Both the position numbers and the translations under genes were made by a program. Shown here in pieces: positions 1-64,000 of a stretch of DNA of 64,000 nucleotides. How positions within the stretch are numbered: position 1 is the first letter of the stretch; each line of letters starts with the position of its first letter. The notes under the pieces were generated by a model that was not told where the DNA came from, searched no databases, and saw nothing but the letters and a program-made list of their open reading frames with translations. The stretch comes from Alphaproteobacteria bacterium (GTDB lineage Bacteria > Pseudomonadota > Alphaproteobacteria > UBA2966): assembly GCA_018654745.1 (NCBI GenBank), contig JABILA010000105.1:62001-126000 (forward strand). Direction: 5' to 3'.

Positions 1-1434
1 GATGGTTATGCCTGGATGATCAATAGCTTTGGCCAACTTGTTGTGGCGCTTTTCAGACATGTCCATGTGGATATTGGGTTGGTCACTGGGCCGGCCCATA
101 TCGTTATGCTCAAGACCCGTGACCGTATGGATGCCTCCGAGTTGACCCGGAATGGCGCGCGGGCTAATGCCGTCATCCGTGGTGGCAAAGCGCTGGTATT
201 TTTCGTCGGCCTTGCCCTTCACCATGGGCTTGCTCATATTTGGTTCAAACTGCTCATCAGGTGAAACAACTACCGTCTCGTAGCGGTTCGAGAGATAGAG
301 GTCCAGCAAGACGATAACCGGTGTCTGGTATCGTTCAGCCATCTCAAAGGCCTTGCCGGCACAACGCCAGCAGCCTTCAACATTGGTCGGGGCCAATACA
401 ATGCGTTGGGCATCACCGGAGCCACCAAATACAGCCAGATTAAGATCGGATTGCTCGGTCTTGGTCGGCATGCCCGTTGAGGGGCCGCCCCGTTGCGAAA
501 CGAATATGACCGCAGGGACTTCTGCCATGACACTCAGGCCCAGCATTTCCGCCATCAGTGCCAGACCGGGACCAGAAGTTGCTGTGGCCGAACGAACACC
601 GGCATAACCAGCACCAATTGTTGCCGCAATTGCGGAGATTTCGTCTTCTGTCTGCAGGGCACGTTTACCGCGCTTGGGCATTTCAGAAACCAGGCGTTCC
701 ATGATCGTCGTCGCAGGCGTAATCGGATAGCCAAAATAGGCTTCGATGCCTGCATCCAGACAACCTTCGACCACGGCGGAGTTTCCGCTCAGCATGCGGG
801 CTTCGTGTTTTGCCTTTGCCGGTGGCTCGCCAATGGAAATTTCATCGAACAGAAATTCCCCGGCACCCAAATCAAAGCCTGCATCAAAGGCGGCTGTGTT
901 GTCTGTCGTCACGGCGGCTGGTTTGGTTTTGAACTTGCGGGCGATGATGGTGTGAAAGACGTCCTGCTGCAGTCCATACAATCCAGCGACAAATCCCAGG
1001 GCCACCATGTTACGGCCACGGTTGCTACCTGTGGCGCGTTCCGAGATTTCGCGGATCGGCAAGGCGTAGGGGATTTGACCGGGCTGCAGGTGACCAGAAA
1101 TATGTTCACCTTCCGCCATCAAGCTCATGGGGGCGTTGTCATAGATCACGGCACCAAAATCACGCACTTCCGAGGCGTGGGGAATGGCGTGGCTGTCATC
1201 CAGCGAGACCAGGATATCCGTCTGCTGTTTCATGGAATAAACTTGCTCGCCGGTGACCCGGGTGCGCGAGACACATTTACCGAAGCCGCGAATTTCCGCT
1301 GGATACTGGTCAAAGGCAATGACTCTGTAGCCTGCCATGGCCATGGCCTGTTTGAGAATGTCGCCGACAGCAATGGTGCCATCACCGGCTGAGCCACAAA
1401 AAGCGATCTGGAGGTCGGTGCCGTTTATCGTCAC
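1..1434 (-). CDS. korA: 2-oxoacid:ferredoxin oxidoreductase, alpha subunit (gamma-alpha fusion), 3' end off window
   Basis: The minus-strand frame is open from a GTG at 1434 to the window edge, giving 478 residues and no stop, so the C-terminus is missing. The first ~190 residues match the gamma domain (starts MTINGTDLQIAFCGSAGDG, with a GFGKCVSRTRVTG stretch). The alpha domain follows, with the family hallmark GCLDAGIEAYFGYPITPAT and then QTEDEISAIAA. Such enzymes oxidatively decarboxylate 2-oxoglutarate or a related 2-oxoacid to the acyl-CoA and reduce ferredoxin. The GTG overlaps the TGA of the upstream flavoprotein (GTGA), so the two are translationally coupled. The TPP-binding beta subunit (KorB) is expected beyond position 1. 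The substrate is inferred; pyruvate or a branched-chain 2-oxoacid is possible. Confidence 0.88.
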   Translation of the reverse strand, partial: MTINGTDLQIAFCGSAGDGTIAVGDILKQAMAMAGYRVIAFDQYPAEIRGFGKCVSRTRVTGEQVYSMKQQTDILVSLDDSHAIPHASEVRDFGAVIYDNAPMSLMAEGEHISGHLQPGQIPYALPIREISERATGSNRGRNMVALGFVAGLYGLQQDVFHTIIARKFKTKPAAVTTDNTAAFDAGFDLGAGEFLFDEISIGEPPAKAKHEARMLSGNSAVVEGCLDAGIEAYFGYPITPATTIMERLVSEMPKRGKRALQTEDEISAIAATIGAGYAGVRSATATSGPGLALMAEMLGLSVMAEVPAVIFVSQRGGPSTGMPTKTEQSDLNLAVFGGSGDAQRIVLAPTNVEGCWRCAGKAFEMAERYQTPVIVLLDLYLSNRYETVVVSPDEQFEPNMSKPMVKGKADEKYQRFATTDDGISPRAIPGQLGGIHTVTGLEHNDMGRPSDQPNIHMDMSEKRHNKLAKAIDHPGITI

Positions 1435-2465
1435 GCGCTGTACTCCCAAAACGGCGAATCAATGCTGCCGTCGTCCTTGATAATCAAATGTTCGTCGACC
1501 TCTGTTTCAAAAGGTACTTCTTCGCCCATCATGTTGCGGGCCGAAATCTCGCCCATTTTGCGGACATTTCGCCAGCCATAATAGAACCGGTAACCGTTGC
1601 TTTCCTGCTCCCAGATCTGGCAAACATCGCCAGCGGCATAAATTTCATCGCGTGTTGTTTTCAGTTGTGGATTGACCAACAAGCCGCGTTCGATATCTAC
1701 GCCTGCGGTACTCATGAAGTCGACCATGGGGGCGAGGCCGTATTGGGTCACAACAACATCGGCTGCCACAGTTTCGCCGCTGACAAACACGACACGTCGG
1801 GCAGCAGCACTGCCGGTCGTATCCTCAATGCGTTCAACCTCTCCGTGGTTGATAACTTCCATGCCCATGGTTTCCAGGGCCGAAAGATATTTCGGACGTT
1901 CTTCTGCTGAAATTTCGTGTGGCCAGAAAGTTCTGTCGCCAGGCACGACCGTCACGTGGTATCCGGTTTCGATCAATGTACGCGCAAGATCCAGGCCAAT
2001 CATATCACCGCCCAGCATGACCACACGCCCGCCCTTGGGCAGGTCCCTGTACATACCCATGGCTGAACGATACGTGGTAAATTGATGTGTCAGATGGGCC
2101 GTTTCCTGCAAACGTTCTGGCAAATAGCCCGAACCGCCCGTGGCGACCAGCAACTGATCGAAGCTGACTTCCTCACGATGGGCAAGAACCAGTTTACGTC
2201 GTTCCGTATCAACATCGGCGACGATGCTTTTGCGACGCAAAGTAATATTGTTGTCGGAAAAATACTCAGGCGGGTTTTCAAGATAATCTCGCCAATCCTG
2301 ACGGCCTTTAAAGACGTCAGGCAGCTCGTAACGATTGTAAAAAAGCAACGGTCCAGCCGAAATGATGCTGATGCGGCAGTCCTTGTCTTTTTCGCGCAGG
2401 ATTTCAGCGGCGCGATTACCTGCGACGCCGTTACCAATAATAACCAGATGGGGTGCGGAACTCAT
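1431..2465 (-). CDS. NAD(P)/FAD-dependent pyridine nucleotide-disulfide-type oxidoreductase
   Basis: 344 residues. An N-terminal FAD-binding Rossmann motif (VIIGNGVAGNRAAEIL, residues ~8-23) is followed by an ATGGSG motif, a second dinucleotide fold (VVMLGGDMIGLDLARTLI) and the FAD motif IYAAGDVCQIWE. This is the layout of rubredoxin/ferredoxin reductase and NirB-type reductases; no redox-active CxxxxC disulfide is evident. The ATG directly abuts the TAA of the GltD-like gene, and the TGA overlaps korA, so three genes form one operon. Context suggests that it moves electrons between the Kor ferredoxin site and NAD(P)H. The partner and direction are inferred. Confidence 0.8.
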   Translation of the reverse strand: MSSAPHLVIIGNGVAGNRAAEILREKDKDCRISIISAGPLLFYNRYELPDVFKGRQDWRDYLENPPEYFSDNNITLRRKSIVADVDTERRKLVLAHREEVSFDQLLVATGGSGYLPERLQETAHLTHQFTTYRSAMGMYRDLPKGGRVVMLGGDMIGLDLARTLIETGYHVTVVPGDRTFWPHEISAEERPKYLSALETMGMEVINHGEVERIEDTTGSAAARRVVFVSGETVAADVVVTQYGLAPMVDFMSTAGVDIERGLLVNPQLKTTRDEIYAAGDVCQIWEQESNGYRFYYGWRNVRKMGEISARNMMGEEVPFETEVDEHLIIKDDGSIDSPFWEYSA

Positions 2466-4328
2466 TTATACGTCCTGGTAGAAGATTTCCTGTTTGACTA
2501 TGGAGATGCATTTGGTCGGGCAGACCATAAAGCAGGCTCCACAGCGAATGCATTCGTCGTTGTCGATCCAGATGGCACCGACCTTGTCCCACTGCTTGGT
2601 TTCCTGCAGATCGCCGTAGGTGCCGTCATCCTTGATTTCGACGCCCGACACCAGTTTGATGCAATCCCGTGGGGCAACATCAATGCAAGCCCGGCAGTAT
2701 ATGCAGTTGTCGACATCGATCTCATATTTCATATGGCAAAGGTAGCAACGCTTTGCTTCCTCATGTGCCATCTCTTTCTCGAAGCCGGTTTCAGCTTCTA
2801 TTACCAGATCCTTGAAGCGAGTGGCCATAGGTTCGGTCGGAATGTGCTGGCGCGGAATGAAATCATAGGCGCGTTCACGCAAGGGGCCTTCAACCGGTTC
2901 GATCTTGACCACTTTCTTGCGACGCTCCCGGTTCATCAACCAGGTGTCCAGCTTGATCGCAGTTTCACGGCCGTGGCCGACAGCCTCGACAACCGTGGTG
3001 GCACCACTGACAAAATCACCGGCGGCAAACAAACCATCAACCGAGGTCATGCCGTTTTCGCCAACACGCACATTGTGCCAGCGATCGAGACCAACATCGA
3101 TGTCCATGCAGTCGTTGATCGTCTTTTGACCAATAGCAACCAGGACCGTGTCGCAGGGCTCGATAAATTCAGAACCTTCAATTGGAACAGCTTCACGCCG
3201 ACCATTGGCGCGATATCCACCGAGGCGGTTCTGCACAAATTTCACGCCTGTGACATTGCCATCAGCATCGCGTTCAAGACCGACCGGGGTGCGCAAACCA
3301 AGGATTTTTACACCTTCGCGTTTGGATTCGAAAATTTCCTCATGTGTGACCGGGATGTATTTTTCCGTCGTACGGATGTGTACTGAAACGTCTTCGGCGC
3401 CCAGGCGCAGGGCGACACGAGAACAATCAAGGGCGGTAAAACCGGCACCAATGACAGCAACGCGTTTGCCGACGACCTTGTCTTCGCCACGATGAAGTTC
3501 TGTCAGGAAATCCAGGCCATATTCGGCATTGGGTGCCTCCAGAACCGGATCAATATCGCCCTCCGACAAACCTTTCAGGGGCAAAGGGATCGCCAGCATG
3601 CAGCCCATGGCCATCAGGACAGCGTCATAATCCTTCATCAATTGTGACAGTTTGGTATCGTCAGGTCCGGTGCCCATGTTGATGCCGGTCTTCACCTGGA
3701 CGCCAAGACGGGTCGAGTTGTGGACTTCAACATCCAGCACATCACGCGGCAGGCGGAAGACCGGAATGCCATAATATAACATACCTCCGGCGACATCTTC
3801 GCGTTCCAGAATGGTGACTTGATGCCCAAGCATGGAAAGATCGTGCGCTGCTGACAGACCGGCAGGACCGGCGCCAATGATACAGACTTTTTTGCCCGAA
3901 GGTGCATACAGGTTTTCGGTAATGCGGTGGCCGTCAGTCTTGAGATCAGCTGCCGCCCGTTTCAAGTGACAAATGTTGACCGGATCGCCGTTGCCAGCCC
4001 AGCCGTGACGGCAGGCATCTTCACACGGGCGCGAACAAATCCGCCCAAGCGTTCCAGGCAGCACATTTGCCATGCGGTTGATTTCATAGGAGCGACCGTA
4101 TCGTTCCTCTACAATCGTGTGGATATAGGCCGGGACATTTGTATCTGCCGGGCAGGCCGCCTGGCAGGGAACGTTTTCGCGAACCCAGCCGACATCGCGG
4201 GGGTCCGTTGAAAATCGAACCGGTGTGACGACCCGTCGTCCATAGGATTGTGTGGTAGAAAAATCTTCGCCTTCGTCGACGTAGACCTTACGCGATTTGT
4301 TATCCGCGTCAGTCTGGTGCTCGGACAT
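2466..4328 (-). CDS. GltD-like NAD(P)-binding flavoprotein with N- and C-terminal Fe-S domains (KorC-like)
   Basis: 620 residues from the ATG at 4328, which has AGGA 8 bp upstream; a TTG at 4346 would add six residues. Order: N-terminal Fe-S domain of the glutamate-synthase small-subunit/DPD type (NVPCQAACPADTNVPAY near residue 52; CSRPCEDACRHG); FAD fold (IIGAGPAGLSAAHDLSMLG); NAD(P) fold (VAVIGAGFTALDCSRVALRLGA); and a C-terminal 2[4Fe-4S] ferredoxin domain. In that domain Cys593/596/599/603 are intact, but the first motif reads C542-x2-C545-x2-C548-x3-Ala552, with a Cys at 556. It is the first gene of the kor operon. Similar flavoprotein subunits turn Kor enzymes into NAD(P)-reducing complexes (as I recall, described for Azoarcus 2-oxoglutarate:NADP+ oxidoreductase). 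I infer the same role here. Confidence 0.82.
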   Translation of the reverse strand: MSEHQTDADNKSRKVYVDEGEDFSTTQSYGRRVVTPVRFSTDPRDVGWVRENVPCQAACPADTNVPAYIHTIVEERYGRSYEINRMANVLPGTLGRICSRPCEDACRHGWAGNGDPVNICHLKRAAADLKTDGHRITENLYAPSGKKVCIIGAGPAGLSAAHDLSMLGHQVTILEREDVAGGMLYYGIPVFRLPRDVLDVEVHNSTRLGVQVKTGINMGTGPDDTKLSQLMKDYDAVLMAMGCMLAIPLPLKGLSEGDIDPVLEAPNAEYGLDFLTELHRGEDKVVGKRVAVIGAGFTALDCSRVALRLGAEDVSVHIRTTEKYIPVTHEEIFESKREGVKILGLRTPVGLERDADGNVTGVKFVQNRLGGYRANGRREAVPIEGSEFIEPCDTVLVAIGQKTINDCMDIDVGLDRWHNVRVGENGMTSVDGLFAAGDFVSGATTVVEAVGHGRETAIKLDTWLMNRERRKKVVKIEPVEGPLRERAYDFIPRQHIPTEPMATRFKDLVIEAETGFEKEMAHEEAKRCYLCHMKYEIDVDNCIYCRACIDVAPRDCIKLVSGVEIKDDGTYGDLQETKQWDKVGAIWIDNDECIRCGACFMVCPTKCISIVKQEIFYQDV

Positions 4329-4502
4329 GCCGATTCCTGTACTCAAATTCAGTTCAAAAAACCCGGAATTTCGGGCGTGCTATCCTCAAGTAATCGTACT
4401 ATTGACGATATCCAGATTCCCTGGTGGAAGGCAACTGGCTAAGAGCGTTATTTTTTGATTTCTTGTTTATTAGGAGTTTCTAAAATAATGAAAATTAAAG
4501 CT

Positions 4503-4526
4503 GCCTGATCAACCTCGTGGTCAGGC
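4503..4526 (-). terminator. Rho-independent terminator downstream of the GST gene
   Basis: The 9-bp arms 4503-4511 and 4518-4526 pair with one G-U and a 6-nt loop. On the minus strand the stem is followed by AGCTTTAATTTT, so it would stop transcripts of the GST gene, whose stop codon is at 4542. The plus-strand side is also T-rich (gttctttatt). The rest of the 4347-4541 gap is AT-rich and must hold the promoter of the kor operon; I could not assign -35/-10 boxes with confidence. Confidence 0.6.
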
Positions 4527-4541
4527 GTTCTTTATTGTCTT

Positions 4542-5201
4542 TCAAATTCCAACTTCTTCACCGGGAATAGTCCAGGATTCCTGGTCGCTGGCATCGCGCC
4601 ACCAGACCATGCCTTCACTGGTCCAGACGGCATCTGACCAGGATTGCAATCTGTCGTTCAGATCAATTCCATATGTGTGAAATCGCGAAACCAGTGGTGC
4701 GAACATCGCGTCTGCCGCGCAAAATTCTCCAAACAAAAAGGGTCCACCAGCGATATTGCGATCAAGGCAGCTTTGCCACAGCGCCAATATCCGTTCAATG
4801 TCGACCTCGGCCGCCGGGGACAAATCGACTTTTCTGTTGGTGGCACGAATATTCATGGGGATTTCACTACGCAAAGCCGCGAAACCCGAATGCATTTCAG
4901 CACTGACCGAACGTGCCATGGCCCTGTCGGCAGCATTTTCGGGCCACCAGTGGCGGTCCGGGAAAGTTTCTGCCAGATACTCGACAATTGCCAATGTATC
5001 CCAGATCTTCAATTCACCGTGATACAGGACCGGCACACGACCGGCATCAGAATGTTCCCGCAACCGCTGTCGTGTATCCGGCAAATCAAGTGGAACCATC
5101 TCTTCGCGAAATTCCAGTCCCGCCTGTCGCATAGCCAGCCATGCCCTTAGGGACCAGGAGGAATAGTTTCTGTTGCCAATGATCAGTTTAAGTTCTGGCA
5201 T
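4542..5201 (-). CDS. Glutathione S-transferase family protein
   Basis: 219 residues from the ATG at 5201. The N-terminal thioredoxin-like domain reads LIIGNRNYSSWSLRAWLAMRQAG with SS(W)S in the catalytic serine region. It is followed by GRVPVLYHGELKIWDTLAIVEYLAE, the cis-Pro (VPVL) and the glutathione gamma-Glu contact segment. An all-alpha C-terminal domain follows from about residue 85 (FCAADAMFAPLVSRF). Length is normal for a bacterial cytosolic GST. The gene is transcribed away from the aminopeptidase gene, across a 138-bp shared upstream region. The substrate is unknown. Confidence 0.85.
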   Translation of the reverse strand: MPELKLIIGNRNYSSWSLRAWLAMRQAGLEFREEMVPLDLPDTRQRLREHSDAGRVPVLYHGELKIWDTLAIVEYLAETFPDRHWWPENAADRAMARSVSAEMHSGFAALRSEIPMNIRATNRKVDLSPAAEVDIERILALWQSCLDRNIAGGPFLFGEFCAADAMFAPLVSRFHTYGIDLNDRLQSWSDAVWTSEGMVWWRDASDQESWTIPGEEVGI

Positions 5202-5339
5202 GCGCGGTTGGTCCTTATAAACGCAGGGGTGAGGGATCAAGAAAATTCCTGCAACTGTGCGACAAGCGTCTGGTGGACATGGTAAACATGCCAGAAGAAA
5301 AACAAAGTCCAAAACGATATCAATACTGGGGAGCGGCCC

Positions 5340-6719
5340 GTGGGTTCCATCACAAATCTTGTCGGCAAATCCGAAAATCCGGTTTCATTATATCTGGTCA
5401 AGGCGGATGCCTTTGACGGATGGTTGTCTGACCAGTCGCCCGAAACGCAGAACTGGGTCTCTGCAGCCGGTTTCAAGGCGAAGTCAGGTGCCGCACTGTT
5501 GTTGCCGGATGGTGATGGCAATGCATCGACGGCTGTTGCCTGTCACGATGACGCAAGTGATATCTGGACATGGTCGGCCATCGCCGAAAAACTGCCGGCA
5601 GCGGATTATCAACTGCAAACAAACGACGTCAATGCGGACGACCTGGCACTTGGCTGGGCCTTGGCCGCCTATCGGTTTGACCGTTACCTCAAGGATGAAC
5701 CGACGGCGCGGGCACAGCTGGTCTGGCCTGCGTCCTGTAATCAGACATCTGTAGAAGCCAGCTATTCAGCGATTGCCTTGACGCGGGACCTGGTGAATAC
5801 ACCAGCGGCAGATATGGGACCTGCAGAGCTGGCGGCATCCGCAAAAACCCTGAGTGACGCACATGGTGGAACATACCGCGAAGTGGTTGGTGATGACTTG
5901 CTGGTCGAAAATTATCCGATGATCCACGCTGTTGGTCGCGCCAGTGATCAGGCGCCGCGTTTGATCGATTTCGTCTGGGGGGAGGAAAGCCAGCCAAAGG
6001 TAACGCTGGTTGGCAAAGGTGTTTGTTTCGATTCAGGTGGCCTTGATTTGAAATCCGCCAGTGGTATGGAGATCATGAAAAAAGATATGGGGGGTGCAGC
6101 AACAGTACTGGGCCTGGCCAGCATGATCATGGCCGCCAAATTACCGATCCGACTACGTGTACTGATTCCAGCAGTAGAAAATGCTGTGTCGAGTAATGCA
6201 TTTCGGCCCGGCGATATTCTGACAAGTCGCAAGGGGCTGACGGTTGAAATCGGCAATACAGATGCCGAAGGCCGTCTGGTTCTGGCGGATGCGCTGGCCG
6301 ATGCCACCGATGAAGACCCGGACTTGCTGATTGACTGCGCGACATTGACCGGTGCGGCCAGAGTGGCACTGGGTCCGGAACTGCCAGCCTTTTTTACCGA
6401 CGATGAAGAACTTGCGGATGATCTGTCAGCGCAATCCAGGGCAATTTCCGATCCGTTTTGGCGATTGCCCTTGTGGGGAAACTACCGCGACATGTTTGAT
6501 ACCCGGATGGCCGACATTAATAATGCGGGCGCCGGTGGCTTTGCTGGTGCCATTACAGCCGCCCTGTTTTTGCAGTATTTTACCGAAACTGCGCGAAGCT
6601 GGGTGCATTTTGATCTTTATGCCTGGAGCAAAAAGGCCCGTCCGGGTCGCCCGGCTGGCGGCGAAGCCCAGGCCATACGCGCCTTGTTCGCCGTTTTGCA
6701 AAAACGCTTTGGTGCCTGA
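5340..6719 (+). CDS. Leucyl aminopeptidase family protein (M17)
   Basis: 459 residues, GTG start with GGGGAG about 8 bp upstream. The C-terminal M17 catalytic domain carries the metal-binding and catalytic signatures GKGVCFDSGGLDLKSASGME, KKDMGGAA and the family hallmark NTDAEGRLVLADAL. The N-terminal domain is short and poorly conserved, as in alphaproteobacterial M17 members. It is a cytosolic, dinuclear metal exopeptidase that releases N-terminal residues during peptide turnover. A MarR-type regulator follows 69 bp downstream on the same strand. All metal ligands appear to be present, so it is probably active. Confidence 0.9.
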   Translation: MGSITNLVGKSENPVSLYLVKADAFDGWLSDQSPETQNWVSAAGFKAKSGAALLLPDGDGNASTAVACHDDASDIWTWSAIAEKLPAADYQLQTNDVNADDLALGWALAAYRFDRYLKDEPTARAQLVWPASCNQTSVEASYSAIALTRDLVNTPAADMGPAELAASAKTLSDAHGGTYREVVGDDLLVENYPMIHAVGRASDQAPRLIDFVWGEESQPKVTLVGKGVCFDSGGLDLKSASGMEIMKKDMGGAATVLGLASMIMAAKLPIRLRVLIPAVENAVSSNAFRPGDILTSRKGLTVEIGNTDAEGRLVLADALADATDEDPDLLIDCATLTGAARVALGPELPAFFTDDEELADDLSAQSRAISDPFWRLPLWGNYRDMFDTRMADINNAGAGGFAGAITAALFLQYFTETARSWVHFDLYAWSKKARPGRPAGGEAQAIRALFAVLQKRFGA

Positions 6720-6732
6720 GCCCGGAGAAGCT

Positions 6733-6747
6733 ATATTGTGACAATAT
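6733..6747. promoter_or_regulatory. Perfect palindrome upstream of marR, candidate operator
   Basis: The sequence ATATTGTGACAATAT has 7-bp perfect arms around a central G. It lies 13 bp after the aminopeptidase stop and about 40 bp before the marR start. MarR-family proteins bind short palindromes with TTG...CAA cores and often repress their own gene, so this is a plausible autoregulatory site. No T-run follows, so a terminator is less likely. Confidence 0.5.
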
Positions 6748-6788
6748 TTCCGGGGGCGAATTAATGTATTTTGAACAGAGTAGTCCCG

Positions 6789-7142
6789 ATGCTTGGTAAT
6801 CTTTCGTCTCAACAAATTCTTGAAATCTGGCGCGATTCGCTGGTCGAAGGTGTCCGCCGCGATGGGCCCGATCTGACGGCGCGGCAACTGGCTTTGATGC
6901 TGACGGTATATCTGAAGCCATTGCCCCATACAGTGCGCAGCCTGTCCGCGGAACTGAACATCGGCAAGCCTGCCGTAACACGGGCCCTGGATGCCCTGAC
7001 CAAATTCAGCTTCCTGCGCCGTATTCCTGATCCTGACGACAAGCGCAGCGTCCAGGTTCAGCGCACAGTCAAAGGTTCAATTTATCTGGTTGAATATGCG
7101 GACCGGGTTGTTGAATCCATCCGGGAAATGGATCAGGGGTGA
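6789..7142 (+). CDS. MarR-family winged-helix transcriptional regulator
   Basis: 117 residues from the ATG at 6789; a TTG at 6771 would add six. The segment PHTVRSLSAELNIGKPAVTRALDALTKFSFLRRI is a clear helix-turn-helix, followed by the wing DPDDKRSVQVQRT typical of MarR proteins. Helices flank both sides (IWRDSLVEGVRRDG at the N-terminus; VEYADRVVESIREM at the C-terminus). The protein is short for MarR but has a complete wHTH. A palindrome just upstream may be its operator. Ligand and regulon are unknown; pepA and the convergent reductase/Yej genes are neighbours rather than demonstrated targets. Confidence 0.8.
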   Translation: MLGNLSSQQILEIWRDSLVEGVRRDGPDLTARQLALMLTVYLKPLPHTVRSLSAELNIGKPAVTRALDALTKFSFLRRIPDPDDKRSVQVQRTVKGSIYLVEYADRVVESIREMDQG

Positions 7143-7174
7143 TCTGACGTGATTCGAATAAAACCGAATACGTC

Positions 7175-8107
7175 CTAGTATCCGCGACCAGCCTCAACGA
7201 CATTCTTGGCAGGCTTACCGGACAGCACGCCCTTGATGTTCTCCAGTATTTGCGGACAGACATCTTCGGGAAATGAATCCGCTGCATTGTGCGGCGTGAT
7301 CGTCACCTTTGGATGACCCCAGTAGGCGTGATCATCGGGCAGGGGCTCGGTATGAAAGACATCCAGAGTTGCTCCTGACAATTTGCCACTGTCCAAAGCT
7401 GCCAGCAGGTCAGCATCCACAACCTGTTGCCCGCGCCCGGCATTGATGAAATAGCTATCGTCTGGTAAATCAGCCAGCATTCGCGCATTGACGATCCCTG
7501 TCGTCTGTTCCGTCAGCGGCAACAGACATACAAGCATTTTCAGACTTTGCAGAAAGGGCGTCAGTTCATCTGCCCCATGGAATGTCGCCACACCGTCAAT
7601 CGACTTGGCACTGCGGCTCCAGCCCGCGACCTTGAAGCCCATGGCCCTGACTTTGTCCGCCGCAAAGAGACCTAGTTCTCCCAGACCCAGAAATCCAATG
7701 GTGGTCGCCGCCGCATCATCCGGGGCGATATAGCGCCATTGTTTGCCGGCCTGAAATTGTTGTGTCTCTGCGAAATGCCGGTGATAGCGCAGGACATGCA
7801 GGACGACATATTCAGCCATGGACCTGGTCAGGCGCGGATCAACAACGCGGGCAATCGGCACGCCCACAGGCAGGTCCGGGTCCTTGAAGATGGCTTCGAC
7901 CCCGGCCCCCAGATTGCAAATAACTTTCAGGTTCGGAAAAGCGGTCAGGCTGCCCTGCACATGATGCCAGACGACGACGGCTTCGATGTCATCAGGGTTG
8001 TCAACATCCGGCCATATTCTGAGATCAAGGTTGGGATCAATAGCAAGAAAACCATCCCGCCAGATTTCCTGGAAATGAAATTCACCAATTTGAATAAGGA
8101 TAGCCAT
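7175..8107 (-). CDS. ghrA: Glyoxylate/hydroxypyruvate reductase A-type D-2-hydroxyacid dehydrogenase
   Basis: 310 residues from the ATG at 8107, with AGAGAAG upstream. The NAD(P)-binding fold has FLGLGELGLFAADKVRAMGFKVAGWSRS (GxGxxG). Catalytic-region motifs include FINAGRGQQVVDADLLAALDSGKLSGATLDVF, the substrate-binding Arg and TPHNAA near the C-terminus. This is the GhrA subgroup, which reduces glyoxylate or hydroxypyruvate with NADPH. It starts 16 bp after yejF, so it is probably the last gene of the Yej operon. The metabolic link to peptide uptake is unclear. Confidence 0.83.
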   Translation of the reverse strand: MAILIQIGEFHFQEIWRDGFLAIDPNLDLRIWPDVDNPDDIEAVVVWHHVQGSLTAFPNLKVICNLGAGVEAIFKDPDLPVGVPIARVVDPRLTRSMAEYVVLHVLRYHRHFAETQQFQAGKQWRYIAPDDAAATTIGFLGLGELGLFAADKVRAMGFKVAGWSRSAKSIDGVATFHGADELTPFLQSLKMLVCLLPLTEQTTGIVNARMLADLPDDSYFINAGRGQQVVDADLLAALDSGKLSGATLDVFHTEPLPDDHAYWGHPKVTITPHNAADSFPEDVCPQILENIKGVLSGKPAKNVVEAGRGY

Positions 8108-8123
8108 GAAATTTCTTCTCTGA

Positions 8124-9749
8124 TCAGGTGCGTACGGCACCACTGGTGTCGGCGCGCAGCTCAAATGCGGCGGCCATCAGGGCGCGTGTGTAATCGGTTT
8201 GTGGTTGGTCAAATATCTGGTCGGATGAGCCTTGTTCGACGACCTTGCCATCGCGCATGACGATAACCTCGTCGGAGAGGGCACGAACGACGCGTAAATC
8301 ATGACTGATAAACAGATAAGCCAGATCATGGTCCCGCTGCAATTTTCGCAACAGGTCAACGATTTGTGCCTGGACGGACATATCAAGGGCAGACGTGGGC
8401 TCGTCCAGCACCACAAAACGGGGCTTCAGGACCATGGCCCGGGCAATAGCAACACGTTGCCTTTGGCCACCTGAAAATTCGTGGGGATATCGATCCATGG
8501 TTTCCGGCTCAAGGCCAACCTCAACCAGGGTTTGCGCAATTATCTCCCGACGCTGGTCATAATCACCGCCGAGGTCATGCACCAGCAAGCCTTCTTCAAT
8601 GATCTGGGCGATGGATAATCGGGGGCTGAGGCTGGCGAAGGGGTCCTGGAAAACAACCTGCATTTCCCGGCGCAGGGGTTGCAGGGCATTGAAGCTTTCG
8701 CCCTGAATTTGTCGTCCGTCAAATTCGATTGGACCCTCGCTTTTGATCAGGCGTAACAGCGCCATGGCCAGCGTCGATTTTCCGGACCCGCTTTCACCCA
8801 CCACACCCACGGTATGCCCGGCCCGGACATTGACATCAATGCCGTCGACGGCCTTTACATAATCAACGGTGCGCTTGAATACACCTCGCTTGATGGGAAA
8901 CCAGACTTTCAGGTTTTCTGCGGACATAACTGTCGGCGCGTCGGGTGATGCGGTCGCCGGATGACCGCCGGGCTCTGCCGCCATCAGCATGCGCGTGTAT
9001 TCGTGCTGCGGATTGTCAAAGATTTCCCTGACCGGTCCCGCTTCGACAATCTTGCCGTTTTTCATGACGGCCACGTCCTTTGCCATGTGACGCACCACAC
9101 CCAGATCATGGGTAATCAACAGGATCGCCATCCCGAGGCGCGCCTGCAAGTCTTTCAACAAGGCCAGCAGCTGGGCCTGAATGGTGACATCGACCGCAGT
9201 CGTAGGCTCATCCGCGATTAACAGGTCCGGGTTGTTGGCCAGGGCCATGGCGATCATGACGCGTTGACGCTGGCCACCGGATAACTGGTGCGGAAAGGCG
9301 TCCAGCCTGTCCTCGGCGTCCTGCAGGCCGACAAGATGCAATAATTCCACGGTCCTGGCACGGGCCTGCGATTTTGACAGACCCTGGTGCAGGAACAAAA
9401 CTTCGTTGATCTGGCGTTCAATCGAATGCAAAGGGTTCAGGGATGTCATAGGCTCCTGAAAAACCATGGATATCTTGTTGCCACGAATGCCGCGCATCTC
9501 GCGCTGGCTGGCACCGATGGCTTCGTTGCCGTCGACCAGAATTGAACCGCCTGGGTGACTGGCATAGGGATAGGGCAGCAATTGCAGGATCGACAAGGCA
9601 GATACTGACTTGCCCGAACCACTTTCGCCGACCAGGGCCATGGTCTCGCCGCGTTCGATCTGAAAGGACACATCGCGGACGGCCGGTACCTCATGGCCAG
9701 GTCTGCCAAAACTGACGGACAGATTTTTGACATCGACAAATGTTGTCAT
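8124..9749 (-). CDS. yejF: Oligopeptide/microcin C-type ABC transporter, fused double ATPase YejF
   Basis: 541 residues with two complete ABC ATPase modules in one chain. Module 1 has Walker A GESGSGKSVSAL, signature LSGGQRQRVMIAMAL and Walker B DLLIADEPT. Module 2 has GESGSGKSTLAMALL, FSGGQRQRVAIARAM and RFVVLDEPTSALD. Both carry the C-terminal extension seen in the Opp/Dpp/Yej group. It energises the YejB-YejE permease at the inner membrane. Its ATG overlaps the yejE TGA by 4 bp. The fused form is the Yej hallmark, against the separate DppD/DppF subunits. Confidence 0.92.
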   Translation of the reverse strand: MTTFVDVKNLSVSFGRPGHEVPAVRDVSFQIERGETMALVGESGSGKSVSALSILQLLPYPYASHPGGSILVDGNEAIGASQREMRGIRGNKISMVFQEPMTSLNPLHSIERQINEVLFLHQGLSKSQARARTVELLHLVGLQDAEDRLDAFPHQLSGGQRQRVMIAMALANNPDLLIADEPTTAVDVTIQAQLLALLKDLQARLGMAILLITHDLGVVRHMAKDVAVMKNGKIVEAGPVREIFDNPQHEYTRMLMAAEPGGHPATASPDAPTVMSAENLKVWFPIKRGVFKRTVDYVKAVDGIDVNVRAGHTVGVVGESGSGKSTLAMALLRLIKSEGPIEFDGRQIQGESFNALQPLRREMQVVFQDPFASLSPRLSIAQIIEEGLLVHDLGGDYDQRREIIAQTLVEVGLEPETMDRYPHEFSGGQRQRVAIARAMVLKPRFVVLDEPTSALDMSVQAQIVDLLRKLQRDHDLAYLFISHDLRVVRALSDEVIVMRDGKVVEQGSSDQIFDQPQTDYTRALMAAAFELRADTSGAVRT

Positions 9750-10807
9750 GTCAAAGTCTTTCGTGGATCGAAGGCATCCCGCACGGCTTCACCAACAAAG
9801 ATCAACAGGGTCAGCATCACCGCGATCACGAGGAAGCCGGAAATACCGAGCCATGGAGCCTGCAGGTTGGCCTTGCCCTGGGCCAGCAATTCACCCAGTG
9901 ACGCCGATCCCGGCGGCAGGCCGAAGCCCAGGAAATCCAGAGAGGTCAAGGTTGTGATTGATCCATTGAGGATGAAGGGTAAAAACGTCACGGTCGCAAC
10001 CATGGCATTGGGCAGCAGGTGTTTGTACATAATGGTGATGTTACTGACACCCAGCGCCCTTGCAGCGCGGACATATTCAAAGTTTCGTGCCCGCAGGAAT
10101 TCAGCCCGGACAACACCCACCAGCGCCATCCACGAAAACAACAGCATGATTGTCAGCAGGGTCCAGAAGCCAGGGACGATCATGCTGGCCATGATGATCA
10201 GCAGGTATAAGACCGGCAAACCGGACCATATTTCGATGAAGCGCTGGAACAGCAAATCCGTGGTGCCGCCCAGATATCCCTGAATGCCACCGGCAGCAAT
10301 ACCGACGACGGATGAGATAATTGTCAGGATCAGACCAAACAGGATGGATATGCGAAAGCCATAGATCAGCCTGGCGACAACGTCGCGACCTTGATCGTCC
10401 GTGCCCAACAGGTTTTCGCCTGAAGGTGGGGCCGGGGCTGGCACCTCCAGCTCCAGATTGATGGTGTCATAGGAATAGCGAATGGGCGGCCAGAGTATCC
10501 AGCCCTTCGCCATGATCTGGTCTTCGACAAAGGGATCTCGATACTCGGCTTCTGTTTCAAAGTCGCCGCCAAACCTGGTTTCGGGATAGCTGATCAAAAC
10601 CGGGAAATGGAGTGCACCGTCATAGGACAGGACGATGGGTTTGTCATTGGCAATCAGTTCCGCGAACAGGCTGACGATAAACAAGGTCAGGAACAACCAC
10701 AGGGACCACCATCCTCGCCGGTTGGCGCGAAAATTCTGCAGCCGTCGCCGGGTCAGCGGGGTGATGCGAATGCCGAGCCAATGGTCTTTGCCGGGTATGG
10801 TGCTCAT
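9746..10807 (-). CDS. yejE: Peptide ABC transporter permease YejE
   Basis: 353 residues. An N-terminal membrane segment ([21 protein letters not shown]) precedes a long periplasmic stretch. Then comes the [27 protein letters not shown] motif of DppC/OppC/YejE permeases and several hydrophobic segments. The EAA loop for ATPase contact is visible as [33 protein letters not shown]. The C-terminus ends [14 protein letters not shown], typical of the family. It is coupled by ATGA overlaps to both yejB and yejF. Confidence 0.92.
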
Positions 10808-11916
10808 CCCACATCCCGCCCTTCAAAATCGATGCGGGGATCGATGATGACGTACATCAAGTCACCGACCAGGTTCATGATCAGACCCAGCAATGTGAAA
10901 AAGAACAAGGTGCCGAAGACCACCGGATAATCGCGCGCCAGGGCTGCTTCAAAGCCCAGCAAGCCCAGGCCATCAAGTGAGAAAATAACCTCGATCAGCA
11001 ACGATCCGGTAAACAGGATGCCGAGGAAGGCGCCAGGAAATCCGGCAATGACGATCAGCATGGCGTTGCGAAAGATATGTCCATACAAAACCCGGTTTTC
11101 GCTCAGGCCCTTGGCTCTGGCTGTCAGCACATATTGTTTGTTGATTTCTTCAATGAAGGAGTTCTTGGTCAACATGGTCAAAGTGGCAAAACCGCCGATG
11201 ACCATGGCAATCACTGGTAAAGCCAGGTGCCAGAAATAGTCCAGAACCTTATCGAATGTGGAAAGACTGTCCCAGTTTTCAGACATCAGCCCACGCAAGG
11301 GAAACACGTCCCAGTAACTGCCACCGGCAAACAAAACGACCAGCAAGACAGCAAACAGGAACCCGGGAATAGCGTTACCGATGATTACAACGGCGCTGGA
11401 CACAACATCAAATCGGCTGCCATCCCGCACAGCTTTGGCGACACCAAGGGGGATGGAGATCAGGTAAACCAGCAGCGTCGTCCACAGTCCCAGAGAGATC
11501 GAAACCGGCATTTTATCCAACACCAGATCAACAACAGCACGGTCGCGGAAATAGCTGTCGCCGAAATCAAGTTGCACATAGTTTTTCATCATCATCCAGA
11601 ATCGTTCGGCGACGGGCTTGTCAAAGCCATACAGCTTTTCGATTTCCTTGATGAATTCAGGGTCTAATCCTTGCGCCCCGCGATACTTGCTGATGCCACC
11701 GGAACTGGTGGCAGACTGATTGTTTCGCGACGATGTTTCGCCCTGGTCCGCACCACCGATCCGGGCGGTGGCATCCACGGCGGTGCCACTGATCTGGGCA
11801 ATCATTTGCTCGACCGGTCCCCCGGGGGCCAGTTGGATGATGAAGAAATTCAACACCATGATACCAAACAAGGTCGGGATGATCAGGGCCAGACGTCTGA
11901 TGATATAGGCAAGCAT
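10804..11916 (-). CDS. yejB: Peptide ABC transporter permease YejB
   Basis: 370 residues. It starts [37 protein letters not shown], the classic N-terminal helix of DppB-type permeases. A polar periplasmic insertion with [14 protein letters not shown] follows (residues ~45-75), characteristic of YejB rather than DppB. The EAA loop is [27 protein letters not shown], and the C-terminus ends in [16 protein letters not shown]. It forms the translocation channel with YejE in the inner membrane. Confidence 0.92.
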
Positions 11917-11919
11917 GGC

Positions 11920-13767
11920 CTAGTTGCCGTCCTTTTCCATGGCATGTTTCAAGGCCTGTTCCCGGGCTGGATTGATCCACCAGGTATCCATAAATCCGAG
12001 ATCATATTTAGGCTTGATCTCTGGTCGTTCAAACTTGTCCCAATAGGCCAGGTTATGGGTGGCGTTATACCATTCCGGAATGATGTAGTGATTGGCCAGC
12101 AACACACGATCCAGGGTCCGGGCGGCGAGGGTGAGGGACGCACGATCCGGCGCACTTTCGATACGTTTCAGCAATTCGTCAATCACCGGATCACTCAGAC
12201 CTGAGTAGTTTACGCTGCCTTCCTGTTTCGCCGCCTCAGAACCCCAGAAATTACGTTCGGCAATGCCTGGTGTGGCGGATGTGCCAAAAGCTGTAGTCGT
12301 CACATCAAAATCAAAGGTCTGCATGCGATAGGTATATTGCGCCGTATCGACAATGCGGATGGTGGCCTGAATGCCGAGGCGTTTCAGGTTTTTGATGATG
12401 GGGGCAAGAATACGTTCAAACACCGGCGAGTAGGTCAGGATTTCAAGCTCCAGAACCTTGCCTTGTGGATCGGTCAGTTTGCCATCAACAATTTTCCAGC
12501 CACCCTGGCTCAGGCGTTTTTTGGCCCGGCGCAGATTCTTGCGCAAACCCTGTCCGTCGCCAGGGGGTGTGTAAACAGAAGTGCGAATGGAACTCGGGAT
12601 TTTTCCCTTGATGGATTTCAGCAGCTTCTGTTCCGCGTCGTTCGGCAACGCGCGCGCAGCCATATCGGTATTTTGCCAGAGGCTGAGTGTGCGACTGTAC
12701 AAGCCATAAAACAGGTTCTTGTTGGTCCAGGCGAAATCAAAGGCGAGGCCAAAGGCTTCACGCACGCGGATGTCCTGAAATTTCTTGCGCCGCAGGTTCA
12801 GGACAAAATACTGGCGCGATGCCGGAGCAAGGTTTGGTACACTTTCCTTGATCACCCAGCCCTTTTCGACGGCAGGAAATTTGTATCCGGTGGCCCAGCT
12901 TTTGGAAGTAAACTCTTCGCGAAAGTCATATTCCCCGCTTTTGAAAGCCTGCAAGGCAACCGTACGGTCACGATAAAAATCAAATTGCAATTTATCAAAA
13001 TTATAACGCCCGACATTGACGGGCAGATCTTTCGCCCAGTAATTCGGAACACGTTCGTAAGCCAGGCTGCGACCCTGATCCACACGTCCGATCCGATAGG
13101 GACCAGACGTCAGGGGTGGGGTCAAAGTCGTCTTGTTGAACGGCACTTTTTCATAATAGGCCTTCGACAAGATTGGCAGTCCGGCAACAATTGCAGGAAG
13201 ATCGCGGGTGACGACGCCATCGCGAAAGCTGTAGCGGATTTTGTGTGGCCCCGATGGCGTGACGGTTTCCACGTCTTTCAGGTTGATACGATATGCAGGT
13301 GTGCCTTCTGTTTTCAAAGTGTTGAAACTGTAGACAAGGTCTGCCGATGTAATCGGGCTGCCATCATGAAACCGGGCTTCTTCGCGCATAACAAATTCGA
13401 CCCAGCGTCGTCCAGGTCCGATGTCGACTGTTTTTGCCACCAGACCATACATGGCGTCAGCTTCGTCTGCTGCTGAAGCCATCAGGGTATCGTATGGCAG
13501 GGTCTGGGCAATGGCCCCCATGCCGCGCAGTTTGACGCCTTTAATGATGAAGGGATTAAGGTTGTCGAAGGTGCCGACGTCCCGCAAACGAACGGTGCCG
13601 CCTTTTTGGGCCTGCGGATTGACGTAATCAAAATGTTTGAAGTCTGCCGGGTATTTCAGGTCGCCGAATGTCGACAAGCCGTGTCGGGGCTCGGCCAATA
13701 CTGCACCAGTTGCAGCCACCAGCGAAAAGCCGGATATCAGCAAGCCTGAAAGAAAACGGCTATTCAT
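11920..13767 (-). CDS. yejA: Yej-type extracellular solute-binding protein, copy 1
   Basis: 615 residues from the ATG at 13767. A Sec signal peptide (SRFLSGLLISGFSLVAATGAVLA) is followed by an SBP family 5 domain with the YejA-specific start HGLSTFGDLKYPADFKHFDYVNP and GTFDNLNPFIIKG. Conserved late blocks include DKLQFDFYRDRTVALQAFKSGEYDFREE and PEWYNATHNLAYWDKFERP. It binds oligopeptide-like ligands in the periplasm for YejBE. Its start overlaps the stop of copy 2 (TAATG), and yejB begins 3 bp after its stop. It is a diverged paralogue of the adjacent gene. Confidence 0.9.
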   Translation of the reverse strand: MNSRFLSGLLISGFSLVAATGAVLAEPRHGLSTFGDLKYPADFKHFDYVNPQAQKGGTVRLRDVGTFDNLNPFIIKGVKLRGMGAIAQTLPYDTLMASAADEADAMYGLVAKTVDIGPGRRWVEFVMREEARFHDGSPITSADLVYSFNTLKTEGTPAYRINLKDVETVTPSGPHKIRYSFRDGVVTRDLPAIVAGLPILSKAYYEKVPFNKTTLTPPLTSGPYRIGRVDQGRSLAYERVPNYWAKDLPVNVGRYNFDKLQFDFYRDRTVALQAFKSGEYDFREEFTSKSWATGYKFPAVEKGWVIKESVPNLAPASRQYFVLNLRRKKFQDIRVREAFGLAFDFAWTNKNLFYGLYSRTLSLWQNTDMAARALPNDAEQKLLKSIKGKIPSSIRTSVYTPPGDGQGLRKNLRRAKKRLSQGGWKIVDGKLTDPQGKVLELEILTYSPVFERILAPIIKNLKRLGIQATIRIVDTAQYTYRMQTFDFDVTTTAFGTSATPGIAERNFWGSEAAKQEGSVNYSGLSDPVIDELLKRIESAPDRASLTLAARTLDRVLLANHYIIPEWYNATHNLAYWDKFERPEIKPKYDLGFMDTWWINPAREQALKHAMEKDGN

Positions 13768-15605
13768 TATTTCGTACGACCCATCGCGGCATTCAGCGTG
13801 GCGTCCTTCTTTGGATCGATCCACCAGCTGTAGAAGCCAACCCCGTATTTCGGTGCTGTTTTGGGCCGACCGAATCGATCCCAAAAGGCCAGGCGATAGG
13901 TTTGTGAGTGCCACTGTGGAACAACGTAATGACCCCAGAGTAAAACCCGGTCCAGTGCTCTGGTCGCCGCAACCAGTTCCGTCCGGTTGGGGGCTGATAT
14001 GATTTGTTCAATCAACGCGTCCACTGCCGGATCCTTGATACCGATGAAGTTCCGGCTGCCCTTGGTTTCGGCAATGTAGGACCCCCATGAATCCCTTTGT
14101 TCGTTCCCTGGCGACAGGGTCCGGACAAATGTGTAGACGAAACAATCGAAATCAAAATCGTTCAACCGGTTTTGATACTGGGCCGTATCGACAACCCTGA
14201 TCGTTGTTTGAACACCAAGTCGTTTCAGGTTTTTCACCATGGGCTGTACAATGCGCTCAAACGATGGCTGGATTAGCAGGATTTCCATTTCAAAAATCTT
14301 GCCATCTACATTTGTCAGCTTGCCACCTTTGATGGTCCAGCCTGCGTCAGCCAGCATGTTTTTGGCTGTGCGCAGGTTTTGGCGCAGGGCACCCTTTTTG
14401 TCGTTCACCGGCACGGTAAATTCCGTTGTGAACACTTCGTCGGGTATTTCGCCGCGCAGGGGGTTCAGATATTTCAGTTCGTCTTTACCAGGCAGTCCGG
14501 AAGAGGCCAGTTCAGTGTTCGGGAAATAGCTTTTGGTCCGCGTGTACTGGCCATAGAAAAGATTTTTGTTGGTCCATTCGAAATCGAAGGCATAGCCCAG
14601 CGCCCGGCGTACGCGGGGATCAGAAAATTGTGGACGACGACTGTTGAAAACAAAGGCCTGCATGCCGGTCGGATTTTCGTTTTTGACTTCGATCTTGTTG
14701 TACCAACCTTTGGTCAGGGCTTTTGATTTGTATCCCGTTGCCCAGACCTTGGCGGTGCTTTCCTGCCGAAAATCAAAATCGCCAGACTTGAATGCCTCCA
14801 GTTCAACCGTTTGATCGCGGTAGCTGTCGATGCGAATAATATCAAAGTTATACTGACCCTTCTGAACCGCCAGGTCCTTGCCCCAGTAATTCTCTACACG
14901 CTCATAGGTAATGGATCGGGGAGGATCGAGTTTCTTGATGCGATAGGGACCCGATCCCAGGGGTGGCTCCAGCGTCGTTTTTTCGAAATCGTGTTTGCTG
15001 TAGTAAGCCCTGGAAATGATCGGTAGCTGACTGGTGATGTGGGGCAATTCGCGATTGAGGTCGCCGGAAAACGAAAACTTCACCTGACGCGCGCCTGCTT
15101 TTTCAGCCTTGGCAATGCTCTTGAAATAATTTCGATAAAATGGATGGCCCTTTGCCTTGATCGTGTCGAAGGAAAAGATAACGTCATCAACCGATATCGG
15201 TGTGCCATCGTGCCACTTGGCCCGTGCATCCAGGGTATAGATGACCCAGGAAAAATCATCGGGAACTTCGATCGATTCGGCGATGTGGGCATAGGATGAA
15301 CTTACTTCGTCGGATGACGACGACATCAAGCTGTCATACACCAGACCAATACTTGGCGCACTGACACCTTTCAGGATAAAGGGGTTGAGCGAATCGTAAC
15401 TGCCTGTTGTCGCCAGTCGAAGTTTACCGCCCTTGGGCGCGTCCGGATTGACATAGTCAAAATGCTTGAAGCCCTTGGGATATTTCAGATCGCCATGCAA
15501 GGACGAGCCATGACTGACGGTTGATCCGGCCTGCACCGCCAGACCCGTCAAAAGCGATATGCCAGCGCCAAGGGCGACAACAACAAGAACCGCACGATTG
15601 ATCAT
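13767..15605 (-). CDS. yejA: Yej-type extracellular solute-binding protein, copy 2
   Basis: 612 residues. I chose the ATG at 15605 because AAGGGG lies 6 bp upstream; an ATG at 15611 sits directly against that box. The signal peptide reads NRAVLVVVALGAGISLLTGLAVQA. The mature part begins HGSSLHGDLKYPKGFKHFDYVNPDAPKGG, collinear with copy 1 throughout (QYNFDIIRIDSYRDQTVELEAFKSGDFDFRQE; PQWHSQTYRLAFWDRFGRP). It is the first gene of a five-gene yej operon plus ghrA, so both binding proteins probably feed one permease. The 106 bp upstream should hold the operon promoter, but I could not assign boxes. Confidence 0.9.
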   Translation of the reverse strand: MINRAVLVVVALGAGISLLTGLAVQAGSTVSHGSSLHGDLKYPKGFKHFDYVNPDAPKGGKLRLATTGSYDSLNPFILKGVSAPSIGLVYDSLMSSSSDEVSSSYAHIAESIEVPDDFSWVIYTLDARAKWHDGTPISVDDVIFSFDTIKAKGHPFYRNYFKSIAKAEKAGARQVKFSFSGDLNRELPHITSQLPIISRAYYSKHDFEKTTLEPPLGSGPYRIKKLDPPRSITYERVENYWGKDLAVQKGQYNFDIIRIDSYRDQTVELEAFKSGDFDFRQESTAKVWATGYKSKALTKGWYNKIEVKNENPTGMQAFVFNSRRPQFSDPRVRRALGYAFDFEWTNKNLFYGQYTRTKSYFPNTELASSGLPGKDELKYLNPLRGEIPDEVFTTEFTVPVNDKKGALRQNLRTAKNMLADAGWTIKGGKLTNVDGKIFEMEILLIQPSFERIVQPMVKNLKRLGVQTTIRVVDTAQYQNRLNDFDFDCFVYTFVRTLSPGNEQRDSWGSYIAETKGSRNFIGIKDPAVDALIEQIISAPNRTELVAATRALDRVLLWGHYVVPQWHSQTYRLAFWDRFGRPKTAPKYGVGFYSWWIDPKKDATLNAAMGRTK

Positions 15606-15711
15606 AATCATCCCCTTGAATAATATCCGATTTTGCGACACCTGGCGGTATCCTTGCAAGGGCCAGCGCCGATTTCAGCGGTAAATGTTATGTGTGCTGA
15701 TTGTGGCGGTA

Positions 15712-16533
15712 TTAAGGAACCTGGCCCGCCAGCAGTTTCAGCGTTTCTGCATGCGTCGCAGCATCACCCGCGGCCACGATGGTGTTTTCATCATCGAGGA
15801 TCTTTGGATTGCCTTGCCAGTCCGTGACAATACCGCCGGCATTTTCGATAACGGGCACAACAGCGCAATAATCATAGACGTTCAAGCCCGCCTCAACGAT
15901 CAGATCAATATGGCCGGAGGATAGAACCGCAAAGGCATAACAGTCCGTGCCATACCTGGTCAGGTGAGCGGTGTCCTCGACGCGCTGGTATTTTTCCAGG
16001 CGATCGCCCAAAAAATACTCAGGCGATGTTGTGAACAGGGTGGCATCGGCGACGGACGGGCAGCGACGGACGTGGGTGGGCTGGCCGTTGAAGGTCGTGC
16101 CATGGCCAGGTGCGCCGATCCAGCGTTCACCTGATACCGCCTGGTCGATAACTCCCATCCACGGGCGATGGATATCACCATCTTTTTTGGCGAGACCGAT
16201 CAGCGTGCCAAACAGGGGAATGCCGGAAATAAAGGATTTGGTGCCGTCAATGGGGTCAAGATACCAGACATATTCAGCGTCTCCGCGAACGGTGCCGTGC
16301 TCTTCACCCAGAATGCCATGCTCGGGATAAGTCGCCTCGATCAGCTCGCGCATTACACGCTCCGCTTCGCGGTCGGCGATGGTTACCGGGCTTTCATCGG
16401 CCTTGGTGATAATTTCGAAGGGTTGGCGAAAATATTGCCGAACGACCTTGCCTGCAGCATCGGCGAGGTGTCCGGCAAATTCGATAAACTCAGGCGGGCA
16501 GGGTGCCGCGTCGCGAGATGACCAGGGTGCCAC
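15712..16533 (-). CDS. hisN: Inositol monophosphatase-family phosphatase, probable histidinol-phosphatase
   Basis: 273 residues, GTG start 9 bp after the cytochrome c stop with AAGG nearby. The metal-binding motifs of the family are in order: ILGEEHG (Glu), LDPIDGTKSFISG (Asp-x-Ile-Asp-Gly-Thr) and, near the C-terminus, LNVYDYCAVVPVIENAGG in place of WDxAA. This arrangement resembles HisN-type histidinol-phosphatases, which dephosphorylate L-histidinol phosphate in histidine synthesis, more than SuhB. Other phosphomonoester substrates cannot be excluded. It is probably co-transcribed with the upstream cytochrome gene. Confidence 0.8.
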   Translation of the reverse strand: MAPWSSRDAAPCPPEFIEFAGHLADAAGKVVRQYFRQPFEIITKADESPVTIADREAERVMRELIEATYPEHGILGEEHGTVRGDAEYVWYLDPIDGTKSFISGIPLFGTLIGLAKKDGDIHRPWMGVIDQAVSGERWIGAPGHGTTFNGQPTHVRRCPSVADATLFTTSPEYFLGDRLEKYQRVEDTAHLTRYGTDCYAFAVLSSGHIDLIVEAGLNVYDYCAVVPVIENAGGIVTDWQGNPKILDDENTIVAAGDAATHAETLKLLAGQVP

Positions 16534-16542
16534 GCGCCTTGA

Positions 16543-17058
16543 TCAACTGCCGCTGAGAAACTTGATCAGGTTGGCGCGATCCTTACCCTTTTTCAGACCC
16601 GGAAAGGACATCTTGTTACCTGCAACAAATGCTTTCGGCTTGGTCAGGAAAGCATCCAGGTCTTCAATCGACCATTTGCCACCAAGGGCCTTAAGTGCAG
16701 ATGAATAACTGAAACCGTCAACGGATGCCTTATCACGACCGATAATGCCAAAGAGATTGGGGCCAACCTTGTTCTTGCCGCCATCCGAGAAAGAATGGCA
16801 GGCTGCGCATTTTTTGGATACTTTGGCACCGGCACCGGCATCTGCCGCCGCCATCAGGCTGGCGATAGAAGGTGCGGCAGGTGCAGCTTCGGCTTTTTCA
16901 GCCTTGGCTGGTGCAGCTTCTTCAACCTCAACAGGGAAGGCGACTTTGTCCGGGTTTTGGGGGTGAATTGCGGCGTCACCGATCAGGCTGACGACATAGA
17001 CCAGCAAAATGGAGGCCAGAATACCACCGGCATATTTGTTAAACTCGAATGAATCCAT
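16543..17058 (-). CDS. Membrane-anchored class I c-type cytochrome (CycM-like)
   Basis: 171 residues from the ATG at 17058. Residues ~10-27 (GGILASILLVYVVSLIGD) form one membrane anchor. A linker rich in Ala, Glu, Lys and Pro follows (residues ~45-65). The cytochrome c domain has the haem-attachment CAACH (KKCAACHSF) and the axial Met region NKMSFPGLKK. Length and layout match the membrane-bound cytochrome c552/CycM group that carries electrons from bc1 to the aa3 oxidase, consistent with the cox operon in this window. It is divergent from kdsB. Confidence 0.88.
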   Translation of the reverse strand: MDSFEFNKYAGGILASILLVYVVSLIGDAAIHPQNPDKVAFPVEVEEAAPAKAEKAEAAPAAPSIASLMAAADAGAGAKVSKKCAACHSFSDGGKNKVGPNLFGIIGRDKASVDGFSYSSALKALGGKWSIEDLDAFLTKPKAFVAGNKMSFPGLKKGKDRANLIKFLSGS

Positions 17059-17158
17059 CGTAAAATCCAGCACTTGAGTTGACCTGTGTGGAGCGGGAAA
17101 ACCGGTCCGCACAGGCATAAATTTCTGCGACTTACATTGCGGCGCAAGATTATGGCGT

Positions 17159-17176
17159 ATTCGGATCATTCCGAAT
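17159..17176. promoter_or_regulatory. Inverted repeat in the cytochrome c / kdsB divergent region
   Basis: Perfect 7-bp arms ATTCGGA and TCCGAAT with a 4-bp spacer lie about 100 bp upstream of the cytochrome gene and 160 bp upstream of kdsB. The spacing suits a dimeric regulator. No family can be assigned from the sequence. Confidence 0.4.
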
Positions 17177-17224
17177 CGCCTCATCTCATATTTGATAACC
17201 TTTTCAGATACTTAACGCAAACCT

Positions 17225-17249
17225 GTGTTTCAGAAAAAATCTGAAACAC
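17225..17249. other. 10-bp perfect inverted repeat between cytochrome c and kdsB genes
   Basis: Arms GTGTTTCAGA (17225-17234) and TCTGAAACAC (17240-17249) surround an A5 loop. Neither strand has a T-run after the stem, so it is not a standard terminator. It could be an operator or a leader hairpin in the 277-bp gap 17059-17335, which also holds both divergent promoters. Confidence 0.5.
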
Positions 17250-17335
17250 TCTAGCGGGTTCCCGCAGTCTCGCGCAACCCGTATAAAGGCCGTTAATCAC
17301 TGTGTTAAATATGGTTATTACAGGAAAAAGCCCCC

Positions 17336-18085
17336 ATGGCGAGTCATCAGAGCATAATTGTGATTCCCGCCCGTTTGGCGTCCCAGCGACTACCCGGCAA
17401 GCCCCTGGCTGACATCGGTGGCGACCCCATGATCGTGCATGTCCTGCGCCGCGCTGAAGAAGCCGATCTGGGACCGGTCGTTGTCGCCTGTGCCGAGGAA
17501 GAAATCGCCGAAGCTGTGACCCAGGCAGGTGGCATCGCCATCCTGACGGACCCTGATCACGCCTCAGGCTCGGACCGGGGATTTGAAGCCCTGAACAAGG
17601 CCGACCCCGAGGGAAAATATGACGCCGTGATCAATTTGCAGGGCGATTTGCCCTTGATTGATCCGGCTGCGATCCGTGCGGCCCTGATACCCTTGCAAAA
17701 TCCGGAAGTGGATATCGCGACACTTGGCTGTGTGATTACGGACGCGGCCGAAAAAACAGACCCCAATGTCGTGAAAATTATTTTGTCTGCGGAAAAAGGC
17801 GCGGATCAGGGCAGGGCGCTCTATTTTACCCGCGCCACAGCCCCTACGGGTGATGGTGATCTTTGGCACCATATCGGGATTTATGCCTATCGCCGGGCGG
17901 CCTTGGCGAAATTTGTCGAACTGCCGCCGTCACCGCTGGAGCAGCGGGAACGATTGGAGCAATTGCGCGCCCTGGAAGCCGGGATGCGGGTGGATGTGGC
18001 CCTCGTTGACACTGTCCCCTTCGGCGTCGATACTCCCGCCGATCTTGAACGCGCCCGCGCCATGTATGCGGCGCGATCTGCCTGA
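17336..18085 (+). CDS. kdsB: 3-deoxy-manno-octulosonate cytidylyltransferase (CMP-Kdo synthetase)
   Basis: 249 residues, ATG start with AGGAAAAAG upstream. It begins [23 protein letters not shown], the nucleotide-binding signature with the R-x2-S-x-RLPGKP pattern. It continues with [26 protein letters not shown] and the [10 protein letters not shown] metal/substrate motif. The enzyme activates Kdo with CTP for lipopolysaccharide synthesis and so supplies WaaA, encoded at 34.5-35.9 kb here. The length is normal. The pheA gene follows closely and is probably co-transcribed. Confidence 0.93.
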
Positions 18086-18113
18086 ACCTGAACTTGTTGA
18101 AAATACCAAAACC

Positions 18114-18989
18114 ATGAGCCAGTCTGACACCGCCAACTCTGATCCAGCCCGCACCATATCCTTTCAGGGCGCGCCGGGTGCCTATTCGCACCTTGCCTGT
18201 CGCCACGCCTTTCCTGAATTTGAGGCATTGGCCTGTCCGACCTTTGAAGATGCTTTTGCTGCGGTGACAGAGGGACGCGCGGCCCAGGCCATGATTCCCA
18301 TTGATAATTCTGTCGCCGGGCGGGTGGCGGATATCCATCATTTGATGCCGGATTCCGGTCTCTATATCATCGGCGAGCATTTTCAGGCCGTAAATCACCA
18401 GTTGCTGGTCGTTCCCGGCACTAAACTGGAGCAGATCGAAGCCGTTCACAGCCATATTCACGCCATCGGTCAAACTCGCAAGACCCTGCTTGGTCTGGGG
18501 CTATCACCCCGCATTCACGCGGATACAGCAGGATCTGCGCGTGATGTGGCAAAATGGGCTGATCCGGCCCATGCCTCTGTTGCCTCGACCCTGGCGGCCG
18601 AGATTTATGGCCTCGAAATTCTGAAATCAGATATTGAAGATGCCGGGCACAACACCACACGTTTTGTCGTGCTGTCTACTGATCCCGTTCAGACAGAGGC
18701 TGATCCCGGCAAAGTCATGACGACATTTGTCTTCAACGTGCGCAACGTGCCTGCTGCCCTGTACAAAGCCATGGGCGGTTTCGCCACCAACGGCGTCAAC
18801 ATGGTCAAACTGGAAAGCTATCAGCTCGGTGGCTCTTTTAATGCCACGCAGTTTTATGCGGACATCATCGGTCATCCGGAAGACAAATCCGTGCGTCTGG
18901 CGCTTGAGGAACTGGAGTTCTTCACCAGCCGCATCAAGATCATGGGCGTCTATCCCATGGCCCCGTTCCGTGACAGCGATATTTACTAA
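18114..18989 (+). CDS. pheA: Prephenate dehydratase
   Basis: 291 residues from the ATG at 18114. An in-frame ATG at 18066 overlaps the kdsB end and is less likely, because the conserved domain starts shortly after 18114 (ISFQGAPGAYSHLACR). The catalytic domain shows MIPIDNSVAGRVADIHHL and the essential Thr-Arg-Phe motif in HNTTRFVVLS. A C-terminal ACT domain (VFNVRNVPAALYKAMGGFATNGVNMVKLESY) mediates phenylalanine feedback. It converts prephenate to phenylpyruvate. There is no chorismate mutase domain, so this is the monofunctional alphaproteobacterial form. Confidence 0.92.
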   Translation: MSQSDTANSDPARTISFQGAPGAYSHLACRHAFPEFEALACPTFEDAFAAVTEGRAAQAMIPIDNSVAGRVADIHHLMPDSGLYIIGEHFQAVNHQLLVVPGTKLEQIEAVHSHIHAIGQTRKTLLGLGLSPRIHADTAGSARDVAKWADPAHASVASTLAAEIYGLEILKSDIEDAGHNTTRFVVLSTDPVQTEADPGKVMTTFVFNVRNVPAALYKAMGGFATNGVNMVKLESYQLGGSFNATQFYADIIGHPEDKSVRLALEELEFFTSRIKIMGVYPMAPFRDSDIY

Positions 18990-19002
18990 TCCTGTAACGC
19001 CA

Positions 19003-19094
19003 TTTCCAACAGCTTGTTGATTCAGGCTGTTTCCAACAGCTTGTTGATTCAGGCTGTTTCCAACAGCTTGTTGATTCAGGCTGTTTCCAACAGC
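19003..19094. repeat. 27-bp tandem repeat, 3.4 copies, at the pheA/nudC junction
   Basis: Three exact 27-bp units occupy 19003-19029, 19030-19056 and 19057-19083, with 11 bp of a fourth to 19094. Each junction forms the hairpin GCTGTTtccAACAGC, and each unit also contains CAACA-gct-TGTTG. The last unit encodes the C-terminus and TGA stop (19076-19078) of nudC, so the array looks like local duplication of that gene's 3' end. It lies between convergent genes and may help to end both transcripts. Confidence 0.9.
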
Positions 19095-20044
19095 CAGGCT
19101 CTGATCAGGTGATGGGCGATGGCGATGGGGTGTGGCATGCGGAACAGGCCGTCACCTGGCGGTGAATTAATTGACCGCTCCAGAGCTTCGGCGATTTCGT
19201 CGCGCGTGAACCAGCCCGCATGTTCCAGCTCTTCTTCGTCAATGGTAATTTCTTCTGAAATTGCCTCGGCTATACAGCCCATCATCAAAGATGACGGAAA
19301 CGGCCACGGTTGCGAGAACATATAGCGGACTTCAGAGGTCTTGATGCCGCTTTCTTCCAGCACTTCGCGCCTTACGGCATCTTCTATGGTCTCGCCAGGC
19401 TCGATAAATCCGGCGAGAGCCGAATACATGCCCGGCGGGAACATGGCTTTGCGGCCCAGCAGGCATTTGTCACCCTTGACCACCAGCATGATAGATACCG
19501 GATCCGTGCGTGGAAAATGCTGGGTTTTGCAATCCGGGCATTCGCGGGTGTTTCCGGCAGCTGCTGTTTCTGTTTTGCAGCCACAATTGGCGCAAAACCG
19601 ATGGCGAATGTGCCAGTCGATAACCGACCGGGCATGGGCCAGGACGCCAGCTTCGTGGGCGGATAATTGTGAAGCAACCGTTCGCACGTCGATAAATTTG
19701 CCCCGACCCTTCAATTGACCGTCTCTAGCCGGGTCGCTTTCTTCGTCCAGAGCAATGGCAAAGCGCGGAATTTCACCGTCCAGACCCAGAAAAAGAAGTT
19801 CGCTGTCGTCAGGGCAGTAATACCGAAGCTGTTTCAGTGGCTGCCAGGCGAGCATGGGATCTACTTCAATGTCGATCAGGCCGCGCAAGTCCCAGAAAGG
19901 CAATACAGTCGCGTCTTTGTGGGATTTGAACGCGTCGATTGCTGCATCGTCCTGGCGCAATAACGCTGCCCGGTCGAGCTGGTTGCCGCCAAATGTGATG
20001 GGGTCATCGGGAGAAGGTATATCCATGGCGACGAACACTGCCAT
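19076..20044 (-). CDS. nudC: NAD(+)/NADH pyrophosphatase (Nudix), decaps NAD-RNA
   Basis: 322 residues. The middle of the protein has a four-Cys zinc ribbon (CANCGCKTET...CPDCKTQHFPRTDP). It is followed by the Nudix box GFIEPGETIEDAVRREVLEESGI (G-x5-E-x7-REVLEE pattern) and the SQPWPFPSSLM segment that marks the NADH pyrophosphatase subfamily. It cleaves NADH to NMNH and AMP and can remove NAD caps from RNA. The last residues (LLETA) and the stop lie inside the 27-bp tandem repeat. The start at 20044 has only a weak Shine-Dalgarno; an ATG six codons later is possible. Confidence 0.9.
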   Translation of the reverse strand: MAVFVAMDIPSPDDPITFGGNQLDRAALLRQDDAAIDAFKSHKDATVLPFWDLRGLIDIEVDPMLAWQPLKQLRYYCPDDSELLFLGLDGEIPRFAIALDEESDPARDGQLKGRGKFIDVRTVASQLSAHEAGVLAHARSVIDWHIRHRFCANCGCKTETAAAGNTRECPDCKTQHFPRTDPVSIMLVVKGDKCLLGRKAMFPPGMYSALAGFIEPGETIEDAVRREVLEESGIKTSEVRYMFSQPWPFPSSLMMGCIAEAISEEITIDEEELEHAGWFTRDEIAEALERSINSPPGDGLFRMPHPIAIAHHLIRAWLLETA

Positions 20045-20121
20045 AACCTTGCGTATTCGGCAATTGCGACCACCAGATATTGATTGAATTCACGCCTTTT
20101 TGAGAAGCTGCATAACAGGGC

Positions 20122-20150
20122 TTGCACAAGGCCGAGAATTACCTGATATA
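20122..20150 (+). promoter_or_regulatory. Sigma70-type promoter of the SRP RNA gene
   Basis: TTGCAC (20122-20127) and GATATA (20145-20150) are separated by 17 bp. They end about 9 bp before the predicted 5' end of the SRP RNA at 20160. Confidence 0.5.
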
Positions 20151-20159
20151 GTGTCCTTC

Positions 20160-20256
20160 GGGAGGTTGGCGCCTGGACGAGTTCCTCGCCAACCCGGTCA
20201 GATCCGGAAGGAAGCAGCCGTAACGAGTTTCGCTCGGGTTAGGTGTTCAGCCTCCC
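20160..20256 (+). ncRNA. ffs: Signal recognition particle RNA, small bacterial (4.5S) type
   Basis: The 5' GGGAGG (20160-20165) pairs with CCTCCC (20251-20256) to close a long hairpin. The conserved Ffh-binding core is clear: GGTCAGATCCGGAAGGAAGCAGCC (20198-20220 region), with the GGAA tetraloop CCGGAAGG, followed by TAACGA and TCGGGTTAGG. The stem is followed by a T-rich stretch (ctttcattttt) that could terminate transcription. Its place upstream of dnaX-ybaB-recR is the usual alphaproteobacterial order. The RNA works with Ffh to target membrane proteins. Confidence 0.95.
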
Positions 20257-20385
20257 ACCTTTCATTTTTCAGCCATTTCACCTGGTTGCCGATTTTATCG
20301 GCGCTGATCACCATGCCACCAACCGTGAGATATCCGAAATGCAGTGGTTCCGTCAAAGCCGGAAACGCATTATGATCAGGCCGTA

Positions 20386-22224
20386 ATGACAGACACAAAA
20401 TCATCATCTCCGGAAGCCAGTGGCGATCAGACACCCGATCAGACACCATATCGTGTCCTGGCACGAAAATACCGACCTTCAACCTTTGATGAACTGGTGG
20501 GCCAGGAAGCGTTGGTGCGAACCCTTGCCAACGCCATTGACCGCGGACGTCTGGCCCATGCCTTTATCCTGACAGGCGTGCGGGGGATCGGCAAAACCAC
20601 CACCGCACGGATTATCGCCCGGGCCCTGAATTGCATTGGTGAAGACGGCAAGGCGGACAAACCAACGATCACACCCTGTGGTGTTTGCGACGCCTGTGTC
20701 TCCATCGCCGAAGACCGTCATGTTGATGTGCTGGAAATGGATGCGGCCAGTCACACCGGTATTGACGATGTGCGCGATATCATTGACGGCGTTAAATATG
20801 CTGCTGTGTCCGCCCGTTTCAAAGTCTACATCATTGACGAAGTCCACATGCTGTCGCGCAACGCGTTTAATGCGTTGCTGAAGACGCTGGAAGAGCCGCC
20901 AGAGCATGTGAAGTTCATCTTTGCCACCACAGAAATTCGCAAGATTCCGGTTACGGTGCTGTCGCGCTGCCAGCGCTTTGATCTGCGCCGGGTCGAGAGC
21001 AACGAACTGATGACCCACTTTGGCAATATTGCCAAACAGGAAGGGGCGGAGCTGGAAGACGAAGCCCTGGCGCTTATCGCCCGTGCTGCGGACGGGTCCG
21101 TGCGCGATGGTCTTTCCTTACTGGACCGGGCAATCGCCCATGGCAGCGACCAAATCAGCGGGGCTGAAGTCCGGGCCATGCTGGGCCTGGCGGATCGCAC
21201 CGGCATTTTTGATCTGTTTGAACAGGTGATGTCCGGCGACATTGCGACAGCACTGTTAACCCTGCGCGGTCTTTATGATGGTGGTGCCGATCCGGTTGTC
21301 GTGCTGCAGGATTTACTGGATTTAACGCACTGGCTGACACGATTGAAAGTCGTCCCGTCTGCCGCCGAAGATGTCACAGTCCCGGAAGCCGAACGTATGC
21401 GCGGTGGCGAGATGGCCGGAAAACTGACCATGCCGATCCTGTCCAGGACCTGGCAAATGCTGTTGAAGGGTCTGGGCGAGGTGCGCACAGCACCCACTGC
21501 GATTTCCGCAGCTGAAATGATTTTGGTGCGACTGGCTTATGCGACCGAATTGCCGCCGCCTGGTGATCTGGTCAAACGGATTGAAGACGCCGGTGGTGTG
21601 CAAGCCGCGATCCAGCAAAGCGCTTCACCAGGGCCTGGCGGTTCTGGTGCCTCCGGTGGTCCGGCAGCACAGAGCCACATTTCGACAAATGCTGTCGGCA
21701 ACGGGAACGGAGGCGCAAACGCTCAGGCGGCCCCGGCCATTGCTGCCCAGCCCACTCAGGCGCGGCTGCATTTACCAAACTTTGAGGCCGTCGCAGACTT
21801 GATGCGCCAACAAAAAGAAGCTCTGCTTGATCAGCAGCTCAGGGACAATGTCCATGTGGTGCATTTTGAGCAGGGGCGTATTGAACTGCGCCTTGATGAA
21901 ATGGCATCAAGCAATTTGCCCAATGAACTGGGTGCCATCCTCAGCAATTTGACCGGCGAACGCTGGGTTGTTTCGGTCTCTGGCGAAGCCGGAGATGAAA
22001 CCCTGTCGCGCCAGGCGGCTGGCAGAAAAGCGGACCGGCAACAGGTTGTGGAAAATGATCCGTTGGTGAAAGCGGTCATGGAAAAATTTCCCGGCGCCAA
22101 AATTGCCGATGTAAAAGATTTGAATTTAACGCCCGACATACCAGCACTGGATCCCGATATGGCAGATCCGGATCTTGTGGATTTTGAGACGGCAGATTTT
22201 GATGATGGAGACTTTGACGTATGA
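20386..22224 (+). CDS. dnaX: DNA polymerase III subunits gamma/tau
   Basis: 612 residues from the ATG at 20386, after AGG; an upstream GTG-type start at 20344 is less likely. Order: AAA+ domain with Walker A GVRGIGKTTT (residues 65-71), zinc-binding Cys83, 98, 101 and 104, Walker B YIIDEVHMLS, and sensor TVLSRCQRFDLRR. A Gly/Ser/Ala-rich linker lies around residues 420-460, and an acidic tail rich in Asp at the C-terminus. It is the clamp-loader motor of the replicative polymerase. I see no A-AAA-AAG slippery heptamer like that of E. coli, so production of a short gamma form by frameshifting is not evident. Confidence 0.95.
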   Translation: MTDTKSSSPEASGDQTPDQTPYRVLARKYRPSTFDELVGQEALVRTLANAIDRGRLAHAFILTGVRGIGKTTTARIIARALNCIGEDGKADKPTITPCGVCDACVSIAEDRHVDVLEMDAASHTGIDDVRDIIDGVKYAAVSARFKVYIIDEVHMLSRNAFNALLKTLEEPPEHVKFIFATTEIRKIPVTVLSRCQRFDLRRVESNELMTHFGNIAKQEGAELEDEALALIARAADGSVRDGLSLLDRAIAHGSDQISGAEVRAMLGLADRTGIFDLFEQVMSGDIATALLTLRGLYDGGADPVVVLQDLLDLTHWLTRLKVVPSAAEDVTVPEAERMRGGEMAGKLTMPILSRTWQMLLKGLGEVRTAPTAISAAEMILVRLAYATELPPPGDLVKRIEDAGGVQAAIQQSASPGPGGSGASGGPAAQSHISTNAVGNGNGGANAQAAPAIAAQPTQARLHLPNFEAVADLMRQQKEALLDQQLRDNVHVVHFEQGRIELRLDEMASSNLPNELGAILSNLTGERWVVSVSGEAGDETLSRQAAGRKADRQQVVENDPLVKAVMEKFPGAKIADVKDLNLTPDIPALDPDMADPDLVDFETADFDDGDFDV

Positions 22225-22544
22225 AAAATCTTGGCCAGATGATGAAGAAGGCCCAGGAGATGCAATCCAAAATGGGCGAGATGCAGGAGCGCATGGACAA
22301 TGTCGAGGTCCTGGGTGTTTCCGGTGCCGGCATGGTTTCCGTGACCCTCAGTGGCAAAGGTGAGATGCGCAAGATCGAAATCGACCCTGCTTTGTTGAAC
22401 AAGGATGAAGTGGAAGTCCTGGAGGACCTGATTGTCGCCGCCCACAATGATGCGAAGTCACGCGTGGAAGCCCAGGTTCAGAGCGAAATGTCGGAACTGA
22501 CCGGCGGCATGGAATTGCCTGCCGGGTTCAAGTTACCGTTCTAG
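22221..22544 (+). CDS. ybaB: YbaB/EbfC family nucleoid-associated protein
   Basis: 107 residues. The ATG overlaps the dnaX TGA (ATGA). It begins MKNLGQMMKKAQEMQSKMGE and includes VSGAGMVSVTLSGKGEMRKIEIDPALL, the tweezer-like beta sheet of this DNA-binding family, with flanking helices. The length is typical. It is a small dimeric nucleoid protein always placed between dnaX and recR in this gene order. Confidence 0.93.
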   Translation: MKNLGQMMKKAQEMQSKMGEMQERMDNVEVLGVSGAGMVSVTLSGKGEMRKIEIDPALLNKDEVEVLEDLIVAAHNDAKSRVEAQVQSEMSELTGGMELPAGFKLPF

Positions 22545-22565
22545 AACGACCGGGCATCCCGACAA

Positions 22566-23168
22566 GTGACCCCGACCGCGATTGAACGTCTGATCCAGCT
22601 GCTGGCCAAACTTCCAGGCCTCGGCCCCCGTTCGGCTCGTCGGGTCGCACTGCATCTGATCAAACGAAAAGAATCGTTATTAGGTCCCCTGGCAGAAGCC
22701 ATGGCGGAAGCATCAACGGCGGTTCAGCCCTGTTCATCCTGCGGTAACCTCGATGCGGTAGACCCCTGCACAATATGCCGCGACGAACGACGCGATAATA
22801 CCTTACTGTGTGTCGTCGAAGATGTTGCCGATTTGTGGGCGCTTGAACGCGCCATGATTTTCAAAGGCCGTTATCACGTCATGGGTGGTACATTGTCCGC
22901 CCTGGAAGGCGTGGGGCCAGAGGATTTGAATATTGAAGGTCTGGTCAGCCGGGCATCAGATGAAAATGTGTGTGAAGTTATCCTGGCCATGAATGCGACC
23001 GTCGATGGCCAGACCACCGCACATTATGTGACCGACCGCCTGGCCGATTGTCAGGTTTCAGTTTCGCGCCTGGCCCACGGTGTACCCGTTGGCGGCGAAC
23101 TTGATTATCTAGACGAAGGTACGCTGGGGGCAGCCTTGCGCTCACGGACAAAAATTACTGGCGATTAA
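22566..23168 (+). CDS. recR: Recombination mediator protein RecR
   Basis: 200 residues, GTG start. The N-terminal helix-hairpin-helix region ([23 protein letters not shown]) is followed by a four-Cys zinc finger ([18 protein letters not shown]) and a Toprim domain ([18 protein letters not shown] ... YHVMGG). The C-terminus has [24 protein letters not shown], the Walker B-like signature. It acts with RecF/RecO in loading RecA on gapped DNA. The protein is complete. Confidence 0.95.
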
Positions 23169-23250
23169 CAGACAATCACGAGCCCTTTCCCCTGACTGCT
23201 GCCTTGTGTAGGCTTGGCGAAACTTCCCTCAAATTGACAGAGCATTCATC

Positions 23251-24546
23251 ATGGCCGCTCCCAATTATCCCCGATTTGACACGCTCAGCCTGCATGCCGG
23301 GCAGGTCCCTGACCCGACAACCGGCTCGCGCGCGGTGCCGATCTATTCGACAACGTCTTATGTCTTTCAGGATACCGACCACGCGGCGTCACTGTTTAAT
23401 CTTGAAACGTCGGGTCATATCTATTCGCGAATATCGAACCCGACGGTGGCTGTTCTGGAAGAACGCATCGCAGCGCTGGAAGGTGGCATTGGTGCCGTTG
23501 CAACAGCCAGCGGACAAGCCGCATTGCACCTGGCCATCGTCACGCTGATGGGGCAGGGCGGGCATATCGTATCGTCGGCCTCCGTCTATGGCGGCTCCCA
23601 CAACATGTTCACACATACCCTGCCGCGGTTTGGGATCGAGACAACCTTTGTCGACCCCCGTGACCCACAAGCCTTCAAGGCAGCGATCCGGCCGGAAACC
23701 CGTTTGCTGTTCGGCGAAACCCTGGGCAATCCCGGACTTGAAGTCATGGATATCCCGGCGATCAGCGCAATCGGTCATGAAGCAGGCATTCCACTGATGA
23801 TCGACAATACTTTTGCTTCGCCCTACCTCTGCAAGCCCATGTCGTTGGGGGCAGATATCGTCATGCATTCGGCCACCAAGTTCCTCGGTGGGCATGGCAT
23901 CGCCATCGGCGGCATCATTGTGGACAGTGGCCATTTTGACTGGGAAGGAAGTGGCAAATTTCCCACCGTGACGGAACCCTATGCCGGTTATCACGGCTTG
24001 GACTTTGCCGAAGAATATGGCCCGGCCGCCTTCATCATGCGGGCCAGGGCTGAGGGCCTTCGGGATTTCGGGGCCTGTCTCAGCCCGACCAACGCCTTCC
24101 AGATTTTGCAAGGTGTTGAAACCTTGCCCTTGCGGATGAAACAACATGTGGCCAATGCCCGGCAAATCGTTGAATTCCTCGACCAGTCCGATGCAGTTGA
24201 CCTGGTGAGTTATCCGGAGTTGCCATCCCATCCCGACCACGAACTGGCGAAGCGAAATTTACCGGACGGCTGCGGGGCAGTTTTCAGCTTTAACATAAAA
24301 GGTGGTCGCGACGCTGGTCGCAAGTTCATCGAGGCGCTGGAGATTTTCTCTCACCTTGCCAACGTGGGCGATGCCAAGTCACTGGTCATCCATCCTGCCA
24401 GCACCACGCACCAGCAAATGGACGCTGCCGCCCTCGAGGCCGCCGGTATTTCCGAAGGCATGGTTCGCCTGTCTGTGGGCCTGGAGGATATTGCCGATCT
24501 GAAAGATGATCTGGGGCGGGCGCTCAAAGCCTCGCAGCGGGGTTAG
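23251..24546 (+). CDS. metY: O-acetylhomoserine aminocarboxypropyltransferase (sulfhydrylase)
   Basis: 431 residues. This is a Cys/Met-metabolism PLP enzyme: TLSLHAGQVPDPTTGSRAVPIYSTTSYVF at the N-terminus, SGQAALHLAI, and the PLP-lysine motif HSATKFLGGHGIAIGG. Size and the internal WEGSGKFPTVTEPYAGYHGL segment fit the O-acetylhomoserine sulfhydrylase branch rather than the cystathionine enzymes. It makes homocysteine from O-acetylhomoserine and sulfide. The 82-bp gap after recR shows no recognisable SAM riboswitch. A hydrolase gene starts 4 bp after its stop. Confidence 0.9.
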   Translation: MAAPNYPRFDTLSLHAGQVPDPTTGSRAVPIYSTTSYVFQDTDHAASLFNLETSGHIYSRISNPTVAVLEERIAALEGGIGAVATASGQAALHLAIVTLMGQGGHIVSSASVYGGSHNMFTHTLPRFGIETTFVDPRDPQAFKAAIRPETRLLFGETLGNPGLEVMDIPAISAIGHEAGIPLMIDNTFASPYLCKPMSLGADIVMHSATKFLGGHGIAIGGIIVDSGHFDWEGSGKFPTVTEPYAGYHGLDFAEEYGPAAFIMRARAEGLRDFGACLSPTNAFQILQGVETLPLRMKQHVANARQIVEFLDQSDAVDLVSYPELPSHPDHELAKRNLPDGCGAVFSFNIKGGRDAGRKFIEALEIFSHLANVGDAKSLVIHPASTTHQQMDAAALEAAGISEGMVRLSVGLEDIADLKDDLGRALKASQRG

Positions 24547-24550
24547 GGAT

Positions 24551-25339
24551 ATGGATATTCAGGTTCGGAACAAAAAGGCTTTTGTCGCCAACGGCGGGCG
24601 GGCGCATGATGCCGCACTGCCCTGGCTGGTTTTTGTGCACGGTGCTGCTATGGATCACAGCGCCTGGTATTTGCAAACGCGTTACTTTGCATATCATGGT
24701 TTCAATGTTGCCGCTGTTGACCTGCCGGGTCATGGTCGCTCCGAGGGGCCTCTTGTTTCCACGATCGGCGGCATGGCAGACTGGTTGGCTGAATTGCTGG
24801 ATGCCCTGGGAGCGCCCTCGGCCACCATCGCAGGTCACAGCATGGGTGCATTGACGGCCCTTGATTTCGCGGCCCGGTATCCGTCAAAAATTGACAAACT
24901 GGCCCTGCTGGGTGTCGCCAATCCGATGCCTGTCGGGCAACCGCTGCTGGATGCTGCGGAAGCTGATGATCACGCGGCCTTTGACATGATCACCCTTTTT
25001 GGCCTGGCTAAACAGTCCCAGCTCGGTGGCAATCCAACGCCAGGTCTGTGGATGTCCGGTTGTGTCACGCGGTTGCAGGAAGAATCGGATGCCGGTGTTT
25101 TGTTTAATGATTTTACGGCCTGCAACAACTATCAGGACGGCGAAGAAGCGGCAGCGGCAGTTGATGCCGGAAGTATCGTGATCGTCGGGGCCGAAGATCG
25201 CATGACCGCCCCCAAATCCGCCCGTGCCCTGGCTGCACAGATCAAGGGAGCAGAGGTCAGTATTATTCCAGGCAGTGGCCACATGATGATGCTTGAGACG
25301 CCGGATGAAGTTATCGCCGCCCTCAAGAAAATTCTTTGA
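24551..25339 (+). CDS. Alpha/beta hydrolase
   Basis: 262 residues from the ATG at 24551, with AGGG just upstream. Motifs of the fold: oxyanion HGAAMDHSAW, nucleophile elbow GHSMGA, acid in VGAEDRMTAPKSA, and catalytic His in GSGHMMMLE. It is smaller than homoserine O-acetyltransferases and lacks their signatures, so although it is 4 bp from metY it is not MetX. Its role is unknown; a small esterase or lactonase function is possible. Confidence 0.82.
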   Translation: MDIQVRNKKAFVANGGRAHDAALPWLVFVHGAAMDHSAWYLQTRYFAYHGFNVAAVDLPGHGRSEGPLVSTIGGMADWLAELLDALGAPSATIAGHSMGALTALDFAARYPSKIDKLALLGVANPMPVGQPLLDAAEADDHAAFDMITLFGLAKQSQLGGNPTPGLWMSGCVTRLQEESDAGVLFNDFTACNNYQDGEEAAAAVDAGSIVIVGAEDRMTAPKSARALAAQIKGAEVSIIPGSGHMMMLETPDEVIAALKKIL

Positions 25340-25349
25340 AAGATATCCT

Positions 25350-26567
25350 GTGACATCTGTAGAGCGGCCCTATAGCTGGGTTATTGCCATTGCCTCCTTG
25401 CTGTTGATGACAGTGGGCAATGCAAGCATTTATGTATTGATCGTCGGTCTGACAAAAATTACGCCTGAATTTGGAGATGCCCGCGGGGTCGTATCCCTTG
25501 GCTATGCATTGGCGCTGTTCGGTATGGGTGTTGGCGGCATCTATATGGGCAAACTTTCAGACCGAATAGGCATGGTCTGGCCCGCGGTCATTGGTGCCGT
25601 GTCAGTATGCCTGGGGGCCATTGTCGCTGCACGGGCAACCGAGGCCTGGGTATTTTTGTTCAGCCACGCGATCTTGCTGGGGGTCATTGGTAACGGTGGC
25701 CTGTTCTCACCCTTGATTGCCAATGTCACACGCTGGTTCGACCGTCGCCGGGGGATTGCCGTGGCGATTGTGGTATCCGGACAGGGTTTGGCAGGCGCGT
25801 TTGCAGCACCGATTTTTCGCTGGCTGATTGAAAATGTTGGCTGGCGGGCGACTTACGACTATTACGCTATCTTCGCCTTGTGCACCCTGGTCCCCATGGC
25901 CTTTATACTTTGGCCCAAAGCGCCGGCTGAACCGGCACCGCCCTTGTCCGCCGCCACGGACGATCAAAAAAACAAACTGGTCCTGGGACGCAGTCCTGGC
26001 AATGTTCAATGGTCGTTGAATGCCGCGATAATTGGCTGCTGTATCGCCATGGCAATGCCCATGGTGCATGTTGTTGCTCACGCTGAGGACAAGGGGCATT
26101 CAACAACTGACGCTGCGTTGATGTTGTCCCTGTTACTGGGCTTTGCATTTTTCGCCCGTATAACCTGGGGTGCGGTATCCGACAAGATTGGCGGCTTGCC
26201 AACCTTGTGTATCAGCTCGGTGTTGCAAACCCTGGCCTTATGTCTGTTTTTGTTTGTCGACAGCCTGATGGGGCTTTACGCCATATCGATATTTTTCGGA
26301 CTGGCCTTTTCCGGCATAGTTCCGGCCTATGCCGTCATATTACGACGCCATTTTCCCGTCTCGGAAATCGGCCAAAGGGTCGGGGTGATTTTTCTGTTCG
26401 GTGCCCTTGGCATGGCCATGGGCGGCTGGTTGGGCGGCGCAATTTTCGATCTGACCGGCAGCTATTTTGAAGCCTTCGTCGTCGGCATTATTTTCAACGT
26501 TGTTAATCTGGCGCTGGTCCTGCCCTTGTTCAGAACAGAACGGCGACAGGACCAGACCGCTGGATAG
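25350..26567 (+). CDS. MFS transporter (oxalate/formate antiporter-like)
   Basis: 405 residues from a GTG at 25350, 10 bp after the hydrolase stop; an earlier ATG at 25293 lies inside the hydrolase gene and adds a non-hydrophobic stretch. About 12 hydrophobic segments are visible. The loop GGIYMGKLSDRIGMVWPAVIG is the MFS motif between helices 2 and 3, and GAVSDKIGG is its second-half counterpart. RWFDRRRGIAVAIVVSGQGLAGA is typical of the monocarboxylate/OFA group. The substrate is unknown. It converges on the phosphotransferase gene with a 10-bp gap and no clear terminator. Confidence 0.82.
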   Translation: MTSVERPYSWVIAIASLLLMTVGNASIYVLIVGLTKITPEFGDARGVVSLGYALALFGMGVGGIYMGKLSDRIGMVWPAVIGAVSVCLGAIVAARATEAWVFLFSHAILLGVIGNGGLFSPLIANVTRWFDRRRGIAVAIVVSGQGLAGAFAAPIFRWLIENVGWRATYDYYAIFALCTLVPMAFILWPKAPAEPAPPLSAATDDQKNKLVLGRSPGNVQWSLNAAIIGCCIAMAMPMVHVVAHAEDKGHSTTDAALMLSLLLGFAFFARITWGAVSDKIGGLPTLCISSVLQTLALCLFLFVDSLMGLYAISIFFGLAFSGIVPAYAVILRRHFPVSEIGQRVGVIFLFGALGMAMGGWLGGAIFDLTGSYFEAFVVGIIFNVVNLALVLPLFRTERRQDQTAG

Positions 26568-26577
26568 GCTGACAGGC

Positions 26578-27651
26578 TTAACCTCTGTCGATAATCCTCT
26601 GGGCATGTGACCAGCCCTGGACGCTCAGCGGGCCTGCCTTGCTGGCGGTTTGCATGGCGTGCTCGCTGGCGGCGGTACCATCACGGACCCGACCCATGAT
26701 GCCCTGGGCAATACCGGTCAGACGGAACATGTTGTAGGCCATGTAAAAATCCCAGTTTTCGATACCGTCGCGACCGGTCTTCTTGCAATAAGAAGCGACA
26801 TATTCTTCCGTCGTCGGAATACCAAGGCTTTTCAGATCAAGCCCGGCAAGGCCCCTGAACAATTCCGGTTCGAACTCCCAGACCATGGCATGGTACGAAA
26901 AATCGCCCAATGGGTGGCCCAGTGTCGACAGTTCCCAATCGAGGACTGCGATGACACGCGGCTCGGTCGGATGGAAAACCATGTTGTCGAGGCGATAATC
27001 GCCGTGCACGATAGTTGTTTCGTCACCCGCGGGAATGTTGTCTGGCAGCCATTCGATCAGCTTGTCCATCTCTGGCATGACTTCCGTTTCGGACGCCTTG
27101 AACTGTTTGGACCAACGGCCGATCTGGCGTTCAAAATAATTGCCAGGCTTGCCGAATGTTTCAAGGCCAATCGCCTTGTAGTCAATATTATGCAGTTGGG
27201 CGATAACATCGCTCATGCCTTCGTAAATGGCTGAACGTTCGTCGTTTTCCATGCCGGGCAGAGACGGGTCCCAGAAAATCCGGCCATCGGCAAAAGACAT
27301 GATGTAAAAGGCAGTACCAATGATGCTGTCGTCTTCGCACAGGGCATAACTTTTTGGCACGGGAAAGTCGGTTTTACCCAGCGCGCTGATGACACGATAT
27401 TCCCGGTCAACGGCATGGGCGGAAGGCAGCAGTTTCCCAGGCGGTTTGCGGCGCATGACATAGGCATTGCCACCGGCTTCGATTTTGTAGGTCGGGTTGG
27501 ACTGGCCACCCTTGAATTCAGACAGCTTGACCGTGCCGGTGAAGCCTTCGACGTTCTCTTCCATATAGGCCTGCAAGGCATTTGTATCGATGCGATGCGC
27601 TTCCAGCACGTCCTGGGTGCCGGAAAACAGTTCCTGTCCTGTGTCAGTCAT
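26578..27651 (-). CDS. Aminoglycoside phosphotransferase-fold kinase of the ACAD10/11 N-domain type
   Basis: 357 residues, ATG with AAGG upstream. The kinase-like fold shows GGQSNPTYKIEAGGNAYVMRRKPPG (nucleotide loop and Lys), the catalytic loop HGDYRLDNMVFH (residues ~215-226) and the metal motif VLDWELSTLGHPLGD. These are the hallmarks of bacterial phosphotransferases related to the N-terminal domain of ACAD10/11, which phosphorylate hydroxyacyl-CoA-type substrates. A fatty-acid role is possible, but no acyl-CoA dehydrogenase lies nearby. Confidence 0.8.
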   Translation of the reverse strand: MTDTGQELFSGTQDVLEAHRIDTNALQAYMEENVEGFTGTVKLSEFKGGQSNPTYKIEAGGNAYVMRRKPPGKLLPSAHAVDREYRVISALGKTDFPVPKSYALCEDDSIIGTAFYIMSFADGRIFWDPSLPGMENDERSAIYEGMSDVIAQLHNIDYKAIGLETFGKPGNYFERQIGRWSKQFKASETEVMPEMDKLIEWLPDNIPAGDETTIVHGDYRLDNMVFHPTEPRVIAVLDWELSTLGHPLGDFSYHAMVWEFEPELFRGLAGLDLKSLGIPTTEEYVASYCKKTGRDGIENWDFYMAYNMFRLTGIAQGIMGRVRDGTAASEHAMQTASKAGPLSVQGWSHAQRIIDRG

Positions 27652-27750
27652 AAACCTTACTCGTTTCTGTCGATCAATATGGAGGATTGGTCCAAGGTTG
27701 GCTGAGGAAACAGGTCGTTGTCCACCCCTGGAAAAGAATATTCCGTCGTC

Positions 27751-29022
27751 TTATGCCCTGTCGATGGCGCGCCAGCCGATATCGCGCCGACAAAATCCTT
27801 CCGGCCAGTCAATAACATCAACGGCTTCATAAGCCAGAGACTGGGCCAGCGCGACATCAGGCGCCCTGGCCGTCACCCCCAGAACCCGGCCACCGGTTGC
27901 AATGATGTCTTCATCTTTTTTGGCCGTGCCTGCATGAAATACGTTAATGCCAGGCAACTCTCCGGCTGTATCCAGATTGCGAATGCGACTGCCCTTGTTG
28001 TAGGCGCCCGGATATCCTCTGGCGGCCATAACAACCACCAATGCGGCTTCGTCTCGCCACGACAGTTCTATCTTGTCGAGACTGCCGTCTGCCGTCGCCA
28101 TCAAGGCAGGCAGCAGGTCGCTGTCCAGTCTGGACATCAGGGCCTGGCATTCCGGATCGCCAAAACGGGTATTATATTCGATCAGTTCAGGGCCCTTGTC
28201 GGTAATCATCAATCCGGCAAAAAGAACGCCATTGAAGGGGTGACCTTCGGATGCCATGGCGGACACTGTAGGGCGAATGATTTCGTCCATGATACGATTG
28301 TGCATGGCGTCGTCGATGACAGGTGCGGGACTGTAGGCACCCATGCCGCCCGTATTGGGGCCGACGTCTCCGTCGCCGACAGGCTTGTGGTCCTGTGCTG
28401 ATGCAAGTGCCAGGCAATGTTCACCATCGACCAGGGCAAAAAAGCTGGCTTCTTCGCCGATCAGGCACTCTTCGATGACGACTTCGGCCCCGGCGGCACC
28501 AAAGGCACCGGCGAAGATTTCGTCCACAGCGATCAAGGCCTGATCCAAGGTTTGGGCAACAATGACACCCTTGCCTGCGGCCAGGCCGTCGGCTTTAACG
28601 ACAATCGGGGCCCCTTGTTGAACGATATAGGCTTTGGCCTGATCAACATCTGTAAAACGGCCATAGGCCGCGGTCGGGATATTATGCCTGGCACATAGAT
28701 CCTTGGTGAAGCCCTTGCTGCCTTCCAGTTGGGCGGCGGCGGCGGATGGACCAAAAGCCGGAATGCCTTCGCTGGTCAACTGATCCACCAGACCTTCAAC
28801 CAGCGGGGCTTCGGGGCCGACCACAACAAATTCGATTTCTTCGGCCCGGCAAAGTCCAATCAATCCGGAAAAGTCCATTACGTCAATATCGACGCAGGTC
28901 GCCACTGCGGCGATGCCGCCATTGCCGGGGGCACAGAAGATGCGGTCAACAGAGGGGGATTTCGCCAGCGTCCAGGCCAGTGCATGTTCGCGGCCACCAG
29001 CGCCAATGATCAGAATATTCAT
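27751..29022 (-). CDS. purD: Phosphoribosylamine-glycine ligase (GAR synthetase)
   Basis: 423 residues from the ATG at 29022, preceded by AGGAG. The N-domain begins [23 protein letters not shown]. The ATP-grasp domain has [33 protein letters not shown] and the purD signature [10 protein letters not shown] near the C-terminal part. It performs the second step of purine synthesis. It is divergent from xseA across a 157-bp region that must contain both promoters. Confidence 0.94.
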
Positions 29023-29179
29023 TTTTGGGTCATCTCCTGACCAGGTAAAGTCATAATTTATGTTGTCTTGCCTGTGAACAGCGTTTGTTCGGGAGGCGGT
29101 CTCTTGTATCATAGGGGGGCCGGGGAACAAATATTACAGCGCCATTCACCGGAATTATTTTGTGTAAGGACAGAACCCG

Positions 29180-30622
29180 TTGAGCCCATCGAAACCGCCA
29201 GGTGAAGCCCATAACCAGCCAGAGCTGAGTGTTAGCGAGCTTTCACAGTCGCTGAAACGCACCGTCGAGAGCAATTTCGACAGGGTTCGGGTGCGCGGAG
29301 AGATATCCGGTTTTAAACGGGCAGCATCCGGGCATATGTATATGGCCTTGAAGGACGACAATGCCGTTCTGGATGCTGTGTGCTGGCGAGGTGTGGCCGG
29401 CAAACTGGCAATTGTGCCGGAAGATGGCCTGGAAGTTATCGTTACCGGCAAACTGACAACTTATCCTTCGCGTTCGCGCTATCAAATCGTTGTCGACGGC
29501 ATGGAGATGGCCGGTGAAGGCGCGCTGCTGAAATTACTGGAAGACCGCAAGCGCAAACTGGCTGCAGAAGGCTTGTTTGCAGCCGAAGGCAAACAAACGC
29601 TGCCATGGCTACCCGAGGTCATTGGCGTAGTGACATCGCCAACCGGGGCCGTCATTCGCGATATTCTACATCGTCTGGCGGATCGGTTCCCAAGGCGGGT
29701 GCTGGTCTGGCCAGTGATTGTGCAGGGCGACGGATCTGCAGAAAAAATTGCTGCTGCTATCCACGGGTTTAACAAGATCGAACCCGGCGGAGATATCCCG
29801 CGACCGGATTTGCTGATCGTGGCACGTGGTGGCGGTAGTGTTGAAGACTTGTGGTCGTTCAACGAAGAAGTGGTCGTGCGGGCGGCAGCAGCAAGCGACA
29901 TACCGTTGATCTCCGCTGTTGGTCACGAAACAGATATCACCCTGATTGATTATGCCGCCGACAAACGTGCCCCTACGCCAACGGCGGCGGCTGAAATTGC
30001 TGTCCCGGTTCGGGCCGATCTTCAGGTCTCGATCCTTGATCTGGCCAGGCGTTTGTTCGCTGCCCTCAGTCGGTCGACCGAGGAACGTCGGGTACGTCTT
30101 GAAGGCCTGGCGCGAGGCTTGCGCGATCCACGAGATATGCTTCAGGCCCATCAACAGAAACTGGATGATGTAGGCGAACGTCTGAACCGCGCCTTGTCTG
30201 TGGGGGTGGAGAATCGCCGGGCCAATCTTGGACTGGTGTCTGCCGGGCTCAGGCGGTCTGTTATCGAACGACGGATCGAGCAAGGCCGTGAACAGCTGCA
30301 GCGCGCAGAAAACAGTTTGCGACGGGACATTGATCGCCTGGTGCAAGACAAAAACACCAGGTTGGGCAGTCTCGCCAAACTGTTGCAAAGTTACAGTTAT
30401 GAAGGTGTTCTGGCCCGTGGCTTTGCGGCCATCCGCAGTCAGGGAACCGTTGTCACAGCCGCCGCCGGGGTTAACTCTGGTCAGGAACTCGATATCCAGT
30501 TCCATGACGGGCATGTATCCGCGATTGCAGGCAGCGGTGGTGCCAAACCAGCCCGGTCCGCGCCCCGCAAGCCAAAAGTGAAAACGGTCCCGGAAGATGA
30601 TCCGCAAGGAAGTCTGTTATGA
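29180..30622 (+). CDS. xseA: Exodeoxyribonuclease VII large subunit
   Basis: 480 residues, TTG start with AAGGA about 10 bp upstream. The N-terminal OB-fold (VRVRGEISGFKRAASGHMYMALKDDNAVLDAVCW) is followed by the catalytic core GVVTSPTGAVIRDILHRLADRFPRRVLVWPVIVQGDGSA, LLIVARGGGSVEDLWSFNEE and SAVGHETDITLIDYAADKRAPTPTAAAE. A long coiled coil covers residues ~290-410, and the tail is basic. It degrades single-stranded DNA together with the small subunit XseB, which is not in this window. Confidence 0.94.
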   Translation: MSPSKPPGEAHNQPELSVSELSQSLKRTVESNFDRVRVRGEISGFKRAASGHMYMALKDDNAVLDAVCWRGVAGKLAIVPEDGLEVIVTGKLTTYPSRSRYQIVVDGMEMAGEGALLKLLEDRKRKLAAEGLFAAEGKQTLPWLPEVIGVVTSPTGAVIRDILHRLADRFPRRVLVWPVIVQGDGSAEKIAAAIHGFNKIEPGGDIPRPDLLIVARGGGSVEDLWSFNEEVVVRAAAASDIPLISAVGHETDITLIDYAADKRAPTPTAAAEIAVPVRADLQVSILDLARRLFAALSRSTEERRVRLEGLARGLRDPRDMLQAHQQKLDDVGERLNRALSVGVENRRANLGLVSAGLRRSVIERRIEQGREQLQRAENSLRRDIDRLVQDKNTRLGSLAKLLQSYSYEGVLARGFAAIRSQGTVVTAAAGVNSGQELDIQFHDGHVSAIAGSGGAKPARSAPRKPKVKTVPEDDPQGSLL

Positions 30623-30652
30623 CCCGCCGATTAGATACGACTGGAAACGCGC

Positions 30653-30859
30653 ATGGATGAAATGTTTCGGGAGGCAAAGCTTTATTACAATCTTGCCAGC
30701 TTTGATGTGATCTCGCCGGGCACATATGTCATTTGTTCCGTAACGGGATTACGTGTGCTGCTGCAAGATCTGAAATACTGGAATGCCGAGCGCCAGGAAC
30801 CTTATGCCAATCCAAAGGCGATGTTGCAGCGACATACAGATTTGATGGAACAGGATTAA
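30653..30859 (+). CDS. DUF2093 domain-containing small protein
   Basis: 68 residues: AKLYYNLASFDVISPGTYVICSVTGLRVLLQDLKYWNAERQEPYANP. This matches the short alphaproteobacterial DUF2093 family, with its SPG-x-YV-x-C-x-VTG core and the YW-x2-ERQE-x-YA motif. Its place directly after xseA is a conserved order. The stop TAA overlaps the ATG of the M23 peptidase (TAATG), so the two are coupled. The function is unknown. Confidence 0.82.
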   Translation: MDEMFREAKLYYNLASFDVISPGTYVICSVTGLRVLLQDLKYWNAERQEPYANPKAMLQRHTDLMEQD

Positions 30860-31689
30860 TGCGGTTTGTACTGGTTTTCCTGTTTGCTTTTCTGATCGCG
30901 GCCCCAACGGTTTCGGCTGCGGACAATCTGAAACTTGAGGGATCATTTACCCAGGGGGGAATGGCAACGGGCCGTGTGGCACCGGGGAGCAATGTACGCT
31001 TTCTGGATCGCGATGTGCGGGTGTCAAAAGAGGGTCTGTTTGTCATCGGCTTTGGCCGGGACTTTTTGAACAAGGCCGAACTTGAGATAACCTCACCCGA
31101 TGGCAAGATGACCAGGCGATTGGTCGACATCAAGAAGCGGACATACAAAATCCAGCGCATCAGCGGCCTGCCAAAGAAAATGGTATCTCCTGGCAAAAAG
31201 GCACTGGAACGCATTCGCCGCGAGAACGTCTGGATTGGCAAAGTCCGGTCGAGAAATACGGAGACGCCCTGGTTCAGCGCAGGATTTATCTGGCCGGCCA
31301 TTGGTCCTGTCTCGGGCGTATATGGCAGTCAGAGAATACTGAACGGCAAGCCGCGCCGACCGCATTTTGGTGTTGATGTGGCCATGCCGACAGGCACGCC
31401 GGTTGTCGCACCGGCGGCGGGGATGATTGCGCTGGCCAAAAAGGATCTTTATTTCACCGGCGGCACGATCATGATTGATCATGGCCATGGTGTGACGTCG
31501 GTGTTGATGCACCTTAGTCGTGTTGATGCCAAAGTCGGAGACATCGTCAAGGCAGGTGATCCTGTCGGTGCCATCGGGGCCACGGGACGGGCAACAGGTC
31601 CGCATCTGGACTGGCGTGTTAACTGGTTCAATCAAAGACTGGACCCGCAATTACTGGTTCCCCCCATGCCAAAGGGCAAGACCAAATAA
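30859..31689 (+). CDS. M23 family metallopeptidase, exported
   Basis: 276 residues with a signal peptide (RFVLVFLFAFLIAAPTVSA, cleavage near residue 21). The C-terminal LytM domain has His169-x3-Asp173 (PHFGVD), His218 (LMHLS) and His249-Leu-Asp251 (GPHLDW) where most M23 enzymes have His-x-His. The preceding region (residues ~25-150) is a beta-rich domain of unknown type. It is likely a periplasmic peptidoglycan endopeptidase or an activator of one. The Asp at the usual third zinc ligand could still coordinate metal; I recall the same HLDW in other alphaproteobacterial members. Confidence 0.85.
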   Translation: MRFVLVFLFAFLIAAPTVSAADNLKLEGSFTQGGMATGRVAPGSNVRFLDRDVRVSKEGLFVIGFGRDFLNKAELEITSPDGKMTRRLVDIKKRTYKIQRISGLPKKMVSPGKKALERIRRENVWIGKVRSRNTETPWFSAGFIWPAIGPVSGVYGSQRILNGKPRRPHFGVDVAMPTGTPVVAPAAGMIALAKKDLYFTGGTIMIDHGHGVTSVLMHLSRVDAKVGDIVKAGDPVGAIGATGRATGPHLDWRVNWFNQRLDPQLLVPPMPKGKTK

Positions 31690-31707
31690 CCTGTCCATTT
31701 ACCTGTT

Positions 31708-32631
31708 CTACGCTGGTGGTCCATCGATCCAGGGTTTAATGGCAACCCACGCTGTCCGGTGAATGGGGGTTTCGACGCCCTTTTCAATTCCCAGCCTGAC
31801 CACGGCACCGCTGAGATATTTGATCTCCAGGCGCCGTCCGGCTTCCAGATCCTGATACATCGAGGTTTTGTTTTTTGGCGGGAAGGTCTGGGCCAATGCC
31901 ATATTGCTGGCGACGGCTTCTTCTCCCAGATTGACGCCATGGGCGCGTGCAACGGCAGCGACCTCACGCATGGCATCCATATATAAAGCCATTGTTTCTT
32001 CATCTTCCTGGACCAAACCGCAAGGCTGCCGGGTCAGGCAGTTCAGGGCGCTCATGCTGGTCAAAAACATCAGTTTGCTCCACAGCACAACATTGATGTC
32101 GTCTGAAATTTCGGCGATGACACCTGCTTTAATGAGGGCATCCAGAAAGGCCACCGCACGAGGTGTTATCTGTTTGTCAAATTCTCCGAACACCAGCTTC
32201 GCCAGGTCTGCATTGTGCTGGATAACGCCGGGTTCAGGCAGGGATGCCGGGATGAAAGCAACGCCTCCCATTACATGACCGGTGCCTATTGCATCCTCCA
32301 GCATGGCTCGGGCTTCGACACCATTTTGGAAAGGGATGACAGCGGTGTCAGGACCGATCAGCGGTTTGATCTGTTCCGCAGCCTGCAGGGTGTCGTAGTT
32401 CTTGACCATAAACAAGACAACGTCCACGGGGCCAATCTCTGCCGGATTGTCGGTTGCTGTTGCCGGGTTAATGGCAAAGTCTCCCAGGGGGCTCAGTACC
32501 TTAAGGCCGTTTGCCTTGATAGCTTCAAGATGTGCGCCCCGGGCGATGAAACTGACGTCGTATCCGGCATCAGCCAGGCGGCCACCAAAATAGCCACCAA
32601 TTGCTCCGGCTCCCATGATTGCGATTTTCAT
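31708..32631 (-). CDS. panE: 2-dehydropantoate 2-reductase
   Basis: 307 residues from the ATG at 32631, after a GGGGATC box. The N-terminal NADP fold is MKIAIMGAGAIGGYFGGRLADAGYDV. KNYDTLQAAEQI and IPFQNGVEAR follow, the substrate-pocket block WSKLMFLTSMSALNCLTRQ contains the catalytic Lys, and SSMYQDLE is replaced here by TSMYQDLEAGRRLEIKYLSGAVVRLG. It reduces ketopantoate to pantoate for coenzyme A synthesis. It sits 23 bp after the acyltransferase gene, at the end of the lipid A operon, to which it has no obvious functional tie. Confidence 0.87.
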   Translation of the reverse strand: MKIAIMGAGAIGGYFGGRLADAGYDVSFIARGAHLEAIKANGLKVLSPLGDFAINPATATDNPAEIGPVDVVLFMVKNYDTLQAAEQIKPLIGPDTAVIPFQNGVEARAMLEDAIGTGHVMGGVAFIPASLPEPGVIQHNADLAKLVFGEFDKQITPRAVAFLDALIKAGVIAEISDDINVVLWSKLMFLTSMSALNCLTRQPCGLVQEDEETMALYMDAMREVAAVARAHGVNLGEEAVASNMALAQTFPPKNKTSMYQDLEAGRRLEIKYLSGAVVRLGIEKGVETPIHRTAWVAIKPWIDGPPA

Positions 32632-32654
32632 TTTGATCCCCGTGTCCTGAAAAA

Positions 32655-33563
32655 TTATGCCACTGGCCAGCGTTTGTGGAGCCACATCCATTGGGCCGGG
32701 TTTTCCCGGACCCAGGCTTCGATGTGGGCGTTGACCTGACACATAATGTTATAGATATCTGTTGATTTGTCGCCACTGATTGAAACGGTCAGCGGGTCTT
32801 CGACAACGATACGAAATCGCGCACCCTTGAGGCGCTCACAATGGATGGGCACAATGGGTGCGTTGAATTTCAGCGCCAGTTGCGCCAGGGCCGGTGCGGT
32901 CATGGCATCACGACCAAACAACGGCACAGCAATACCATCATTCATTTTTTGATCAACCAGAAGACCAAGACTTTCGCCATTTTTGAGAGCCAGCAGCAAG
33001 GCTTTGGCACCAGCGGCACCTTTAGGCACATGCGATGCCGTCACCGCCCGCGCACGCAAATCCCGAATCATTTTATCGACCAGGGGATTATTGGCTTCAC
33101 GGTAAGCGATTGTTGTTTTCATACTGCGTTGATCAACGGTCAGGGGCACGAGTTCCCAATTCGCAAAATGGGCCGAGAAAAAGATACTGGCCTGGCCCCT
33201 TGATTTGAGGCCATCAATAGTTTCTGCCCCCACCAACTCAATTCGATCATTTGAGACCGTCGTATCCAGTTTTGAAAGGTGGGGAAACTCGGCAACCGTG
33301 CGCCCGAGGTTTTCCCACATGTCGGCAACGATATCCTGAATTTCCGATTTGGATTTATCCGGGAAGAATTCCTGCAGGCGCGCCGCAGCACCCCTGGATA
33401 CACCAAGTACAGGTCCAATCCAGCGGGCAAGATATCCACCACAAGCGGACGCTGCATCAATTGGCAACAAGGAAAAGAGGCCCATCAAACCACGTACGGC
33501 AACAGCTTCCAGAATGTGTTTGAGACGATACCCGGCATGACCAGTTTGTACAGTATCAGCCAT
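32655..33563 (-). CDS. LpxL/HtrB-like lysophospholipid/lipid A acyltransferase
   Basis: 302 residues. The catalytic HX4(D/E) motif is HFANWE (FFSAHFANWELVPL). The VDQKMNDGIAVPLFGRDAMTAPALAQLAL and WMWLHKRWP segments are typical of late acyltransferases that add secondary acyl chains to Kdo-lipid IVA. One N-terminal hydrophobic stretch (VRGLMGLFSLLPIDAASACGGYLARWIGPVLGV) anchors it to the inner membrane. Its start overlaps the lpxK stop by 8 bp. Acyl chain choice is not predictable. Confidence 0.88.
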   Translation of the reverse strand: MADTVQTGHAGYRLKHILEAVAVRGLMGLFSLLPIDAASACGGYLARWIGPVLGVSRGAAARLQEFFPDKSKSEIQDIVADMWENLGRTVAEFPHLSKLDTTVSNDRIELVGAETIDGLKSRGQASIFFSAHFANWELVPLTVDQRSMKTTIAYREANNPLVDKMIRDLRARAVTASHVPKGAAGAKALLLALKNGESLGLLVDQKMNDGIAVPLFGRDAMTAPALAQLALKFNAPIVPIHCERLKGARFRIVVEDPLTVSISGDKSTDIYNIMCQVNAHIEAWVRENPAQWMWLHKRWPVA

Positions 33564-34563
33564 TGTGCTGATTTTCCCGGCTGATCAGGTCTGCAAATAC
33601 TTCGTCCAGAGTGCGAGGATTTTCAAATATCAGCCCAACCGGAATTTCCGACACCATTGATCGCGCTTCCAGGGGCAGTCGCACCATATCCTTCGAAGTG
33701 GTTACAGGACGCGCACCGTGAATGGCCGCCGTTTCAACCAGCTTCATGATTTCATCCGGCGTATAAAGATGATGGTCGGCGAAGGACTGACGTTCGACGA
33801 TGTCGCACTTCAGGCTTTCAAGAGTACTGAAAAATTTCTCTGGTCGGCCAATACCTGCAAAGGCGACGACTTTCTGGCCGGAAAACTGTTCGGCCTCGAT
33901 ACCGGGCTCCAGACTGGCCCGAACAACCGGCAATCCTGCATCCTTGACCGGTTGGCGCCAGGTCGTGGTCTCCACATGATCACCGCCCGACATCAGAACA
34001 ACGGCACTTGCCCGCGCAAGGCCATCCGATACAGACTCTCGTAAGGGGCCTGCTGGCAGGATACGACCATTCCCAAACCCGTAAGCCCGATCGATGACCA
34101 CAAGTGAAAAGTCCTTCGCCAGAGCATAATTTTGATGACCGTCATCCATCAGAATCAAATCAGCTCCGTCGTGTTCGGCAGCCCGGGCGGCATCTGCGCG
34201 GTTTTTCGCCACCCAGGTGGGCGCGGCCCTTGCCAACAACAAGGCTTCATCACCAACATCAACGGCTTCGTGGGATGAGGTGTCAACTTTCACCGGTCCC
34301 GTCAGTTTGCCGCCATATCCCCGCGTCAGAATATGAGGCTTGAAACCCGCCTGACGAAAATATTGAACAAGGGCAATGACAACCGGTGTCTTGCCGGTAC
34401 CGCCAGCCGTCAGGTTTCCAACGCAGACAACAGGAATTTGGGCTTTATGTGTAACCGTGCGTTTTCGTTTTATTGCTGCACCGACTTGCCAGATCGCGCT
34501 CAGCGGACTGAGAAGCCGGGGCCAGATGCCCTGGCCGTGGAAAAAGAATTCAGGTGCTTTCAT
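33556..34563 (-). CDS. lpxK: Tetraacyldisaccharide 4'-kinase
   Basis: 335 residues from the ATG at 34563. The P-loop VGNLTAGGTGKTPVVIAL is near residues 50-65, preceded by an N-terminal membrane-associated helix. ILTRGYGG, GDEALLLARAAPTWVAKNR and LILMDDGHQNYALAKDFSLVVID follow, and the C-terminus has FADHHLYTPDEI. It phosphorylates the lipid A disaccharide precursor at the 4' position. It overlaps the waaA 3' end by 14 bp and the next acyltransferase by 8 bp. Confidence 0.94.
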   Translation of the reverse strand: MKAPEFFFHGQGIWPRLLSPLSAIWQVGAAIKRKRTVTHKAQIPVVCVGNLTAGGTGKTPVVIALVQYFRQAGFKPHILTRGYGGKLTGPVKVDTSSHEAVDVGDEALLLARAAPTWVAKNRADAARAAEHDGADLILMDDGHQNYALAKDFSLVVIDRAYGFGNGRILPAGPLRESVSDGLARASAVVLMSGGDHVETTTWRQPVKDAGLPVVRASLEPGIEAEQFSGQKVVAFAGIGRPEKFFSTLESLKCDIVERQSFADHHLYTPDEIMKLVETAAIHGARPVTTSKDMVRLPLEARSMVSEIPVGLIFENPRTLDEVFADLISRENQHNG

Positions 34564-35857
34564 GGCTGACATCACTGTCCGGGGACGCCGTTCGGCGCAA
34601 CTGGGAAAGATAAGGCTCCAGGGCTTCAACGGTTTGATCGAGCACGTTCTGGCTTTTGTCGACGATATTTCCAGCCCGGGTCGCCATGGCTTCGGCGGCA
34701 TCCGGTTCAGACAACAAGGCGGATACAGCCCGGGTCAACGCCTCATCATCATCGACTTGCCGGGCAGCACCGACTTCGCCCAGCTCACTGGCGACACGGG
34801 CAAAGTTTGCGATATGAGGTCCGTGCAATATGGCCGATCTTAGCCGTGCAGGTTCGCGCAGATTTTGCCCACCATGGGGCACAAGGGAGCCGCCGACAAA
34901 GACAACCGTTGCCAGACGATAGATCAAGCCAAGTTCACCAAGGGTGTCCGCGACATAGAATTCCGTATGTTCCGTGACGACATCACCCAGCGAACGTTGT
35001 GCAACATTCTTTCCACTTTGCTTCAGGCCTTGAACAATATCGGTACCACGGTCCGGATGGCGCGGCGCAATGATTGTCAGGATATTCGGAAAATCAGGCG
35101 TCAGGTGTTCGTGCACATGTTCCGCCAACCCTTCTTCACCAGGGTGGGTGCTGGCGGCAATCCACACAGGTCGTGATCCAATGGCCTTGGCCAGAATCAC
35201 CAGTTCGTTCTCGTCAACGGGCAAGGGGGGACTGGCGTCTTTCAGGTTGCCCGTCAGCGTTACTCTGTTGACGCCAAAATCACGAAGCCGATCCGCCATG
35301 ACATGATCGGGTGCCAGGCACAAGTCAAAACATCCGAGCAAGTTGCGCGCCGTTTTCGCCGCCTTCATCCAGCGGGCGTAGGATTTCACAGACATCCGGG
35401 CATTGACCAGGACCGTGGGGATGTTTCTCGATTTCAATTGATACAAAAGGTTTGGCCAGAATTCTGACTCGACCCATAAAGCCAGGTCCGGTTTCCAGTG
35501 ATCCAGAAACCGGCCAACCCAGGCACCACGATCAACAGGCACATATTGGTGAAAGGCCTTACCGGTCAGACGGTCTTCGCACAACCGGGCGGAGGTCACG
35601 GTGCCTGTTGTCAGCAAGATATTCAGATCAGGCATGTCCTCTTGCAGGCGTTCGATCAATGGCATGACGGAAGCACTTTCACCGACGCTGGCGGCGTGAA
35701 ACCAGACCAGCTTGCCATCCGGGCGAAGTTTGTCAGAAATCCCTTTTCGTTCTGCTTTTCGAAGCGGGTCTTCTTTTCCCCTGCCTGCCCGTCGCGCCAG
35801 GTGCCATGAAATCAGAGGGCCACCCAGGGAAGTGAGTGTGCGATACAAACCAAACAT
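34550..35857 (-). CDS. waaA: 3-deoxy-D-manno-octulosonic acid transferase
   Basis: 435 residues from the ATG at 35857, which overlaps the DUF374 stop (TGATG). Family hallmarks: WFHAASVGESASVMPLIERL (catalytic Glu in SVGE), LTTGTVTSARL, YVPVDRGAWVGRFLDHWKPDLALWVESEFWPNLL, IAASTHPGEE and FVGGSLVPHGGQNLREPA, with donor-binding HGGQN-x2-EP. It transfers Kdo from CMP-Kdo (made by KdsB, 17.3 kb) to lipid IVA at the inner membrane. It is mono- or bifunctional; sequence alone does not tell. Confidence 0.94.
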   Translation of the reverse strand: MFGLYRTLTSLGGPLISWHLARRAGRGKEDPLRKAERKGISDKLRPDGKLVWFHAASVGESASVMPLIERLQEDMPDLNILLTTGTVTSARLCEDRLTGKAFHQYVPVDRGAWVGRFLDHWKPDLALWVESEFWPNLLYQLKSRNIPTVLVNARMSVKSYARWMKAAKTARNLLGCFDLCLAPDHVMADRLRDFGVNRVTLTGNLKDASPPLPVDENELVILAKAIGSRPVWIAASTHPGEEGLAEHVHEHLTPDFPNILTIIAPRHPDRGTDIVQGLKQSGKNVAQRSLGDVVTEHTEFYVADTLGELGLIYRLATVVFVGGSLVPHGGQNLREPARLRSAILHGPHIANFARVASELGEVGAARQVDDDEALTRAVSALLSEPDAAEAMATRAGNIVDKSQNVLDQTVEALEPYLSQLRRTASPDSDVSHEST

Positions 35858-36612
35858 CAGGCGACCCCCTGCGAGGAATTGGTCGCCTGGTCCGTTTCGG
35901 GCAATGTTTCTATTTGCTGGGCTGGTGCAATCGGTGACTGGCCGCACATTTCATCGGCCCTGTTACTGATGACAGTCAGTTGATCTTCGATCAGTTGGCG
36001 GATGTCGCCAAGGTCGCTTTCGCTGGCATCGCGAGGAACATCAACGGGATCCCCCCAGATATAGACACCACGACAGAAAGGCAGGGCCACCAGAAACCGG
36101 TCCCAGGATCCCAGCACCCGGCGACGACTGGTTGCCACGGTTGCCGGGAAGATCGGGACACCAGCCAGCCTTGCGACCGAGATCACACCATCTGTTGCTC
36201 GCATGCGTGGACCACGTGGGCCATCGGGCGTAATGCCGACACTTTCTCCGTGCTTTAAGGCCTTGACCATTGTACGCAAGGCTTGCGCGCCATCACGAGA
36301 GCTGGAGCCACGGACACTTTTGATGCCGAGATGGGCGATTGTATCGGCGATCAGTTCGCCGTCGCGGTGCTGGGAAATCAGCATGTTCATGGGAACACCC
36401 TGACGCCAGATATAGGACAGCATCATCAAACGATTATGCCAGAACGCCACGATGAAAGGTTTGCCTTCATCCCAAAGACGGTTCGGAGCCTCGTCACCAA
36501 TAACCTGCCAGCGACTGGTCGCATGGACAAATCTGATCCAGGTCGCAGCCAGGGCACAGGCAGCACGCCGAACCTGTCCGCTTTTCAAAATCGTTTTCAG
36601 GGGACCAGCCAT
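35857..36612 (-). CDS. DUF374 lysophospholipid acyltransferase-family protein
   Basis: 251 residues. The PlsC-like fold shows FIVAFWHNRLMMLSYIW (HX4-type catalytic region), ISQHRDGELIADTIAHLGIKSVRGSSSRDGAQAL, and ITPDGPRGPRMRATDGVISVARLAGVPIFPA. This is the DUF374 family, regularly placed with waaA, lpxK and msbA in alphaproteobacteria. The exact acyl acceptor is not established. The last ~35 residues are a polar Gln/Thr/Pro tail. It starts 6 bp after the msbA stop and overlaps waaA. Confidence 0.85.
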   Translation of the reverse strand: MAGPLKTILKSGQVRRAACALAATWIRFVHATSRWQVIGDEAPNRLWDEGKPFIVAFWHNRLMMLSYIWRQGVPMNMLISQHRDGELIADTIAHLGIKSVRGSSSRDGAQALRTMVKALKHGESVGITPDGPRGPRMRATDGVISVARLAGVPIFPATVATSRRRVLGSWDRFLVALPFCRGVYIWGDPVDVPRDASESDLGDIRQLIEDQLTVISNRADEMCGQSPIAPAQQIETLPETDQATNSSQGVA

Positions 36613-36618
36613 CTCAGG

Positions 36619-38430
36619 TCAGGCCTGCGATACTTCAACAGGTGCCAGTTCAGGGCCACCGCTTTGCATCTGCCACAAACGGGCATAGGCATTGCCACGG
36701 GCCAGCAATTCGCCGTGTGAACCACTTTCAATAATGCGACCAGCTTCCAGAACATGAATGACGTCAGCATCAATAACGGTCGACAGGCGGTGAGCGACAA
36801 CCAGGGTTGTGCGTCCCTTCATCAAGGTGCGCAAAGCATCCTGGACCTTGCGTTCAGATTCTGAATCAAGGGCGGAGGTTGCTTCATCCAGCAACAGAAT
36901 AGGGGCATCTTTCAACATGGCACGGGCAATGGCGATGCGTTGACGCTGACCGCCAGACAAGCGTGTTCCGTCTTCACCGGTGACCGTATCGTACCCTTCT
37001 TTAAGGGCTTCAATAAAGTTTTCAGCGGCAGCAGATTTTGCGGCCCCCCGGATTTCTTCTTCGCTTGCGGTCATGCGGCCATAGGCAATATTGGCGCGAA
37101 CTGTGTCGTCAAACAGGGTTGCGTCCTGGGTCACCAGGGCCACTGAATTTCGCAAACTTGCCAATGTTGTGTCGCGCACATCCTGGCCATCAATTTCAAC
37201 CACGCCGCTGGAGATATCAAAAAACCGCGGGATCAAATTCAGCAGGGTGGATTTGCCAGAACCGGACGCGCCGACCAGGGCAACAACACTTCCCGACGGC
37301 ACATTGAACGACACACCATTAATTGCCGAGGTGCCATCTGCGTAATCAAAATGCACATCCCGGAATTCAATTTGACCGGACGTAACCGCAAGCTCTTTCG
37401 CGCCGGGTTTGTCGGCAATGTCGGGTTTGTGGTCCAGCATCGTGAAGATGCGTTCGGCCGCTCCGAGACCGCCTTGCAACGCCGAATTCAGATTGGCCAG
37501 GGATTTGATGGGCTGGTAGGCCATCAACAAGGCGGCGATAAAGGAAAAGAAGGCACCGGCAGAAGTTTCGCCGTCGATGACCCTGTTGCCGCCGTAGAAT
37601 ACGACCACCGCAATGGCGATCCCGCCCAGGGCTTCCATCAAGGCCGAAACTGCCGAACCCGTGCGCAGGGATTTCAGAACCGGGATCAGTCTGAATTCGA
37701 TGGCGTGGTTGGCCCGGTCAGATTCGTACTTTTCCATGGCGTATGTTTTGACGTGCTTTGACCCCTGCAAGGTCTCCGTCAGCAAGGCCGAGAACAGGCC
37801 CGTACGTTCCTGCATATCCACCGACGCCTTGCGCAGGCGGCGGCCCATGTTGCGCACGGGAATGGCCGCGACGGGCAATATAAAAAATGTCGCCAGGGCC
37901 AGACGCCAATCCTGATAAAACATCAGGCTGATCAAAAAGGTAGCCGTCAGGCTATCCTTGACCATGCCCGTCAGAGATTTTGAGACAGCTTCCCGCAACA
38001 TGTTGGCATCCGTCAGGAAGTTCGACACCAGCTTGCCCGAGGCCATGGCCTGAAAATAGGCGAGGTCTGCATGCATGAGATGGGCGTATAACGCCTTTTG
38101 CACATCAGCGATTACTTTTTGACCGATGGAGCCGCTGATATAGCCCTGCAGGAACGTCGACAAACCTTTGATGAGGGCAATGGCCAGAATAGCCACCGGC
38201 ACGATCATCAACATGCCCTTGTCCTTGTTCAGAAACACGTCATCGAGGATCGGTTCCATCAACCACGCGTTTGCGGCGGTGGCCGCCGCGGCGACGGCCA
38301 TCCAGAGCATGCCAAACAGCATTTGGCCGATATAGGGTCGGACATATTCGCTCACCAGTCGCTTGATCAGGGCAAAGCTGGTGTTCTTTTGCTGCTGTAT
38401 GGCGGTCTCGGTCTCGGTGTGCGTGGACAA
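36619..38430 (-). CDS. msbA: MsbA-like lipid A flippase, ABC exporter half-transporter
   Basis: 603 residues. The start is TTG at 38430, supported by AAGGA 9 bp upstream; no ATG is available before the first membrane helix. A six-helix transmembrane domain (residues ~25-320) is followed by an ATPase domain with Walker A GASGSGKSTLLNLI, signature LSGGQRQRIAIARAML, Walker B ILLLDEATSALDSESE and the switch His in VAHRLSTV. It acts as a homodimer that flips core-lipid A to the periplasmic face. It is the first gene of the lipid A operon running down to panE. Confidence 0.92.
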   Translation of the reverse strand: MSTHTETETAIQQQKNTSFALIKRLVSEYVRPYIGQMLFGMLWMAVAAAATAANAWLMEPILDDVFLNKDKGMLMIVPVAILAIALIKGLSTFLQGYISGSIGQKVIADVQKALYAHLMHADLAYFQAMASGKLVSNFLTDANMLREAVSKSLTGMVKDSLTATFLISLMFYQDWRLALATFFILPVAAIPVRNMGRRLRKASVDMQERTGLFSALLTETLQGSKHVKTYAMEKYESDRANHAIEFRLIPVLKSLRTGSAVSALMEALGGIAIAVVVFYGGNRVIDGETSAGAFFSFIAALLMAYQPIKSLANLNSALQGGLGAAERIFTMLDHKPDIADKPGAKELAVTSGQIEFRDVHFDYADGTSAINGVSFNVPSGSVVALVGASGSGKSTLLNLIPRFFDISSGVVEIDGQDVRDTTLASLRNSVALVTQDATLFDDTVRANIAYGRMTASEEEIRGAAKSAAAENFIEALKEGYDTVTGEDGTRLSGGQRQRIAIARAMLKDAPILLLDEATSALDSESERKVQDALRTLMKGRTTLVVAHRLSTVIDADVIHVLEAGRIIESGSHGELLARGNAYARLWQMQSGGPELAPVEVSQA

Positions 38431-38717
38431 ACGGGCTATTCCTTCGGCGAACCCCTTGTTAAAACTAAAGAATTAAGGTGTTGCTTTTCAAGGGATCAGT
38501 TGCCGGAACATATCATGTCCAGCCCGAAGGGGCCAATGCGGATGGCGTAACTTTCCAGACACGGTATCCGCGCTTACGTTTCAGGCTAAATCGCTGCTAC
38601 GTTGGAACACTATTTTGTCTCTGTGGTGAATGTGACGCTGTGTTTCCATTTCTTACCAAATCATTCTAGGCTGCGCACCAATGATAAATTACAGACACTG
38701 CCTCGAGGAATATCTGA

Positions 38718-40790
38718 ATGTCTGACGCGTCTGAAAAAGTACCTGAAATCGCCTACTCTGCCTGCCCACATGATTGTCCCTCCACTTGCGCCTTGCAGGT
38801 CGAGAAGCTGGATGACAACACCATTGGCCGGGTGCATGGTGCCGCCGAAAACTCCTATACCTCGGGTGTTGTCTGCGCCAAAGTTGCGCGCTATGCCGAA
38901 CGCACCCATCACGAAGGCCGCCTGACTACGCCGTTGAAGCGCACCGGTCCCAAGGGTTCGGGTCAGTTTGAGGCGATTTCCTGGGATGAAGCCCTGGATA
39001 CGGTCGCTGATGCGTTTCGCTTAGCCACAGAAACACACGGGGCCGAAGCGGTTTGGCCGCACTTTTATGCCGGTACCATGGGCCTGGTGCAGCGTGATGG
39101 CATCAACCGTTTGCGCCACGCTATGGGTTATTCGGAAATGCTGGGCACAGTTTGCACAGCCCTGGTCGATGCGGGCTGGATGGCCGGAACCGGACGGAAG
39201 TCGGGGCCGGACCCCCGCGAAATGGGCGACGCTGATTTGATCGTCCTGTGGGGCACAAATGCTGTTACCACCCAGGTCAATGTCATGACGCATGTGGCCA
39301 GAGCGCGCAAGAACCGGGGCGCGCACCTGGTGGTCATCGATCCCTATAAAAATCCCACGGCATCGACGGCGGATACCCATCTTTGTTTGAAGCCAGGATC
39401 AGACGGGGCGCTGGCTTGTGCGATCATGCATGTGGCTTTCCGCGATGGTTATGCCGATCGAGACTATATGGCGGAATTCACGGATGTGCCGGAAGAGATG
39501 GAGGCCCATCTGAAAGACAAGACGCCGGAATGGGCCGCCGACATTACCGGTTTGACCGTGGAAGAAATTGAGGCCTTTGCAAAACTTTACTGCGATACAG
39601 ACCGTGCGTTTATTCGTATGGGTTATGGTTTCTCGCGGTCGCGCAACGGGGCCGTCAATGTGCACGCAGTCAGCTGTATTCCGGCCATCGTCGGGAAATG
39701 GAAACATCCCTCCGGCGGCATTTTCTACAGCAACAGCGGCATCTTCAAATGGGACAAGACCCTGATCGAAGGCCTGGATGTGCGCGACACAAGCGTGCGT
39801 GTTCTGGACCAGTCGCGCATCGGACCCATCCTGACCGGTGATAAAAGTGATCTGGGAGATGGCCCACAAGTGACGGCGATGCTGATCCAGAACACCAATC
39901 CCATGGTCATCGCACCGGACCAGAGCCTGGTTCACAAAGGCTTTGCCCGTGACGATTTGTTCGTCTGTGTGCATGAACAAATGATGACGGAAACGGCTCT
40001 GATGGCGGACATCGTCTTGCCGGCCACGACCTTTGTTGAACATGACGACATCTATCAGGGTGGTGGTCATTCGCACATTATCCCCGGCATGAAAATCATC
40101 GAGGCTGTGGGAGAATCCCGTCCCAATCATTACGTCATCTGTGAACTGGCCAAGCGCCTTGGGGCCGAGCATCGTGGCTTTCATATGACCGAGCGGGAAA
40201 TCATCGAGGAAATGCTGGCGTCTTCTGGTTGGCCTGATCTGGCGACGCTGGAGGAAAAACACTGGCATGACTGCATTCCGGATTTTGAAACAGCACACTT
40301 CCTGAACGGCTTTGGCTGGCCCGATGGCAAGTTCCGTTTCAAGCCGGACTGGGAAGCCATGGGACCGCGGGGCCATGAATTGCCCGACCTGCCCGATCAT
40401 TGGGCGGCAACAGAAGCCACCACCAAAGAAACGCCTTTTCGTCTGATCACACCACCGGCCAGGAATTTTCTGAATTCGACTTTCAATAACACGCCATCAT
40501 CCGTGAAAAAGGAACACCGGCCCAGTTTGCTGATCCATCCGGAAGATGCCCGCAGTCACAATATCGGTGAGGGTGCGGGTGTCAGCATTGGCAACCAGCG
40601 CGGCGATATTAACTTGCATGCAAAATTGTTTGAAGGTGTGCAGCAAGGCGTCGTGGTGGCCGAAGGCGTCTGGGGCCTGGCAGCGCATCACGGCGGCAAG
40701 GGCATCAACCAGCTCGTCAGTTCCGAAGCGGCCGCCCCGGCGGGCGGTGCCGTTTTTCATGATATCGCTGTCTGGGTGCGACCCCACTGA
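38718..40790 (+). CDS. Molybdopterin-dependent oxidoreductase, DMSO reductase family
   Basis: 690 residues, ATG with AGGA 9 bp upstream. An N-terminal [4Fe-4S] motif uses Cys16, Cys20, Cys24 and Cys53. The molybdopterin domain follows (FEAISWDEALDTVADAFRLA; LIVLWGTNAVTTQVN; VVIDPYKNPTASTADTHLCLKPGSDGALACAIMHV). Cys146 in GTVCTALVDAGW lies where a Mo ligand is expected; this is inferred. A C-terminal molydopterin dinucleotide-binding domain starts near residue 575 (FRLITPPARNFLNSTFN). There is no Tat signal, so it is cytoplasmic, and no partner subunits are adjacent. The substrate is unknown; formate dehydrogenase-like or sulfoxide reductase-like roles fit. The 287-bp region 38431-38717 holds its promoter and that of msbA. 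Confidence 0.87.
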   Translation: MSDASEKVPEIAYSACPHDCPSTCALQVEKLDDNTIGRVHGAAENSYTSGVVCAKVARYAERTHHEGRLTTPLKRTGPKGSGQFEAISWDEALDTVADAFRLATETHGAEAVWPHFYAGTMGLVQRDGINRLRHAMGYSEMLGTVCTALVDAGWMAGTGRKSGPDPREMGDADLIVLWGTNAVTTQVNVMTHVARARKNRGAHLVVIDPYKNPTASTADTHLCLKPGSDGALACAIMHVAFRDGYADRDYMAEFTDVPEEMEAHLKDKTPEWAADITGLTVEEIEAFAKLYCDTDRAFIRMGYGFSRSRNGAVNVHAVSCIPAIVGKWKHPSGGIFYSNSGIFKWDKTLIEGLDVRDTSVRVLDQSRIGPILTGDKSDLGDGPQVTAMLIQNTNPMVIAPDQSLVHKGFARDDLFVCVHEQMMTETALMADIVLPATTFVEHDDIYQGGGHSHIIPGMKIIEAVGESRPNHYVICELAKRLGAEHRGFHMTEREIIEEMLASSGWPDLATLEEKHWHDCIPDFETAHFLNGFGWPDGKFRFKPDWEAMGPRGHELPDLPDHWAATEATTKETPFRLITPPARNFLNSTFNNTPSSVKKEHRPSLLIHPEDARSHNIGEGAGVSIGNQRGDINLHAKLFEGVQQGVVVAEGVWGLAAHHGGKGINQLVSSEAAAPAGGAVFHDIAVWVRPH

Positions 40791-41773
40791 CTGATACCGG
40801 GCATAAATCAGCAGCAGGCAAACCACGCCGGGTTCTGATTGTCTTCAACCCGATTGCCGGGCGCAGGCGGAAGCGTTTGTTCGCGCAAACGGTAGATGCC
40901 CTGAATGCACGGGGGTGTGTGCTTGATGTTCAGGTGACGCAAGGGCCGGGCGATGCTGTGCGCATATCACGCGAGGGTGTCGCCGCAGACAAGTTTGATG
41001 TCATCGTTGCCGCCGGAGGTGACGGCACCATCAACGAAGTTATTCAGGGCATGACCTGCACAGGCGAGGGGGAAGCCGGGAATGCGGCCAGTACCAACAG
41101 TATGTATGACGGCCCCGCCTTTGCCACCATTCCCTTTGGCACGGTCAATGTTCTGGCCCTGGATATCGGTCTGGCGCAAAAGGCCGAAGCCATGGCAGAC
41201 ACCATCGCCGGTGAAGCTTATGTGGCGGCAACTGTTGGTCTGGCCCAAAATAAAAATCTGCAACGCACCTTTTTGATTACGGCTGGTGTCGGTCTGGATT
41301 CTGCCGCCGTCAAATATCTCTCACCCCGTCTGAAACGAATATTCAGCTGGGGGGCCTATATCTTTTCCATGATCCTGGCCCTGATCCGCGATGGCGATGT
41401 CTCGCTGGAGGCTGATATCGACGGCGATGTCGTCAGGGGCTCCACCATCATCATCACCAATGTCAGCCGCTTCGGCGGCCCCCACGTTGTCGCCCCTGAC
41501 GCTCGTGTTGAAGACGACAACCTGACAGTTCTGGTGGCGCTTGGCCTGGGCCGTAAAAACCTGGTGCGATATGGTCTTGCTTTCGCGCTTGGCCGGGTCC
41601 CCAAGATCAACGATATCCTCGTGCGGGATTTCACCGAAGTCCGCGTGACCTCCCCGGCTGGCTACCCCATCCAGATCGACGGCGACGGCTATGGCACAGT
41701 CCCGGTCACTTTCCGCACGGCACCCGCGAAGTTACGATTGCTGGTGCCGGAGGGTTATGTGACGGGAGTATAA
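40787..41773 (+). CDS. Diacylglycerol/sphingosine kinase-family (YegS/DAGK) lipid kinase, likely CTG start
   Basis: I place the start at a CTG (40787) that overlaps the previous gene's TGA (CTGA), giving 328 residues. This frame is open only from 40763 and has no ATG or GTG before the conserved N-terminal strand VLIVFNPIAGRRRKRL. The first TTG (40877) would delete that strand. The GGDGTINEV nucleotide loop is at residues 77-84, and PFGTVNVLALDIG follows (GT-x-N motif). The family phosphorylates diacylglycerol, sphingoid bases or related lipids with ATP at the membrane. GGGTG lies about 8 bp before the CTG. Protein N-terminal data would settle the start. Confidence 0.8.
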   Translation: MTDTGHKSAAGKPRRVLIVFNPIAGRRRKRLFAQTVDALNARGCVLDVQVTQGPGDAVRISREGVAADKFDVIVAAGGDGTINEVIQGMTCTGEGEAGNAASTNSMYDGPAFATIPFGTVNVLALDIGLAQKAEAMADTIAGEAYVAATVGLAQNKNLQRTFLITAGVGLDSAAVKYLSPRLKRIFSWGAYIFSMILALIRDGDVSLEADIDGDVVRGSTIIITNVSRFGGPHVVAPDARVEDDNLTVLVALGLGRKNLVRYGLAFALGRVPKINDILVRDFTEVRVTSPAGYPIQIDGDGYGTVPVTFRTAPAKLRLLVPEGYVTGV

Positions 41774-41777
41774 AATT

Positions 41778-42506
41778 ATGGCTATAGAACGTACTGGAGC
41801 GGAGCGCATGGACGATATTTCGTCAAAGTTCATGCGGTCGTTAAGTGAAATTCCCGGGTTCAAAGATTGGCAACGCCGGAACATGGATCGTACGTTGAAT
41901 TTTGACGACCTGTGGTTTTCATCTGCTACGGACACGAACCCCTCTATGTTTGAATTCAATGAAGACGTAGAAAAGCAACACAAAGTTTTGATGAATTACC
42001 TTCAATTGCGTTCCTCTGTCGAATCTTTGAAGGGCTGTGAATTCTATTTCCGGCGCTACCCATTTAATGGCCTTCCCGTTTCCAAATATGAGCATTTGCG
42101 AAATGTTTGCGAAATGTATTTCAGCTGTTTCTATAAGGTTAAAGAACGTCTGAAAAAACTTCTAAACTCAGCAAATGCTTTGAGTGACAAACACCTGATA
42201 GATATCGGCGAATTGCTTATTATGTTTCAAGGCCGATTTTCAAGAGAATTGAAACACAGAAATATTGTTCATCACCATGGAGATTTTGATGACCTTGAAA
42301 TAGATCGAATTTTCATTTTTGAAAGAGTGGTTGAGCCCGCATATCAGCAATCGAAGAATTCTTTCGCCAGCACTGAGTATCGACGCGTATCAAAGGAATG
42401 GGCGATACGTGTAAAAGAGAGTGCCCGTAGCGTGGAGGTGTTCGTTGAAGTTGTTTCAAATGTCATCGCCAACAATCTTACGGACGAGTTGACGTTAAAA
42501 TTGTGA
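41778..42506 (+). CDS. Uncharacterised protein with a HEPN-like RNIVHH motif, AT-rich
   Basis: 242 residues, ATG with GGGAG about 11 bp upstream. I do not recognise the family. The protein is charged and helical, with no signal peptide or membrane segment. Residues 104-133 and 138-161 look like long helices and end in Arg161-Asn-Ile-Val-His165-His166-His167. That pattern matches the Rx4-6H (often RN-x3-H) catalytic motif of HEPN ribonucleases. Base use differs sharply from its neighbours: 42121-42180 has 20 G+C of 60, while 41461-41520 in the kinase gene has 39 of 60. It interrupts the stretch between the lipid kinase and tldD and may be acquired. No antitoxin (MNT or other) gene is adjacent. 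The HEPN assignment is inference. Confidence 0.6.
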   Translation: MAIERTGAERMDDISSKFMRSLSEIPGFKDWQRRNMDRTLNFDDLWFSSATDTNPSMFEFNEDVEKQHKVLMNYLQLRSSVESLKGCEFYFRRYPFNGLPVSKYEHLRNVCEMYFSCFYKVKERLKKLLNSANALSDKHLIDIGELLIMFQGRFSRELKHRNIVHHHGDFDDLEIDRIFIFERVVEPAYQQSKNSFASTEYRRVSKEWAIRVKESARSVEVFVEVVSNVIANNLTDELTLKL

Positions 42507-42694
42507 CGATTTGAGGTTATTTGGGCGCAACAGACTATCCACACTTTGAACTAAGATTGCCCGAAATCCACAACAACTTATTACCAAATCACCCTTCCAG
42601 GGAGATTTGATTTCCGCTCAGGCGCCGCTGGTGGCTTTGCGCCTCAATGGCGCTGGTTACCTGTTCGTCAAATGACATTGAGAGTTGGTTTGAA

Positions 42695-44131
42695 CTACCC
42701 CGCCTCGGTACCACCCACCGTCAACTCATCAATCTTCAGCGTTGGCTGGCCGACGCCGACCGGTACGCCCTGGCCGTCTTTGCCGCAGGTGCCGACGCCG
42801 GGGTCGAGTTCCATGTCGTTGCCGATCATGCTGACCTTGGTCAGGACGTCGGGGCCGTTGCCGATTAGCGTAGCACCTTTGACGGCGGCGCCGATTTTGC
42901 CGTCTTCGATCTGATAGGCCTCGGTGCAGGTGAAGACGAACTTGCCGCTGGTGATGTCGACCTGGCCGCCGCCAAAGTTCACGGCGTACAAACCGTTCTT
43001 GACGGATTTGATAATTTCTTCCGGGTCGCGGTCACCATTTTCCATCACGGTATTGGTCATGCGCGGGATCGGCATGTGGGCATAATCCTGGCGGCGACCG
43101 TTGCCGGGGGGGGCGACACCCATCAGGCGGGAATTCAGGCGGTCCTGCATATAACCTTTGAGGATACCGTCTTCGATTAACACAGTGCGGCTGGTGGGCG
43201 TGCCTTCATCGTCGATACTTAAACTGCCGCGCCGGTCCATCAGGGTACCATCGTCGACAACGGTTACGCCGGGGGAGGCGACGCGCTGGCCCAGCAATTC
43301 AGAAAAGGCACTGGTCTTTTTGCGATTGAAATCACCTTCCAGGCCGTGGCCGATGGCTTCGTGCAACAATATGCCAGGCCAGCCAGGGCCGAGGACAACG
43401 GGCACTGTACCAGCCGGGGCAGGCACCGAGGACAGGTTCACATCGGCCTGGCGCATGGCTTCATCAATGGCGGCTTTCCAGGATTCAGGCTTGAGGTAAT
43501 CGGCATAGAGCGTTCGGCCACCAGTGCCAAAACTGCCGGTTTCCTGGCGGTCACCTTCACCCATCACAATCGAGACATTGAAGCGCACCAGGGGGCGGAC
43601 ATCACCGGCCCGCATGCCATCAGAGCGCAGGATTTCGACCACCTGCCATGATCCGGCAAGGGACGCAGACACCTGGCGTACGCGATCATCACGGCCACGC
43701 GCATAGGCGTCGATCTCTTCCAGCAGTTTGACCTTTTCTTCAAAAGGCACATCGTTCAGGGGATTATCGTCGATATATAAAGACTGGTTCGTGCCCGTCG
43801 GGCCATCGGCCATGGTGCCGGAGCGACCCTGGCGAACAGATTGCACCGTGTCCGAAGCCCGCTTGATGGCGGCTTCTGACAGTTCCGAGGCATGGGCATA
43901 GCCGGTTGATTCGTCTGAAACTGCCCGCAGGCCAAAGCCCTGGGAGGTGTCGAAACTGGCCGATTTAAGACGTCCATCGTCCCAGGCCAGGGCCTCGGAT
44001 TGTTTGTATTCCATGAACAACTCGCCGTCGTCGCAGCCGTCCAGGGCACCATCGACCAGGGTCTGAACCTTGTTCCGATCCAGTCCGGCGCGGGTGAACA
44101 GCATTTCTTCGGCTTTGGCAGTGTCGCTCAT
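42695..44131 (-). CDS. tldD: Metalloprotease TldD
   Basis: 478 residues from the ATG at 44131, with GGAGAC upstream. The zinc-binding motif HEAIGHGLEGD (HExxxH) is intact. The C-terminal domain has MPIPRMTNTVMENGDRDPEEIIKSVKNGLYAVNFGGGQVDITSGKFVFTCTEAYQIEDGKI, characteristic of TldD. TldD acts with TldE/PmbA in proteolysis of small peptides and antitoxins such as CcdA. It is divergent from the oxidase operon; the partner pmbA is not in this window. The 188-bp gap 42507-42694 on its 3' side shows no clear terminator. Confidence 0.93.
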   Translation of the reverse strand: MSDTAKAEEMLFTRAGLDRNKVQTLVDGALDGCDDGELFMEYKQSEALAWDDGRLKSASFDTSQGFGLRAVSDESTGYAHASELSEAAIKRASDTVQSVRQGRSGTMADGPTGTNQSLYIDDNPLNDVPFEEKVKLLEEIDAYARGRDDRVRQVSASLAGSWQVVEILRSDGMRAGDVRPLVRFNVSIVMGEGDRQETGSFGTGGRTLYADYLKPESWKAAIDEAMRQADVNLSSVPAPAGTVPVVLGPGWPGILLHEAIGHGLEGDFNRKKTSAFSELLGQRVASPGVTVVDDGTLMDRRGSLSIDDEGTPTSRTVLIEDGILKGYMQDRLNSRLMGVAPPGNGRRQDYAHMPIPRMTNTVMENGDRDPEEIIKSVKNGLYAVNFGGGQVDITSGKFVFTCTEAYQIEDGKIGAAVKGATLIGNGPDVLTKVSMIGNDMELDPGVGTCGKDGQGVPVGVGQPTLKIDELTVGGTEAG

Positions 44132-44312
44132 TATTGTCTCCAGAGACTTCGGGGGATAATCAAGGTGCCAGAGAATAAGCCTCTCGCGGGGTTGAGAACA
44201 GGGCAGGGTGTTATCAACTTTTGTTGAAACACCTGAGGACTGTATCACGTTGCGATGCAACGAAGATATGAGGCGAATCGGTTAAAACTGATATCGTTCT
44301 AAAGGGTTCAAG

Positions 44313-44327
44313 AGCGCATTTTGTCGC
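44313..44327 (+). promoter_or_regulatory. Degenerate RegA/RegR-like site upstream of coxB
   Basis: AGCGCATTTTGTCGC matches the RegR box GNGRCRTTNNGNCGC at 9 of 11 specified positions, with mismatches at positions 1 and 3. It lies 118 bp upstream of the second, better site. Confidence 0.35.
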
Positions 44328-44434
44328 ACCCCGGTGAAATTACCCTGGCCGTAATCGCGTAATTGGCCAGACAACGTAAAAACATCAGGATTTCCGGGAC
44401 TTTGTAATTTCCATAGAGTCATTGTGGGTATAGC

Positions 44435-44451
44435 TGCGACATATTGTCGCA
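44435..44451 (+). promoter_or_regulatory. RegA/RegR-type redox-response site upstream of coxB
   Basis: TGCGACA-TAT-TGTCGCA has perfect 7-bp arms. The inner 15 bp (GCGACATATTGTCGC) match the alphaproteobacterial RegA/PrrA/RegR consensus GNGRCRTTNNGNCGC with one mismatch. It sits ~325 bp before coxB. RegA-family response regulators are known to control terminal oxidases, so the location fits. The assignment rests on pattern only. Confidence 0.5.
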
Positions 44452-44775
44452 ATTAACCTGCTGCATTAAGTTCGGCAGGACCCTGCGTGGATGTCCCGCT
44501 CACCTTTATATGCAGGCGTTAAGGAAGCCTGGTACCAAAAAATCCTGTCTTTTCATAATGGTTCTACTGTTTATATGGGCTTGTTCTAAGTCTAAACAAT
44601 GTGTAATCTCGCGCCGAATTCAGCATTAATCCATGCTGGTCGGGGGAGGGGTCTGTCCGACAATCACTGGTACCTTTATACATAGGTGCCGGAATTGTGC
44701 AGATGCATCCGGAACCATCGATCGGTTTGTTTGCCGCATGATATTGCGGCGTATGACGAGGAGACGGAACGGATC

Positions 44776-45618
44776 ATGTCGTTCAGTAATAAAATTGCCG
44801 CTATTGGCGCTGGAATAGCTTCGGTTGCAGGCTTTTCTGCCGCTGCCCTGGCCTCCCAGCCTGTGCCCTGGCAAACAGGTTTTCAGGCTGCTGTCACACC
44901 CGTGATGGAACAGATTAACGATTTTCATAATCTTCTTTTGGTTATCATCATTGTCATCACCATTTTCGTGACCGCCTTGATGATCTACGTCATGTGGCGT
45001 TTCAGTGCCAAAAACAATCCGGAACCAACCAAAACGACCCATAACACATTGTTGGAAGTCGTCTGGACAGCTGTTCCGATCATGATTTTGGTTGTTATTG
45101 CGGTGCCATCGCTGAAGCTTCTGTATCTGGAAGACAAGGCACCCAACGCCGAGATGACCCTGAAAGTCACAGCCAACCAGTTCTACTGGAACTATGAATA
45201 TCCCGATCATGGCGGCTTCTCCTTTGATGCGACCATGATATCAGATGATGAATTGAAGGCTGGCCAGCCCCGTCTTCTGGCAACTGACGAAGCTGTTGTC
45301 ATTCCGGTCAATACCGAAGTCCGGGTTTTGCTGGCAGCAGCGGATGTCATTCACGCCTGGGCCATGCCGTCCTTTGGTGTCAAGACAGATGCTGTTCCCG
45401 GTCGTCTGAATGAGACCTGGTTCAAGGTAACAAAGGAAGGCACTTATTACGGTCAGTGTTCTGAACTTTGTGGGACCAACCATGGCTTCATGCCGATTAT
45501 GGTCAAGGTTGTTTCGAAGGAAGATTTCGCCAAGTGGGTCGTCAAGGCCAAGGTCGAATATGCTTCGGACGATGCAGCAGAACCTGCTGTCAAAGTCGCA
45601 ACCATCACAAAAAATTAA
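44776..45618 (+). CDS. coxB: Cytochrome c oxidase subunit II
   Basis: 280 residues from the ATG at 44776. A signal peptide ending near ALAS precedes two membrane helices (NLLLVIIIVITIFVTALMIYVMW; VVWTAVPIMILVVIAVPSLKLLY). The periplasmic CuA domain has QFYWNYEYPD, His193 (HAWAMPSFGVKTDAVPGR) and Cys228, Glu230, Cys232, His236 and Met239, so the dinuclear CuA site is complete. No C-terminal cytochrome c domain is present. It accepts electrons from cytochrome c, possibly the membrane cytochrome at 16.5 kb. It is the first gene of the cox operon. Confidence 0.95.
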   Translation: MSFSNKIAAIGAGIASVAGFSAAALASQPVPWQTGFQAAVTPVMEQINDFHNLLLVIIIVITIFVTALMIYVMWRFSAKNNPEPTKTTHNTLLEVVWTAVPIMILVVIAVPSLKLLYLEDKAPNAEMTLKVTANQFYWNYEYPDHGGFSFDATMISDDELKAGQPRLLATDEAVVIPVNTEVRVLLAAADVIHAWAMPSFGVKTDAVPGRLNETWFKVTKEGTYYGQCSELCGTNHGFMPIMVKVVSKEDFAKWVVKAKVEYASDDAAEPAVKVATITKN

Positions 45619-45641
45619 GGCTCAATTCCGCAAACCATTAA

Positions 45642-47240
<1,599 letters not shown>

Positions 47241-47275
47241 ATACGGGTTAAACAGCACAGCTATACAAGGACAAC

Positions 47276-48217
47276 ATGACGGTGACACAAACGGTAACTT
47301 CATCTGCGGCGCAACAAGGCTCTGACCAGAGTCTTGAAGCGCAGCCCGGTGATTACATCGCCCTGCTTAAACCCAGGGTGATGTCGCTGGTTGTGTTTAC
47401 CGGATTTGTTGGCCTGTGGCTGGCACCGGGTGATATTCATCCGGTGATCGGCTTTGTGGCAATTCTCTGTATCGCGATTGCTGCCGGGGCGTCCGGTTCC
47501 ATTAATATGTGGTACGACGCAGATATCGATGCCGTGATGAAGCGAACCCGTAACCGGCCAATTCCGGCTGGCAAAGTTGCCGCAGGTGACGCCTTGTCAA
47601 TCGGTGTAATCCTGTCAGTGGGTTCAATCACCGTTATGGCGCTGGCCGTAAACTGGACAGCGGCTGCCTTGCTGGCTGGTACCATCGCCTTTTATGTCTT
47701 CATTTATACCATGTGGCTGAAGCGTCGCACGCCGCAGAACATTGTTATCGGTGGTGCTGCCGGTGCCTTCCCGCCGATGATTGGCTGGGCGGCTGCGACG
47801 GGCAGTGTCAGCCTCGAATCAATTGCCTTGTTCGCCATTATCTTCGTGTGGACACCACCGCATTTCTGGGCCCTGGCCCTTTATCGCAGTGGTGATTACG
47901 AACGTGCTGGTGTGCCTATGCTGCCGGTTGTCGCCGGACTGCCTGAGACCCGCCGCCAGATCATGATCTACAGCGTACTGCTGGTGCCGGTCACCTTGTT
48001 GCCCTGGTACATGGGCATGTCAGGGGCTTTTTACGGTATTTCAACGGCGGTTATGGGCGTTGCTTTTCTTGGCCTGGCCGGACTGATCCTGAAAGAAGGC
48101 GACGGACCCAGGGCCACAAAGTGGGCCAAATCCCTGTTCGCCTATTCCATATTTTATCTGTTCCTGATTTTTGTCTTGCTGGTCGTTGACCGGTTCGTCA
48201 CCAGCGGGGTCGCCTGA
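47276..48217 (+). CDS. ctaB: Protoheme IX farnesyltransferase (heme O synthase)
   Basis: 313 residues, with about nine membrane segments. The prenyltransferase motif [23 protein letters not shown] (NxxxDxxxD plus basic RP) is intact. The second motif, [30 protein letters not shown], and [28 protein letters not shown] follow. It farnesylates heme b to heme o, the precursor of heme a for CoxA. Confidence 0.95.
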
Positions 48218-48218
48218 T

Positions 48219-48329
48219 ATGCCTCCCAGCAAGGAACATCATAAACGGCGCGGCCGGAATTATCTTCTGGGCGGGGCTTTGCTGGCCCTGGTCGCCTTGT
48301 TCTATGTCATCACTCTGGTGAAGTTCTAG
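48219..48329 (+). CDS. 36-residue CoxF-like membrane protein
   Basis: An ATG 1 bp after the ctaB stop opens a 36-codon frame ending in TAG at 48327-48329, 3 bp before ctaG. It encodes a basic N-terminus (PPSKEHHKRRGRN) and one membrane helix (YLLGGALLALVALFYVITLVKF). A single-helix small protein at exactly this place, between ctaB and ctaG, is common in alphaproteobacterial cta/cox operons, where it is annotated as CoxF or unnamed. It probably assists oxidase assembly, but the function is not established. Confidence 0.75.
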   Translation: MPPSKEHHKRRGRNYLLGGALLALVALFYVITLVKF

Positions 48330-48332
48330 AGC

Positions 48333-48980
48333 ATGCCAGAAACAACTTCCACCACCACAAGCTCAACAAATCCCGCTGCTGTGCGCCGGCCTGAGGGTCG
48401 CAATGCGGCAACCGGTCTTGTGCTTGCAGGCGTGGCGCTGGGTATGGTGGGGATGGCTTTTGCCGCTGTGCCGCTTTATTCGCTTTTCTGCCAGGTCACT
48501 GGTTATGGTGGTACGTCGCAAGTTGCCGTTGAAGCACCCGGTGCTGTCAGTGGTCGCATGATAACGGTTCAATTTGATGCCAGCATCGCCAGCGGCATGC
48601 CGTGGAAATTCAAGCCGGTGCAGCGTGAAGTCAAGGTGCGCATCGGCGAAGAACAACTGGCGTTCTACCGTGCACACAATCCGCTGAACCGGGCCGTTAT
48701 GGGCACAGCGACCTATAACGTGACCCCGCATAAAGCGGGCCCCTATTTCAGCAAGATCGATTGCTTTTGTTTTACCGAGCAAGTTCTCGAGCCTGGCCAG
48801 TCAGTTGATATGCCGGTCTCGTTTTTCGTCGACCCTGACATTCTGAAAGACCCAGGTCTGGATGATGTCAGGACAATTACACTGTCTTATACCTTTTTCG
48901 AAAAACCGATTGTCAAAGATGATCAGGGCAGCCAGACCTCGGCTCTCTCTTCTGTCTCGGGCAATAAAGAATTGAATTAG
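48333..48980 (+). CDS. ctaG: Cytochrome c oxidase assembly protein CtaG/Cox11
   Basis: 215 residues. One N-terminal membrane helix (ATGLVLAGVALGMVGMAFAAVPLYSLFCQVTGYGG) is followed by a periplasmic immunoglobulin-like domain. The copper-binding pair is in KIDCFCFTEQVLEPGQ, and the AVPLYSLFC-x2-TG motif is diagnostic. It delivers Cu(I) to the CuB site of subunit I. The N-terminal ~25 residues are a Thr/Ser-rich cytoplasmic tail. Confidence 0.95.
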   Translation: MPETTSTTTSSTNPAAVRRPEGRNAATGLVLAGVALGMVGMAFAAVPLYSLFCQVTGYGGTSQVAVEAPGAVSGRMITVQFDASIASGMPWKFKPVQREVKVRIGEEQLAFYRAHNPLNRAVMGTATYNVTPHKAGPYFSKIDCFCFTEQVLEPGQSVDMPVSFFVDPDILKDPGLDDVRTITLSYTFFEKPIVKDDQGSQTSALSSVSGNKELN

Positions 48981-49043
48981 GGCAGGATATTGTGATGCAA
49001 TTATTTGAACCATTATTTTCAGGTTTGCGGGAGTAAGAAAACC

Positions 49044-49874
49044 ATGTCTACACACGCTAAAGGACATGACTATCATTTAGTGGACCCAAGTCCATGGCCA
49101 TTCATGGGCGCCATGTCAGCACTTGTGCTGGCTGTCGGAGCCCTGTTGTTCATGCATGACATTACCCCGTGGGTAATGCCGCTTGGTTTTGCCCTGGTGC
49201 TTTACACCATGTTCGTCTGGTGGCGCGACGTCATCGATGAGGCAACATTCCGGGGTGATCACACACCGGTCGTCCAGATCGGCATGCGTTATGGCATGGT
49301 CCTGTTCATTGCTTCCGAAGTGATGTTCTTTGTGGCCTGGTTCTGGGCGTTCTTTGATGCCAGCCTGTATCCAGGCGGCGTTGCCGGCAGTGAAGAAATG
49401 ATCGGTCGTGCAGCGCATACAGGTGGCATGTGGCCGCCTGAAGGCACCGAGGTTTTCAGCCCATGGGGTCTGCCGTTCCTGAACACACTGATCCTGCTGA
49501 CATCCGGCACGACGGTAACCTGGGCGCATCACGCGCTTAAAAAGGGTGACCAAAAAGGCCTGATCAATGGCTTGTGGCTGACGATTATTCTGGGCGCCAT
49601 CTTTACCGGCGTTCAGGCATATGAATATTCCCACGCCGGATTTGGCTTTGCCGATGGCATTTACAGCTCGACCTTCTACATGGCAACCGGCTTCCACGGT
49701 GCTCACGTATTGATCGGAACCATCTTCCTGGCGGTTTGCCTGGTGCGGTCCTACAAAGGCCACTTCAAGCCCGACCATCACTTTGGTTTTGAGGCTGCGG
49801 CCTGGTACTGGCACTTTGTTGATGTCGTCTGGCTGTTCCTGTTCTGTGGCGTTTACTGGTGGGGCGGCAGCTGA
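49044..49874 (+). CDS. coxC: Cytochrome c oxidase subunit III
   Basis: 276 residues from the ATG at 49044, seven membrane helices. [82 protein letters not shown] and the final [20 protein letters not shown] are classic for subunit III. The conserved Glu of the SEVMFF helix is present. It stabilises the active site and proton uptake of CoxA. A large hairpin begins 21 bp after its stop. Confidence 0.96.
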
Positions 49875-49894
49875 GGCTAAAAATATGATGGCCC

Positions 49895-49966
49895 TGCCGC
49901 CCGCTCCCCCTTCCGACCACCCAATGCAATTATACTGTGGGTGGTCGGAAGGGGGAGCGGGCGGCA
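49895..49966. repeat. Perfect 29-bp inverted repeat between coxC and the DUF983 gene
   Basis: Arms 49895-49923 and 49938-49966 are exact reverse complements (29 bp, GC-rich, core CTCCCCCTTCCGACC), with a 14-nt AT-rich loop. No U-run follows on either strand. In RNA it would form a very stable hairpin inside the cox operon mRNA. It could be a REP/MITE-like element, an RNase processing or stabiliser hairpin, or an attenuator that lowers expression of the DUF983 and SURF1 genes. Confidence 0.95.
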
Positions 49967-49996
49967 CGGTAATCATCCCCTGCAAAGCAGGGTAAA

Positions 49997-50395
49997 ATGT
50001 CAGAGACTGATAAAAATACTGTTTCCCCTTTTCGTGCCGGGTTCACCTGTCGGTGTCCCGGATGCGGAAAGGGGAAACTTTATTCCGGCTTGCTGAAAGT
50101 AGCTGACAAATGTGAAATCTGCAGTCTTGATCTGGGTGCCGAAGATTCAGGTGACGGACCGGCGGTATTTGTGATCCTGATCCTGGGATTTGTTATTGTC
50201 GGCCTCGCCGTCTGGGTTGAGTTTGCATTTTCCCCGCCCCTGTGGGTTCATCCTGTTCTGTGGTTTCCCACTATTCTCGCCGGTTCCATCTTTCTGTTGC
50301 GGGTCTTCAAATCAACGCTGATTTCCCTGCAATTTCACCACAAGGCAGGTGTTGGTGTGGTAGACGATACATCTTCCCATAACGCCTCTGAATGA
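49997..50395 (+). CDS. DUF983 family membrane protein
   Basis: 132 residues. An N-terminal zinc-ribbon-like pair (CRCPGCGKGKLYSGLLKVADKCEICSLDLG, CxC-x2-C ... C-x2-C) is followed by two membrane helices (AVFVILILGFVIVGLAVWVEF; PVLWFPTILAGSIFLLRVFKSTLISLQFHHKA). This is the DUF983 layout found between coxC and surf1 in alphaproteobacteria. A role in oxidase biogenesis is inferred from context only. Confidence 0.87.
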   Translation: MSETDKNTVSPFRAGFTCRCPGCGKGKLYSGLLKVADKCEICSLDLGAEDSGDGPAVFVILILGFVIVGLAVWVEFAFSPPLWVHPVLWFPTILAGSIFLLRVFKSTLISLQFHHKAGVGVVDDTSSHNASE

Positions 50396-50413
50396 TCCTG
50401 AATATTAGCTGAC

Positions 50414-51127
50414 ATGAACATCCGCTCCCTGGTCTGGCCCCTTGTTTTTACCATCCCCGCTGTTCTGATCTTGCTGACCATGGGGTTTTGGCAACTGGAG
50501 CGGCTTGCCTGGAAAGAACAACTGATTGCCGAGCGTGCAACAGCACTGGTTGCCGACCCGGTTTTGTTGCCGTCGACTGCGGATGATCTGCAAACAATGA
50601 ATTTCAGGCGGGTATTTGTCACCGGGCACTTCCTGCACGCCAAGGCCGTACACCTACAAAACCGCAATCATAACGGGGTGCGGGGTGTGGACGTGATTAC
50701 ACCGCTGAAAAGAACGGCCAGCGAAGGTGGTGGCCTTGTGCTTGTGAACAGAGGCTGGGTGCCACTGGCCAAACTGGAGATGCTGGCTGACGGGAACAAT
50801 TCGGCAGGCGCGATTAAACGGTTAAGCGGGGTGGTTCGCCTGGGAGCCAGAGGTCGAAACGATTTTACGCCCGACAATGTTCCGGAAAAATCATCGTGGT
50901 ATTCAGTTGACCCGGCGGCCATGGCGCAAGTGATGGAGATCGACGTACCGCCGCTGGTTCTGGATGCAGATCAGGTCTCGAAGCCGGGAGAATACCCGGT
51001 CTCAGGCCTCAGCCATTATGATCTCAAGAATAATCACCTGTCCTACGCCCTGACCTGGTTCGCACTTGCCGCTGCCCTGATGGTGATCTTCGGTCTTTTT
51101 GCCTGGCGACTTCGCGAACAGGACTGA
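50414..51127 (+). CDS. SURF1 family cytochrome oxidase biogenesis protein
   Basis: 237 residues. Membrane helices lie at both ends (VWPLVFTIPAVLILLTMGFWQLERLAWK; LSYALTWFALAAALMVIFGLFAWRLREQD), around a periplasmic domain with FRRVFVTGHFLHAKAVHLQNRN, GLVLVNRGWVPL and the final NNHLSYALTWF motif. SURF1 proteins bind heme a and help its insertion into subunit I. It is the last dedicated oxidase gene of the operon. Confidence 0.93.
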   Translation: MNIRSLVWPLVFTIPAVLILLTMGFWQLERLAWKEQLIAERATALVADPVLLPSTADDLQTMNFRRVFVTGHFLHAKAVHLQNRNHNGVRGVDVITPLKRTASEGGGLVLVNRGWVPLAKLEMLADGNNSAGAIKRLSGVVRLGARGRNDFTPDNVPEKSSWYSVDPAAMAQVMEIDVPPLVLDADQVSKPGEYPVSGLSHYDLKNNHLSYALTWFALAAALMVIFGLFAWRLREQD

Positions 51128-51145
51128 TGCGGTTAAACTTGCTTC

Positions 51146-52660
51146 ATGATGAAATCGTATAAAGAAGTAGAAGGGCGCTTCAAGCGTCTCACTGATCTTA
51201 ACGGGGCCCTGGCGGTCCTGCACTGGGATTCCGCCGCCATGATGCCTGCGGGCGGGGCCACGGCCCGGGCCGACCAGATCACCGCTTTGTCCATGGTCTG
51301 TCACGAGATGATGGTCGATCCGTCGCTTGCTGAATTGATGTCGGAAGCAGAAGCGGAAGCTGACAAAAGCCCGGACGACTTTGACAATTGGCGCTTGGCC
51401 AACCTGACCGAGATGCGTCGTACGTGGCGGCATGCCAACGCCGTCCCGTCCGATCTTGTTGAAGCCCTCAGCCAGGCAACTTCCGCCTGCGAAATGGTCT
51501 GGCGTGATGCCCGCCCGGACAATGATTTTGCCAGGCTGCAACCCTTGCTCAGCGATCTGGTGTCGCTGGTGCAGGAGGTGGCCGCCGCCAAGTCAGATGC
51601 CCTGGGGGTTGCCCCCTATGATGCCTTGCTGGATGAATTCGATCCTGGCACCCGCAGTGCCGATATTGATCCGCTGTTTGACGATCTCGATATTTTTCTG
51701 CCGGAATTTTTGCAAAAAGTCACGGATGTTCAGGCCAACGGGCAACAACCGGAAGCCTTTGCCGGATCATTTGCCATTGCCGATCAACGTGCCTTGGCAG
51801 AACGCCTGATGCACCAGCTGGGCTTTGACTTCGACTTTGGCCGTCTTGATATCAGCCACCATCCCTTTACCGGGGGTGTGCCAGATGATGTGCGGATCAC
51901 AACACGTTATTACGAGGACGACTTTACCCAGAGCCTGATGGGTGTTTTGCATGAAACCGGCCACGCTTTGTACGAGCGCGGATTGCCTGCACAATGGCGC
52001 CACCAACCTGTGGGCCTCGCCCGTGGCATGACCATGCATGAAAGCCAGTCGTTGATTATCGAAATGCTGGCCTGCCGTTCGGAAGAATTTGTCCGCTATC
52101 TGACACCTTTGGTCCGGGAAACCTTTTCTGGTTCGGGACCGGCCTGGGAAACTGAAAACCTGGTGCGCCTCTATCGTCGCGTAACGCCTGGTTTGATCCG
52201 GGTTGATGCGGACGAGGTAACCTATCCAGCCCATGTGATCCTGCGCTATCGCCTCGAGAAAAATCTGATTTCAGGCAACCTTGCCGTGGCTGATCTACCT
52301 GGTGCCTGGAACGAGGCCATGCAAAAAAGCCTCGGCCTGACGCCACCTGATGACCGGGACGGTGTGTTGCAGGATATTCATTGGCCCAGCGGTGCCTTCG
52401 GGTATTTCCCGACCTATACTCTGGGCGCAATTGCCGCAGCACAGTTGTTTGATGCAGCGCAATCAGACAATGACGCCGTTCTGACCGGGCTTGAACAAGG
52501 TGATTTTGAACCATTATTGTCGTGGCTGCGAGCCCATGTCCATGGGCAGGGCTCACTGATGTCGACCCAGGATCTGATGATCCAGGCCACAAAGCAGCCC
52601 CTGGATATCGATATCTACAAAGCCCATTTGACCCGGCGTTATTTGGGACATCAGGATTGA
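51146..52660 (+). CDS. Carboxypeptidase M32 (Taq family)
   Basis: 504 residues. The zinc motif HETGH is in MGVLHETGHALYERGLP, with the third ligand Glu in MTMHESQSLIIEML. HPFTGG, DVRITTRYYEDDF, IRVDADEVTYPAHVILRYRLEKNLI and DIHWPSGAFGYFPTYTLGAI are M32 signatures. It is a cytosolic metallocarboxypeptidase with broad specificity. It starts 18 bp after surf1, so it may be read from the cox transcript, although its function is unrelated. Confidence 0.93.
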   Translation: MMKSYKEVEGRFKRLTDLNGALAVLHWDSAAMMPAGGATARADQITALSMVCHEMMVDPSLAELMSEAEAEADKSPDDFDNWRLANLTEMRRTWRHANAVPSDLVEALSQATSACEMVWRDARPDNDFARLQPLLSDLVSLVQEVAAAKSDALGVAPYDALLDEFDPGTRSADIDPLFDDLDIFLPEFLQKVTDVQANGQQPEAFAGSFAIADQRALAERLMHQLGFDFDFGRLDISHHPFTGGVPDDVRITTRYYEDDFTQSLMGVLHETGHALYERGLPAQWRHQPVGLARGMTMHESQSLIIEMLACRSEEFVRYLTPLVRETFSGSGPAWETENLVRLYRRVTPGLIRVDADEVTYPAHVILRYRLEKNLISGNLAVADLPGAWNEAMQKSLGLTPPDDRDGVLQDIHWPSGAFGYFPTYTLGAIAAAQLFDAAQSDNDAVLTGLEQGDFEPLLSWLRAHVHGQGSLMSTQDLMIQATKQPLDIDIYKAHLTRRYLGHQD

Positions 52661-52703
52661 TTATTCAAGCAAGGCTGGCAGCGAAGTATGCGGAGGTTTG
52701 GTT

Positions 52704-53756
52704 ATGTCGGATAGTGTATCTACAAAGTGGGACCCCAGGTTTCGACGCAAACTAATCGCCCTTGGCGTGATCGTCGTTATTTCTGCCCTGGTCGGTGGCG
52801 GTTATGCACCCTTGGTCGGTGGCACCACAGGTGAAAGCCTGAGCCAGAAAGATATCCTTGTTTTTGGTGCCCATGGCATGCTGGTCGGTCTGTTTTTCAG
52901 TACATTCGAGTTATTTTACGTGCAGGGTTCTCCCGGACAATGGTTGCGCAGAATGCCGTTTGCCAAAGCGCTGTTGGCGAGATCCGTACTGAACACCGTG
53001 GTGATCGTATCGGCCTTTGTGATCGGTGGGCTGACAATGGTGCCGGAACGTTTCACCGACGCAGGTGCGATGGAAAGCTTCTTGCGTGATGTTGCCTTTT
53101 CCTTTGTTATCGCTTTGACATTTCAGTTTATTTTGACGGTGCGTCAGGTCATCGGTGGCCGCGTCCTGTGGAACCTGATTCTTGGCAGGTACCACCGGCC
53201 TGTAAAGGAAGACAGGATTTTTATGTTCCTCGACATGGTGGGATCGATGGTTGTGGCAGACAAGATGGGCGATCTGGGTGCCCAGTCCATGATTACCAGG
53301 TTCTTTTTTGATGTGGCCCAGGTAACCACGGCCTATGGCGGCGAGACGCATCGGTATGTTGGTGATGAAGTTGTTGTGACCTGGCCAACCAAACAAGGCA
53401 TCAAGGACGCAGATTGCATTCGCTGTTGTTTGGGTATCCGGGAGAGGATTTCACAAAAGGCCGATGAATATCAGGCCATGTTTGGTGCGGTACCTGATTT
53501 CCGTATCGGTCTTCACGCTGGTTCTGTTGTGGCGGCTGAATGCGGCGATGACAAACACGAAATTGTCTATTTTGGCGATACCATAAACACTGCTGCCAGG
53601 ATCGAACAATATTGCAAGGTGGCGGAGAAGAACTTCCTGGTCTCTGGTCACCTGGTGGAGATGTTGCCGGAGAATTCCGGCATCGAATTCAGTCACGTCA
53701 CCAATGTGACCCTCAAGGGTCACGAAACCGAAACGTCTCTTTATACCGCTGGATAG
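52704..53756 (+). CDS. Membrane-bound class III adenylate/guanylate cyclase
   Basis: 350 residues from the ATG at 52704, with GGAGG 9 bp upstream; a TTG two codons earlier is possible. About four hydrophobic segments fill residues ~17-160. The cyclase domain follows: metal Asp177 in FMFLDMVGSM, Asp221 in HRYVGDEVVVTWP, and the transition-state Asn/Arg in FGDTINTAARIEQY. All core catalytic residues seem present, so it is likely active on ATP or GTP. The layout resembles the alphaproteobacterial membrane cyclases of this family. Its place behind the oxidase and M32 genes may be chance. Confidence 0.87.
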   Translation: MSDSVSTKWDPRFRRKLIALGVIVVISALVGGGYAPLVGGTTGESLSQKDILVFGAHGMLVGLFFSTFELFYVQGSPGQWLRRMPFAKALLARSVLNTVVIVSAFVIGGLTMVPERFTDAGAMESFLRDVAFSFVIALTFQFILTVRQVIGGRVLWNLILGRYHRPVKEDRIFMFLDMVGSMVVADKMGDLGAQSMITRFFFDVAQVTTAYGGETHRYVGDEVVVTWPTKQGIKDADCIRCCLGIRERISQKADEYQAMFGAVPDFRIGLHAGSVVAAECGDDKHEIVYFGDTINTAARIEQYCKVAEKNFLVSGHLVEMLPENSGIEFSHVTNVTLKGHETETSLYTAG

Positions 53757-53776
53757 AAATACCGCTGAATAGAAGC

Positions 53777-53797
53777 CGATCCCCTGATCGCTTTTTT
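53777..53797 (+). terminator. Short hairpin with T-run after the cyclase gene
   Basis: CGATC (53777-53781) and GATCG (53786-53790) pair over a CCCT loop, followed by C and six T (53792-53797). The stem is short, but the U-tract is clear. It is located 20 bp after the cyclase stop, between it and the convergent GST gene. Confidence 0.5.
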
Positions 53798-53803
53798 GCC
53801 TGC

Positions 53804-54406
53804 TCAGGCAGGTGGGACAGTTTCGCTGAAAGATTCCCTGGTCGACAGGGCTTCGAACCATGACGCCAGGCCGGGCCGGGTATCTCGCCAGTTCATGTCT
53901 CCATGACGCAGATCGACGTAACCGAGAGCGGCGCCCAGTCCCAATGCGCCGAGGTTAATGGCTGCATCAATTGCGGGTGTGTCTTTTTCCAGGGCATCAA
54001 GACCCCGGGCAATTTTGCCGCGCTGGGCCGCGACCCAGTCGTCTGACTGCTCGCTTTCCGGGCGGCGGCGTTCCATCGTCGAAAGATAGGCCGCGTCCGT
54101 GATGCCGTCAGACAATGCCAATAGTCGCAATACCTGCCATCTGGCTTCGCCGGATGCAGGCAGCAACGGGTTCACGTCTGTCAGGCTGTCGAGATATTCG
54201 CAAATCACCGGGCTGTCAAAAAGGCTGGTGCCATCGTCACGGATCAGTGCCGGAACCTTGCTGAGGGGATTGGCATTCACGAGTTCGTCCGGTTTGTCGT
54301 AAGGCGCCGACTCAGTCATCTCAACCTGATCAGACAAACCTTTTTCGATAACAACCATACGAACCTTGCGGACATAGGGCGACAAATAGCTGATATAGAG
54401 TTTCAT
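53804..54406 (-). CDS. Glutathione S-transferase family protein
   Basis: 200 residues. The N-terminal thioredoxin-like domain begins KLYISYLSPYVRKVRMVVIEKGL, with a SPYVRK active-site turn (Ser in place of Cys/Tyr). VPALIRDDGTSLFDSPVICEYLDSL follows, with cis-Pro and the glutathione-binding Asp-Ser. The helical C-terminal domain ends RPGLASWFEALSTRESFSETVPPA. This resembles the YibF-type GSTs. The substrate is unknown. It is not closely similar to the GST at 4.5-5.2 kb. Confidence 0.87.
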   Translation of the reverse strand: MKLYISYLSPYVRKVRMVVIEKGLSDQVEMTESAPYDKPDELVNANPLSKVPALIRDDGTSLFDSPVICEYLDSLTDVNPLLPASGEARWQVLRLLALSDGITDAAYLSTMERRRPESEQSDDWVAAQRGKIARGLDALEKDTPAIDAAINLGALGLGAALGYVDLRHGDMNWRDTRPGLASWFEALSTRESFSETVPPA

Positions 54407-54577
54407 TTGATGATTTTCCCCCTGCCAGAGACCGTCCAGGCTTGTCGGACCCGTTGGACTTTGGTTTTAACCGGTTTTGGTGTAAAGCAGACAGTGATCT
54501 GCCTCGGATGACCTGAATTGACGATATGATGGCGGATTGTTTTAACTTTGACCATATCTAACGAAACAGAACAGATT

Positions 54578-55987
54578 TTGCGATATATCAGTACCCGCGG
54601 CGATGCACCCGCACTTGGATTTGAAGATGTCCTTCTAACTGGCCTGGCGCGCGATGGCGGCCTTTATCTGCCCGAGACATGGCCGACATTTTCCGCGACC
54701 GAAATTTCAGCCATGGCAGGCTTGTCCTATCCGGAACTTGCCTTGCGTGTAATGACGCCATTCGTCGGGGATGAAATCCCTGAGGCTGAATTTGCGGCCC
54801 TGATCAACGAAGCCTATTCGGTATTTGATCACAAGGCGGTCGCACCTTTGCGTCAACTGGATCACGACGAATGGCTGATGGAGCTTTTCCACGGACCAAC
54901 GCTGGCATTCAAGGATTTCGCCTTGCAGTTGCTGGGGCGTTTGCTGGATCGGACGCTGACCAATAGGGGTGCACGGGCAACGATCGTCGGGGCGACATCC
55001 GGCGATACCGGGTCTGCTGCGATCGAAGCCTGCCGCGACCGCGATGCCATCGATATTTTTATCCTGCATCCCAAGGGCCGGGTCAGTGAAGTTCAGCGCC
55101 GCCAGATGACGACAGTGATGTCTGCCAATGTGCATAACATCGCCATTGAAGGCACGTTTGATGATTGCCAGGCCATGGTCAAGGCGATGTTCAACAACCA
55201 TGAATTCCGCGATGAAATCAAATTGTCGGCTGTAAACTCGATCAACTGGGCCCGGGTTATGGCACAGATCGTTTACTATTTTCATGCCGCCGTTGCCCTG
55301 GGATCTCCGCATCGGGAAGTCACTTTCTCGGTGCCGACCGGGAATTTTGGCGACGTCTTTGCCGGATATTGCGCCCGTCAAATGGGCCTGCCCATTGATC
55401 AGTTAATCGTGGCGACCAACCGCAATGATATTCTGGCACGGTTTTTCCAGACAGGATCCTACGCCAAGGGAACGGTTTCACCGACCATGAGTCCCAGTAT
55501 GGATATTCAGGTTTCCAGTAATTTCGAACGCTTGTTGTTTGATATGGAAGACCGTGACGGTGCCCGTATCCGGGCCCTGATGGGGGCGCTGGATCAATCC
55601 GGTGAATTTGATATTGATGCTGACCGTCTGGCCGAAAGCCAGAAACTGTTTACAGGTCTGGCGATTGACGAAGAGGAAACTCTTGAAGTAATTCGTCAGA
55701 TTACCGAGACAACCGGCGTTGCGATTGATCCCCACAGTGCCATTGGTGTTGCCGCCGCACGCCGTGTCAGGCGCAATCCGGCTTCGCCACTGGTCAGTCT
55801 GGCAACAGCCCATACAGCCAAATTCCCCGACGCCGTGGAAAAGGCAACAGGTGTCAGGCCGGAGCTGCCAGCGCGCCTTGCCGATTTGATGGATCGCCCG
55901 GAACGCTATGATGTGTTGCCGAACGATCTGGGTGCCGTCATGGCCAAAGTGCGCGAGCACGCAAAAACCACGTCACAGGAAAACTGA
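54578..55987 (+). CDS. thrC: Threonine synthase
   Basis: 469 residues from the TTG at 54578, chosen because the protein then starts MRYISTRGDAPALGFEDVLLTGLARDGGLYLPE, as family members do; a TTG at 54548 would add ten residues. Neither has a strong Shine-Dalgarno. The PLP lysine is Lys112 in FHGPTLAFKDFALQLLG. GATSGDTGSAAIEA and NSINWARVMAQIVYYF are further signatures. It converts O-phosphohomoserine to threonine. The M16 peptidase ATG comes 1 bp after its stop. Confidence 0.93.
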   Translation: MRYISTRGDAPALGFEDVLLTGLARDGGLYLPETWPTFSATEISAMAGLSYPELALRVMTPFVGDEIPEAEFAALINEAYSVFDHKAVAPLRQLDHDEWLMELFHGPTLAFKDFALQLLGRLLDRTLTNRGARATIVGATSGDTGSAAIEACRDRDAIDIFILHPKGRVSEVQRRQMTTVMSANVHNIAIEGTFDDCQAMVKAMFNNHEFRDEIKLSAVNSINWARVMAQIVYYFHAAVALGSPHREVTFSVPTGNFGDVFAGYCARQMGLPIDQLIVATNRNDILARFFQTGSYAKGTVSPTMSPSMDIQVSSNFERLLFDMEDRDGARIRALMGALDQSGEFDIDADRLAESQKLFTGLAIDEEETLEVIRQITETTGVAIDPHSAIGVAAARRVRRNPASPLVSLATAHTAKFPDAVEKATGVRPELPARLADLMDRPERYDVLPNDLGAVMAKVREHAKTTSQEN

Positions 55988-55988
55988 T

Positions 55989-57245
55989 ATGGCAGTTCAA
56001 ATCACAACCCTGGACAATGGATTGCGTATCGCTACCGATCCCATGGCCGAGCTGGAAACAGCAGCAGTTGGTGTCTGGGTTGATGTTGGTGCCCGCAACG
56101 AAGATGCCAGCCTCAATGGTATCTCCCATGTTCTCGAGCACATGGCGTTTAAAGGCACCGAACGTCGCAATGCCTTGCAGATCGCGGAAGAGATCGAGGC
56201 CGTTGGCGGCCATCTGAACGCCTATACCTCGCGGGAGCAAACAGCCTATTTCGCTCGAATTCTGAAGAATGACTTGCCCCTGGCGGTCGATATTCTTGCT
56301 GACATTTTGCAGAATTCCACGTTTGCAGCCGAAGAACTGGAGCGCGAACGTACTGTTATTATTCAGGAAATCGGGCAAACAAAAGATACGCCGGACGATC
56401 TGGTTTTTGAACATTTTCAGTTGGCGGCCTATCCCGATCAGCCCCTTGGGCGTTCGATCCTGGGAACGGAAGAACATGTTTCCCGGTTTGCCCGAACGAC
56501 CCTGCAAGATTATATGGGCACGCACTATCGCGGACCCGGCATGGTGCTTGCTGCCGCTGGTGGTGTTGATCACGAACAACTTGTCGATCTGGCGACGAAG
56601 GCTTTTGACAGTTTACCGTCGGATCGCGGCAACCAGGTTCTGAAAGCACAATATCAGGGTGGCCAGCATTTCGAGGAACGCGCCCTGGAGCAGGTGCATT
56701 ATCTGATGGGCTTTGAAGGCCTGTCTTATGACGATGATGATTTTTATGCTGCCCAAATCCTCGCAACAGTATTGGGTGGCGGTATGTCATCGCGGTTATT
56801 CCAGGAAGTACGCGAACGCCGTGGCCTGGCCTACTCGGTTTTCGCTTTTTCTTCGTCTTACGTCGACAGCGGCAATTTCGGTGTTTATGCCGGCACAGCC
56901 CAGGGCGATGTAGAGGAACTGGTGCCTGTCCTGTGTGACGAAATTAACCGGGCTGCCGTGGATATCAATGAACAGGAAACATCGCGCGCCCGGGCCCAGC
57001 ACAAGGCTGGTATAATGATGGGGCTGGAAGCCGCCGGTGCACGGGCCGAACATCTGGGACGGCAATTGCAGGTCTTTGGCCGGGTTATTCCGCCGTCCGA
57101 ACTGGTGGAAGAGATCGACAAGGTCGACGCTGCGGCCCTGCGCCGGGTGGCGGCGCGCATAACAAAAACGCCATTAACGGTTGCAGCTCTCGGACCGATC
57201 AATAAACTGGAGGCGCTGGAGATAACCGCAAACAGGTTCCGCTGA
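55989..57245 (+). CDS. M16 family zinc peptidase (processing peptidase-like)
   Basis: 418 residues. The inverted zinc motif HxxEH is His47-x2-Glu50-His51 (SHVLEHMAFKGTERR), with the distal Glu in LERERTVIIQEIGQTKDTPDD. The second, non-catalytic half has LGGGMSSRLFQEVRERRGLAYSVFAFSSSYVDSG. This is the bacterial relative of the mitochondrial processing peptidase beta subunit, and its position after thrC is conserved in alphaproteobacteria. It has no signal peptide. Native substrates are unknown. Confidence 0.92.
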   Translation: MAVQITTLDNGLRIATDPMAELETAAVGVWVDVGARNEDASLNGISHVLEHMAFKGTERRNALQIAEEIEAVGGHLNAYTSREQTAYFARILKNDLPLAVDILADILQNSTFAAEELERERTVIIQEIGQTKDTPDDLVFEHFQLAAYPDQPLGRSILGTEEHVSRFARTTLQDYMGTHYRGPGMVLAAAGGVDHEQLVDLATKAFDSLPSDRGNQVLKAQYQGGQHFEERALEQVHYLMGFEGLSYDDDDFYAAQILATVLGGGMSSRLFQEVRERRGLAYSVFAFSSSYVDSGNFGVYAGTAQGDVEELVPVLCDEINRAAVDINEQETSRARAQHKAGIMMGLEAAGARAEHLGRQLQVFGRVIPPSELVEEIDKVDAAALRRVAARITKTPLTVAALGPINKLEALEITANRFR

Positions 57246-57336
57246 CCTGATCGTAGAAGCGGCAAAACAAAGCAACCCGCACCGGTGTGTGATCAGCATT
57301 TGATAACCGGGGTGGAGAGGGGCAGGAGAGAGGCGA

Positions 57337-57936
57337 GTGGCAAGTACGTTTCTGAGTACAATAGGCCAACAATTCGAGGGCCTGAAAATAGACGGCGACC
57401 AGGTATGGTTGCGCCCGCCCAGGGCCAGCGACTTTGAACCCTGGCAGCAAGTGCGCTCTGACAGCCGTGCTTATCTGATTCCGTGGGAGCCGACCTGGCC
57501 ATCAGACGTTCTTACCCGTGCATCCTTTCGCCGTCGCCTGAAACGATACGCCCGTGATGTCCGGGATGATGTCGGATATTCCTTTTTTGTATTTCGTCGC
57601 GGGGATGGCGCGCTGGTTGGCGGCGTTAATCTCAGCCATGTTCATCGCGGCGTTTCCCAATCCTGTTCCATGGGCTATTGGATGGGGGAGAACTATGCTC
57701 GACAAGGCCTGATGACCGACGCGGTCAAGGCTGTGGTCAGTTTCTCGTTTGAGGAACTGGGCCTGCACCGGATTGAGGCGGCATGCGTGCCGGAAAATAT
57801 TCCCAGCCGGGATTTGCTTCGAAAAATTGGCTTCAAGGAAGAAGGCTATGCGCGGAAATATTTGCGTATCAACGGCAAATGGCAAGACCACCTGCTTTTT
57901 GCGTGGCTGTCATCTGACCGCGGTCCCTACGATTGA
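57337..57936 (+). CDS. GNAT acetyltransferase, RimJ/RimL type
   Basis: 199 residues, GTG start with AGGAG about 10 bp upstream. The acetyl-CoA-binding core is MGYWMGENYARQGLMTDAVKAVVSFSFEELGLHRIEAACVPENIPSRDLLRKIGFKEEGYARKYLRINGKWQDHLLFAWLS, which fits the RimJ/RimL N-terminal acetyltransferase group. Ribosomal protein acetylation is the usual role but is inferred. It follows the M16 peptidase by 91 bp. Confidence 0.88.
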   Translation: MASTFLSTIGQQFEGLKIDGDQVWLRPPRASDFEPWQQVRSDSRAYLIPWEPTWPSDVLTRASFRRRLKRYARDVRDDVGYSFFVFRRGDGALVGGVNLSHVHRGVSQSCSMGYWMGENYARQGLMTDAVKAVVSFSFEELGLHRIEAACVPENIPSRDLLRKIGFKEEGYARKYLRINGKWQDHLLFAWLSSDRGPYD

Positions 57937-57948
57937 TTCCAAAACGCC

Positions 57949-58713
57949 TTAACAGGTTTTGCAGCCTGATCGCGCTTCGGCGATCAACCTGCGCATTTGA
58001 TCCGCATTGACATAGCCCGGTATCACGGTATCGCCGATCACAAATCCGGGCGTACCCGTAATCCCCAGATTTTGCGCAATTTCATAGTTTCCGGCGACAA
58101 CTTCCTTGATCTTGGCGGCTTGCAGATTGTTTTTCAGGCGTCCGATATCCAGCCCGGTTTCTTCGGCGATATCCAGAATACGCGCTTGCGTCAGGCTACC
58201 TTTGGCTTCCATCAAAGCAGTATGAAACGGTAGATACAGCTTGCGATCCTGAAGCAGGGCGGCGATGGCGGCCTGACTGGCCAACATTGATTCGGGGCCA
58301 AGGATCGGGAATTCCTTGTAGACAACCCGCAAGTTCTTGTCCGTTTTCAACAGCTCCTCCATGACGGGGTGGAACTTCTTGCAATAACCGCAGCGATAAT
58401 CAAAAAACTCAACCAGGGTCACATCGCCGTTGGGGTTCCCGCCAACATAGGAATTCGGGTCGTTGCGAATTTTGTCTTTCTTGCTTTCAAGGAAACCCAT
58501 GACCTGGCTTTCCTTATTCCTTTTGTCGCGGTCTTGCATGCGTTGCAGCGCCTGGACAATGACCTCGGGATGCGAAAGAAGATAATTCTCGATCGTGGCC
58601 TCAACAGCCTTCTTCTGGGCCGGGGTCAAGGCCTCTTCGGCGTGAACCGATGTTGAGAACAGAAAGGCGACTGTGAACAGCGCAAAAGCCAGTTTAACAA
58701 GGTTCGAAAACAA
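57949..58713 (-). CDS. DsbA family thiol:disulfide protein, exported
   Basis: 254 residues. The start is TTG at 58713, with GGGAG 7 bp upstream. The signal peptide is LVKLAFALFTVAFLFSTSVHA. A helical segment covers residues ~30-75, followed by the thioredoxin domain with FFDYRCGYCKKFHP (CxxC) and the cis-proline GTPGFVIGD. The layout matches the ScsC/BdbD-like DsbA group with an N-terminal helical region that can oligomerise. It acts in periplasmic disulfide formation or isomerisation. The last residues contain a further C-x2-C (GCKTC). Confidence 0.88.
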   Translation of the reverse strand: MFSNLVKLAFALFTVAFLFSTSVHAEEALTPAQKKAVEATIENYLLSHPEVIVQALQRMQDRDKRNKESQVMGFLESKKDKIRNDPNSYVGGNPNGDVTLVEFFDYRCGYCKKFHPVMEELLKTDKNLRVVYKEFPILGPESMLASQAAIAALLQDRKLYLPFHTALMEAKGSLTQARILDIAEETGLDIGRLKNNLQAAKIKEVVAGNYEIAQNLGITGTPGFVIGDTVIPGYVNADQMRRLIAEARSGCKTC

Positions 58714-58790
58714 GACAAATCTCCCGCAGGGTTTGGAAAGTTAAGGCGCAATATGACGACTGGCCGCCGCAGATACAAGCCGGATGCAGG

Positions 58791-60284
58791 TCACTTTTTC
58801 GCAATCGTGCTGCGCGTACGTGCAACCGCATCGAGCCATCCAGCGTATAAATGATCCCGGACGTCGGCAGTCATATCCGGCTCAAAGCGCTGATCACATT
58901 GCCAGCGATCCGCAATCTGATCCATCGAGGTGTAAAATTCACAACCAAGTCCGGCCAGGCAGGCAGCACCCAATGCCGTTGTTTCCGTGATAACCGGTCG
59001 CTCAACCGGAATATCCAGAATGTTACTCAGGAACTGCATGCACCAGTTGTTGTTTGACATACCACCATCAACACGCAAGGTCGGGGGCAAGGGTGCGCCG
59101 TCCGCAATCATGGCGTCGAGCAAGTCTCTGGTTTGATAACAAACGGCTTCCAGCGCTGCTCTGGTGATTTCTGCAATGCCTGTGTCTCTGTTCAGGCCCA
59201 CCAGGGCCCCGCGGGCATCTGCATCCCACCAGGGAGCGCCCAGGCCAGTGAATGCCGGCACCATATAAACACCATTCGTGCCGGCAGCGGCTGCTGCGAT
59301 TTTTTCACTTTCGGCGCTGTCGGTAAAAAAGTTCAGGCCATCCCGCAACCATTGCACCGCAGCACCGGCGACAAAAATACTGCCTTCCAGGGCATAGGTA
59401 ACCTTGCCATCAAGCCGCCATGCCACTGTGGTCAGAAGCTGGTTTTTCGACGCAAAAGCTTCTTCGCCCGTATTCAACAAGGCGAAACAGCCGGTGCCAT
59501 AGGTGCTTTTCAGGGTGCCGGGCTGGAACGCCGCCTGGCCAAAAGTTGCGGCTTGTTGATCACCGGCTATGCCCGTAATCGGCACCGGTACACCAAACAG
59601 GTCCTTGCCGGTTTCACCAAATATTCCGGCGCTGTCCCGGACGTCGGGCAGCAGACTTGCGGGAATATTATGCAGGGCCAGAAGCTCGTCATCCCAGATT
59701 TGCCGGTGGATATCAAACAGCTGGGTCCTGGCAGCGTTGGTGGCATCGGTTGCGTGCACCCTGCCATCTGTCAGCCGCCACAGCAGAAAACTATCGATTG
59801 TGCCAAAAGCCAGTTCACCTTTTTCTGCCCGTGGTCGGGCGCCGGGTACGTTATCCAGCAACCACGTCAGTTTTGTGGCTGAAAAATAGGGGTCCAGCAA
59901 TAATCCGGTTCGGGATGTGACCAGGTCGCCGTGGCCTTCGTCGCGTAATGTCTGGCAGCGCGCTGCCGTGCGTCGGTCCTGCCAGACAATGGCATTGTGC
60001 AGGACTTCACCTGTCACCCGATCCCACAACAAGGTTGTTTCGCGCTGATTGGTGATGCCGATGGCGTGGACTTTCTGGTCCCCTGCAGCGGTAAAGGCCT
60101 CCCGTGCGGTCGCAAGTGTATCTCGCCAGATTTGCTCCGGGTCATGTTCAACATGGCCGGATTGCGGATAAATCTGGGGCAACTCGCGCTGGGCCACATG
60201 AACGACATTGCCGCTGCGATCAAACAACAAGGCCCGGCTGCTGGTGGTGCCCTGGTCAATGGCCAGGATGTATCCGCTGGTCAT
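58791..60284 (-). CDS. glpK: Glycerol kinase
   Basis: 497 residues from the ATG at 60284. FGGY kinase hallmarks: [20 protein letters not shown] (phosphate 1), [56 protein letters not shown], and the C-terminal [24 protein letters not shown]. It forms glycerol 3-phosphate from glycerol. No glpD or glpF is nearby. It sits between an M48 protease gene (10 bp upstream) and the DsbA gene (77 bp downstream), an unusual place for glpK. Confidence 0.95.
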
Positions 60285-60294
60285 GGTGCAGCTT

Positions 60295-61752
60295 TCAATT
60301 CTTCTTTGCCCGGCGTTGTTGTTTTTTGATGGCATTGCCAGCAGACCGCTGAATGTCCTGGGCGCGTAGATGATCAGGCGATCCAGCGGGCAGACCAGCC
60401 TGGGCTTTGGTGGCAAAATGCCGGGCTTCGGCTGGCCGTCCTGTTAACAAGGAAAATTCGGCACTGGCCAGGGAGGAACGTGGGAGATTGCCACTGCGGC
60501 CATAGGCAATGGCGAGATGTCGCCAGATCGACGGCAGACGCGGTTCCAGCCGGGCCGCTGCCTTCAGGTGATTAATCGCATTCCGGGTCATGCCCGGGTC
60601 TTCACTGGCGATTTCAGCCTGGCCCAACAACATCAGGATCAAAAAATCATCTGGCGAAAGATCTGCTGCCTTGATCAGTACCGGCACGGCTTTTGCGGCA
60701 TGACCACTTTCGAACAAAAACTGTCCCTTCAGTTCCTGGATATAGGGATCACGAGGTTGTTCTGCCTCGAGACCATCCAGAAGAACAAGCGCTTCGTCCG
60801 TACGGGCTTCGCGGTGCAGGGCAATGGCGCGGCCATATCGCCCGGCGAAGGAGCGATCTTCGGGCGGATAACGCCTGAAGGTTCTGTCCGGATCTTCCAT
60901 ATAGGCATAGATCTTGGCCTTCATGCGCCTCAGCATGGTTTCAAAGTGGCTGATATCCTTGCCAGGCCCTGCTTTTTCAGTGGCGGCACGCATGGTGGTA
61001 ATACGTTCGGTCGTCAGGGGGTGACTGCGAACATAGGGGTCTTGCCGCGATGTAATCAGGGTTTCCTGACCACGCATTTTCTCCAGCATGGACATCATGC
61101 CTGCGGGTGAATACCCGGCTTTGTTGATGATCCGGATGGCCGCCTGATCAGCCAGGGATTCCTGAATACGGCTATATCTTAACAGTGTGCGATTGGCGAC
61201 ATGTTGACCGCCTGAAATGACAGCCGAGCCCACATCACCCTGGCTGCCAACAATAGCCGCCATGCCGAGAATCATGGCAATGATGCTCTGGGTGGTCGCA
61301 TTTTCCATGGCCTCACGTCCGCGCACCAGATGCCCGCCAATAATGTGACCGCTTTCGTGGGCCAGGACGCCCAGGATTTCGGACGCCGAATCAACCGCCA
61401 GAATAAGGCCGGTATTCACAAATATTCTCTGTCCACCTGAGACAAAGGCGTTCAAACTGCGATCATTGACGATATGAACACTGACAGCCTCGGCGTCCAG
61501 TCCTGCTGCTGCGAACAGTGGCGCTGCAAATGCCCGGATGCTATGTTCTATTTCTGCATCACGAATAAGCGAAACCCGGGCAACCGCTGATATAGTCGGC
61601 AGGGCCAGAAAAGATACGAGAACCAGGACGATGATCTTCAGTTTCCTGCTTGAATCCTTGAAATTCCACGGGAAATCCCGCGGGCTACCAGCCCGGACGG
61701 GCAAACCTTTTGTGATGGCCGGAAATATCTGTGATCGGTTTTTTGGCAACAA
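60295..61752 (-). CDS. M48 family metalloprotease with TPR-like C-terminus (BepA-like)
   Basis: 485 residues. The best start is TTG at 61752, with GGGAG upstream, but this leaves ~37 residues before the hydrophobic signal ([24 protein letters not shown]); a later non-ATG start is possible. The zinc motif HESGH is in [24 protein letters not shown], and the third ligand Glu is in [17 protein letters not shown]. The C-terminal ~200 residues form helical repeats ([47 protein letters not shown]). It is probably a periplasmic outer-membrane quality-control protease. Confidence 0.88.
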
Positions 61753-61786
61753 TTCAACTCCCGCTTTGGCCTGTCACGTTAAGACC

Positions 61787-63364
61787 GTGACCAGATGGCG
61801 TCAACGTGGACGGGTGTTGTTGTCAGCTTTCGTGGCTGTTGGCCTTGCAGCCTGCAGTTCCGAGCCGGAAGTCGTCAAGCTGCAGCTGGGTGAAGTTATC
61901 GAAGGATTTGTCGGTGGCGTCAGCGGAGATGAACCGCGCGCCTCGTTGGTCGCTCAGGATGTTCTGGCGTCCGGCGGCACGGCGGCAGATGCGGCGACCG
62001 CCATGGCTCTGGTCATGGGGGTTACCTATCCGGCAGCGGCCTCGCTGGGCGGGGGTGGATCCTGCCTGATTTCAGATTCTGCCACGCAAACCGTTGAAAC
62101 CCTGAATTTCCTGCCCGTACCGGCGGTGGGTGGTGGACTTATTGCGGTGCCCGGCATGGTCAGGGGCATTGCAGCCCTTCACAGCCGATATGGCCGGATG
62201 TCGTGGGAAGTCCTGATTTCGAAAGCCGAGGAACTGGCACGCAAAGGCCACAATGTATCACGCGCCCTGGCGGATCCGATGAAGGCTGCGCGGCCGGTTA
62301 TTCTGAATGACCTTGGCCTCAGCGAAATTTTCATGACCCCCAGCGGCAAGGTCCTCGGAGAGGGCAGCCTGTTATCGCAAATCCCGTTGTCGTCTGTTCT
62401 GGCGCAATTGCGTGTTCGGGGGCCAGGCGAGTTTTATTTCGGCAACGTTGCCACAAACCTGGTGAACGGCGCACAGAGTGCAGGTGGCGCCCTGACCATG
62501 TCTGACTTCCGGAATTACCAGCCCTCGTGGCATGAAACTGTTTCTGTGCGCCGGGGGGATCTGGTTTATCACACCAGTCGCGGACCAATGACCGGCGGAA
62601 TTGTTGCCGGACAGATGTGGGCAATGTTGAAGGAAGGGGGGCGCAGCACCAAGATGGACGCCGCCCAGCGGGCCCATTTGATGGCGGAAGTCAGCATGCG
62701 CGCCTATGCCAAACGCGGCAGCAATGCGGCCCGTCCCCTGTCTGTATTTCGCGCCCACGCCTTGATGACGGGGTATCTGCCAAACCGGCATGACCCCTTG
62801 AAAGCTGTGACCCGACCTGCCCTCAGACCAGAGCAGGGGACAAGGGGGTCAACGGCCTTTGTCGTTGTTGATCGCGAAGGGTCGGCGGTATCCTGTGTTC
62901 TCAGTATGGGCAGACCGTTTGGTGCTGGCAAAGCCGAACGGTTGACGGGCATTGTTTTGTCTTCGCCACCAAAGCATGAAGATCTTGAATTTCTGAGCCC
63001 GGTGATCATCCTCAATAAAGAGGGACGTCTGATCCTGGCGGCGGCGGCTGCTGGTGGACCTGCGGCACCTGCTGCCCTGGCAGATGGTGCCTTGAGTGCG
63101 ACAGAAGAAGGCAAGCTTTCTGATGCCGTGGACGCACCCCGGCTTTTCCATCCCGGCAATCCGGATGTTTTATATGTTGAACCGGAAATCACGTCGCCTG
63201 TGGTGTCGTCGCTGCGACGTCGCGGCCATACCTTGCGGGCCGCGCAAAACCTGGGCCGGGTCAATGCGATCTATTGCCCGGGTGGCCTGGACGCTAATAA
63301 CGCCGTCTGTGAATACAAAAGTGACCAGCGCGGTTTCGGGCTTGCAGCAGGCGGCCAGTTCTAA
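61787..63364 (+). CDS. Gamma-glutamyltransferase-like lipoprotein, divergent
   Basis: 525 residues from the GTG at 61787. The N-terminus gives a lipoprotein signal with lipobox LAAC (SAFVAVGLAACSSEPE). The GGT fold is recognisable: EPRASLVAQDVLASGGTAADAATAMALVMGVTYPAAASLGGGGSCLI, AVPGMVRGIAALHSRYGRMSW and GTRGSTAFVVVDREGSAVSCVLSMGRPFGAG. At the autocatalytic site the usual T-T-H-x-S reads Ser355-Thr356-Ala357-Phe358, so the N-terminal nucleophile Thr seems to be Ser and the next His is Ala. The C-terminal SPGGS is AGGPA. It may be altered or inactive. It is divergent from the M48 gene with only 34 bp between starts. The start is uncertain. Confidence 0.78.
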   Translation: MTRWRQRGRVLLSAFVAVGLAACSSEPEVVKLQLGEVIEGFVGGVSGDEPRASLVAQDVLASGGTAADAATAMALVMGVTYPAAASLGGGGSCLISDSATQTVETLNFLPVPAVGGGLIAVPGMVRGIAALHSRYGRMSWEVLISKAEELARKGHNVSRALADPMKAARPVILNDLGLSEIFMTPSGKVLGEGSLLSQIPLSSVLAQLRVRGPGEFYFGNVATNLVNGAQSAGGALTMSDFRNYQPSWHETVSVRRGDLVYHTSRGPMTGGIVAGQMWAMLKEGGRSTKMDAAQRAHLMAEVSMRAYAKRGSNAARPLSVFRAHALMTGYLPNRHDPLKAVTRPALRPEQGTRGSTAFVVVDREGSAVSCVLSMGRPFGAGKAERLTGIVLSSPPKHEDLEFLSPVIILNKEGRLILAAAAAGGPAAPAALADGALSATEEGKLSDAVDAPRLFHPGNPDVLYVEPEITSPVVSSLRRRGHTLRAAQNLGRVNAIYCPGGLDANNAVCEYKSDQRGFGLAAGGQF

Positions 63365-63409
63365 GGCGACTGCGCAAGTACCCTCCTACCTACCAATCGG
63401 AAAGATGTT

Positions 63410-64000
63410 ATGAAAGTTGCAGGCCGGACGACGGCAATCACCCCTTTTTACGCTATGGAAGTTTTGAAAGCCGCGAACGAGCGTGCGGCGCAGGGAGACG
63501 ATGTTTTGCATATGGAAGTCGGGGAACCGGCTGGCGGTGCGCCCGAAGCTGTATTGCAGGCAGCAAAAGATGCCCTGAGCAATGGCACGGGGCTGGGCTA
63601 TACAGAAACTTTGGGTGTACCTGAATTGCGACAAGCTATCTCGGATCACTACCGGGCCACCGGGGGGCTGGAAATCGATCCCGAGACGATTATGGTGACC
63701 ACCGGGTCGTCCGGTGGCTTTTTGCTGGCTTTCCTTGCGGCTTTCGATGCCGGGGACCGCGTGGCCCTGGCCTCGCCCGGCTATCCGGCGTACCGCAACA
63801 TCATGGCGGCTTTGGGGATCGAAGCCGTTGACCTAGCCAGTGATCTCGCTGATCGCTTCCAGCCGACACCGGCGTTGCTGGATGCAGCAATTGAAAAGGG
63901 TGGCAAACTGGATGGCTTGTTGATCGCAAGTCCAGCTAATCCGACAGGGACGATGCTGGATCATGACGCCCTGTCGGTCCTGGTTGATTATTGCAAGGCA
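63410..64000 (+). CDS. Class I/II PLP aminotransferase, 3' end off window
   Basis: 197 residues are visible from the ATG at 63410 (GGAAAG upstream), open to the window edge. The N-terminal part, with VLHMEVGEPAGGAPEAVLQAAKDAL, GLGYTETLGVPELRQAIS, TTGSSGGFLLAFLAAF, SPGYPAYRNIMAALG and ASPANPTGTML, is typical of fold-type I aminotransferases of the aspartate/aromatic group. The PLP lysine lies beyond the edge. An aminotransferase beside an M48 protease and a DsbA gene is a usual alphaproteobacterial neighbourhood. Substrate specificity is unknown. Confidence 0.88.
   Translation, partial: MKVAGRTTAITPFYAMEVLKAANERAAQGDDVLHMEVGEPAGGAPEAVLQAAKDALSNGTGLGYTETLGVPELRQAISDHYRATGGLEIDPETIMVTTGSSGGFLLAFLAAFDAGDRVALASPGYPAYRNIMAALGIEAVDLASDLADRFQPTPALLDAAIEKGGKLDGLLIASPANPTGTMLDHDALSVLVDYCKA

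Follow-up and report, generated by a model that had tools for sequence, protein, structure and literature searches.

Diverse phages carry relatives of an R-x4-H protein, putatively a HEPN-like ribonuclease, encoded behind dagK on an alphaproteobacterial chromosome

Tha is described as a HEPN anti-phage RNase of a Staphylococcus aureus prophage, with the motif R265NSIMH270 and with minor tail proteins as its trigger (PMC11087260). According to the HEPN survey, Rx4H is the typical spacing of the motif and falls at the end of helix 3, and the residue after the arginine is polar, mostly N, D or H, which is typical and not universal (PMC3710099). P2-like phages are reported to have a defence hotspot between gpA and the portal gene gpQ (PMC9122126). 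Two further HEPN types bear comparison with the protein treated below: ApeA (PF18862 and PF18739), in which an N-terminal domain is fused to HEPN_Apea and which has, as our protein does, a motif of R-N-x3-H type, and the RiboL-PSP type (PF18735).

Our subject is an open reading frame at 41778-42506 on the forward strand of a 64 000-nucleotide stretch of contig JABILA010000105.1, the whole of which we call the window. It starts with ATG, encodes 242 aa, and stands between two genes whose names we adopt from an initial annotation of the sequence and from recall: a lipid-kinase gene, presumably dagK, upstream (40877-41773, forward strand, a minimal open frame whose true start may lie further upstream), and a convergent gene that we take to be tldD (42695-44260, reverse strand), the outer border of a variable interval. 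Likened by description and motif, the window gene and Tha are both single genes with Arg-Asn-x3-His (R161NIVHH166 and R265NSIMH270). Tha is phage-borne, as the relatives of the window gene are, and it lies antisense within the 80alpha operon, as the relative in genome G687 lies within its prophage. Tha-1 differs in its 301 aa, its C-terminal HEPN domain and its known trigger. At a probability of roughly 0.6, we read the window gene as encoding a HEPN-like RNase, a lone phage-borne abortive-infection effector of which this copy was captured on the chromosome; the remaining probability falls mainly on an accessory protein, likewise phage-borne, with a different helical fold.

Nine sequences, at 12-38% identity to the window protein, were aligned, with the broken copies from G1037 and G1211 left out. 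Only six residues are invariant in all nine (Y119, R124, R161, H166, D172 and W208), among them the two that form a HEPN signature Rx4-6H, here R161-x4-H166. The initial annotation had drawn attention to R161-N-I-V-H165; that string is present, but the proposed histidine is off by one, since the invariant pair is R161/H166 and position 165 is V in three of the nine members. The motif R161-N-I-V-H-H166 occupies 42258-42275 (forward strand, computed from the ORF start), and R-N-x-x-H-H is visible also in the two broken copies. After the arginine comes N in six members, including the window protein, and G in three; the RN-type members are 33-38% identical to the window protein, the RG-type members 12-17%. 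Many HEPN families, not all, have an acidic helix-2 residue in an Ex3[KR] pattern, and the window protein has E123-x3-K127, with E in that column in 6/9 members and the full Ex3K in 2/9. The G after R, the scarcity of Ex3[KR] and the broken frames in three of 11 copies, described below, speak against a HEPN RNase. Three close relatives are under purifying selection, because synonymous sites are at or near saturation and amino-acid changes are few: one close pair has dN 0.146 and dS 1.46, and the other two pairs have dN 0.15 and 0.21 with dS saturated.

The sole Pfam match of the window protein was sub-threshold (Phage_hub_GP28, E 0.17), and NCBIfam, PHROGs and PADLOC gave none. When eight members were scanned, HEPN_Apea appeared in one (E 0.073) and HEPN_Swt1 in one (E 0.33); these mean little alone because unrelated matches of like or better E-value are scattered through the scan, each in a single member (DUF5344, Phage_hub_GP28, PsaD and SAM_SMF at 0.087-0.21), with TviE (0.0013) and three weaker ones from NCBIfam. 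Sequence searches of the PDB yielded nothing, or three matches at E 0.28-0.32 without meaning. The family profile was then compared by hhalign with ApeA-type HEPN (three sequences), RiboL-PSP HEPN (three), PF05168 HEPN (two, used without a clear Rx4-6H motif) and, as a four-helix control, Hpt (10), excluding L065, which overlaps L064 in sequence, and L069, which is below Pfam's cut-off. RiboL-PSP was the best of the three HEPN families. Its score was 26.2, a value reached by none of 200 column shuffles (mean 12.5, maximum 24.6), its R and H fell on R161 and H166, and both RN and RG occur at the motif start in it and in the new family. The match is weak all the same (reversed profile 21.4, hhalign probability 6.6%), and the eight members scanned had no match to its Pfam model, so that it may be taken as a hint in the right register and not as membership. 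ApeA (13.9; 65 of 200 shuffles as good), Hpt (13.3; 43 of 200) and PF05168 (12.0, without shuffles) scored at background. The 242-aa window protein, with no significant Pfam match, lacks the domain fusion that marks ApeA, while the ApeA encoded near the relative in G873 has 490 aa and its own N-terminal domain and matches both Pfam models (L050).

The product had been expected to be mostly helical, and its prediction is almost wholly so. AlphaFold on the window sequence alone reached a pLDDT of 43, and that model was left out of fold searches; with three viral-contig relatives it gave a helical bundle (mean pLDDT 72, pTM 0.70) with helices at residues 7-23, 28-40, 62-92, 103-135, 143-153, 155-167, 173-183 and 191-241. 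R161-H166 lies at the end of predicted helix 155-167. The model fits the HEPN layout, with two hairpins, an insert before helix 3 and the motif at its end, which is not proof of that fold. Designed bundles and FAT domains filled the top rows of VIA-align (Z up to 9.8), and the HEPN toxin 8yuf_B came at rank 46 (Z 7.7, 118 residues, 4.1 A), within the helical-bundle background. Foldseek placed HEPN 4nqf at E about 1 and found nothing at E <= 0.001 in the PDB, nor was there anything at that level in the viral structure library BFVD. In the structural check suggested with the initial annotation, helix order and motif place agree with HEPN, but fold searches do not single it out. Nor does the prediction show a fold unrelated to HEPN.

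Fold searches led by designed bundles and FAT domains, with no Pfam HEPN model significant and weak profile similarity to HEPN, are what a phage accessory protein of all-helical, non-HEPN fold might give, for example one for superinfection exclusion or regulation, whose R161 and H166 are kept for structure or binding and cut no RNA. We regard such a protein as unlikely, although it is the main competitor: the R-x4-H pair is invariant down to 12% identity and sits at a helix end, and the ApeA, NB-ARC and PDC-S31 neighbours of the relatives point to defence. A HEPN-type RNase, the class named in the initial annotation, is a putative assignment that the invariant motif and its place support, but HEPN structures stay within the helical-bundle background and the profile match is weak.

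The gene had also been called an orphan, wrongly, as profile searches led to ten further loci. The first match of the window protein was in genome G687 (E 7.3e-6, 20% identity over residues 70-230); five weak matches of the same search (E 0.021-0.085) are not counted as relatives. The G687 protein led in turn to a plasmid gene of Paraburkholderia caledonica, 25% identical to it (E 5e-14), and a three-sequence profile to nine of 299 genomes of G687's family at E <= 0.01. We infer this family to be Burkholderiaceae, because the nearest phages of its prophages are Burkholderia phages. Around G687, two genomes were hit, G687 itself and G1211, among the 369 searched in its class. Scans of viral contigs yielded three from IMG/VR, two of which share genes with G687 and G898, and further scans yielded nothing or known loci again. 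By tblastn the window protein had no match among plasmids and phages; its relatives had none among phages, including the G687 protein in the phage collection, and among plasmids only the P. caledonica record or none.

Each counted once, the 11 loci are those of the window, G687, the plasmid, G873, G858, G989, G898, G1037, G1014, IMG/VR 3300013377 and G1211; the fragments in G1020 (34 residues) and G790 (which stops inside) are excluded. The sole match among genome contigs, in L002 (Burkholderia sp. Ax-1719), was rejected as chance, as it overlaps a longer ORF on the opposite strand, presumably for an oligoribonuclease. Three of the 11 copies have broken frames (loci L054, L058 and L047): that of G1037 is interrupted, that of G1211 is split into two ORFs, and that of G898/IMG/VR has its N-terminal part out of frame. 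These interruptions suggest frequent loss of the gene after integration. The literature searched gave no description of the gene family, which may be described elsewhere, and no mention of WP_114200456.

Genomic context of the relatives is the strongest evidence. Phages or prophages, of several kinds, account for five of the 11 loci. In G687 the prophage portal gene shares 96% identity with its counterpart in Burkholderia phage Magia; the portal of IMG/VR 3300013377 matches Rhodobacter phages at 61%; the relative in G898 adjoins a portal gene of P2 type, which matches Burkholderia phage KS14 at 70%; G873 has a GPD gene nearby, in a prophage that we take to be P2-like; and the prophage of G1037 is, to judge by the Zot and Secretin genes nearby, filamentous. 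One relative is plasmid-borne (P. caledonica), and that of G989 has an integrase gene 2.7 kb away. The place of the G898 relative beside the portal gene recalls the published P2 hotspot, although no gpA gene was identified at its other flank. The G873 relative differs in lying beyond a GPD gene instead, and the window copy in lying in no recognised prophage. Beside the G898 relative there is also a candidate phage cargo gene for a 319-aa probable membrane protein (L047:1-960), which has no PADLOC match and only a sub-threshold Pfam match.

The slot occupied in the G687 prophage is exchangeable. Its DNA matches Magia up to Magia position 43912 (85%) and resumes at 44322 (90%); between these points the antisense relative (768 bp) stands in the prophage and a different antisense gene, CPT_Magia_069, in Magia. 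The relative's composition is also unlike that of the phage, with a G+C of 0.47 against 0.655 around it. At all ten loci compared, L054 being left out for its broken frame, the gene has a lower G+C than the remainder of the stretch fetched.

Known or candidate defence genes are neighbours at three of the 11 loci. In the G873 prophage the relative and an ApeA gene are 1.8 kb apart, the relative in G858 has an NB-ARC/AlbA protein and a DUF2971 (PDC-S31) protein beside it, and that in G1014 a PDC-S31 protein. Between ApeA and the relative in G873 (L050:6712-8300) there are two ORFs, of 231 and 186 aa, with no PADLOC match, the latter ending 2 bases before the relative; they may belong to the same cargo block. 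The suggestion that the window protein may be an anti-phage effector is favoured by the phage carriage and defence neighbours of its relatives.

Within about 4 kb of the 11 loci (1.5 kb at G1211) no neighbour recurs but DUF2971, at two loci, so the gene presumably acts by itself or together with a host factor. Pairs of HEPN toxin and MNT antitoxin are reported to be common (PMC7641770), and the gene could in principle encode the toxin of such a pair, with its antitoxin adjacent or elsewhere in the genome. We think this improbable, as the DUF2971 gene, alone in recurring beside the family, is at two loci only and an adjacent MNT gene was not found. At the window copy the neighbours are dagK and tldD.

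The reading frame at 41778-42506 is real and intact directly behind dagK, whose stop codon (41771-41773) is separated from it by 4 bases. A GGGAG at 41764-41768 (forward strand), within the last dagK codons and 9 bases 5' of the ATG, was read from the sequence as a possible ribosome-binding site, and a promoter scan placed no site from 41600 to the ORF start. Over the whole scanned stretch it returned one site, within the ORF, where shuffles gave 1.8. With the 4-base gap, the GGGAG and the empty interval upstream, the ORF is probably translated from the dagK transcript, which would make the two genes co-transcribed. The spacer between the ORF and tldD (42507-42694) holds a dispersed repeat at about 42576-42667. 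This is one of two distinct repeats, of about 90-100 bp each, that flank tldD, the other lying at about 44205-44301; both have many copies in the window's genome and in its congener.

The base counts first given for the region are correct (G+C 20/60 at 42121-42180 and 39/60 at 41461-41520). For the ORF as a whole, G+C is 0.414 and GC3 0.444; both are the lowest in a set of 51 window ORFs of >=150 aa that were picked mechanically so as not to overlap, and whose mean G+C is 0.549 (sd 0.028). Searches with the window protein matched one of 61 relatives and one of 385 genomes of the class, in each case the window's own, leaving 384 class genomes without a match; the nine-sequence profile likewise found only the window's own among the 385. 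The congener G001, which is 98% complete, has no match to the window protein. A vertically inherited gene of the lineage, AT-rich by chance, would explain why the frame is intact directly behind dagK. It would have to be reconciled with presence in a single class genome by protein and by profile, with the lowest G+C of the 51 ORFs, and with relatives, 33-38% identical, that sit on a viral contig and in a different family of the same phylum; within the sampled genomes it is refuted, and we give it next to no weight. Horizontal acquisition, proposed from the first, is well supported by base composition, by absence from the congener and the 384 class genomes, and by the occurrence of relatives in phages and on a plasmid; nor is this a gene conserved across the order. 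The best reading of the window gene is a chromosomal capture immediately behind dagK.

The backbone around the gene had been described as conserved, and this is right for one side of tldD. The five family genomes read at tldD (G001, G002, G003, G004 and G006) all have cox2 beside it, but on the dagK side the congener G001 has other cargo ORFs instead of the HEPN-like gene. In G001 dagK is close to the end of one contig and tldD close to the end of another, and by eye these contig ends have about 135 bases in common; in G003, G004 and G006 the two genes are on separate contigs. Behind the dagK of G001 (L024:5439-6590 and L013:224-1995) come an ORF of 383 aa (G+C 0.45, no PADLOC match) and then ORFs of 273 and 311 aa, the latter two presumably signal-peptidase-like membrane proteins from their appearance.

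On contig C157 of G001 there is a 103-bp copy of the tldD 3' end (L013:2131-2233), about 1.3 kb from tldD itself (L013:3532-4968) and 92% identical to it over 89 bp. An ORF pair that we take to be response-regulator-like and Hpt-like lies between the two. Insertion or rearrangement at the end of tldD would leave such a copy behind, and we considered on this account an element that inserts at the 3' end of tldD. In the window, a 31-base segment of this 3' end does not occur a second time with <=3 mismatches allowed, and the literature searched contains no report of tldD as an insertion site.

If the HEPN-like reading is right, the small all-helical ribonuclease would work alone as an abortive-infection effector. 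Its usual home would be phage genomes, as an accessory (moron) gene guarding the lysogen against other phages. Dimerisation of the protein by way of its helical bundle would bring R161 and H166 from each subunit to one common cleft, and the dimer would stay idle until it senses a component of an infecting phage, perhaps by the N-terminal ~60 residues or by the long C-terminal helix. It would then cut RNA in a metal-independent reaction, with the ribose 2'-OH as the attacking group, and growth would halt before phage release. A bolder version, which we hold tentatively and at somewhat short of even chances, is that these genes form a new family of single-gene abortive-infection systems, a HEPN lineage of its own with a built-in sensor, that is carried in P2-like, other tailed and filamentous prophages and is absent from current defence catalogues, the window copy being a capture that taps the dagK transcript with no mobile element remaining.

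The HEPN-like reading, if right, would add a compact defence family of HEPN type that spans filamentous and tailed prophages and for which searches of Pfam, NCBIfam, PHROGs and PADLOC turned up no model. How a HEPN RNase, otherwise silent, senses a phage is most simply asked in systems of one gene, and slot exchange as seen with Magia supplies matched phages that differ in whether they carry the gene. In the window's own organism, a phage cargo gene would appear to have settled in the chromosome by direct coupling to a host gene.
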